From the NCBI GenBank assembly GCA_015207585.1, contig JADEWQ010000052.1:1-37341 (forward strand): a stretch of 37,341 bases of DNA, in the 5' to 3' direction. The DNA comes from Pleurocapsales cyanobacterium LEGE 06147 (GTDB lineage Bacteria > Cyanobacteriota > Cyanobacteriia > Cyanobacteriales > Xenococcaceae). Under the pieces are notes generated by a model. It had not been told where the DNA came from, ran no database searches, and saw only the letters and a list, made by a program, of their open reading frames with translations. How positions within the stretch are numbered: the stretch's first letter is position 1; every line of letters starts with the position of its first letter. Both the position numbers and the translations under genes were made by a program. This document shows positions 1 to 37,341 of this stretch, piece by piece.

Positions 1-128
1 TTGAAACTTTCTACACCAAAAACATCCTGCTTAACGAAGGTCTAAGAGCCTGGATGGCACCTCAAGACCAACCCCACGAGAAGTTTGAATTCCCTGAGGA
101 GGTACTACCACGTGGTAACGCTCTCTAG
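1..128 (+). CDS. psbD: Photosystem II D2 protein, C-terminal fragment
   Basis: Only the last 41 codons are present; the gene starts left of the window. Reading from base 3 gives [20 protein letters not shown] and ends [11 protein letters not shown] followed by TAG, which is the conserved C-terminus of the D2 reaction-centre protein. D2 pairs with D1 in the thylakoid membrane and binds the pigments and quinone of photosystem II. No psbC start is seen overlapping or following it, so this copy is followed directly by a terminator. Many cyanobacteria have two psbD genes, one in a psbDC operon and one alone; the absence of psbC here suggests the solitary copy (inference). Confidence 0.97.
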
Positions 129-187
129 AAAGAGGTAGATAAAAGGGTGAATCAGTCATCCTTAATTTTAAGTAAGCTTGATTCATC

Positions 188-210
188 GCCCCTTCCAAAG
201 GGGCTTATTA
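188..210 (+). terminator. Rho-independent terminator after psbD
   Basis: A 7-bp stem, GCCCCTT (188-194) pairing with AAGGGGC (198-204), with a 3-base loop, is followed by the T-rich tract TTATTAATTT. It lies 60 bp past the psbD stop and before nadK, so it should separate the two transcripts. Confidence 0.8.
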
Positions 211-282
211 ATTTGTAAAATCAAACAAAAATTTAATTTTCACTAAAATTTGTCACACTCTCAATAGGATAAATAGTTAGTT

Positions 283-1206
283 GTGCCAAAGCCAAAAGCC
301 GGCATTATCTATAACGATATAAAACCTATAGCTTGTAAAGCTGCATCAGAGTTAAGAGAAAAGCTAATTGCGCTGAATTGGGAAGTTTGCATGGCAACGG
401 GAATTAGCGGTATCTTGGAATACTCTACTCCTGGCAGTCCTGTTTGTTATACTCCCATAGAACAAATGATACCGTCTAATTTCGATCGCGATGTAGTTTT
501 TACCATTGTTTTGGGCGGAGATGGAACGGTATTATCAGCCTTTCGGCAGCTTGCCCCTTGTGGTATTCCCTTACTAGCAGTGAATACCGGTCACATGGGA
601 TTTCTGACGGAAACCTATATTAATCATCTACCGCAAGCTTTAGAACAACTGCTAGCAAAAGATTATGAAATAGAAGATCGCTCGATGTTAGTAGTGAAAG
701 TCTTTCGTAATGAGGCTCTGCTGTGGGAGGCTTTGTGTCTTAATGAAATGGTGCTGCATCGAGAACCCCTGACCAGTATGTGCCATTTTGAAATTCAAAT
801 TGGTAGGCACGCTCCAGTAGATATTGCGGCTGATGGCATTATTATTTCTACGCCGACAGGTTCTACTGCTTACTCTCTCAGTGCCGGTGGACCGGTGGTA
901 ACTCCAGAAGTACCAGTATTACAATTAGCTCCTATTTGTCCTCATTCATTGGCATCCCGTGCTTTAGTTTTTTCCGATCGAGAATCGGTAAATATTTTTC
1001 CTGCTAATCCCAACCGGCTAGTGATGGTAGTTGATGGCAATGGAGGCTGTCATATTTTACCGGACGATCGCATTCATATTGAAAAATCAGTGTATTCGGC
1101 TCGTTTCATTCGCTTGCAGCCCCCAGAATTTTTTCGCATTTTACGAGAAAAGTTGGGCTGGGGATTACCTCATATCGCTAAGCCAACCTCTGTGGAACTT
1201 CCCTGA
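283..1206 (+). CDS. nadK: NAD kinase
   Basis: This cytosolic enzyme phosphorylates NAD+ at the 2'-hydroxyl of its adenosine ribose to give NADP+, using ATP or polyphosphate. The 307 residues match the family length. Visible motifs are GGDGT at residues 78-82 (nucleotide binding and catalytic Asp80), [10 protein letters not shown] from residue 101, and [15 protein letters not shown] from residue 190, which forms the NAD site. The start is GTG at 283; no upstream in-frame ATG fits and the N-terminus (PKAGIIYND) resembles cyanobacterial NAD kinases. Cyanobacteria usually carry two nadK paralogues and this is one of them; I cannot say which. It stands alone after the psbD terminator, with 245 bp before the next gene. 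Confidence 0.95.
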
Positions 1207-1451
1207 GCCTTCTCTAGTCTGGAAAGAAAGATATTTTAATTCTCTCTATGAGCTACCCTAGAAGCGATAGGGAAAATTTATCTTGCCCTATTTCCCGGGA
1301 AAAGAGCTGGTGCTTGGGGAGGCATTACCGCTCCTATGGGTCATAAATTCGTTAAGAATAACGATAACCATAGAAACCCACGTATTCCTAAATTCTGTCT
1401 TCCCGCCTTAACCGAGGTATATCGCTTTTTATCGCTAAATGCTGTAATTTT

Positions 1452-2150
1452 ATGATTACCAGTAAGACGATCGCGGCTGTAAATTCTTATATTTTGTTGC
1501 TTACAGAAGAACTGTTTGCTCAGAAAGCTAGTTTAGATTTGCAAACAGCAGGCTATTCTTCGGTGGTCGAAAAAGATGTTAATAATAGCCTCAAGCATAT
1601 AAATGAACTACAGCCAGCAATGGTAGTGATAGATAAAACTTGGGCAAAAGAAGCAGGTTTAAGCCTTTGTCGCCAGCTAAGAAGTTTAGGTAATCGACTG
1701 CCAATTCTTTTGTTAGTGGAAGCAGAAACTGTTGACGAACGGTTAGCTTGCTTGGAAGCAGGTGCTGATGATTATTTTCTCAAACCTTATAAGCGAGAAG
1801 AATTTTTACAATTAATTCGTCTTTATTTGCAACCGGCAGTTAGCCTCAAAGAACAAATACGTTTCGGAGAATTAATTTTAGACTTGACGACTCGTCAATT
1901 AACTAGAAACGGTCGCGCGATCGATCTGACAATGAAGGAATTTGAATTACTGAAGTATTTGATGTCTAACCCACAAAAAGTACTTACCCGAGAAGAAATT
2001 ATCGAAAATGTATGGGGCTACGATTATCGAGGAGAGTCTAATGTCATTGAAGTTTATATTCGTTATTTACGGCTCAAGATTGAAAATGAAGGACAAAAGC
2101 GTCTGATTCAGACTGTTAGAGGTGTAGGTTACGTTTTGAGAGAACCCTAA
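1452..2150 (+). CDS. OmpR/PhoB-family response regulator, NblR-like
   Basis: A 232-residue DNA-binding response regulator. The receiver covers roughly residues 12-125 and the winged-helix DNA-binding domain residues 135-230 (RFGELILDLTTRQLTRNGRA through TVRGVGYVLREP). Asp61 sits at the phospho-acceptor position (VVIDKTW) and Lys111 is in the usual LKPY motif. The acidic pair that holds Mg2+ is not the normal DD: the segment reads ILLLTEELF. The conserved Thr/Ser is Val89. Such an incomplete phosphorylation site is known for atypical cyanobacterial regulators including NblR, which controls phycobilisome breakdown under nutrient stress; assignment to NblR is inference. No histidine kinase is adjacent. 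The DUF192 lipoprotein follows by 41 bp and may be co-transcribed. Confidence 0.85.
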   Translation: MITSKTIAAVNSYILLLTEELFAQKASLDLQTAGYSSVVEKDVNNSLKHINELQPAMVVIDKTWAKEAGLSLCRQLRSLGNRLPILLLVEAETVDERLACLEAGADDYFLKPYKREEFLQLIRLYLQPAVSLKEQIRFGELILDLTTRQLTRNGRAIDLTMKEFELLKYLMSNPQKVLTREEIIENVWGYDYRGESNVIEVYIRYLRLKIENEGQKRLIQTVRGVGYVLREP

Positions 2151-2191
2151 ATAAATTCAAAATTAATTATTTAAAAGGCAAACATGAATTA

Positions 2192-2713
2192 ATGAACCAA
2201 AAAATTAGTTTAGTAATCTTATTAGCAATTGCACTATTAGGTTGCTCCTCTAATTCCTTAGTTCAAACTAGTCTGGAAGAGCAAGCCAATGCCACTGAAA
2301 ATCAACAGGAAAACAAGGCTCAAGTACTACCAATCGCTGCTCGAGCTTTCATTAAAGGAGAGGTAATAGAGTTAGAAGTAGCTCAAACCCGAGAACAACA
2401 AGCTTTAGGCTTAATGTTTCGAGAAGATCTACCTGCTAATCGCGGCATGTTATTCTCTTTTGAACCAGCTACAGTCACTCGCTTTTGGATGAAAAACGTA
2501 TCTATACCCCTAGATATGATTTTTCTGCGGCAAGGAAAAGTAAAGGCGATCGCTGCTGCCGTTCCTCCTTGCCAAAGTGACAATTGTCCTGTCTATGGAC
2601 CAGAAACTTTAATAGATCGGGTTATCGAACTGCGAGGAGGTAGAGCGAAAGAACTGGGTTTGGTGGTGGGCGATCGCATTGAAGTAGAGTTTTTCAATTC
2701 TGACAATGAATAA
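2192..2713 (+). CDS. DUF192-family lipoprotein
   Basis: A 173-residue exported lipoprotein: a hydrophobic signal (residues 5-16) ends in the lipobox LLGC with the lipidated cysteine at residue 18. A Ser/Gln-rich linker leads to a DUF192 domain at about residues 52-170, recognised by EVAQTREQQALGLMFRE, MLFSF, FWMKNVSIPLDMIFL and the C-terminal GDRIEVEFF. The biochemical role of DUF192 is not established. An ATG at 2184 is followed at once by a stop codon, so translation must begin at 2192. It lies 41 bp behind the response regulator in the same direction and may share its transcript. Confidence 0.88.
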   Translation: MNQKISLVILLAIALLGCSSNSLVQTSLEEQANATENQQENKAQVLPIAARAFIKGEVIELEVAQTREQQALGLMFREDLPANRGMLFSFEPATVTRFWMKNVSIPLDMIFLRQGKVKAIAAAVPPCQSDNCPVYGPETLIDRVIELRGGRAKELGLVVGDRIEVEFFNSDNE

Positions 2714-2912
2714 TCATGCCAATCGAAGATAATTTCTACAATTGGTTGAAAGTTGTATTAAAATATTCATCCTACAGATAGAGTTCAATTTATCTCAGTA
2801 AAGATTATCTTTTTTGTAAAGATTGGCTTGCTCGTACTGAAAATCTCTGAATGGTATGCGCCTAGATTGTGTCAGTAATACAAGCAATCTGGCTCTCAGA
2901 GTATCAGCATTT

Positions 2913-2970
2913 ATAACTATTTGATTGCTTATGCCTAACATTGTGACGGGCGACACAGGCAAATAGTTAT
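2913..2970 (+). other. Large hairpin in the leader of the DUF2949 gene
   Basis: An 11-bp perfect inverted repeat, ATAACTATTTG (2913-2923) with CAAATAGTTAT (2960-2970), encloses 36 bases that contain further pairings (GCC with GGC, TGTG with CACA). It lies about 100 bp before the DUF2949 start. The rest of the 300-bp gap 2714-3018 is AT-rich and I see no gene in it. Confidence 0.45.
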
Positions 2971-3054
2971 CTAGCTTAAAAAATAGTGAGAACTATTAAG
3001 AAAAAATCGAGCTGACCTTTGTCTATCTATTCAAACAATCTAAAACTTTACAAC

Positions 3055-3064
3055 AAGGAGGTGA
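3055..3064 (+). promoter_or_regulatory. Perfect Shine-Dalgarno that sets the DUF2949 start
   Basis: AAGGAGGTGA is fully complementary to the 3' end of 16S rRNA and sits 5 bases before a GTG at 3070. This favours GTG 3070 over the in-frame TTG at 3019, which would place the Shine-Dalgarno inside the coding sequence. Confidence 0.8.
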
Positions 3065-3069
3065 TTGGG

Positions 3070-3261
3070 GTGACACCTGCCCTATATACTAAATTTATTC
3101 AATTTTTACAGGAAGAACTAGCTCTATCTACAGATTCGATTGAAGTAGTTCAACGTAGTGTAGAGCAAAATCCTGGTCCTTTACCTATGATTCTCTGGCA
3201 ATACGGTTTAGTTACGCTCGAGGAGTTAGAGCGTATCTATGACTGGCTAGAAGCAGTATAA
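3070..3261 (+). CDS. DUF2949-family small protein
   Basis: A 63-residue acidic protein starting TPALYTKFIQFLQEELALST after the initiator and ending EELERIYDWLEAV. The pattern FLQEEL...LPMILWQYGLVTLEELERIYDWLE is that of DUF2949, a short helical family found in cyanobacteria with no known function. GTG 3070 is preferred as start because of the perfect Shine-Dalgarno just upstream; an alternative TTG at 3019 would add 17 poorly conserved-looking residues. The strong ribosome site suggests high translation. A hairpin leader precedes it, and about 280 bp separate it from the next gene. Confidence 0.8.
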   Translation: MTPALYTKFIQFLQEELALSTDSIEVVQRSVEQNPGPLPMILWQYGLVTLEELERIYDWLEAV

Positions 3262-3395
3262 TAAGAAATGGGAAATTTTTTTTAGCAATTCGGCTAACTT
3301 CTTAGCTAAATTTTTTGTGATATTTTTGCTTGCCTAGTAGAGCATGGATACTTTTTGGTTATAAACTCAAACATCCAGCTTGATGGTCTTACCCT

Positions 3396-3515
3396 TAGCG
3401 AGACACTTGGCGGTGCAGTAGCACTCGCGCTTTCTTCAACACCCTAGGCTTCGCAGCGCCGCTTTACTAAAAGTTCGTACGCGAGGTGCAGCAGCACCCG
3501 CAAAGCGGGATCGCC
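3396..3515. repeat. Cluster of GC-rich palindromic repeats
   Basis: This GC-rich patch in an AT-rich gap holds pieces such as GGCGGTGCAGTAGCACTCGC, CTTCGCAGCGCCGC and GAGGTGCAGCAGCACCCGC, each with short inverted arms (GGTGC/GCACC, CGCAAAGCGG). Similar GGTGC-GCACTCGC pieces occur at 8892-8922 and 24146-24186, so this is a small dispersed repeat family. It overlaps the furthest upstream possible start of the next gene. Confidence 0.6.
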
Positions 3516-3539
3516 AACAAGCATTTACTTATAGCTGCC

Positions 3540-4487
3540 ATGAAGCGTATTGCTCTTATTTGGGAAATTCCTTTGGCTTTGTTATCTTTTGTATTCTACA
3601 AAGTCATGAAGTTGATTATCGGTAATCTTTATATTCTTTATTTGGCGATCGCTCGAGAAAAAGCTTCACAATGGCGAGTTTTATCTCAAGAAACACTTAA
3701 ATCTCCTCTCAGTTTACCCGTGTTGATGACTAAAGGACCTCGTTGGAATACTCATGCTATTATCGGTACGCTCGGTCCTTTTCAAGTAAAAAAATCGATT
3801 TTTCTAGACATCGAATCAGCTAATAATTCTGCTAGTTCTTGGATTGCTGTAGTTTATAGTTTTCCAGATTACCAAACTATCACTAGCCTAGAATCAGAAA
3901 AAGTTAATCTTGAAAATAAATGGCATTTTTTGGAAGTCGAACCCGGTAAATATACTTTGGGATTGAGATATTATAACTGGTGCGAGCGCGTAAACTTACC
4001 TGCAATTAAAGTAGACGATCGGGAATTGGTTGCCCCTATCAATGTGCCAACTAATGTTAATAATTTTTATGCTAGTTTGATTCAAAAGAAAAATTGGTTT
4101 TATTTAAGCTTACACTATTATATTTTTATTCTTCTTAAATTAAGAAAGTGGTTGCCCGAATCATTCGTAAGAAAAGAATATTTACCTGTAGGCGCACCGA
4201 ATACTTGTTTTTTTTATGATTATTTAGAACGGGGTCAATCTTTAGAAGTCGATCTTAGCTTACCAGTCTTAAATAGTTATGATATTTACTTCACTTTATA
4301 CGACCGTTCTAGTTTACCTTTAACCTGGTGTCAACTAAAACAAGAAATATCTACTTTTGAACCAACAAAAAGTAATGGTTATTACTTATTTAGAATCCGA
4401 GCAAAAAAATTAACTCATAACCAAGAATTAATTAAATTCCAAAGAGTCGAGCGAGAGCAGTCACTCCAAAAAATAACAATAAGTTAG
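3540..4487 (+). CDS. Conserved cyanobacterial protein, DUF6208-like
   Basis: A 315-residue protein of unknown function. It begins MKRIALIWEIPLALLSFVFY, giving a hydrophobic N-terminal segment over residues 5-35, then mixed soluble sequence with PRWNTHAIIGTLGPF, SWIAVVYSFPDYQT, PGKYTLGLRYYNW, a second hydrophobic stretch near YLSLHYYIFILLKLRKWLPE, and VGAPNTCFFYDYLERG. I associate this pattern with the cyanobacterial family DUF6208, from memory. An in-frame GTG at 3486 would lengthen it by 18 residues, but that stretch is encoded by the palindromic repeat just upstream, so ATG 3540 is chosen. No partner genes are evident. Membrane association is inferred from the two hydrophobic stretches. Confidence 0.75.
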   Translation: MKRIALIWEIPLALLSFVFYKVMKLIIGNLYILYLAIAREKASQWRVLSQETLKSPLSLPVLMTKGPRWNTHAIIGTLGPFQVKKSIFLDIESANNSASSWIAVVYSFPDYQTITSLESEKVNLENKWHFLEVEPGKYTLGLRYYNWCERVNLPAIKVDDRELVAPINVPTNVNNFYASLIQKKNWFYLSLHYYIFILLKLRKWLPESFVRKEYLPVGAPNTCFFYDYLERGQSLEVDLSLPVLNSYDIYFTLYDRSSLPLTWCQLKQEISTFEPTKSNGYYLFRIRAKKLTHNQELIKFQRVEREQSLQKITIS

Positions 4488-4596
4488 TTGATTTTTGGAT
4501 AAATTTTTTATTTACTCTTTATTTGTCCCGATTTTAAACTATTAGTTATTACCTAACTTTATCCTAAATCTCTTTATCAGTGAACGAAAAATAATA

Positions 4597-5871
4597 TTAT
4601 TCTGAGCGAACTAAAGAATCATCTTTTCTAACTTTTGCTAACATTAAATTTGACGAAGTGCAAGCAGGCTCCGTCGTCTTACGGCGGAGTATCTTGCACT
4701 CGTTGCTTTTAAACTGATAGCCAATATTAAAATTAAGCGGTTTAATACTATCATCAGTTAGATAAATTTGTTGCAGCTCGGGTTGATAGCGATTACTAAA
4801 TAGAGAAATGGGACGAGTATAGTTACCATAAAAGGTCAAGTCCCACTGAGAAGAATCAAAGGATTTAAGAGGCATGCCAGAATCATCTTGTAAAAGATAG
4901 TTGCTTTGGGAAAGAAGCAAATCCTTAATTTTTGAAAAACGCTCGGAGTACATTAAATAAGAGGCAGCTTTGAGATAAGTGACGAGATTTTCTAATTGAC
5001 TAATAAAATTAATTAATTCTGGGTGTTGTTGTAATCCATCATTTGATAAATCTGCAGAGAAGTAATACAGAGTACGGGGTTCTATTTCTCTTTCGGAGAC
5101 AAAAGCAATTTTTACTCCAGGAATCATCCCTTCTCGAAACGTTTGAATATTTGCCTGTTTATCTAAGCCGACATACTGTACGTCAAGAATACGATTATTA
5201 GTACGTGCCATAAAAACGTACAAAATTGGTAGTACTCCTTGCTCTTGTAAATCTACCTTCATATGGTTGATGGGAAAAGAGCTTAATGGCAGCAGGCTAT
5301 AAAGAGAGTCTCTAATTTTTTGCAAGCGATCGCTCAATTGGGGTTTGGACAAAGTAGCCAAATCGGGAACGGAACCGACTGGTTCTAAACCTACTAAAAT
5401 ATATTCTTTTCCTTGGGGAAATAAAGAGTACGCATAGAGAAAATCAGCTCCACCAAATGGATAGAAAACAGAAGGGAAAGCGGTATTAATCCGATCTAAT
5501 TCTTCTGCCGACCATTGTCTGACTCTCGACAATTGCTGCATTTCTAGTTTAGACCAAGCATTAGCAAAAAAACGCTGATGCTCCAACCAATTAATCGTAT
5601 TTTGTCGTTCGGCAAAATTACTCTCGTGCTCTATTTTCATTCCTGCCAGGAACCTTGCTGTATCCGTTAAACGGTCAGATTTGACCATGTCAAATTCTGC
5701 CAAGGGATCTCTTGGCATTTCTGGAGTAGGTTCAATTTCAATAGATTTGAAGGAATGGGAGTCGGCGATCGCTTTTTGGTTGGCTAATTTATCCCTGAAA
5801 GTACAAGACTGAAGCAGTACTAGTATACTAACACTAGTACTTAAAGCCAATATAAATTTATGGTTTTTCAT
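4597..5871 (-). CDS. Lipoprotein of unknown function
   Basis: A 424-residue predicted lipoprotein; I do not recognise the family. From ATG 5871 it begins MKNHKFILALSTSVSILVLL followed by the lipobox LQSC, giving lipidation at Cys22. A longer reading to 5979 would put uncharged sequence before the signal and is rejected. The mature part is mainly soluble, with WLEHQRFFANAWSKL, FYPFGGADFLYAYSLFPQGK and a run of hydrophilic helices; no catalytic motif is clear. Codons close to the 3' end contain a GC-rich palindrome (4658-4699) encoding CKILRRKTTEPAC. It is divergently arranged with the exchanger-like gene starting at 6151, leaving 280 bp between them. Confidence 0.72.
   Translation of the reverse strand: MKNHKFILALSTSVSILVLLQSCTFRDKLANQKAIADSHSFKSIEIEPTPEMPRDPLAEFDMVKSDRLTDTARFLAGMKIEHESNFAERQNTINWLEHQRFFANAWSKLEMQQLSRVRQWSAEELDRINTAFPSVFYPFGGADFLYAYSLFPQGKEYILVGLEPVGSVPDLATLSKPQLSDRLQKIRDSLYSLLPLSSFPINHMKVDLQEQGVLPILYVFMARTNNRILDVQYVGLDKQANIQTFREGMIPGVKIAFVSEREIEPRTLYYFSADLSNDGLQQHPELINFISQLENLVTYLKAASYLMYSERFSKIKDLLLSQSNYLLQDDSGMPLKSFDSSQWDLTFYGNYTRPISLFSNRYQPELQQIYLTDDSIKPLNFNIGYQFKSNECKILRRKTTEPACTSSNLMLAKVRKDDSLVRSE
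4658..4699. repeat. GC-rich palindrome inside the lipoprotein gene
   Basis: Nested inverted arms GTGCAAG (4658-4664)/CTTGCAC (4693-4699) and CTCCGTCGT (4669-4677)/ACGGCGGAG (4681-4689) around a CTT loop. It contrasts with the AT-rich surroundings and looks like an inserted REP-like element kept in frame. Confidence 0.6.
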
Positions 5872-5973
5872 AAAAAATAAGACGGGTATTAGCAGACCAT
5901 TACCCGTATTTAGTGTGACGACAATCAGTTGTAGCTCAAGAAATTGCAAGACGGCAACCCATAAGCAGGGAAC

Positions 5974-5990
5974 AGTCACCAGTCACCAGA
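5974..5990. repeat. Short heptamer-type tandem repeat
   Basis: ACAGTCACCAGTCACCAG repeats the CAGTCAC unit in the gap between the divergent lipoprotein and exchanger genes. A related tract ends glmU at 37169-37205. Short heptamer tandem repeats of this kind are common in cyanobacterial genomes. The remaining intergenic bases are AT-rich without a clear gene. Confidence 0.5.
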
Positions 5991-6150
5991 TTTTAGGTTT
6001 TAAATTTTGGATTTTTGCGATCGCCCTTTCCTTGCCAAAATTATTTTATATTTCTTTAATTAATCTTTATCTGTTCTGGTCAAAAGATTATTTTGCTTGC
6101 TGTTTCTGCATTATTATAAAATTTCCCAACTGTATCCCCTGGCAAGTGCT

Positions 6151-7233
6151 ATGGCAATTGAAAAACTAATTCCGTTAATCTTTTTGGTTTTTGTCCCGAT
6201 CGCGATTGCTGCCGATCGCTTGGATTGGGACGATACGGCGGTGTTTGTCACGTCAGCGATCGCCATTATTCCCCTGTCGATTTGGCTGAGTACCGCAACG
6301 GAAAAAGTCGCTGTAGTTACAGGACCATCGGTGGGAGGCTTAGTAAATGCAGTGTTTGGTAATGCCACCCAACTAATCGTAGCGTTGATGGCATTGCGTA
6401 AGGGATTAGTGGATATTGTCCAAGCCAGTATTACGGGAAGTATTATTAGTGCTTTGCTGCTGCTACTGGGATTGGCGATGTTTACAGGCGGCTTGCGTTA
6501 CAAAGAACAGACATTTAAACCGATAGTTGCTAAAGTGAATGGCTCGTCTATGACTCTAGCAGCCATCTCCCTAGCACTGCCAACGACGGTGATTGCTACG
6601 TCAAACATCATCGATATAGTGGCGATTCGTAATATTTCAATTATCGTTTCCATCATTTTGATCGCCGTCTATGTACTAACGCTAATTTTTTCATTAGGAA
6701 CTCACAGCTATCTCTATGAAGTGGGATTGTATGATGAAGAAGACTCGACAGATAAAGCCGAGCAACCATCCCGAAAGCTGTGGTTTTGGATTGCGGTGTT
6801 GTTAGCATCAACCATTGCCATTGCCTTTATTTCCGATTTGTTTGTGGGGGTCATCGAACCAGAAACCGAACAATTGGGTTTAACACCCTTATTTACAGGA
6901 GTAATTTTGCTGCCTTTGTTGAGCGATATCCCAGGATACGCGCTCGTCATTCGCCTCGCTTTAAAAGATAAAATGGACCTTACTGTTGCCACTGTAACGG
7001 GCGATAGTTTGCTGATAGCATTATTTGTTGCACCAGTGCTAGTGCTGGTGGGTTTGGCACTCGGACAACCTATCGATCTCAACTTTAATACCTTTGAAGT
7101 CATCGCCATTGTCATCAGCGTCATTGTGGCTAACTTGATCAGTTTTAGCGGGCGATCGAACTGGTTAGATGGTACGTTGCTAATTGCAACCTATTTAGTA
7201 TTGGGAGTTGCCTTTTATTACCATCCAGCATAG
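6151..7233 (+). CDS. Ca2+/H+ exchanger (Cax)-like membrane protein, non-canonical
   Basis: A 360-residue integral membrane protein with about 11 hydrophobic segments and an acidic central loop (EVGLYDEEDSTDKAEQPSRK), as in CaCA-superfamily Cax antiporters, which move Ca2+ out against H+. The first alpha repeat is recognisable (GPSVGGLVNAVFGNATQLIV) and the second is followed by KDKMDL and IALFVAPVLVLVG, typical of Cax. However, the glutamate of the GNATE motif is Gln74, and the second GNAAEH motif is replaced by SDIPGY (residues 258-263). Both key acidic residues are thus missing, so Ca2+/H+ exchange is doubtful and the substrate may differ. The start is ATG 6151; a TTG at 6097 would add 18 unlikely residues. 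It is divergent from the lipoprotein gene. Confidence 0.8.
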   Translation: MAIEKLIPLIFLVFVPIAIAADRLDWDDTAVFVTSAIAIIPLSIWLSTATEKVAVVTGPSVGGLVNAVFGNATQLIVALMALRKGLVDIVQASITGSIISALLLLLGLAMFTGGLRYKEQTFKPIVAKVNGSSMTLAAISLALPTTVIATSNIIDIVAIRNISIIVSIILIAVYVLTLIFSLGTHSYLYEVGLYDEEDSTDKAEQPSRKLWFWIAVLLASTIAIAFISDLFVGVIEPETEQLGLTPLFTGVILLPLLSDIPGYALVIRLALKDKMDLTVATVTGDSLLIALFVAPVLVLVGLALGQPIDLNFNTFEVIAIVISVIVANLISFSGRSNWLDGTLLIATYLVLGVAFYYHPA

Positions 7234-7519
7234 AAAGGGTCAAAGTTTTATGTCTTACTATATTCAAATTAACTAAACCATTGTTCTCCACCAGGTAACT
7301 TTGTCAATTGCTTATCAATTTCATCAGGTAATTTTTTTACTGGATATTCATAAATTAAATTAATCAATTTTTGACTAATATCAATTAACTTATCTCGTTC
7401 GATTTGCGCTGATATCTGTGCTGGTTTTAAAGTACCTTCCAATACTTCTACGCTAACGGGACGAATAGCTATTTCAATTGCTTCTTCTATGTAAGGCAAC
7501 CATTCATCTTGTTAATATA

Positions 7520-8545
7520 TAGCAATTTTCATACTCATGAGGTACAGTAACAGCAATGAGTAAACCAGTTACGAATATCATCTTTTGTTACTTTTAACAT
7601 TGCAGCGGTTATGGCATTGATTAAATCCTTGTAAATTCTAGCTTTCACTTTTTTTAAGATTGCTTTAACTTTTGACCAAAAATTTTCGATTGGGGAAAAC
7701 TCTGGAGAATAGGGAGATAAATAAATGAGTTTGGCTCCGGCTTTTTCGATTAGTTCTCTAACCATTTCTCCTTGGTTAATTTTGGCATTATCCATAACAA
7801 CAGTTGCATTTTTCCACAGTTTTGGAACCAACTCTTGAGCAATAAATGCTTCAAATGTTACCCCATCAACTGCTCCATAAATATTGCTAGATGCCAGGAC
7901 TTCTTCTAAAGATAAAGCACTTAATAACGCCACATTTTTTCCTCTCTTTTGGGGTTTTGTTCCTCTGGCTCTTTGACCAATTATTGCTCTAGCATACATC
8001 CTAATCAGGGCGAGATTAACCCCAGATTCATCAATAAAAATTAGGTCTTTAGCTGGAATACATCGTATCTTTGACCAAAACTCAACTCGCTTTTTCTGAA
8101 CTCTTTCACTTTCTTTTTCTGTGGCATGAAGAGTTTTTTTTTACACTATAGTTCAACCGTTGAGTTATTCGTCCCATCGTCGCTCTACTTACTCTAATGC
8201 CTAGATTTTCTTCGAGTAAATCCCATAACTCTTCAAGAGTTGCATCATTATTACTTTCAATAATTTCTATTAAAGTCATTAATTGTTCTTCCTGGAGTTT
8301 AGATGGAGGACTACCTCCTTGAGTTTGTGGACTTATATCTCCTGTTGTTTGATATTGTTTTAGTAATTTTTGAATAAAACTTTTAGCAACTCGAAAACGT
8401 TGAGCAAGTTTTCTGAGGGAAATATTTTCATTTTCATAGACTTCGAGAATTTTTTGCCGAAATTGGATTGAGTATGGCTTCATCTCAAATTTTTATAGTT
8501 TGTAGCTTTCGCCTCAACTGTACCTCATAGCTGTGAGAAACGCTA
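7520..8545 (-). mobile_element. IS630-family insertion sequence
   Basis: A 1,026-bp element bounded by imperfect 31-bp inverted repeats (7518-7548 and 8517-8547, counting the TA) that agree at both ends in TATAGC and ATGAGGTACAGT; I count 24 of 31 matches. It is flanked by the dinucleotide TA at 7518-7519 and 8546-8547, the target duplication expected for IS630/Tc1-mariner elements. It carries one transposase in two frames and sits inside a DUF29 gene. Confidence 0.88.
7535..8483 (-). CDS. IS630-family transposase in two frames (orfA/orfB)
   Basis: The first frame (8483-8106, 125 residues) begins MKPYSIQFRQKILEVYENEN and holds the helix-turn-helix (LRKLAQRFRVAKSFIQKLLK). The second frame (visible to 7535) holds the DDE catalytic core: Asp in IFIDESGVN, Asp in VVMDNAKIN, Glu in FSPIENFWSKVK. 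The frames meet at a run of nine A (T on the plus strand, 8134-8142). Shifting +1 (equal to -2) there continues as TLHATEKESERVQKKRVEFW, the normal IS630 linker. Slippery A-runs serve programmed frameshifting in several IS families, so the transposase could still be made; a disabling indel is the alternative. Confidence 0.85.
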
Positions 8546-8872
8546 TAGTAAGATTTTTTATTGTCTTTAAGATTAAGTTTTTTGATTTGAATAATTGAAT
8601 CAGAAATGGAAGCTGCCCAAGAATTTGTCAGACGTTTTTCTACTTGATTTTTAATTAAGTGAATGAGCAATCGCATCAAATAAGATTCAATATTACGTAA
8701 AATTGCCTGTTTGCTCATTCCTTTTAGTTCATCAACAATATCTAGAGCATCTTGATAGCGTCCTTCGACTATACTTTGTTTGAGATCGATTAATTCTTGA
8801 ACCATTATTCTATACTAATGGATTAAAATTATTGAGCCAGTCACTTACGAGCGTCGCAACACTTTTCTCTTG

Positions 8873-8923
8873 TTCTCTTTCCAAGAGAACGCGATCGGTA
8901 GCACTCGCTTTGCGAGACCGCCT
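8873..8923. repeat. Tandem small palindromes upstream of thiC region
   Basis: TTCTCTT (8873-8879) pairs with AAGAGAA (8883-8889), and CTCGC (8904-8908) pairs with GCGAG (8912-8916) inside a GCGATCGGTAGCACTCGC piece. The latter resembles the repeats at 3396-3515 and 24131-24186. The gap 8806-9103 otherwise shows no gene. Confidence 0.5.
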
Positions 8924-9103
8924 TTTTAAATCCGTAATATCTCTCCAAAGGTTTGAGGAATGTTAAAAGCCCGCGCCAAATTAACTACACTATTGAAGGA
9001 GATGAAGACAAGTTGATATCGGTTTCTCTATGTCCGTAAAATAAAAATCCCATCATTTTATAGCCGTAGAAGTATTAATGGTGATAAAATCCTTAACCAT
9101 AGT

Positions 9104-9215
9104 AGTCTGTCAAGTTTTAAATTGATGTATGAAGACTGATAGGAGAATGAATTTAAGCTAAATTACTGTATCTCCTTGTCAAACTACATTCATCATTTTT
9201 TTGGGTTGACAGAGT
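9104..9215. repeat. MITE-like long imperfect palindrome
   Basis: Arms of about 43-45 bases (9104-9146 and 9171-9215) are imperfect reverse complements. The outer tips TCTGTCAA (9106-9113) and TTGACAGA (9206-9213) match exactly, as do the inner ends AGGAGA and TCTCCT, with a 24-base AT-rich centre. TA dinucleotides flank both ends. It codes for nothing and looks like a miniature inverted-repeat element. Its right end touches the thiC riboswitch. Confidence 0.6.
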
Positions 9216-9216
9216 A

Positions 9217-9295
9217 ATAGCTAGGGGTGCCTAATATTTTGGGCTGAGATATACCCTTAGAACCTGAGACTGGATAATACCAGCGGAGGGAAGCT
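9217..9295 (+). promoter_or_regulatory. TPP riboswitch (thi box) of thiC
   Basis: The conserved thiamine pyrophosphate aptamer is present in order: AGGGGTGCC, GGGCTGAGAT, ACCCTTAGAACCTGA, CTGGATAATACCAGCG and AGGGAAGC. It ends about 20 bases before the thiC ATG, near the ribosome site GAGG (9303-9306). Binding of TPP is expected to shut off thiC; with no clear terminator before the gene, translational control is the likelier mode (inference). Confidence 0.95.
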
Positions 9296-9304
9296 GTTTA
9301 TTGA

Positions 9305-10696
<1,392 letters not shown>

Positions 10697-10704
10697 GAAT
10701 AACC

Positions 10705-10730
10705 AAGGTGGGCGATGCCCACCTTTTTTA
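10705..10730 (+). terminator. Rho-independent terminator of thiC
   Basis: A 9-bp perfect stem AAGGTGGGC (10705-10713)/GCCCACCTT (10717-10725) with loop GAT runs into T's. A weaker hairpin, TATCGC/GCGATA, follows at about 10729-10744. Confidence 0.92.
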
Positions 10731-10917
10731 TCGCTAAAGCGATAAAAACTGATAGAGTTTTTATATAAAGCTTATATTTAGATAGCAATAATAGTAATAT
10801 AATATGCTAAATCTTTTCTAAAAATTGAAGCCAAACTGACTCCCAATAGAGGCTAAAAAGTCTTATTTCATCTACTAGGTAAAGTCAAAGCCCAACAGTT
10901 GCTCAACAATGACATAA

Positions 10918-11931
10918 ATGTGGGTAATCTTCGAAAGCATTCTCTGGACGAGTTTGGGAGTACTCCCCGTTCGTCTGCAATTGATACCTCGAAACTTACC
11001 GAGACTACTAGGTCGCAGTCTTTATTGGATAGGTGTACCTCTGCAAATTCTCGTCTTAGCTCGTCGGTCAAATTTTAGCCAAACGGTTTGGTTCCCACCT
11101 CTGACTACCCTAATAGTATTATTATCAGGTTTGGGATTAGCTTTGCTCATTCTCGGAGCATTGAAGCAGCTAACCTCTGTTTGGTTAACTAAAGAGCAGA
11201 TAATTTCATCTTGTTTATCATTAAATTCTAAAACCTTGGAGCGAGTAGCACCTCAACAGCGTTCGGGTAAGGGGAGTTTTATTTTAGCTTCAATGTTGGG
11301 GAATACAGGTTTTATTGGTATAGCGATCGCTCCTACTTTAGTTAGTCAACCTTATTGGAGTTGGATTGCCCTCTATGGGGTTACTCATAATCTGTTCGGT
11401 AGCTATGGTATAGGAGTAGTTCTGGCTAGTTCTTTCGGTCGTTCCCCTGAAGGCGATCGCCTAGTATTGCCATACAAAAATCGCTGGTGGATTCATTTGC
11501 GAGATTTACTTAGCGTTCCTTCGCTGTGGGCATTTTTGCTAGGGTGGTGGAGTCGAGACGTACGTTTTGCGCCAGCGATCGAGTCAGCTATTCAAATTAG
11601 TGTCCAATTCGTAGTTCCCGGTGCATTTCTTTTGATTGGCATGCAGTTAGGCAAACTTCAAGGAATTCAGGGTTTGCAGATTGCCGTAATCCCTTCCCTA
11701 CTCAAGATGCTAATCCTGCCTGGATTAGTCGGTTTAAGTTTAACCCTAATAGGGATAGTAGGAGACGGGCGTTTAGCTTTAGTGTTAATGTCCGGTATGC
11801 CTACAGCCTTTGCCAGTGTGATTTTGGCTGAGGAATATAATCTCGACCGACAAATAGCAGCTAGTAGTATTCTTTTAAGTACGGTAACTTTACCTTTAAT
11901 AATTCCTCTTTGGTTAGCTCTTTTTTCCTGA
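10918..11931 (+). CDS. AEC-family transporter
   Basis: A 337-residue polytopic inner-membrane protein of the auxin efflux carrier family, probably a secondary exporter of organic anions or amino-acid-like compounds; the substrate is unknown. It has about ten hydrophobic segments in two halves, with a hydrophilic middle. Recognisable parts are LGNTGFIGIAIAPTLV and NLFGSYGIG in the first half, and GAFLLIGMQLG and SGMPTAFASVILAEEYNLDR near the end, the typical AEC C-terminal signature. A TAA codon immediately precedes the ATG in frame, fixing the start at 10918 or later. No Shine-Dalgarno is evident. The thiC terminator separates it from thiC; it converges on the exporter gene ending at 12078. 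Confidence 0.88.
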   Translation: MWVIFESILWTSLGVLPVRLQLIPRNLPRLLGRSLYWIGVPLQILVLARRSNFSQTVWFPPLTTLIVLLSGLGLALLILGALKQLTSVWLTKEQIISSCLSLNSKTLERVAPQQRSGKGSFILASMLGNTGFIGIAIAPTLVSQPYWSWIALYGVTHNLFGSYGIGVVLASSFGRSPEGDRLVLPYKNRWWIHLRDLLSVPSLWAFLLGWWSRDVRFAPAIESAIQISVQFVVPGAFLLIGMQLGKLQGIQGLQIAVIPSLLKMLILPGLVGLSLTLIGIVGDGRLALVLMSGMPTAFASVILAEEYNLDRQIAASSILLSTVTLPLIIPLWLALFS

Positions 11932-12077
11932 ACTAATATTTAAAGAAGTTGTTAAGAATAATTTTAATTTTAGGAAAGCCGTTAATGATTAAGATATTTT
12001 TGGGGACGGGGTTGATTTGCCTGGGAACTCTGATGTTAATACGGTAGTTAGTTAAGTGTGTCAATTTTAGATCGCTT

Positions 12078-13379
12078 TTATTTATCGGACACCGTATTTT
12101 CTAGCCGATGTAACTGCGGTAATCTATAACCGATCGCGCCAATGGCAAACATAGCGATCGCACACACAACATACAATAATGCCATCCCCGCCCCCGCAGT
12201 GTTACCAAAAATAGGTGCAAACAGAAAACTTAAAACAGTCGGTGACTGCATCGCTGGTTCGAGAAAGCGATCGCTCAACGGTCCCGCTATTAAAGTAGCG
12301 ATCGCGCTTATCAAGTCTAAAACTAAGGAATTTGCTGCAAATACTCGTCCCTGAAGTTCTGAAGGAGTAGCTTCCATCCATAGTGCAGTTTCCGAACTAC
12401 CTAATAAGGGAAAGTTAAGGGAAGAACAAAATTGAGCGGGTAGCCATACAGTTAGATTTTGACCCAAACCAAAGATTGTTTTAGCTACACCTGCTCCCAT
12501 AAACCCAGCCAGCATTACCTTAACACGGCGTTTTGTTCCACCCCAGGCACTTAATACTACTGCCCCCGTAACACCGCCAATCCCTGCTGCGGAGAAAATT
12601 GCCCCTAAAACTTGAGAATTATTATCCGAGCGAGCCAGTATCATTGGGTCGCCGATAGCTTCAGTAAAATCGTGGACAAACCAAAATAAAGCTGTAAGCA
12701 ACAACAAAGTACGCAAACCATCCCGTTGCCAAATATATCGAATCCCAAAAGTCACTTTACCCCACAAAACACTTAACTTTCCTCTGCTTCCTCTGCTCCC
12801 CTGCGCCCTCTGCTCCCTATCGGGTTGAGGAATCCGTATCCAAATCAAAGTAGCGATTGCCACGAAAAAAGTTGCTAAATCGATAGGTAAAATTCCACTC
12901 AAGCCAATAATCGGATAAAGCACACCAGCTATAGCAGGAGCAATGATATTTGAGCCATAATGTACGACAGAATTCATACTGTTAGCACGGGTGTAGTTTT
13001 GAGGAGATACCAGGAGAGTAATCGATGTCGAATAAGCTAATTGTTGAATCTGACCAAAACCACCATTAATCGATGCAGCCAAATATAAATGCCAAATAGC
13101 CAGATTTCCTGACAGATGAAGAATTAAAATTCCTAGAGTTGAAATAGCAGCGATCGCATCGCCTAATATCATTAAATGTTTGCGGTTGGCGCGATCGACA
13201 ATCATGCCCGCAAACAGAGAAATAAAAATGCGAGGTAGCAAAGAAAAGAAACCAACCAAAGCTAAAGCTGTTGCCGAACCCGTTAGTTCCCATGCCCAGA
13301 GAGTTAGGGCAAAATGGCTCATGTAGCTACCGATAGTAGAAACTAATTGACCAAACCAAATAAGGATGAATTTACGCAT
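12078..13379 (-). CDS. MFS exporter, EntS-like (siderophore export)
   Basis: A 433-residue major facilitator protein with about 12 transmembrane segments. The N-terminus (FILIWFGQLVSTIGSYMSHF) and the loop GMIVDRANRKHLMILGD are typical of the MFS_3/EntS group, which export siderophores such as enterobactin and, in cyanobacteria, hydroxamates. The end AMFAIGAIGYRLPQLHRLE fits that group. It is the last gene of the siderophore operon, and its ATG (13379) overlaps the end of the binding-protein gene by 8 bases. In the central cytoplasmic loop (about residues 180-200) the sequence REQRAQGSRGSRGK is encoded by a purine-rich GGAGCAGAGG repeat, evidently an in-frame insertion. The siderophore role is inferred from context. 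Confidence 0.85.
   Translation of the reverse strand: MRKFILIWFGQLVSTIGSYMSHFALTLWAWELTGSATALALVGFFSLLPRIFISLFAGMIVDRANRKHLMILGDAIAAISTLGILILHLSGNLAIWHLYLAASINGGFGQIQQLAYSTSITLLVSPQNYTRANSMNSVVHYGSNIIAPAIAGVLYPIIGLSGILPIDLATFFVAIATLIWIRIPQPDREQRAQGSRGSRGKLSVLWGKVTFGIRYIWQRDGLRTLLLLTALFWFVHDFTEAIGDPMILARSDNNSQVLGAIFSAAGIGGVTGAVVLSAWGGTKRRVKVMLAGFMGAGVAKTIFGLGQNLTVWLPAQFCSSLNFPLLGSSETALWMEATPSELQGRVFAANSLVLDLISAIATLIAGPLSDRFLEPAMQSPTVLSFLFAPIFGNTAGAGMALLYVVCAIAMFAIGAIGYRLPQLHRLENTVSDK
12779..12830 (-). repeat. GGAGCAGAGG low-complexity repeat inside the MFS exporter
   Basis: On the minus strand the tract reads as repeats of GGAGCAGAGG-type units and encodes REQRAQGSRGSRGK in a loop. Related tracts lie at 13387-13440, 16947-17003 and, shorter, near 14482-14512 and 18289-18319. 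Confidence 0.7.
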
Positions 13380-14478
13380 TTTTTTTGAAGCAGAGAGGGC
13401 AGAGGGCTGCCTCCTCTGCTTCCTCCGCTCCCCCTGCTTTTTTCACGCTGTCGAGCAATAAATCTGGTAAAGCTTCTAAAATAAGCTGGTCAGTCACAGG
13501 CCCGCGTGTCACACCGCTCCAAAGATAATAATCAACAAAAAAAACTCGACCTTGGTGAAAAACTGGCATGGAGTTGAGTAGAGGATTTTGCGCCCATTTT
13601 TCCTGCATTGCAGCTTCAGGCATTGTATCTTCAGGATTTAAAGCAAGATCGTCGCTCCAGGTCATGACTATAATCAGATCGGTTTCAATTTTCGGTACTA
13701 TTTCCCAGGAAATTGTAGCCCTACTATCTGCAAAACCTGGCGGTCTGACGATTTTAAAGCCAATTTCTCGTAACAATCTGCCCACGGTACTTTCAGGTTG
13801 TGATTCTAGATCGGTCGCCCTTAAATTAGAAGCAATCACAAGTACACGGGGGTAGGCTTGCAACACAGGTTGTAGGGCAGTTCTAGCTTGGGCGATTTGC
13901 CGATCATGTGCTGTCAGCAGGTCTTGTACCCGTTCTTCTCGCCCCAAAGCCCGGGCAATTCCTTCGATATTTTGCTGCCAAGACTGAATTTCATCGGGAT
14001 TTTGAGCATCACTAAATAGTAAGGTAGGTGCAATTTGAGTCAGTAGAGGATATTCATCCTCATGCGCTACATCTTCTCCCAAGATTAAATCTGGTTGGAG
14101 TTGGGTAAGACGTTCGAGAGAAGGAGATCTAACACTGCCTAATGCCATCGGCTTTGTCGTTACCCATTTACCGAGATAGGGAATTTGTGATGCTGGATTG
14201 TCGTAGGTTTGAAGTTTGGAATTAACTGATTGAGCAAAGCCAGCAGGTTGAACCCCCAGAGCCAGGATAATGTCTAGAATATGGGGACTGAGGGCTGCAA
14301 CTTTCTGGGGTTGACCACATACTTCTGTTTCTCCCATCTCATGGCTCACCAGACGGCAGGATTCAGAATTAGTAGATGTAGCGAGATCGCTCTTTAAAGA
14401 ATTAGGAGGGCGATCGCAAGCCACAATTAAGGTTACGATACAGATTCCTGTTATTAGTAAACGACGTAGTTTAGACAT
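13372..14478 (-). CDS. Iron-siderophore ABC transporter substrate-binding lipoprotein
   Basis: A 368-residue FecB/FhuD-type periplasmic binding protein. The signal (RLLITGICIVTLIV) ends at a cysteine, Cys21, in the lipobox IVAC. The domain includes KVAALSPHILDIILALGVQP, LTQLQPDLILGE, PRVLVIASNLR, DLIIVMTWSDD and QGRVFFVDYYLWSGVTRGP, as in the class that hands ferric siderophores to FecCDE-type permeases. The last 22 or so residues (KKAGGAEEAEEAALCPLCFK) are repeat-derived and extend the gene into the start of the exporter. It follows the receptor by 48 bp in the same operon. No permease or ATPase genes follow here, so these must be encoded elsewhere. Confidence 0.9.
   Translation of the reverse strand: MSKLRRLLITGICIVTLIVACDRPPNSLKSDLATSTNSESCRLVSHEMGETEVCGQPQKVAALSPHILDIILALGVQPAGFAQSVNSKLQTYDNPASQIPYLGKWVTTKPMALGSVRSPSLERLTQLQPDLILGEDVAHEDEYPLLTQIAPTLLFSDAQNPDEIQSWQQNIEGIARALGREERVQDLLTAHDRQIAQARTALQPVLQAYPRVLVIASNLRATDLESQPESTVGRLLREIGFKIVRPPGFADSRATISWEIVPKIETDLIIVMTWSDDLALNPEDTMPEAAMQEKWAQNPLLNSMPVFHQGRVFFVDYYLWSGVTRGPVTDQLILEALPDLLLDSVKKAGGAEEAEEAALCPLCFKKNA
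13387..13440 (-). repeat. GGAGCAGAGG repeat forming the C-terminus of the binding protein
   Basis: On the minus strand the tract GGGGGAGCGGAGGAAGCAG continues as further GGAGGCAG units and encodes the Ala/Glu-rich tail GGAEEAEEA. It supplies the stop codon now used and the overlap with the next gene. Confidence 0.7.
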
Positions 14479-14526
14479 AAGCGGAGGTTTGAAGAGCAGA
14501 GGTACAGGAGAGACTTAGAGCTTTTA

Positions 14527-17064
14527 TTAAAATTCCACTGACACTGTACCCACAACCGTAAACGGCGCACCAGGCTGGAGTAAATCAGTATCCTGGGTTG
14601 ATTCTAAATACTTTTTATTAAATAAATTCTGGAAATTTAATTGCGCTCGCCAATTATCGCGTCTGTAGAAAAGACTGGCATCGACACGCACGTATGAGGG
14701 TATGACAAAATCATTAGGAATTTCTGCTTCTACATCCCCTACATAAAATAAACCCGCGCCAAAACCCAAACCTTGTAAACTACCCTGTTGAATCTCATAA
14801 GTCGTCCACAAACTAGCACCGCTACCAGGGGCATTAATTAAGGTATCACCTTCAGGATTAAATTCATCGCCCTCAGAGATAAATGCGTCGTTAAAAAATA
14901 AAGAGGCAATAATATTCCAACCACTTACAGGTTCTCCCGCCACATCTAATTCAATTCCGCGACTTTTAACTTCCCCAATGGGAATGGAAAAATCGGGATT
15001 GTCAGGATCGGTTCGGGTAATATTTGTTTTAGTAATATCGTAAGCAGCTAGAGTAGCAGAAAAATCACCAAATTCTCCTTTAACCCCCACCTCATACTGC
15101 GTACCCCGTTCTGGTTCAATTACTTCGCCATCGATAGTCGTAACGCTATTGGGAATAAAAGAACGACTGAAACTGCCATAGAGAGAAATTGGTTCGATGG
15201 GTTGATAAACTAAGCCCACACGAGGGGAAAAGGCTTCACTGTCAAAGTTACTCTCACCAGAATCAGGTTCGCCTTCAAATACAGAGGTAAATTCACTTTC
15301 ATTTCTGGCAAAGTCATATCGACCACCGACTAACAGTTTGAGATTAGGTAATAACGTAACTTGGTCTTGCAAGTAAAAACCCAAGGTACTTTGTAAATCA
15401 TCGGAATCGAAAGTTGAATTAAACTCATCAGGGCTGGGGATTGGGTCATACTCTGGGTCAAATACATTAATCGCTAACGGTTCTGCATTTTCGCCTACGA
15501 CACGAATACTAGGGTTTTCGGAACTACTCCGTGCTAGCTCGAAACCTGCCAATAGCCGATGTTCTACTGAACCAGTGTTAAACTCACTAATTAGATCTGT
15601 TTGCCAGGAAAGATTATCGCTAAAAATTTGAGTATCAGAGTAAATTCTACTAATCTCGTTGCTTTCCGGATCGACATCAAAGAGTCGAAAACCAGGTAAG
15701 TCATCATCAATAATCTCAGCAGCAAAGCCACTACGCAGCTTAATATTTTCGCTAAAGCGATGGTCTAAGGTTAAATAAAACCTATGGGCAGTTGTATCGT
15801 AGAAATCATCTGGCCCGCCCAAAAATCGCTCTCTGGGCAGTTCAAACACAACCGGATCGAGGGGCAAACCAGTGTCGAAAGTTCGATTATCTTGCAAATA
15901 CTCATATTCAAAGGTCAAGTTAGTGTTATCGCTAAAGTCATAGCTAATCACGGGAGTAATAGTGAAAAATTCTGAATCGACAAAATCTCGGAAGCTATCG
16001 CTGTTTTGATAGGAAGCGGTCAAACGATACGTTAACTTTCTATCTTCAGTTAAAGGCCCTGTAAAATCGATGGCAGGTTCAATCAAGCCAAAACTTCCCG
16101 CCCTAAGTTGCAAATTATAGAATGGCTCATCCAAAGGCTTTTTAGTAACAAAGTTAACTACCCCTCCTGGTTCTACCTGACCGTACAATACCGAAGCCGG
16201 ACCTTTAAGTACTTCAATACGTTCCACTGAGTTAGTAGCGGTGCTGGTTGTAATACCAAACACATCTCCCGATCTAAATCCATTTCTCAGAATTCTAGAG
16301 TTATCAAATCCGCGAATAGTAAAGCGAAAGTTAGAACCAGCAATATCTCGTTGAGGCGTTACCCCCGATACGTTACGCAAAGCATCACCAATCCGAGTTA
16401 TACCTTGGTCTTCAATGACCTCTTGGGGTACGACTTGAATCGACTGAGGAATATCTCGTATCGGTGTATCAGTTCGTGTTGCCGTACTCGCATCGGGAAC
16501 GAAATAACTTTCTTCTTCCCCCTCACCAGTAGCGATGACTTCAATTTCTTCATCGGCTTCGGTTTGGGCTGTTGTTTGTGGCGTTACGCTTAAAACTAAA
16601 TCTTCCCGTGAAGGAACTACTTCGGCAGAGGGTGCTTGTTTTTCTCCCGTAATTGTTACTCTAATGCTACTGTCATCTACTTGAGTTACGCTAATTTTTG
16701 TAATTCCTGGTGCGGGATTGAGTCTGGTTACGCCATTTCTAATCGAAAACGCCAAAGTCGCATCGAGGATATCGATTACCAGATCGTTACCTTGAGGCAA
16801 GATCAACGGCACTAATCTTTCACTTCCCGCTACCGTCTTAAGAATTAACTCCAACCCATCAGGCGTTTGGTTAACTTCCACTCCCATAACGCGAGTAACG
16901 CCTTGAGCAACTAGATCGGTAGCATTACCAAGCTGCAAGAGCATTTCTCCTCCTGCTTCCTCAGCTTCCCCTGCTCCTTTGCTCCTTTGCTCCTCCGCTC
17001 CAACAGGACAAACCCAAATCAAACCTGAAACACCTGCAAATAATAATACCGATAATAATTTCAT
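14527..17064 (-). CDS. TonB-dependent siderophore receptor with AMIN domain
   Basis: An 845-residue outer-membrane receptor for ferric siderophores, powered by TonB. In order: signal peptide (LLSVLLFAGVSGLIWVCPVGA), a Glu/Ala/Gly-rich repeat-encoded stretch (about residues 26-40), an AMIN domain (about 55-165; SIRNGVTRLNPAPGITKISV), a TonB-box-like EEIEVIATG, the plug domain (about 195-310; RDIPQSIQVVPQEVIEDQGI, SVERIEVLKGPASVLYGQVE), and the 22-strand barrel ending in a terminal Phe (VGTVSVEF). An AMIN domain before the plug is characteristic of cyanobacterial receptors. ATG 17064 is chosen because GAGGAG lies just upstream; the preceding TTG is not needed. It heads an operon with the binding protein and exporter. 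Ligand specificity is not deducible, though the FhuA-like layout suggests hydroxamates. Confidence 0.93.
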   Translation of the reverse strand: MKLLSVLLFAGVSGLIWVCPVGAEEQRSKGAGEAEEAGGEMLLQLGNATDLVAQGVTRVMGVEVNQTPDGLELILKTVAGSERLVPLILPQGNDLVIDILDATLAFSIRNGVTRLNPAPGITKISVTQVDDSSIRVTITGEKQAPSAEVVPSREDLVLSVTPQTTAQTEADEEIEVIATGEGEEESYFVPDASTATRTDTPIRDIPQSIQVVPQEVIEDQGITRIGDALRNVSGVTPQRDIAGSNFRFTIRGFDNSRILRNGFRSGDVFGITTSTATNSVERIEVLKGPASVLYGQVEPGGVVNFVTKKPLDEPFYNLQLRAGSFGLIEPAIDFTGPLTEDRKLTYRLTASYQNSDSFRDFVDSEFFTITPVISYDFSDNTNLTFEYEYLQDNRTFDTGLPLDPVVFELPRERFLGGPDDFYDTTAHRFYLTLDHRFSENIKLRSGFAAEIIDDDLPGFRLFDVDPESNEISRIYSDTQIFSDNLSWQTDLISEFNTGSVEHRLLAGFELARSSSENPSIRVVGENAEPLAINVFDPEYDPIPSPDEFNSTFDSDDLQSTLGFYLQDQVTLLPNLKLLVGGRYDFARNESEFTSVFEGEPDSGESNFDSEAFSPRVGLVYQPIEPISLYGSFSRSFIPNSVTTIDGEVIEPERGTQYEVGVKGEFGDFSATLAAYDITKTNITRTDPDNPDFSIPIGEVKSRGIELDVAGEPVSGWNIIASLFFNDAFISEGDEFNPEGDTLINAPGSGASLWTTYEIQQGSLQGLGFGAGLFYVGDVEAEIPNDFVIPSYVRVDASLFYRRDNWRAQLNFQNLFNKKYLESTQDTDLLQPGAPFTVVGTVSVEF
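16947..17003 (-). repeat. GGAGCAAAGG repeat near the start of the receptor gene
   Basis: On the minus strand the tract repeats GGAGCAAAGGAGC and GGAAGCTGAGG units just after the signal-peptide codons, encoding EEQRSKGAGEAEEAGGE of the TonB receptor. It is in frame. Confidence 0.7.
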
Positions 17065-17067
17065 CAA

Positions 17068-17216
17068 AACTCCTCAATTTCGACGATTAACCGCCTTATT
17101 TAAAATTATTCTTAATAACTAATGAGGAGTAGTGTATAGAAGTCGATTTCAGTCTGTCTACCAAAAAACGCTATCTTGTATCCCTAAACGCTATCGTAAC
17201 AATTGTTAATTTGGGT
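17068..17216 (-). promoter_or_regulatory. Receptor promoter region with AraC-type direct repeats
   Basis: Two exact copies of AAACGCTATC (plus strand 17166-17175 and 17186-17195), 20 bases apart start to start, lie about 100 bases before the receptor ATG. A 20-base period (two helical turns) is a usual spacing for AraC-family half-sites. Nearer the gene, an AT-rich near-palindrome TTATTCTTAATAA (17106-17118) could be a Fur site; this is weak. Both readings are inference from position. Confidence 0.6.
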
Positions 17217-18230
17217 TTAGAGTGACTTTTTACCTGCTATACATTGACTGGGAGTGATGCCAAAGTGACGTTTGAAAGCAGCACTAAAATGACTTAGATT
17301 TGAATAACCTACCGAATTAGCAACCTCACCAATAGAAAGTTTTCTTTCTCTCAACAATAGTTCTGCTTGCTCCATCCGCAACGAAGTTAGATAGCCAATA
17401 ACCGTCGTATCAAATAGTTTTCGGAAGCCACCACGTAAAGTACTTTCACCAAGTCCAACTTGTTGAGCTAATTCTAAGATTGAAGGAGGATTTTCTAAAC
17501 GAGTTGCTAAGATATCTTTAGCCTGATAAATGCGATTGATAGTTTGAGGTTTTAAAGAAGATTTAACGGGACTTAATTCTGATTCTGATAGTTGAGCTAG
17601 TTGCAGGGCAAATAATTCCCACATCTTACCCTCTAGATACATTCGAGCGATCGCCCCTTGATAGGGATGATGCCATATCTGTTGAATGATAGTTTGCATT
17701 TGGGAGGTTATGCCCCCTACTACAAAATGAAATCGTTGAGGATTTTCGTCTTCAATTAATGCTTGCAACTGTCTGGGAACGGTATTTAATTCAGTAACGA
17801 ATCTTTTAATAGTGTCTAAATCTATTTCAATTCTCAACATCCGCCAACAAATGCCCGCCCAATGTTGTTCGATCTCTTCAATGTCGGGTAGATAAAATAA
17901 ATAGTTCTGTCCTTTCGTTTCGGTGTATTCTGGCTCAATACCATCGATACCAGGAGAAATGACGCTATGATAGCCACTCAAATAAAATTTAGCGGTAAGA
18001 AAAGCGCAATCGTAGTGTTCGGTTAGCTGATTGCGATCGAGGAATATCTGTTTGTCAAGAACCTCTAATTTAATACCCGATGATAAATTTGCATAATAAT
18101 TCCGCCCCTCACTCCACTGGCTTTTGGCTGCTACAACTAGATCGAATCCACGAAGATTAGATTCTATCTGCTCGTAGGACAAACTTTCTCTGTATAGGCG
18201 ATCGTATTCGGCGTCGATATAAACTTTCAT
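17217..18230 (-). CDS. AraC-family transcriptional regulator, PchR-like
   Basis: A 337-residue regulator. Residues 1-225 form an effector-sensing region without obvious motifs, and residues 232-335 the AraC-type DNA-binding domain with two helix-turn-helix units (ILELAQQVGLGESTLRGGFR and IGEVANSVGYSNLSHFSAAF, then KRHFGITPSQ). The recognition-helix pattern LGESTLRGGFRKLFDTTVIG is typical of PchR-type activators, which bind a ferric siderophore in the cytoplasm and switch on the cognate receptor. It lies directly upstream of the receptor gene on the same strand, with candidate operators in the gap and one inverted copy before its own start. Role in siderophore control is inferred from context. 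Confidence 0.88.
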   Translation of the reverse strand: MKVYIDAEYDRLYRESLSYEQIESNLRGFDLVVAAKSQWSEGRNYYANLSSGIKLEVLDKQIFLDRNQLTEHYDCAFLTAKFYLSGYHSVISPGIDGIEPEYTETKGQNYLFYLPDIEEIEQHWAGICWRMLRIEIDLDTIKRFVTELNTVPRQLQALIEDENPQRFHFVVGGITSQMQTIIQQIWHHPYQGAIARMYLEGKMWELFALQLAQLSESELSPVKSSLKPQTINRIYQAKDILATRLENPPSILELAQQVGLGESTLRGGFRKLFDTTVIGYLTSLRMEQAELLLRERKLSIGEVANSVGYSNLSHFSAAFKRHFGITPSQCIAGKKSL

Positions 18231-18325
18231 ATAACAAACTAAGTTACAGCTTAATCATAAATATTCTCATTAAACAGGTAAAATATAAAGGCGGAGGAGA
18301 CTGGGGGACTGGGAGAGAGAATGAA

Positions 18326-18335
18326 ATAGCGTTTA
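18326..18335 (-). promoter_or_regulatory. Candidate autoregulatory AraC half-site
   Basis: ATAGCGTTTA on the plus strand is the reverse complement of TAAACGCTAT, the same element repeated before the receptor gene. It lies about 95 bases before the AraC gene start. Autoregulation is inferred. Confidence 0.5.
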
Positions 18336-18368
18336 AGGTTGCTATAGAAATTTTTGAATTGTCTAAAA

Positions 18369-19811
18369 TTAATGGCTATCTTCTAGAGAGCTTATGGCAG
18401 TAAAATCATATCCCGTACCAGAATTTTTACCGGGCAGAATCTTGACTAACGTTGCTCTTCCCTTGCGATCGCCAGAAGGGAGAAAAGTAACTGTTTCTGC
18501 TGCCCCTTCGACAGAAAATCCGGCATTATTTAGTGAATTCCTTAGTTCTTGACGACTAGCTTTTGTTCTTAAGCCTTGAATTGCTGCTTTAGTGGCATCA
18601 TAAGCTGCAGCAGTGCGCCAACTGCCAACGCTGCCCCATAGTTGTCTAGCATGAACTACAAAATCAGAAGTTGTTGTCGGGTACCAAGGTACCGCTAGTA
18701 CCATGCCGTTAATATCCGCTTGTCCCTCTTGCAATGTCGCAAAGGTGTACATTGTATGATTACCTAACAGAGGTAAGCGTTTACTATTAGCTCGCGCTAT
18801 TTCAATTGCCTGGTGAATTTTATTTACATCTGGAATCAACAAAAGAGCTTTTGCTCCATCGCTTACTGCTTTAGATACAATTTCGCTGGGATTAAAATAG
18901 GGATCTGCAAAATTACACGCTGTTGCCGTAACATCGCCGCCATAGTCCAATAAGGTTAGAGTAAACTCTTCCTTAAATGATTGACTAGCTTGAGATTGGG
19001 AATCTGCACAAATAGCTACTTTCCCAGTGCGCGCAGATTCAATAGCATAATTGGCCAGAGTATCGGCAATTACCCGCGTACTTGGAGTAGTCCTAAATAT
19101 ATAATTACCCAGTCCCGATAACTCTCTAGCCACACTAGTAGGAGAGATCATGACTAAACCTGCTTGTTGATAGAGAGGAGCTGCGGCAATAGAAGCATCG
19201 CTAGAATTGTGTCCGATGACTGCTAAAATTTTAGGGTCATCAATAAACTTAGTCGCAATTTGTTTGGCAATTTCTGGATCGTTGTCGTCATTAGCAATTT
19301 CGATCTGAATTAGTCTGCCTTCAATTCCACCTTGTTGATTAATCTCTTGTTGAGCCTGGGCAACTCCTCGGAGTATTTCTTTAGCAACATTGAGACTGCC
19401 TCCAATAGGGATGCTCGTACCAATTTTGATTTCATTACCTCTAGTAGCTGCGAGAGCGTTATTAGCATAAATTAAGGCTTCAGGATCGTTAGGATTTATC
19501 TTTAAAGACGAATGAAATCGATCGACGGCTACAGAATAGTATCCATAAGCGAATGCTTGAGTAGCGATTTCTTTTTCTGGAGTATTATCTGCCGTTACTA
19601 AAATTGCGTTTCCCAAACTAATCCTCTTGGTAATTTGCTCATTATGGTTAGATGTAGTAGAATTTTTATTTGCTATATTATGTAGCCCTATTAGTGGAAT
19701 AAAATTATTTTCCCGGCGATTACTCAACCAAAAGAAAATTAGCAAAATTAGCAAGACAAGTCCGATAGGGACTAAAGTTTCTTTTTTGAGTCGGTATTTT
19801 TGGTTAACCAT
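18369..19811 (-). CDS. Branched-chain amino acid-type ABC substrate-binding protein
   Basis: A 480-residue protein with an N-terminal membrane anchor (LVPIGLVLLILLIFFWLS, about residues 12-29), a short helical part that looks like a degenerate TPR (AFAYGYYSVAVDRFHSSLKINPNDPEALIY), and a periplasmic binding domain of the LivJ type from about residue 125 (IKIGTSIPIGGSLNVAKEIL, AVIGHNSSDASIAAAPLYQQ, MISPTSVARELSG, FRTTPSTRVIADTLA). Such domains bind amino acids or related small ligands. No permease or ATPase genes are adjacent, so it may act as a sensor rather than a transporter component; this is inference. Downstream, on the same strand, lies the AraC gene, 138 bp away. Confidence 0.85.
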   Translation of the reverse strand: MVNQKYRLKKETLVPIGLVLLILLIFFWLSNRRENNFIPLIGLHNIANKNSTTSNHNEQITKRISLGNAILVTADNTPEKEIATQAFAYGYYSVAVDRFHSSLKINPNDPEALIYANNALAATRGNEIKIGTSIPIGGSLNVAKEILRGVAQAQQEINQQGGIEGRLIQIEIANDDNDPEIAKQIATKFIDDPKILAVIGHNSSDASIAAAPLYQQAGLVMISPTSVARELSGLGNYIFRTTPSTRVIADTLANYAIESARTGKVAICADSQSQASQSFKEEFTLTLLDYGGDVTATACNFADPYFNPSEIVSKAVSDGAKALLLIPDVNKIHQAIEIARANSKRLPLLGNHTMYTFATLQEGQADINGMVLAVPWYPTTTSDFVVHARQLWGSVGSWRTAAAYDATKAAIQGLRTKASRQELRNSLNNAGFSVEGAAETVTFLPSGDRKGRATLVKILPGKNSGTGYDFTAISSLEDSH

Positions 19812-20168
19812 AGATTTGTTTTAATTTGATAATGTCGACTGCTTATCGAGAACAAATTTTGATATTTTTCGACTTCCGACTCTTTAAATAAATATATTTA
19901 TACATAGTAAAATCTACTTAAACGAGCGTACTTAGATATATTTAGATACTCGCCGTATCAAGGTTTCTCTTTCAACCGTAATTTTACGAAAAAAGTTTGC
20001 CTAAAAAACATGAAATTATTTAAGTAAATTTACGTAATATTAATTTTTTGTCAACTATCGGTACTTGATAACTAACCGAAAAATTCTGTTGTCTCAAATA
20101 AAAATAAAGCATCCAGGAGCGAATCCTAACCCGTCAACGACATAGCGATCGTTTTTCCAGACAATTCT
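19812..20168. other. AT-rich intergenic region between divergent genes
   Basis: This 357-bp gap separates divergent genes and must hold both promoters. I see no gene, no convincing hairpin and no clear -35/-10 pair. Confidence 0.5.
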
Positions 20169-20966
20169 ATGGAATCAAATTTTCCTCTTATTCGTTTATC
20201 TCAAGGACATCTCAATCTACTTGAAATCTGTCCGCCAAAGTTTCAACAGGTTTATTTAGAGCAGTTAAGTTCTCTTCCCAATCTCGAACAACAAGAAAAA
20301 CAAACCTGGGGTAGTCGATTTCACCTCTTGATGCAGCAACGAGAATTAGGATTGCCAATTGAATCTTTGCTACAAGAAGATGAAGAATTAAAACATTCTC
20401 TGATTGCTCTAATTCAGGCGGCACCAGAAATTTTTCTGAGTGAGTGCAGTATCTGGCGCGAAGCAGAACATTGTCGTACTATGAGTTTTGGAAATTATTT
20501 ACTAACTGTTATTTACGATCTATTAATTGCCGATGAACAAAAAGCCAAAATTTTGGATTGGAAAACATATTTGCAACCGCAAAATAAAACCAAACTGGCT
20601 ACTAATTGGCAAACTCGCCTTTATTTATATGTTTTAGCGGAAACTTCAGAATACTTACCGGAACAGATTTCGATGACTTATTGGTTTATTAAACTTCCTA
20701 CTAAACCAAAAAGTCTGACATTTTCTTACAGCCAAGCACAACATGAAAAAACTAAACAAGATTTAACTCATTTATTGACTGACCTCGATAATTGGCTCAA
20801 AACTTATCGCGATCGCCAAGTTGATTTTCCTCATTATTCTAATTGTGAAGAAAGTTGTCCTTTTTATCAATCTTTATTATCTTCTCAAATTAGCTCTACT
20901 GGCACAGAGCCCACTAAACAAAACGATCTGACATCAATTAAAGATATCGAAGAAGTAGCATTATAG
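20169..20966 (+). CDS. PD-(D/E)XK nuclease family protein
   Basis: A 265-residue protein resembling the RecB/Cas4/AddB nuclease fold. The N-terminal SQGHLNLLEICPPKFQQVYL with Cys21 and TWGSRFHLLMQQRELGLP (conserved His) are typical of the family. The active-site elements are Asp in VIYDLLIAD and Asp-x-Lys in ILDWKTY. Further along, WQTRLYLYVLAE is the QxxxY-like helix. The C-terminal NCEESCPFY with two cysteines and Cys21 could hold a 4Fe-4S cluster as in Cas4/AddB, although only three cysteines are clear. No CRISPR array, cas gene or helicase lies nearby, so its role (repair or mobile-element defence) is unknown. Confidence 0.82.
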   Translation: MESNFPLIRLSQGHLNLLEICPPKFQQVYLEQLSSLPNLEQQEKQTWGSRFHLLMQQRELGLPIESLLQEDEELKHSLIALIQAAPEIFLSECSIWREAEHCRTMSFGNYLLTVIYDLLIADEQKAKILDWKTYLQPQNKTKLATNWQTRLYLYVLAETSEYLPEQISMTYWFIKLPTKPKSLTFSYSQAQHEKTKQDLTHLLTDLDNWLKTYRDRQVDFPHYSNCEESCPFYQSLLSSQISSTGTEPTKQNDLTSIKDIEEVAL

Positions 20967-21090
20967 AAGCTTTCATTTGGATGAGATACAGAGTCAATAG
21001 TTCAAAGTTTAAAATAGGTGCGAACAACCGAGCAGTTTGGCTCTTCTTCGCAACGCTCGTACAAAGTTCAAAACAGAAAAAGTTATTAAG

Positions 21091-24000
21091 CTATTCCTCA
21101 ATTAGCTCCCAAAAAAGGTCTGTTGAGGCAATACCATCGAAATTAGAATCGATTCTAGCTTCTTCTCGATAGTTAGGATTGAGATTAATTGCCTGTTTGA
21201 GATTTTCTACTGCTAACTCTACTCGACCCTCCAAGGCGTAACAAGTAGCTTTATGATAATAGGCAGTAGCATAGTCTGGTTTAATTGCCAAAGCGCGATC
21301 GCAACTGCCGATCGCCTGTTCGTATTGTTTGAGCTGGATGAAGATTTTAGCTTTATAGTTCCAAGCTTTGAGTAGTTCGGGATTGAGTTCTAGGGCTTTA
21401 TCAAAAGAAGCGATTGCATCTTCATGGCGTTCTAGCATATCTAAAGCCATACCGCGATTGAGCCAAGCTATTGCCTGCTCTGGCTCTAGTTGAGTTGCTC
21501 GATCGAAAGATTGAAAAGCCTCTTCGTGTTGGAGTAACATTCCCAATGCCACCCCGCGATCTACCCAAGCTTGATAGTAATCGGGTTTGAGTTCTACTGC
21601 CTTGTCGTAAGCACTGACTGCCTCTTGATAACGCTTTAATCTGCTTAAACTGATGCCGCGTCCAAACCAGGCATCGGCATTATCTGGTTGGAGTTTGACG
21701 GCTTTGTTAAAAGCAGCAAGTGCTCCTTCATGTCTTTGTAATTCTTTCAGTGCCAAACCTCGGCGATACCAGGCATCGAAGTTATCCTGTTGCAATTCTA
21801 GAGCTTTGTCGTAGCTAGCGATCGCTTCTTCATATTTTCCTTGAGCAAATAAACTATTACCTTCCGTAACGAAATCGCCAGGATTGAGGAATAGCTGGGG
21901 ATGATTGGCTTGGAGACTTTGGAGTTGTTCGGTCAAAGATTGCAACTGTTGTTTTAGTTCGGACATGGCAGTCCCCACAATCGCTTCGGGCGTAATCTCT
22001 GCTAACTTCTGCAAAATTTGGTCTTTTTGAGTTTGGGCATCTGATTCTACTTGAGCTAACCGAGCCGTAAAGTTGGTTTGCAATTTTTCTAAATTTTGTC
22101 GAGTTAGGGTTTGGCGATGCTGTAGCTGTTTCTGTAACTCGGAGAATTGTTTGGTAACTTCTGTTTGCAGTTTTTCTAGACTTTGTAGTGTCTGTTGCTT
22201 TTGGCTTTGAATTGTTGACTGCTCCTGCCCGGCTCGCGCGACAAACTCCTTGACTTGCCCTTTCAAGTTTTCCAGAATCTGTTCCATTTGTCCTTGAATT
22301 TGCGTTTGTGACTGAGCTAGTCGAGTCGCCAGCTCTTGCTGCAATTGTTCTAGTTCCCCAAGGGCTACATCCTGTTGCTGCCGGACTTTTTGCTCGGCGT
22401 TTTGCTGCAGTTCGACAAGTTTACCCTCAAACTGAGATTCTAACTGGTTAAATTTCTGGGCGATCGCCTCTTGTTGCTGTTGGGCAGTCTGCTGAAATTG
22501 GGCTAATCGATCTGTCAACTCTTTCTCCGAACTTTTCAGATTTTGTAAGCTCAGATTTTTTTGTTCGTCTACTTCTGCTTGCAGTCGAGCGAGCTGGGGT
22601 TTAAACTGAGAGCTTAACTGGTTCAGGTTTTGGAGCAAAAGCTCTTTTTGTTTGCGCGACTCTCTTTGTAGTGCAGTTAGTTTTTCAATAAAAGTGTTTT
22701 CTGCCTGTTGCAAATTTTGCAAGCTAGCATCTCTTTTTTGATTGAGAGCTGTTTGAAAGCGATCGAGCTGGGGTGCAAAATCAGCAGCTAATTGTTTCAG
22801 TTTTTGCGCGATCGCATCTCTTTGCTGTCGAGCATCGGTAAGGAGTTGATTCAGTTGAGCCGCAAATTCGCTTGCCGAGCCATCTAGATTCTGGATAACT
22901 GCTTCTTTTTTCTGCTCCACATCTGTCTGTAGAGCTTCAAGCTGTGGGGCAAATTGGGCACTCAATCTTTCTAGATTGGCTACGATGGCATCTCTTTGCT
23001 GTTGGATATCGCTTTCTAAGGCGTTCAAGCGAGAGGTAAACTCCATTGCCGAGCCATCTAAATTCTGAATAACGGCTTCTTTTTTCTGCTCCACATTTGT
23101 CTGTAGAGCTTCAAGCTGTGGGGCAAATTGGGCACTCAATCTTTCTAGATTGGCTACGATGGTATCTCTTTGCTGTTGGGTATCGCTTTCTAAGGCGTTC
23201 AAGCGAGAGGTAAACTCCATTGCCGAGCCATCTAAATTCTGAATAACGGCTTCTTTTTTCTGCTCCACATTTGTCTGTAGAGCTTCAAGCTGTGGGGCAA
23301 ATTGGGCACTCAATCTTTCTAGATTGGCTACGATGGTATCTCTTTGCTGTTGGGTATCGTTTTCCAGTTCGCTCAGTTGGGCTATAAACTGAGATTTTAA
23401 AGCCTCTAGTGTCTGTTGAGAGCCTTGAGTTTCCCTTTCTATAGCGGTCAGTGCTTTTTGCTGAGACTGGGAGAGTTCCGCCAAGAGCTGAGCGATTGTT
23501 TCCTGTTGGTGATTTAAGTCTTGTTGAAAATTTCCTACCTCATAATTTAACTTATCGTTCAGTTCCGTAGTCGAGTGCAGAATATTTTGTACTTGTTGGG
23601 TAACGCGATTTAGCTCATCTTTAGCTGTTTTCAGTTCTTGAAGATTCGTACTAACTAAATGAGTAACCTCTCGAACTACCGTACGTCTTAATAACCATAA
23701 AGTCGCGATCGCACCTATTAGCAGTAATACCAACGTGACGAGAATAACTAGATTAAACTGAGCCAAGGTGCGATTAAAAAGACGATTTGCCTCAGCCTGA
23801 ATCTGTTCTTGAATGAGTCTATCTTGGGGAGTTGGTTCCTGTTGCTCGGTTACCTGAGCAAGAATTAGTTGGTTTTTTGAGGATGGAGTAGACGAATTCA
23901 ATTCACCCACTTTAGATGTTTGTAAGGACACGGGTGGTAAACTAAGTTCCTCACCGCGCTTCCCGAAGGGCGACTTGTCGGCTATTCGTTCGAATTCTAG

Positions 24001-24099
24001 CGAACGAGCCTGAACTATACCAACAGATAGAAAGAAAGCAGCCAAAATCGTTACGCTTTGAGAAACTAACGGGAAAACTACCGAATGCTTGCTTTTCAT
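21091..24099 (-). CDS. Coiled-coil and TPR repeat membrane-anchored protein
   Basis: A 1,002-residue protein of unknown function. From ATG 24099 (GGGAG just upstream) it has a signal-like hydrophobic segment (FPLVSQSVTILAAFFLSVGI), a Ser/Gln-rich linker, a transmembrane helix (LVILVTLVLLLIGAIATLWLL, about residues 117-137), a long heptad coiled coil rich in Gln/Glu/Leu (about 145-730), and seven TPR units (about 745-985; EGNSLFAQGKYEEAIASYDK onward) closed by FDGIASTDLFWELIEE. The coiled coil contains 58-residue repeats, three of them nearly identical (22837-23358). A longer start at 24168 is rejected because it runs into a palindromic repeat. A scaffold or cell-envelope role is plausible but unproven. 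Confidence 0.82.
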   Translation of the reverse strand: MKSKHSVVFPLVSQSVTILAAFFLSVGIVQARSLEFERIADKSPFGKRGEELSLPPVSLQTSKVGELNSSTPSSKNQLILAQVTEQQEPTPQDRLIQEQIQAEANRLFNRTLAQFNLVILVTLVLLLIGAIATLWLLRRTVVREVTHLVSTNLQELKTAKDELNRVTQQVQNILHSTTELNDKLNYEVGNFQQDLNHQQETIAQLLAELSQSQQKALTAIERETQGSQQTLEALKSQFIAQLSELENDTQQQRDTIVANLERLSAQFAPQLEALQTNVEQKKEAVIQNLDGSAMEFTSRLNALESDTQQQRDTIVANLERLSAQFAPQLEALQTNVEQKKEAVIQNLDGSAMEFTSRLNALESDIQQQRDAIVANLERLSAQFAPQLEALQTDVEQKKEAVIQNLDGSASEFAAQLNQLLTDARQQRDAIAQKLKQLAADFAPQLDRFQTALNQKRDASLQNLQQAENTFIEKLTALQRESRKQKELLLQNLNQLSSQFKPQLARLQAEVDEQKNLSLQNLKSSEKELTDRLAQFQQTAQQQQEAIAQKFNQLESQFEGKLVELQQNAEQKVRQQQDVALGELEQLQQELATRLAQSQTQIQGQMEQILENLKGQVKEFVARAGQEQSTIQSQKQQTLQSLEKLQTEVTKQFSELQKQLQHRQTLTRQNLEKLQTNFTARLAQVESDAQTQKDQILQKLAEITPEAIVGTAMSELKQQLQSLTEQLQSLQANHPQLFLNPGDFVTEGNSLFAQGKYEEAIASYDKALELQQDNFDAWYRRGLALKELQRHEGALAAFNKAVKLQPDNADAWFGRGISLSRLKRYQEAVSAYDKAVELKPDYYQAWVDRGVALGMLLQHEEAFQSFDRATQLEPEQAIAWLNRGMALDMLERHEDAIASFDKALELNPELLKAWNYKAKIFIQLKQYEQAIGSCDRALAIKPDYATAYYHKATCYALEGRVELAVENLKQAINLNPNYREEARIDSNFDGIASTDLFWELIEE
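22837..23358 (-). repeat. Three near-identical 174-bp tandem repeats in the coiled-coil gene
   Basis: Units at 23358-23185, 23184-23011 and 23010-22837 are each 174 bp (58 codons) and begin with codons for D(T/I)QQQRD(T/A)IVANLERL. The first two look almost base-identical. Two more diverged 58-codon units follow (22836-22489). Confidence 0.9.
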
Positions 24100-24130
24100 C
24101 AGAACTCCCTTTTCTGTTGGTGATGTTTTG

Positions 24131-24186
24131 CGAGAGGTTCGCTTCTTGCGGTCGCGGTGCGGCAGCACTCGCCTTCGCGAGATCGC
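24131..24186. repeat. GC-rich palindromic repeat upstream of the coiled-coil gene
   Basis: The tract contains GCGGTCGCGGTGCGGCAGC followed by ACTCGCCTTCGCGAGATCGC, with CTCGC/GCGAG arms, matching the family seen at 3396-3515 and 8892-8922. Confidence 0.55.
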
Positions 24187-24412
24187 TTATTCTTATCTTA
24201 ATTGCCGAAGAAGACTCCTGCCTTAGCAGTGAAATCAATTCAGCAATTTATTTCTTAGATTATCTCTTCTTCTGTGATTCCTCAATTCAAGAGCGATCGA
24301 ACAGTAAGTAAGTGGGTATAAATAAATCAGCAATTTTGAATTCAGAAATCAGAAAGATTGTAGTAAAATCTTTAACTCAATTCATTCTGGCTCCTGACTC
24401 CTTCTTAAATCA

Positions 24413-27247
24413 TCATTTTCTATTTGATTTTATCGACCTACCTAATGAGCGTTGATGGTTAAACCAAGGATAAAACAACTTCTCTAACTCGATCCAAACA
24501 AACATCAAAATGCTAAAACCAAAACAGATTGCTAATTCTGTAGGACTTAACCAATGAGTATTGAAAAAATTACGTAAGGGTTCGACATAAATTAATAGCA
24601 ATTGTAGGCAAGTCGTTAAGGTCACTGCAACTAAAACATAAGGATTAGACAAAGGATTAATTTGTATAGTTAGCCGAGTATCCGAGCGAATGGCTAGAGC
24701 ATGACCCATTTGTGCCAAACAGAGAGTTGTAAATACCATCGTTTTCCAACGATTCGGATCTCCTGAAGCATGGGCGTAATTGTATGACCAAACCATCAGC
24801 ACAATACTAAGAATTGCAAAAATAATCCCGATACGCACCATATAAAGTCCCAAGCCTCGTGCAAAGATATTTTCGCGGGGATTGTAGGGAGGACGCTTCA
24901 TAACATCCGGTTCGGCTGGTTCCATCGCCAGTGCTAGGGCAGGCAAACCGTCGGTTACCAAGTTCATCCAAAGAATTTGTAAAGGAGAGAGAGGAATGCC
25001 GCCCAAACCAATTAAGGGAGCGGCGGCAATGGTTAAAACTTCGCCAATATTGCTGCCTAGAATATATTTAATGAAGCGACGAATATTGTCGTAGACTACC
25101 CTGCCTTCTTCTGTGGCGGCGACAATGGTGGCAAAGTTATCATCGAGCAAAATCGCGTCGCTGGCTTCTTTGCTGACATCAGTTCCCGTAATTCCCATAG
25201 CAATACCGATATCTGCTTGTTTGAGAGCGGGAGCATCATTAACTCCATCTCCCGTCATGGCAACAAATTTCCCACATTTTTGTAGTGCCCGAACAATGCG
25301 AAGTTTATGTTCGGGAGAGACGCGAGCATAGACGTTCACCTCTTCTACTATTTATTCTAGTTCGATGGTCGATAATTTTTCCAATTCTTGTCCCGTCAGC
25401 ATTCGATCGCCAGGATGAGCGATGTCTAACTGGGTAGCGATCGCCATAGCAGTCAACGGATGATCTCCGGTAATCATCACTGGACGAATTCCTGCTTGCT
25501 GACAACAGTTTACCGCTTCTTTAACTTCTTTGCGGGGTGCATCGAGCATTCCCACCAAACCCAACCAAACTAATTCCCGCTCGTTCGTCTCTTCGCTTCC
25601 TGCTTCGGGAATCTCTGCTAGAGGCTTATAGGCAAATCCCAACACCCGCAACCCCTGACTCGCCATTTGGTCGTTTTGAGCCAGAATTTGTGCCCTTAGG
25701 TCAAGGGTAAGAGGAATGAGGCGATCGCCACTTTGAATGCGGCCGCAACGCTCTAACATCAGTTCTGGCGAGCCTTTGGTAAACATTAAATAGGGCGACT
25801 CTTCAGTGGCTGTTTTTTCCCCGCCATCAACGATGACTGACATGCGTTTCCGTTCTGAAGAAAAAGGAAACTCAGCCAACCGAGGCATGAAAGGTTCTAA
25901 TGCTTCTTTAAAGATACCTGCTTTACCTGCCAACGTTAAGAGCGCACCTTCGGTAGGATCGCCCAAAATTTGCCATTCTTGTTGTTGGTGTGTTGTTTGC
26001 TGTTGTAAGAGAGCATCATTGCACAGTACGCAGGCATAAAACAGTTTTTGAGTTTCTGGTGTTTCTATGTTGTTGTTTTGTCGATCGTAAAATTCTCCTA
26101 TAGGTGCGTAACCTTCTCCCGTAACCCTAAAGTAGTTAGACTCGGTATAAACCTGTTGCACGACCATTTTGTTTTGGGTAAGCGTTCCTGTTTTATCCGA
26201 ACAAATAGTCGTAACAGAACCTAAAGTTTCTACCGCAGGCAGCTTGCGGATTAAGGCATGACGACGTACCATCCGCTGAGTACCAATGGCTAAAGTGACA
26301 GTAACGACAGCAGGTAGTCCTTCTGGTACGACAGCGACTGCCATACTTAATGACACTTCCAACAGTTGTTCAAAATATCCCCATCCGGTTCGTACTACGC
26401 CACCAATAACTACCAAAGCGACTAGCACCATCGAACTGCTGACCAAGACATTACCCAGTTGCGACATTCGCTGTTGCAGGGGAGTAGGTTCGCTTTCCAC
26501 TGCCTGAAGCATGGCGGCAATGTGTCCGATTTCCGTATCCATCCCCGTTTTGGTGACTAAGACTTTGGCTCGTCCTTGTACTACCTCTGTCCCTTGGAAT
26601 ACTAGGTTGTGGCGATCGCCTAAGGGAATATCTTCTGCTAAAATAGCATCGGCTCGCTTGGTTACTGCTTCTGCTTCTCCCGTTAAAGTAGACTCGCGAA
26701 CTTGCAGGTTTTGCGCTTCGAGCAGACGACCGTCGGCGGCAATTTGTACTCCTGCTTCTAGAAGCATCACATCTCCGGGAACTAACTCCTTAGCCAAAAC
26801 TTCAACGGTATTTCCATCGCGAATGAGTCTTACTTGAGGAGCGGAAAGACGTTTGAGAGCTGCTAAGGCTTTTTCGGCTTTACTTTCTTGTAAATATCCC
26901 AGAATTCCATTCAAAATGACGATAGCAAAAATGGCGATCGCATCTTTAGGGAACACTCCTTTGCGTAAATCCAAAATTGCCGACACTACTGCTACGGCAA
27001 TCAGCATTACCAGCATGATGTTGGTAAACTGCTCCCATAAAATGATTAAGGGAGTGCGACCGCTTGTTTCTTTTAGTTCGTTTAAGCCAAAATATTGCTG
27101 TCGTTGGTTAATTTGCTCCTCTGTCAATCCTCGAGCGGGTTCGCTTTGCAGCAGTTGCAACGCCTGTTCGGTGGTTAACGTATGCCAAGCTTCTGTTGTT
27201 TGGGGTATAGCCTCAGAAGAGAGGGAAGAGGTAGTCGGAAATACCAT
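24413..27247 (-). pseudogene. P2A-type Ca2+-transporting ATPase with one in-frame stop
   Basis: One reading frame of 945 codons encodes a P-type cation ATPase broken by a single TAA at codon 632 (25352-25354). Upstream are the actuator motif [28 protein letters not shown] of the Ca2+ site in M4, and the phosphorylation motif [10 protein letters not shown] (Asp351). Downstream, in the same frame, are [38 protein letters not shown] and [16 protein letters not shown]. Together these indicate a SERCA/PMR1-like (P2A) Ca2+ pump. The stop sits between STIELE and [13 protein letters not shown], a GAA- or CAA-to-TAA change away from sense. Each half lacks essential motifs, so the gene is probably inactive unless the stop is read through or is a sequencing error. 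ATG 27247 is the start. Confidence 0.9.
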
Positions 27248-27272
27248 AATTTGAATTTTTCAATAAATTTGG

Positions 27273-27878
27273 TTATCTAAAAAAATTGGGGAGCAAGTCA
27301 GGAGCTTGCCACAGCGCATAGCCGATGAAGGCAAAAAAGAAGGTAACTGCAAGAGTTAATCCATAGCCACAGCACATCAGCAAACCGTCGGCTTCCAAGG
27401 TGGCTACAACCAAAAGCAAAATCACCGCAGCAGGTAGGGGATTAGTCAAAGGAATTGGCAGCATCAGCAAAATTGTTAGCCAAGCAATACACAATCCGTT
27501 ACTTCTCCAGATATAAGCATTTTCTGCTATTGGCAACCAGCGATGACGAACGATTTTTTCCAGCCAACGGTTGACTCGTCTGAGATTCTGCAACAATTTC
27601 AGGCTAAAGCTGCGGGGAAACTTAAATTTGGCTACTTTCTTAGGTAGCCAAGGCGAGCGCTTTCCCATCGCCATTTGGATAGCTAAAAAGAAGCAACCAG
27701 AACCCAATACGCTGGATAAACCAGGCGGCATTGGAAAGAGAAAAGGCAGAACGAGTAAGCCAATGCTCAAGCTAAACCCCCGCTCGGAAGTTTCTGCAAG
27801 AATTTGTCCGAGGGTTAGGGGTTGACTTGACAATTGCTTGAGCAGGGACTCAATATCTTGAGCAAATTTTAGATGCAT
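27273..27878 (-). CDS. ExoD-family exopolysaccharide synthesis protein
   Basis: A 201-residue membrane protein matching ExoD: hydrophilic N-terminus (QDIESLLKQLSSQPLTLGQI), then SIGLLVLPFLFPMPPGLSSV with a proline-rich hydrophobic turn, LAIQMAMGKRSPWLPKKV, and three C-terminal hydrophobic segments. ExoD affects exopolysaccharide production in rhizobia by an unknown mechanism; in cyanobacteria its role is not established. It lies 25 bp before the Ca2+-ATPase on the same strand, so the two were probably co-transcribed. Confidence 0.85.
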   Translation of the reverse strand: MHLKFAQDIESLLKQLSSQPLTLGQILAETSERGFSLSIGLLVLPFLFPMPPGLSSVLGSGCFFLAIQMAMGKRSPWLPKKVAKFKFPRSFSLKLLQNLRRVNRWLEKIVRHRWLPIAENAYIWRSNGLCIAWLTILLMLPIPLTNPLPAAVILLLVVATLEADGLLMCCGYGLTLAVTFFFAFIGYALWQAPDLLPNFFR

Positions 27879-28542
27879 CGATTAGTTAGCTAAATTTCAG
27901 ATATAAAAAAACCACGGGACAAGTGATACTCATTGCCTAACTTTTTAACCCAAAATAGTTAGCCAAAATTCCTTTTGTCTCAACTGTTCTTGGTACTCCC
28001 AGGGTTGGTTGAATTCCCAAAGAATTACTTCTTGCAAAAAATCGGTTTTCTAAAACTCGCACAAAAAATTGACTATACCAAACCTTTCAGAGTGTGGAAA
28101 CGCTGGCAAAATGACAATCGACTCGTTCGACGAGTCTTGAATAATTTATAGTTAGTTTGAATAAAATCTCATCAGCAATGCCTCAAAAGCGTAAAGATAA
28201 TTCAACTCGAGTTAGAGTCACACTCGGAGTTACTGAATGAGATCGAGACATTAATGAAAAATGCTTTCTCTTCAGTCTCCTCTCAATGCCGACGGAGTTA
28301 GCTGGCGGACTAGGACTGAGAGATGCCCTTCTCTATACTCAAAACCATAGAGATACGCCCCAAAACTGGTTCCCCCGTTTCCCTAATACCGAATTAGCAA
28401 ACTGCTTGACGGTAGGTTAGGGAATTAGGCTGACTTACTCCATTAAATCTAATCAATCATCATAACATATGTATTTTAGATGATGTAAAGAAGTCTGAGT
28501 GCTGTCAGCTGAAAACTACTTCTTGTCAAAAATTCAGCTTGT
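27879..28542. other. 664-bp gene-free region with possible gene relics
   Basis: I recognise no gene here. Two short readings exist on the plus strand: MPQKRKDNSTRVRVTLGVTE from 28178, and a 44-codon reading from about 28288 (MPTELAGGLGLRDALLYTQN onward). Neither is familiar; both could be remnants. A perfect palindrome GACTCGTTCGACGAGTC lies near 28121. Confidence 0.4.
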
Positions 28543-29346
28543 TTAGGAAAAATTATCGTAACCGAGATGAATTTGACCGGGTAGCAGACAAATTTCGGTA
28601 GTTGCACCGGGAGATTGAAGACTGACGCGCAATTGACCATTAATTGTCACTCCTGTCACTACACCCTTACAGCCTTCAATAGTTACTTTCTGCCCCAAAT
28701 TAAAGAGGAATTTTTGATAATCAGCTAAAAGTTGCTCGATACCTAAAGTAAGATAATGTTGGTATCCCGCTAAAATGCCGTAGACAACAATCCCAGCAAG
28801 CTCTTCTAGAGAAGCGATCGCTGGTTCGGTTATTTGTTCGTAAAAAGATTGCAAATTAATGCCCACATCGGGAACGGGATTAGCCCAGTTAATGCCAACA
28901 CCGATAACGGCATGAGTAATCTGTTGCTGTTGAGTGCGTGTCTCTATTTTAATTCCTCCTAGTTTGCGTCCTTCCAAAATTAGATCGTTGGGCCATTTGA
29001 GTAATACTGGTAAGCGATAAGTTCGGAGTATATTAGCTATTCCCCAAGCAGTAGCCATAGTTAAATGAAAGTGGTTATTAAGAGAAAGATGAGGCGCGAT
29101 CGCTAAGGATAGATAAAGTCCTCCGACAGGTGAATGCCATACTCTTCCCCATTGACCTCTTCCAGCAGTTTGTTGTAAAGCAAGGACAGCTATTGGTAGT
29201 TGTTTACCTTCATCGATAAGTTGCCATAATCTTTGATTGGTTGAGGGAATGGAATCAAACGCATATAAGGGAACTTGCAGTAGTAATTTTTGATAATCGG
29301 GTAAATTTTGGAGAGTCGTTTGGTAGGTTGTTAGATCGAATCTCAC
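28543..29346 (-). CDS. birA: Biotin--[acetyl-CoA-carboxylase] ligase
   Basis: The cytosolic ligase activates biotin with ATP and attaches it to the biotin carboxyl carrier protein of acetyl-CoA carboxylase. The 267 residues show DSIPSTNQRLWQL, the biotin/ATP loop GRGQWGRVWHSPVGGLYLSL, KWPNDLILEGRKLGGIKIE and GVGINWANP, followed by a small C-terminal domain (GCKGVVTGVTINGQLRVSL). There is no N-terminal helix-turn-helix, so it is the ligase-only type without repressor function. The start is GTG at 29346. It lies on the same strand as tnpB but 75 bp beyond it. Confidence 0.95.
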   Translation of the reverse strand: MRFDLTTYQTTLQNLPDYQKLLLQVPLYAFDSIPSTNQRLWQLIDEGKQLPIAVLALQQTAGRGQWGRVWHSPVGGLYLSLAIAPHLSLNNHFHLTMATAWGIANILRTYRLPVLLKWPNDLILEGRKLGGIKIETRTQQQQITHAVIGVGINWANPVPDVGINLQSFYEQITEPAIASLEELAGIVVYGILAGYQHYLTLGIEQLLADYQKFLFNLGQKVTIEGCKGVVTGVTINGQLRVSLQSPGATTEICLLPGQIHLGYDNFS

Positions 29347-29413
29347 GGTAAGGTATTGAATGAGTTAAATTATTTCATTCTTATCTAATTGACCAAGAAA
29401 TGAATATGAACTA

Positions 29414-29443
29414 CCACAACTTAGCTTGTGCTTGAAGTTGTGG
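29414..29443 (-). other. End hairpin of the tnpB element
   Basis: CCACAACTT (29414-29422) pairs perfectly with AAGTTGTGG (29435-29443) around a 12-base loop. It includes the tnpB stop codon, as expected for the right-end palindrome of an IS200/IS605-type element and the 3' end of its guide (omega) RNA. Confidence 0.6.
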
Positions 29444-30638
29444 TTTCTAGCTTCATAGGAGATTGCCTAGTCTTAGTCTTGCGACCTCGATTTGGACTTA
29501 CATCTCCTCCACTAGCAGAAGCGGCTGTCCCCTCCGCTTTTAGAATTCTGATTCCTTCTGCCCTAATGTTACGGCTTGCTGCCTCGTCCCTGTCATGGTG
29601 TTTGTGGCATTTACTATTAGGACATACCCAGTCTCTAATATCCAAAGACATCTTTGGTATTTGAGTTAGGCAGTCAGGGCAGATATGAGAACTAGGAAAC
29701 CATCTATCAATTTCTAGTAGTCTTTTACCTTCTCGCTCAAGTTTATAACTACAGAAATTGAGGAACATTCCCCAGCCACAATCAGATATAGATGACGCTA
29801 ATTTACGGTTACGCACTAATCCCCTAATATTGAGATTTTCTACCACAATGACTTGGCTTTCGTCTGTCAGTTTTCTGCTCAATTTATGCAGAAAATCTTG
29901 ACGGGAATTGCTTATACGTGCATGAACTTTAGCTACTAATTTTCTAGCTCTTTGTCTAGATTTACTCCCTAGTTTCTTACGAGCCAATTTCTTTTGTTTA
30001 CGAGCTAAGTTTTTCTCGTGTTTTTTGAGGTGTCTAGGGTTAGCATATTTACTTGTTTTAGTACCATCATGGACTACACAAAAGTCTTTTACCCCTAAAT
30101 CGACCCCTAGTATTTTGTCTCCACCACCAGCAATAAAACAAGCATCTACTTCATAAATAATTGAAGCAAAATACTTATCTGTTTGATCAAGCGTGATAGT
30201 GACCGTTTTGATTTTACCTATATAGCGACGCTCAAATACTGCTTTGACCCAACCTATTTTTGGAAGCTTGAGATAGTCCCCTTCAATCTTTACCGATTGA
30301 GGAAAACCTACTGATTGCTTTCGGTGTTTGGATTTGTATCTAGGAAAACCGGCGCGTTTCTCAAAGAAGTTGATAAAAGCATGGGATAAATTGAGTGAAG
30401 ACTGCTGTAAAGACTGAGAGTAAACATCAGTTTTCAGCCATTCATACTCTTGTTTTAGATTAGGCAACAAACTATTTAGCTGACTACGAGACAAACTCTT
30501 GCCTGTCTGTTGATAAGTTTCAATAGTTTTGTTTAGAGAATAGTTCCACCAAAATCTACAACAGCCCATAGCTCTTGCTAATTGTTGCTGTTGTTCGACA
30601 TTCGGGTAAATGCGTACTCTCTGTGTTAGTCTAATCAT
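29421..30638 (-). CDS. tnpB: IS200/IS605-family TnpB RNA-guided nuclease
   Basis: A 405-residue TnpB without an accompanying TnpA transposase. The N-terminal part reads MIRLTQRVRIYPNVEQQQQL and CRFWWNYSLNKTIETYQ; the RuvC-like core has Asp in ILGVDLGVKDFCVV and Glu in VIVVENLNIRGL; the zinc ribbon CPDCLTQ...CPNSKC is followed by HDRDEAASRNI with the third acidic residue. TnpB proteins are RNA-guided DNA nucleases, and the guide RNA usually spans the 3' end of the gene. A 3' hairpin includes the stop codon. All catalytic residues look intact. ATG 30638 is chosen; a TTG at 30671 would add 11 residues. Being solitary, it must be moved in trans if at all. Confidence 0.93.
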   Translation of the reverse strand: MIRLTQRVRIYPNVEQQQQLARAMGCCRFWWNYSLNKTIETYQQTGKSLSRSQLNSLLPNLKQEYEWLKTDVYSQSLQQSSLNLSHAFINFFEKRAGFPRYKSKHRKQSVGFPQSVKIEGDYLKLPKIGWVKAVFERRYIGKIKTVTITLDQTDKYFASIIYEVDACFIAGGGDKILGVDLGVKDFCVVHDGTKTSKYANPRHLKKHEKNLARKQKKLARKKLGSKSRQRARKLVAKVHARISNSRQDFLHKLSRKLTDESQVIVVENLNIRGLVRNRKLASSISDCGWGMFLNFCSYKLEREGKRLLEIDRWFPSSHICPDCLTQIPKMSLDIRDWVCPNSKCHKHHDRDEAASRNIRAEGIRILKAEGTAASASGGDVSPNRGRKTKTRQSPMKLETTTSSTS

Positions 30639-30708
30639 ACTTAGCACAATATCATAAAGTGCTAGAACCAACTAGAGGTTATACTGCTTAGGCGCGAAGT
30701 TCGCTATC

Positions 30709-30970
30709 ATCCTCTCCTTATAGAAGAAGAGGATTTCTCGCTCACATTAGTTAACGAGCGCGGGGAGGGGGCTTTTAATAATTTTATTGTTTGTACTTGT
30801 ATTCGATCTGTTTGGCTTTTAAGCCCCCTCCCCAGGCGATACGGACTTGGGAACGCGCGAGTTGGCTTAAAACTGAAGTCCGTCTTATAGGACTTTTGCT
30901 ATGAGACAGAGAATTTATTCTCTGGCTATCGAAGAATGAAAGAACCCTGACGCAAAGGAGTCTTTCGGAT
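30709..30970. other. Hairpin-rich intergenic region between tnpB and pgeF
   Basis: This gap holds several inverted repeats in a row: TCCTCT/AGAGGA (about 30709-30733), CGCTC/GAGCG (30739-30760), GGGGAGGGGGCTTTTAA (30762-30778) with TTTTAAGCCCCCTCCCC (30817-30833), ACGGACTT/AAGTCCGT (about 30841-30883), CAGAGAA/TTCTCTG (30907-30924), and GAAAGA/TCTTTC (30938-30966). It may include the left end of the tnpB element and the pgeF leader. No open frame of note. Confidence 0.5.
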
Positions 30971-31014
30971 TAGGATAGAGAAGATTTTTTGGTGAGTGTA
31001 AAGTTAAAACTGTG

Positions 31015-31851
31015 ATGCATTCTTCGGTTGTTTCTGAGACTCAAGCTGTCACTCCTGGTTGGCAATGGTGCGATTGGCAAGGTTTGCCCTATTTAACTTG
31101 TAGTTTACTGGAAAACTGGCAGCACGGATTTTTTACGCAGCAGTTTTATCCTCATACTCCAGAAGAGTTAGTCCGAGTATTGGAACCAGATGCCGTAGTT
31201 TATCGTGTCAAACAGGTGCATGGCAATCGAGTACTTACACCTAAGAACATAGAAGCGGCTAGAACCTTACAAAACGAAGAAACTACCCTTCCCGATGCCG
31301 ATGGGATCGTGACAGAGGACAAAAAACAAGCAGTTTGGGTAGCTAGTGCCGATTGCAATCCCGTCTTGATTGGCGATGTAGAAACGGGAAGAGTAGCCGC
31401 AGTTCATGCTGGTTGGCGGGGTACGGCACAAAAAATCGTCCCTGAAACGATCGCTCGTTTTCTCTCTTTGGGTAGTTCTCTCATAAATCTCCGTATTGCT
31501 ATAGGTCCGGCGATTACAGGGGAAGTTTATCAAGTTAGCGAACTCGTCGCCGCACAAGTAGGTGCAAGTATTATCTCTCCCCAAGAAGCCTCAACGACAG
31601 AGGAAATATTGGCTGCCTTGAAAAAATTACCTAATTCTCCTCTTTTGGACGATGATAAACCAGGACGAGTTCGCTTAGATATCAAACGAGTTAATACTAT
31701 TCAAATAGAAAAGTTAGGTATCTCTCACCAACAAATAGCGATCGCACCTTATTGTACCTATTTGCGATCGGAACTTTTTTTCTCTTATCGTCGCAGTAAA
31801 CAAAAGAAGGTGCAATGGTCGGGAATTATTAGTAATGGTGGCATAGCATAA
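31015..31851 (+). CDS. pgeF: Laccase-domain (YfiH/PgeF) protein, peptidoglycan editing factor
   Basis: A 278-residue protein of the YfiH/YlmD/PgeF family, formerly called polyphenol oxidase. In E. coli the family removes wrongly incorporated amino acids from peptidoglycan precursors; related members act on purine nucleosides. The zinc ligands are present: His in VKQVHGN, Cys in ASADCNPVLIGD and His in AAVHAGWRGTA. In the loop usually written IGPCI the residue is Ala (AIGPAITGEVYQVS), which I believe is common in cyanobacteria. ATG 31015 is chosen over the overlapping GTG 31012. It stands alone, convergent with the ABC exporter gene. Confidence 0.9.
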   Translation: MHSSVVSETQAVTPGWQWCDWQGLPYLTCSLLENWQHGFFTQQFYPHTPEELVRVLEPDAVVYRVKQVHGNRVLTPKNIEAARTLQNEETTLPDADGIVTEDKKQAVWVASADCNPVLIGDVETGRVAAVHAGWRGTAQKIVPETIARFLSLGSSLINLRIAIGPAITGEVYQVSELVAAQVGASIISPQEASTTEEILAALKKLPNSPLLDDDKPGRVRLDIKRVNTIQIEKLGISHQQIAIAPYCTYLRSELFFSYRRSKQKKVQWSGIISNGGIA

Positions 31852-31899
31852 AAATAACTGTAAAATCAAAACCTATGCTTTTTGACTTTTAACTTTTGT

Positions 31900-31945
31900 A
31901 CGGACGTGACCTGTCGCCGCAGGTGCAGCGCAGCGAACATCCTTA
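31900..31945. repeat. GC-rich repeat between pgeF and the ABC exporter
   Basis: CGGACGTGACCTGTCGCCGC followed by AGGTGCAGCGCAGCGAAC contains CCTG/CAGG arms and a GGTGCAGC piece like the repeats at 3396-3515. It lies between two convergent genes. Confidence 0.4.
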
Positions 31946-31994
31946 CTTTTGACTTCACTCGATCGGGGTTTTGGAGACTTATGCAAGAGATTTG

Positions 31995-33836
31995 TTAAGT
32001 TCCTAACATCTGTAATTTATACAAACTGGCATACAATCCCCCTCGTGCTAATAATTCTTCATGACTGCCAGACTCTACCAACTCACCCCGTTTGAGGACG
32101 AAAATTTTATCTACATTTCTGATAGTTGATAGTCGATGAGCAATAATAATGGCAGTAGACTCGACCAGAAGATGTTCTAAAGCCTCTTGAATCAAAGCTT
32201 CTGTCCCTACATCCAAACTAGCAGTTGCTTCGTCTAAAACCAAGATGCGCGGATTTCTAATAGCGACGCGAGCAAAGGCTAGTAGTTGTTTTTGTCCGCC
32301 AGAGAGGTTTGTTCCTCTTTCCCTTAATTGGGTATTATAACCATCGGGTAATTGTTCGATAAAACGGTCAATATTAGTTAATTTGGCTGCTTGCTTTACT
32401 TGTGCGAGAGAATAATTATCTCCCAAGGTAATATTGCGCTTGACATCTCCAGCAAACAAAAAACTTTCTTGCAAAATTACCCCAATATAACGACGTAACT
32501 CCGCTTGAGGAATATCGCGGATATCAATACCATCTACTAAGATACGTCCTCGACTTGGTTCGTAAAGACGGCACAACAAACGAATAATCGAACTTTTGCC
32601 GGCACCTGTAGGACCTACTAGAGCTACTTTTTCTCCTGGTTTAATAGTGAAATGTAAGTCTTTGAGAACATATTCGTCTGGTTTATAACCGAACCAAACA
32701 TGCTCGAAGCGAATTTCTCCTATGTTCCCCTGTTGTGGTTCTTCTCTACCTGCTAAACGATATTTTTGAGATAAAGCGAGGTCAGAATCGCGAATTTCAA
32801 TGGGTTCGTTCATCAATTCAGTGATGCGTTCGATCGCTGTAAACCCTGCTTGAAACATGGTAAATTTGTCGGCAAATTGCCGTAGGGGATTGAATAACCT
32901 TTGAGAATAGAGAATAAAAGCCGATAGAGTACCAAAAGTAATAGTATCCCCCAGAACGAGCAGACCTCCTAACCAGAGAACGCCAGCGATCGCCACTAAA
33001 GAAATCCATTCTAGAGTAGCCGATATTGCCGAGTCGTTAAAAATAGTTCTGTCAACTTCTTGGCGATAGCGTTGATTGATAGAGCGAAACATCTCTGAAT
33101 TAAAGCGTTCTCGTCGAAATAGCTGCACTACATTAATTCCGGCAATATTCTCCTGCAACATGGAGTTGAGAGAAGAAAGTTCTTCTCTAGCTTTATAGTT
33201 AGCCTGACGATATTTTTTTTGAAAATAAATAATCAATCCCGACACCGGAATCAACATCAATACCAGCATTGATGCCAATTTCCATTCAACGAGGTAAATT
33301 GTTACTACAATCGCGATAATTGAAATCAAATCGCTAATTACACCGATCGCGCCACTAGCAAATACGTCTCCCAAAGCTTCTACATCACTGGCAATGCGAG
33401 TTACTAATTTACCTACAGGGGTACGGTCAAAAAAACTAGAGGCTAAAGAAGTAACGTGAACGAACAAATCTTCCCGTACTGAGGCGGTAATTTCCTGTCC
33501 GAGTTTCTGAACCAAGTATCCCTGAACGGAAGCAAAAACTAAGCGCGTTACTACCGTTAGCAGTAGTAAACCAACTAAGATATTAATTCCTTGAGCTAGA
33601 GAAACATCGGCTAAAAAATACCAAGTCGGTTCTTCCTTAAGTAAAGATACTGCCTGTCCGATAATTAGAGGTTGAATCGCTCCAGCGATCGCCAAAGGAA
33701 GGAGCAAAAACAATGAGACAAATAAAATACCTCGATGAGGACGAGTATAAGGAACTAGCTTAAGAAACAGTCGCCAATCGCTTTCGCGGGGTCTAGATTT
33801 AGTTTTTTCTTCTGCCGAGTAGAAAGAAACAGTCAT
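31995..33836 (-). CDS. ABC exporter half-transporter (MdlB/MsbA-type)
   Basis: A 613-residue fused permease-ATPase. Residues 1-330 hold six transmembrane helices of the ABC type-IV exporter fold (LFVSLFLLLPLAIAGAIQPL, SSFFDRTPVGKLVTRIASDV); residues 355-600 hold the ATPase, with Walker A VGPTGAGKSS, signature LSGGQKQLL, Walker B ILVLDEATASLD and the His switch IIAHRLSTI. All are intact. Such proteins dimerise in the inner membrane to export lipids, peptides or drugs; the substrate is unknown. ATG 33836 is used rather than the preceding TTG. A piece of its coding sequence and its upstream region recur as a decayed copy at 34884-35129. Confidence 0.93.
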   Translation of the reverse strand: MTVSFYSAEEKTKSRPRESDWRLFLKLVPYTRPHRGILFVSLFLLLPLAIAGAIQPLIIGQAVSLLKEEPTWYFLADVSLAQGINILVGLLLLTVVTRLVFASVQGYLVQKLGQEITASVREDLFVHVTSLASSFFDRTPVGKLVTRIASDVEALGDVFASGAIGVISDLISIIAIVVTIYLVEWKLASMLVLMLIPVSGLIIYFQKKYRQANYKAREELSSLNSMLQENIAGINVVQLFRRERFNSEMFRSINQRYRQEVDRTIFNDSAISATLEWISLVAIAGVLWLGGLLVLGDTITFGTLSAFILYSQRLFNPLRQFADKFTMFQAGFTAIERITELMNEPIEIRDSDLALSQKYRLAGREEPQQGNIGEIRFEHVWFGYKPDEYVLKDLHFTIKPGEKVALVGPTGAGKSSIIRLLCRLYEPSRGRILVDGIDIRDIPQAELRRYIGVILQESFLFAGDVKRNITLGDNYSLAQVKQAAKLTNIDRFIEQLPDGYNTQLRERGTNLSGGQKQLLAFARVAIRNPRILVLDEATASLDVGTEALIQEALEHLLVESTAIIIAHRLSTIRNVDKIFVLKRGELVESGSHEELLARGGLYASLYKLQMLGT

Positions 33837-33873
33837 CAAATACTTTTAATTGCTGCTATGGAATGGATGGGAA

Positions 33874-34030
33874 CATTGTTTAAATTTAGCTTAATCGAGA
33901 AGGGGATTTTGATAATGAGACCTAAAGCAGTTGTTTTAGCGCAAACTATTCCTTTAAGGCGATTCGCCTATAAGACACAAAACTGATTAGCTCTACTTTA
34001 GATTTACACAACAATCATCCTAAGAAATTG
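33874..34030. repeat. Copy A of the duplicated ABC-exporter upstream region
   Basis: This stretch, CATTGTTTAAATTTAGC through CATCCTAAGAAATTG, recurs in diverged form at 34965-35129. It holds the promoter side of the exporter. Apart from this and the higBA promoter, the 325-bp gap 33837-34161 shows no gene. Confidence 0.8.
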
Positions 34031-34135
34031 TCATCTAGTAACCAGTCAATAGTGACAATCTCTAAATTAATGTTCGAGCTAAAAACAGTCGGAAGTCAAA
34101 AAGATTAGGACAATAAATTACCTTTTTTTTCTTAG

Positions 34136-34166
34136 CATAATAGCCGTGATATCATGCTGGCATGAT
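34136..34166 (+). promoter_or_regulatory. higBA promoter and operator palindrome
   Basis: A -10-like CATAAT (34136-34141) is followed by a perfect palindrome ATCATGC-TG-GCATGAT (34151-34166) that covers the start codon of the toxin gene. This is a likely binding site for the HigA antitoxin, giving autorepression. The -35 is not clear. Confidence 0.65.
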
Positions 34167-34455
34167 AGTATCTTTCAAAAACCAAGCTACTGAAGATATC
34201 TTCGATGGTAAAGACTCCAAAGCAGCAAGAAAACTATGTCCTCCAAAACTTTGGTCTATTGCTCGCAGAAGACTCGACCAACTTAACGCAGTAACTTCTT
34301 TAGATGAACTAACAATCCCACCTGGTAATCGTCTAGAAGCACTTAAAGGAGAACGCAAAGATCAATATAGCATTAGAATTAACCAACAATATCGCATTTG
34401 TTTTACTTGGACACAACAGAAAGCAAGCGAAGTAGAAATAGTTGATTATCATTAA
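34162..34455 (+). CDS. higB: HigB-type toxin (RelE superfamily)
   Basis: A 97-residue ribosome-dependent mRNA interferase of the HigB/'plasmid maintenance killer' family: MIVSFKNQATEDIFDGKDSK at the start, then LDQLNAVTSLDELTIPPGNR, LEALKGERKDQYSIRINQQY and RICFTW, the C-terminal core with the conserved Arg residues. Toxin-first order, the usual arrangement for higBA, holds here; the antitoxin ATG follows 11 bases after its stop. The module sits between two copies of a duplicated sequence. Confidence 0.92.
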   Translation: MIVSFKNQATEDIFDGKDSKAARKLCPPKLWSIARRRLDQLNAVTSLDELTIPPGNRLEALKGERKDQYSIRINQQYRICFTWTQQKASEVEIVDYH

Positions 34456-34465
34456 GTATCAGTTT

Positions 34466-34783
34466 ATGAGAATACCCAAATATCGACCGCCAACCCATCC
34501 AGGAGAAATGTTACTCAAAGAGTTTTTAGAGCCGATGCAGATTACTCAGCAAGCATTAGCTCAAGCAATTGGCGTACCCTATCAACGAGTAAACGAACTA
34601 ATCAACGGCAAACGAGGTATTACACCCTCCACTGCTCTACGATTGTCTAAGTTCTTCGGTAATAGTCCTGATTTTTGGCTGAATCTGCAAAACGCTTGGG
34701 AACTCTATCACGCTCAACGTGCCGAAGCCGAACAACTGGAAAAAATCAAACCCTGGGCTTTATTAACAGGAAACAATAACTGA
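34466..34783 (+). CDS. higA: HigA-type antitoxin
   Basis: A 105-residue helix-turn-helix antitoxin: MRIPKYRPPTHPGEMLLKEF is the typical HigA/VapI start; the HTH_3 domain reads TQQALAQAIGVPYQRVNELI and NGKRGITPSTALRLSKFF, followed by SPDFWLNLQNAWELYHAQ. It should neutralise HigB and repress the operon through the palindrome at 34151-34166. ATG 34466 is chosen; a TTG at 34442 inside higB would add 8 residues. Confidence 0.92.
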   Translation: MRIPKYRPPTHPGEMLLKEFLEPMQITQQALAQAIGVPYQRVNELINGKRGITPSTALRLSKFFGNSPDFWLNLQNAWELYHAQRAEAEQLEKIKPWALLTGNNN

Positions 34784-34883
34784 TGACTAATAACTGATAG
34801 GCGTGGCGATGACTAGAACTAGAAGTTACAGAGACGAATCTGCATTTCAACTTTTTCCCAAGGTTAAAACTGCTTCTGAAGTT

Positions 34884-35129
34884 AGAGTACCAAAAGCAAT
34901 ATTATCCCCCAGAATGAGCAGACCTCCTAACCAAAGAACGTCAGCGATCGCCACTAAAGAAATTCATGTTTTAATTTAGCTGAATCGAAAAGGGTATTTT
35001 GACAATAAGACTAAAGGCAGTTGTTTGAGCACAAAATATTTTTTAGGGCGATCGCTGTAGTCAGCTATTAGGATACAAAACTAATTGGCTCCAGTTTACA
35101 TTTACGCAAAAATTATCCTAAGAAATTGC
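34884..35129. repeat. Copy B: decayed duplicate of ABC-exporter sequence
   Basis: Bases 34884-34967 nearly match 32926-33009 (inside the ABC exporter gene), and 34965-35129 nearly match 33874-34030 (its upstream region). The 860 bp that lie between these pieces in the intact copy are missing here. Shared stretches include GAGCAGACCTCCTAACCA and GCGATCGCCACTAAAGAAAT. This is a ghost of a second exporter copy, beyond higBA. Confidence 0.88.
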
Positions 35130-35160
35130 AAAAAAAATTACTAAAGATACCGTAGGAAGC

Positions 35161-35487
35161 ATGAATAAGTATATATTCGATCGAAGAAAATATTGTGCTT
35201 ATACGATGAAGAGACCTTTGAATTTTGGGAAAGTAGAAACATATTTCGTTATTACTGCATTCACCATTGCGGGTATTGTAGGCTGGTTTGGTCCAGACGC
35301 TCTTCAAAATTGGTGGGGCAAACAAACTGTAAAGCACGATAAGCCAATAGAAGCCAGCTCTAAGAAAAACCCATCTTTTTTTTATAAATCTCTCTCAGGA
35401 CAAGACCAAGAAAAAGTACGAGAATACATCCAAGAACACGGCATACAGGATGCTTTAAGAAAGTACAATTCAACTCTTGGCAAATAA
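35161..35487 (+). CDS. Small single-pass membrane protein, unknown
   Basis: A 108-residue protein I do not recognise. It has a basic N-terminus, one hydrophobic segment (YFVITAFTIAGIVGWFG, about residues 28-44), a Lys-rich linker (KQTVKHDKPIEASSKKN) and a charged helix (SGQDQEKVREYIQEHGIQDA) at the end. An alternative start at 35206 would remove 15 residues; AGGA just upstream favours 35161. It begins about 30 bp after the ghost copy of the exporter upstream region. Orientation in the membrane is not certain. Confidence 0.55.
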   Translation: MNKYIFDRRKYCAYTMKRPLNFGKVETYFVITAFTIAGIVGWFGPDALQNWWGKQTVKHDKPIEASSKKNPSFFYKSLSGQDQEKVREYIQEHGIQDALRKYNSTLGK

Positions 35488-35822
35488 GATGTTATCTTAA
35501 GTTTTGGAGTTTGGACAAACAGCAAAAATTTTTAGGCTCATCTCCCGCTGTTGTTGCGCTCTATGCAAGCGTCATTGGTCATTGGTTATTAGTCATTCGA
35601 TAACTACTAATACTAGGGTTATAACAAAGGACAAAAGACTATTCCTTCTAGGAATAGGTAACATTTGCTTTTTGCGAAGTAGGGAAGTTCCAACGGCAAT
35701 GTTAAACCGACGCAAGTTTCTTAACGGGGAAAATGCCACAATATTATTTAGTAAAATTTTGCGCTTGAGCGTCAGACAAGCTATACTCCAATCGAACTAA
35801 CTCGAAGCAATCGACAAACAGC
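35488..35822. other. 335-bp gap before glmU
   Basis: It holds repeat-like sequence (CATTGGTCATTGGTTATTAG and related) and no gene I would support. A 98-codon open reading is present but looks non-coding. Confidence 0.5.
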
Positions 35823-37205
35823 ATGGTAGCGGTAGCAATCTTAGCAGCAGGGCGGGGAACCCGCATGAAATCCGATTTACCCAAAGTGTTGCATTCTTTG
35901 GGCGGACGATCGCTAGTGGAACGAGTACTAGATAGCTGTCAGTTACTGAACCCCGAAAAACAAATAGTTATATTTGGCTATCAAGGGGAAAAGGTAAAAC
36001 AGGCATTGAGCGATCGCCCAAATATTGAATTTGTCGAACAAAAAGAACAAAAAGGTACTGGTCATGCCGTACAGCAACTAATCCCTTATCTAAAAGAATA
36101 TAGTGGGGATTTATTAGTTTTAAATGGAGATGCTCCTCTACTGCGTCCAGAAACTCTACACCAATTAGTACAAACGCATCAAAGAGAAAATAATGCAGCT
36201 ACTCTCCTCACGGCTCATTTACCCAATCCTTACGGTTATGGGAGAGTTTTTTGTGATGGCAGCAATCTCGTCAATCAAATTATTGAAGAGCGAGACTGCA
36301 CTACCGCTCAAAGAAAAAATCGTCGCGTCAATGCAGGTATCTACTGCTTTAATTGGCAAAAATTATTAGCAGCATTACCCAAACTTTCAAACAGCAACGA
36401 TCAGCAAGAATATTATTTAACGGAAGTAGTCGATTACCTCAACCCAGTAATGGCAGTAGATGTGGAAGACTATTGGGAAATTAGTGGGATTAACGATCGC
36501 CAACAGTTAGCTACGGCTTACGATATTTTGCAAGCAAGGATTAAGGACAAGTGGATGAAAGCAGGGGTAACGATGATTAACCCCGATAGCATTACGATTG
36601 ATGAAACGGTGCAATTAGAACCAGATGTAACTATCGAACCGCAAACGCACTTACGGGGAAATACGTTCGTTGGTGGTAGCAGTCGCCTAGGACCTGGTAG
36701 TTTAATTGAAAATTGTCATATCGGTGAAAATGTAACGGTGCTATATTCTGTAGTCACCAATTCAGAAATAGAACCCGATACGACAATCGGTCCTTATGCT
36801 CATTTAAGAGGTGAAGTAAAAGTAGGCAAGAGTTGTCGCATCGGTAATTTTGTTGAGTTGAAGAAAACCAGTTTGGGAGAAAATACCAACGTAGCTCATC
36901 TTTCTTATCTGGGTGACGCTAGTGTGGGCGATCGCGTTAATATCGGTGCGGGAACGATTACTGCTAACTACGATGGCGTTAAAAAACACCAGACTATCAT
37001 TGGCAGCGGTACTAAAACAGGATCTAACAGCGTGCTTGTTGCTCCCGTTACTCTTGGAGAAGACGTAACTGTAGCAGCGGGTTCAGTAGTAACTAAAGAT
37101 GTACCCGATGAGTGTCTCGTTATCGCCCGTTCCCGTCAAAAAGAGATTAAAGGTTGGCGGATTAAAACAGACAGTCAACAGTCATCAGTTACCAGTCACC
37201 AGTGA
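35823..37205 (+). CDS. glmU: Bifunctional UDP-GlcNAc pyrophosphorylase / glucosamine-1-phosphate acetyltransferase
   Basis: GlmU makes UDP-N-acetylglucosamine for peptidoglycan and other glycans in two cytosolic steps: acetylation of glucosamine-1-phosphate (C-terminal domain) and uridylylation (N-terminal domain). The 460 residues match the family. The N-terminal Rossmann domain has [18 protein letters not shown], the UTP site [14 protein letters not shown] and [10 protein letters not shown]. The C-terminal left-handed beta-helix has many hexapeptide repeats ([57 protein letters not shown]). The last ten or so residues (QQSSVTSHQ) are encoded by a CAGTCACCAG-type repeat and are probably dispensable. 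Start ATG 35823. Confidence 0.97.
37169..37205. repeat. Heptamer-type repeat at the end of glmU
   Basis: GACAGTCAACAGTCATCAG and TTACCAGTCACCAG form a degenerate CAGTCAC tandem tract covering the stop region of glmU, like the tract at 5974-5990. The rest of the window (37206-37341) shows no gene. Confidence 0.5.
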
Positions 37206-37341
37206 GCAGGTATTAGGCATTGGTGACAAGTTAAGAAAATGTACAAATTGTCAAGTATATAGAAATAGAAGCATCAAGGGCATTTTAAACTAAAAAAGGA
37301 AACAGATTAAAGTGCGCTCGCGCTCTTGCGTCATGGCACAT

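Follow-up and report, generated by a model that had tools for sequence, protein, structure and literature searches.

A cyanobacterial clade of CAX-family exchangers with a replaced binding pocket and two invariant aspartates

Glu-74 and Glu-324 of the Aphanothece CAX have reportedly been examined by mutation. In YfkE, a site for Ca2+ and phosphate was modeled on N69, E72, N99, N252, E255, H256, S278, and Q281 (PMC10227063); the paper once prints Q252, where the chain has Asn by alignment. Alanine mutants of E72 or E255 lose H+-driven Ca2+ transport, E255Q loses Ca2+ binding whereas E72Q binds Ca2+ threefold more tightly, and Q281A and H256A shift the KM for phosphate most (PMC10227063). In the modeling, N252 and S278 were held 4.5 A from phosphorus, distances that are imposed restraints and not measurements (PMC10227063).

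Here, we describe an exchanger from the Pleurocapsales cyanobacterium LEGE 06147, encoded in a stretch of DNA of 37,341 nucleotides (hereafter the window). The protein matches the NCBIfam profile TIGR00378, “calcium/proton exchanger,” over its full length at 374.3 bits against a cut-off of 211.15, and is also matched by Pfam PF01699. Its best solved relatives in phmmer searches are VCX1 (E 8e-70), YfkE (2e-59), and plant CAX1 (8e-48). An AlphaFold model built from 15 sequences (pLDDT 83, pTM 0.82) gives TM scores of 0.88 to VCX1, 0.80–0.81 to YfkE, 0.80–0.88 across VCX1, YfkE, and plant CAX1, and 0.65–0.68 to the archaeal CAX 4kpp, as against 0.51–0.58 for NCX structures, and it predicts that the CAX fold is intact. 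In a set of 15 sequences tested against the profile, all 15 match TIGR00378 at E <= 0.001, so that an equivalog named for calcium/proton exchange includes the clade despite its missing calcium ligands. Elsewhere in the window, transposase-like frames with DDE_3 and HTH_32 domains lie at 7535-8483 (minus strand), from 0.3 kb downstream of the exchanger. A P-type cation ATPase at 24413-27247 (minus strand) is broken by a frameshift or a sequencing error, so that its C-terminal domain and its N-terminal domains fall in separate frames (24413-25339 and 25352-27247).

The eight YfkE site residues correspond one to one, in the order given above, to window residues 71, 74, 101, 259, 262, 263, 285, and 288. 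The features of the exchanger are listed here, with groups A (ordinary CAX) and B and clade C as defined below.

6151..7233, plus strand: CAX-family exchanger of 360 amino acids, clade C (open frame, family profile, alignment to solved CAX, AlphaFold model)
6304..6306, plus strand: Lys52; clade C has Lys, Arg, or Asn here, groups A and B almost always Glu (thinned sets)
6370..6372, plus strand: Gln74 (CAA) at the first-repeat signature Glu position, YfkE E72 (alignment)
6451..6453, plus strand: Ala101, matching the pocket Asn of TM3 (YfkE N99); of the 39 clade C sequences, 27 have Asp and 12 have Ala
6922..6939, plus strand: SDIPGY, residues 258-263, replacing GNAAEH (alignment)
6925..6927, plus strand: Asp259, aligned with YfkE N252; invariant in clade C (39 of 39)
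6934..6936, plus strand: Gly262, aligned with YfkE E255 (the Glu required for Ca2+ binding); invariant in clade C (39 of 39)
7003..7005, plus strand: Asp285 on TM8 (GDS for GSS), aligned with YfkE S278; invariant in clade C (39 of 39), Ser in 149 of 149 from groups A and B
7012..7014, plus strand: Leu288 on TM8, aligned with YfkE Q281; invariant in clade C (39 of 39), Leu also in 78 of 79 group B sequences, Gln in group A

An earlier note on this DNA had read Gln74 in GNATQLI and SDIPGY in place of GNAAEH, and both are confirmed by translation and by alignment to solved CAX: Q74 aligns with the first-repeat Glu, and G262 with the Glu of GNAAEH, in VCX1 (4k1c), YfkE (4kjr), and plant CAX1 (9vsa). 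Agreement among these three proteins rejects misalignment as the cause of the missing glutamates; the protein has neither signature Glu. The replacement extends further than the note described. The window pocket reads N, Q, A, D, G, Y, D, L, whereas that of ordinary cyanobacterial CAX reads N, E, N, N, E, H, S, Q, and seven of the eight residues differ, with Tyr263 for His beside the changes listed and Asn71 the sole residue kept. By alignment, Asp285 and Ala101 are part of the same pocket replacement as residues 74 and 258–263. The charge is not simply lost from the pocket, since two invariant, compensating aspartates, 259 and 285, appear in it; these the note overlooked.

Homologs came from four overlapping sources, with further copies added from the same genomes: a scan of all species genomes, which picks up close relatives only (14 loci), 386 genomes of the phylum, 30 relatives, and 388 genomes of the order. 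In the phylum and order searches all listed matches of at least 58% identity were taken and most weaker ones were left out, so that counts for group A are lower bounds. The alignment holds 193 homolog rows, 21 rows having been dropped as duplicates: at least 70 ordinary sequences (group A), 79 of group B, 39 of clade C, and, outside every group count, L043, L183, L105 (NENNENAQ), and the half-sequences L077 and L077.1. Group B is a label coined in this analysis, and we know of no published name for these cyanobacterial CAX. No paper on clade C was found in the open-licence literature searched.

D259, G262, and D285 are each absent from all 149 group A and group B sequences, and the fixation of the second-repeat replacement throughout clade C rejects chance as its origin. 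Variability at position 74 exceeds that at 93% of positions, whereas 259, 262, 285, and 288 are invariant in the clade: the 39 members have T (13), E (8), A (7), V (6), L (3), Q (1), or G (1) at 74. Taken jointly, positions 74 and 101 hold exactly one acid in 31 of 39, two in 2, and none in 6, the window protein included. Loss of both glutamates thus does not define the subfamily, eight members keeping the first; of the Gln74 and SDIPGY whose conservation the note proposed to check, D259 and G262 are fixed in the clade and Gln74 is not. Other positions changed together with the pocket in the thinned sets, namely 43 (Ala to Ser), 52 (Glu to Lys, Arg, or Asn), 258 (Gly to Ser), and 333 (Asp to Ser or Gly in most cases). 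By our tally, clade C is carried by 13 of the 386 phylum genomes and 30 of the 388 order genomes. In the window's own family all 18 other genomes among the relatives searched have one copy each, all of type A, and the clade C gene is therefore patchy there. Spread on plasmids was rejected: 97 plasmid records match, all below 60% identity and none cyanobacterial by genus name.

Three trees were compared, a careful tree of 70 identity-thinned rows, built without nine trait columns, and quick trees of 77 and 81 rows, the last including 11 more distant cyanobacterial CAX copies (L212–L222). Clade C, L043 with C, and B with L043 and C were recovered in all three. Support in the careful tree is 100/99, 99/96, and 100/100, respectively, with B as a grade around the others, and the same nesting has support of 98, 94, and 92 in the 81-row tree. 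Group B has Gly for Asn259, Tyr for His263, and mostly Leu for Gln288 (Ile in the one exception), and keeps Glu74, Glu262, and Ser285 in all 79 sequences. L043 is intermediate, with the pocket N E D D G Y S L (E74, D101, D259, G262, S285). L183 has a B-like pocket with Gln262 and is placed among group B. Besides this Gln and an Ala in a far relative, the second gene of L218, only L043 and clade C show gained Asp or a lost Glu262. Read from the sequences, group B and L043 form a stepwise series toward clade C. Within the clade, the window protein groups with the A74 sequences L006, L007, L130, and L131 at 98/93 (careful tree). The fewest changes between Glu and non-Glu at position 74 are two on the tree; a single loss with a regain and several losses are both possible.

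The 11 distant copies are a separate lineage (support 100) with GGxVEY-like or GxAVEI motifs, in which the pocket Asn is Gly, Ser, or Ala and the His is Tyr or Ile, and both Glu and the Gln are kept. Because this lineage has also replaced Asn and His, those changes are repeated or their direction is unsure; on the alignment, Gly and Tyr in these places are not specific to the path from B to C, and the direction is not fully settled. L218 comes from genome G634, where a 441-residue CaCA protein (L218:1386-2708), 27% identical to the window protein, is encoded directly behind another CAX; its second repeat reads GNVGAL, so that the second Glu is absent.

Could such a pocket simply be decaying? 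Pairs within clade C whose dS is under 1 have dN/dS of 0.04–0.09 (L006–L130 0.066, L006–L007 0.094, L010–L135 0.042); between the window copy and its nearest relatives dS is saturated. Monophyly, conservation, low dN/dS at unsaturated dS, and the intact predicted fold argue against decay of clade C as a whole, and the earlier view of a distinct subfamily rather than decay stands for the clade, although the window copy shows somewhat more private change. Among 22 thinned members, it has seven private changes at otherwise invariant clade sites, where the next has six and 16 of the 22 have zero to two. It has lost Glu227, invariant in the other 21, its end branch is long (0.61 in the careful tree), and transposase frames begin 0.3 kb downstream. 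However, its frame is open and full-length, all four clade-fixed pocket residues (259, 262, 285, 288) are retained, the predicted fold is intact, and just one of the seven private changes falls at a site that is also more than 95% conserved in groups A and B. Decay of this copy is therefore very improbable. Mild relaxation in the window copy alone is possible, and the gene probably encodes a working transporter with different ion chemistry.

Where both signature glutamates are gone, what could bind the cation? We consider it fairly probable that clade C is a functional cyanobacterial CAX subfamily whose pocket was rebuilt stepwise, with Asp259 and Asp285 taking over cation and proton binding and with an altered ion or coupling. 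In a first step, an ordinary CAX would have become group B through loss of three polar residues beside the glutamates (Asn to Gly, His to Tyr, Gln to Leu), both Glu being kept. The second Glu would then have become Gly while Asp259 arose one helical turn earlier, and a second aspartate, Asp285, would have arisen on TM8, after which the first Glu would be dispensable. The two aspartates would replace Glu in binding cation and proton within the usual alternating-access cycle. That E255Q of YfkE loses Ca2+ binding and E72Q does not would fit a need of E255 for a nearby new carboxylate, with E72 freer to drift. Group B is predicted to be a phosphate-independent Ca2+/H+ exchanger, because its phosphate-side residues are lost and both Glu are kept. 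Clade C should be phosphate-independent too, since Asp259 and Asp285 sit where the YfkE model, with its restrained phosphate distances, would place phosphate; the putative closeness of the two aspartates is taken from the same model. With a fixed pair of aspartates, this place would repel phosphate and could accommodate a cation.

The best reading of the sequences is thus of carboxylates that moved into the phosphate subsite of what would still be a cation exchanger, with a cation or coupling probably other than Ca2+/2H+; another substrate, as the earlier note had proposed, is plausible. More tentatively, the phosphate subsite may have turned into a cation site that made the calcium Glu dispensable and yielded an exchanger for another cation, be it Mg2+, Mn2+, or a monovalent one, whose intermediates survive in living cyanobacteria; this we regard as possible rather than probable. 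The living series of A, B, L043, and C offers a ready set for the residue-by-residue change of ion or coupling in an exchanger.

Alternatively, the two aspartates could restore an equally charged Ca2+ site one turn away, leaving an ordinary Ca2+/H+ exchanger with its substrate unchanged. All 39 members do carry at least two carboxylates (259 and 285), as in ordinary CAX, and NCLX runs Ca2+/H+ exchange with two Asp, its D>E double mutant being still active (PMC12571890). However, the geometry is not preserved, because the ligand shifts its position on the helix and the Asn/His/Gln/Ser shell has mostly disappeared, and other CAX genes in the same genomes also speak against an unchanged role. A second contig of the window genome encodes an ordinary CAX that is 52% identical (blastp) and has GNATELI, GNAAEH, and GSSMQ. 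An ordinary copy is found in 26 of the 31 clade C genomes, this query itself and 25 at 75–82% identity, and its pocket is fully ordinary in all 26. Another four (G623, G634, G574, G598) have other CAX copies with both Glu, so that 30 of 31 keep another both-Glu CAX, which would leave clade C free for another role. The exception, G547, shows clade C only: the search with the ordinary paralog found no other CAX in this 760-contig assembly, and there clade C may still cover Ca2+ export, or the paralog may be missing from the assembly. Overall, we regard an unchanged Ca2+/H+ exchanger as unlikely, and favor the altered ion or coupling.

The same search was applied to 12 group B genomes chosen as single-copy, and ten had no CAX besides B, among them G548 and G550, which are 84% and 73% complete. 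B is apparently the sole CAX of some cells. In the remaining two, G497 and G523, the search also recovered a fragment and a more distant copy; in both the B copy lies beside a fragment of ordinary CAX. CAX genes of groups A and B stand in tandem at L161 (G506) and L171 (G488).

A further possibility is a CAX relative that no longer transports and is retained as a sensor, or to partner the ordinary protein. Clade C is without the equivalent of E255 throughout and of E72 in 31 of 39, and Ala mutants of either residue in YfkE lose H+-driven Ca2+ transport (PMC10227063). Two new invariant aspartates would, however, be unneeded in such a protein, the ordinary paralog of the window genome lies on another contig, and no neighboring gene family stands out. 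Neighborhoods were compared by ORF clustering over whole stretches, for 27 clade C loci (counting the window as well as L229, which duplicates the L013 region), L043, and five group B loci. Across these 33, the most frequent family beside the exchanger occurs in seven (response regulators, by eye) and the second in four (short-chain dehydrogenases, by eye), with the rest in three or fewer, and several recurrent neighbors come from close relatives with identical surroundings. An operon or partner gene was rejected for want of a recurrent neighbor, and the regulatory role suggested earlier is likewise unsupported. We consider a transport-dead protein improbable, and return to clade C as an exchanger. 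Neighbor families 8 and 9 form a pair common to L013/L229 and the L043 region.

How does clade C compare with described exchangers? With the CAX family (VCX1, YfkE, plant CAX1) the window protein shares a full-length profile match, the fold, and the first-repeat Asn71, and it differs in seven of eight pocket residues, in the absence of both signature Glu, and in two new Asp. Group B, joined to it at 100/100, shares the replacement of pocket Asn259, His263, and Gln288 but, unlike clade C, retains Glu74, Glu262, and Ser285 throughout. Plant MHX, a Mg2+/H+ exchanger of the same CaCA superfamily, also has a natural Gln for the first-repeat Glu, in all its members, and an Asp where NCX has Asn (PMC3679957); it offers a precedent for an exchanger of a different ion that naturally lacks the first Glu. 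However, MHX falls on the NCX side of this superfamily and keeps the second-repeat acid in all but one member (PMC3679957), whereas the best profile and the solved-structure matches of the window protein are those of CAX. NCLX and related CCX proteins resemble clade C in having two Asp, used in NCLX for Ca2+/H+ exchange, but these occupy the Glu positions (MjNCX E54/E213 correspond to D153/D471; PMC12571890), whereas the aspartates of clade C lie elsewhere, and their structural match to the window model is weak (E 0.02).
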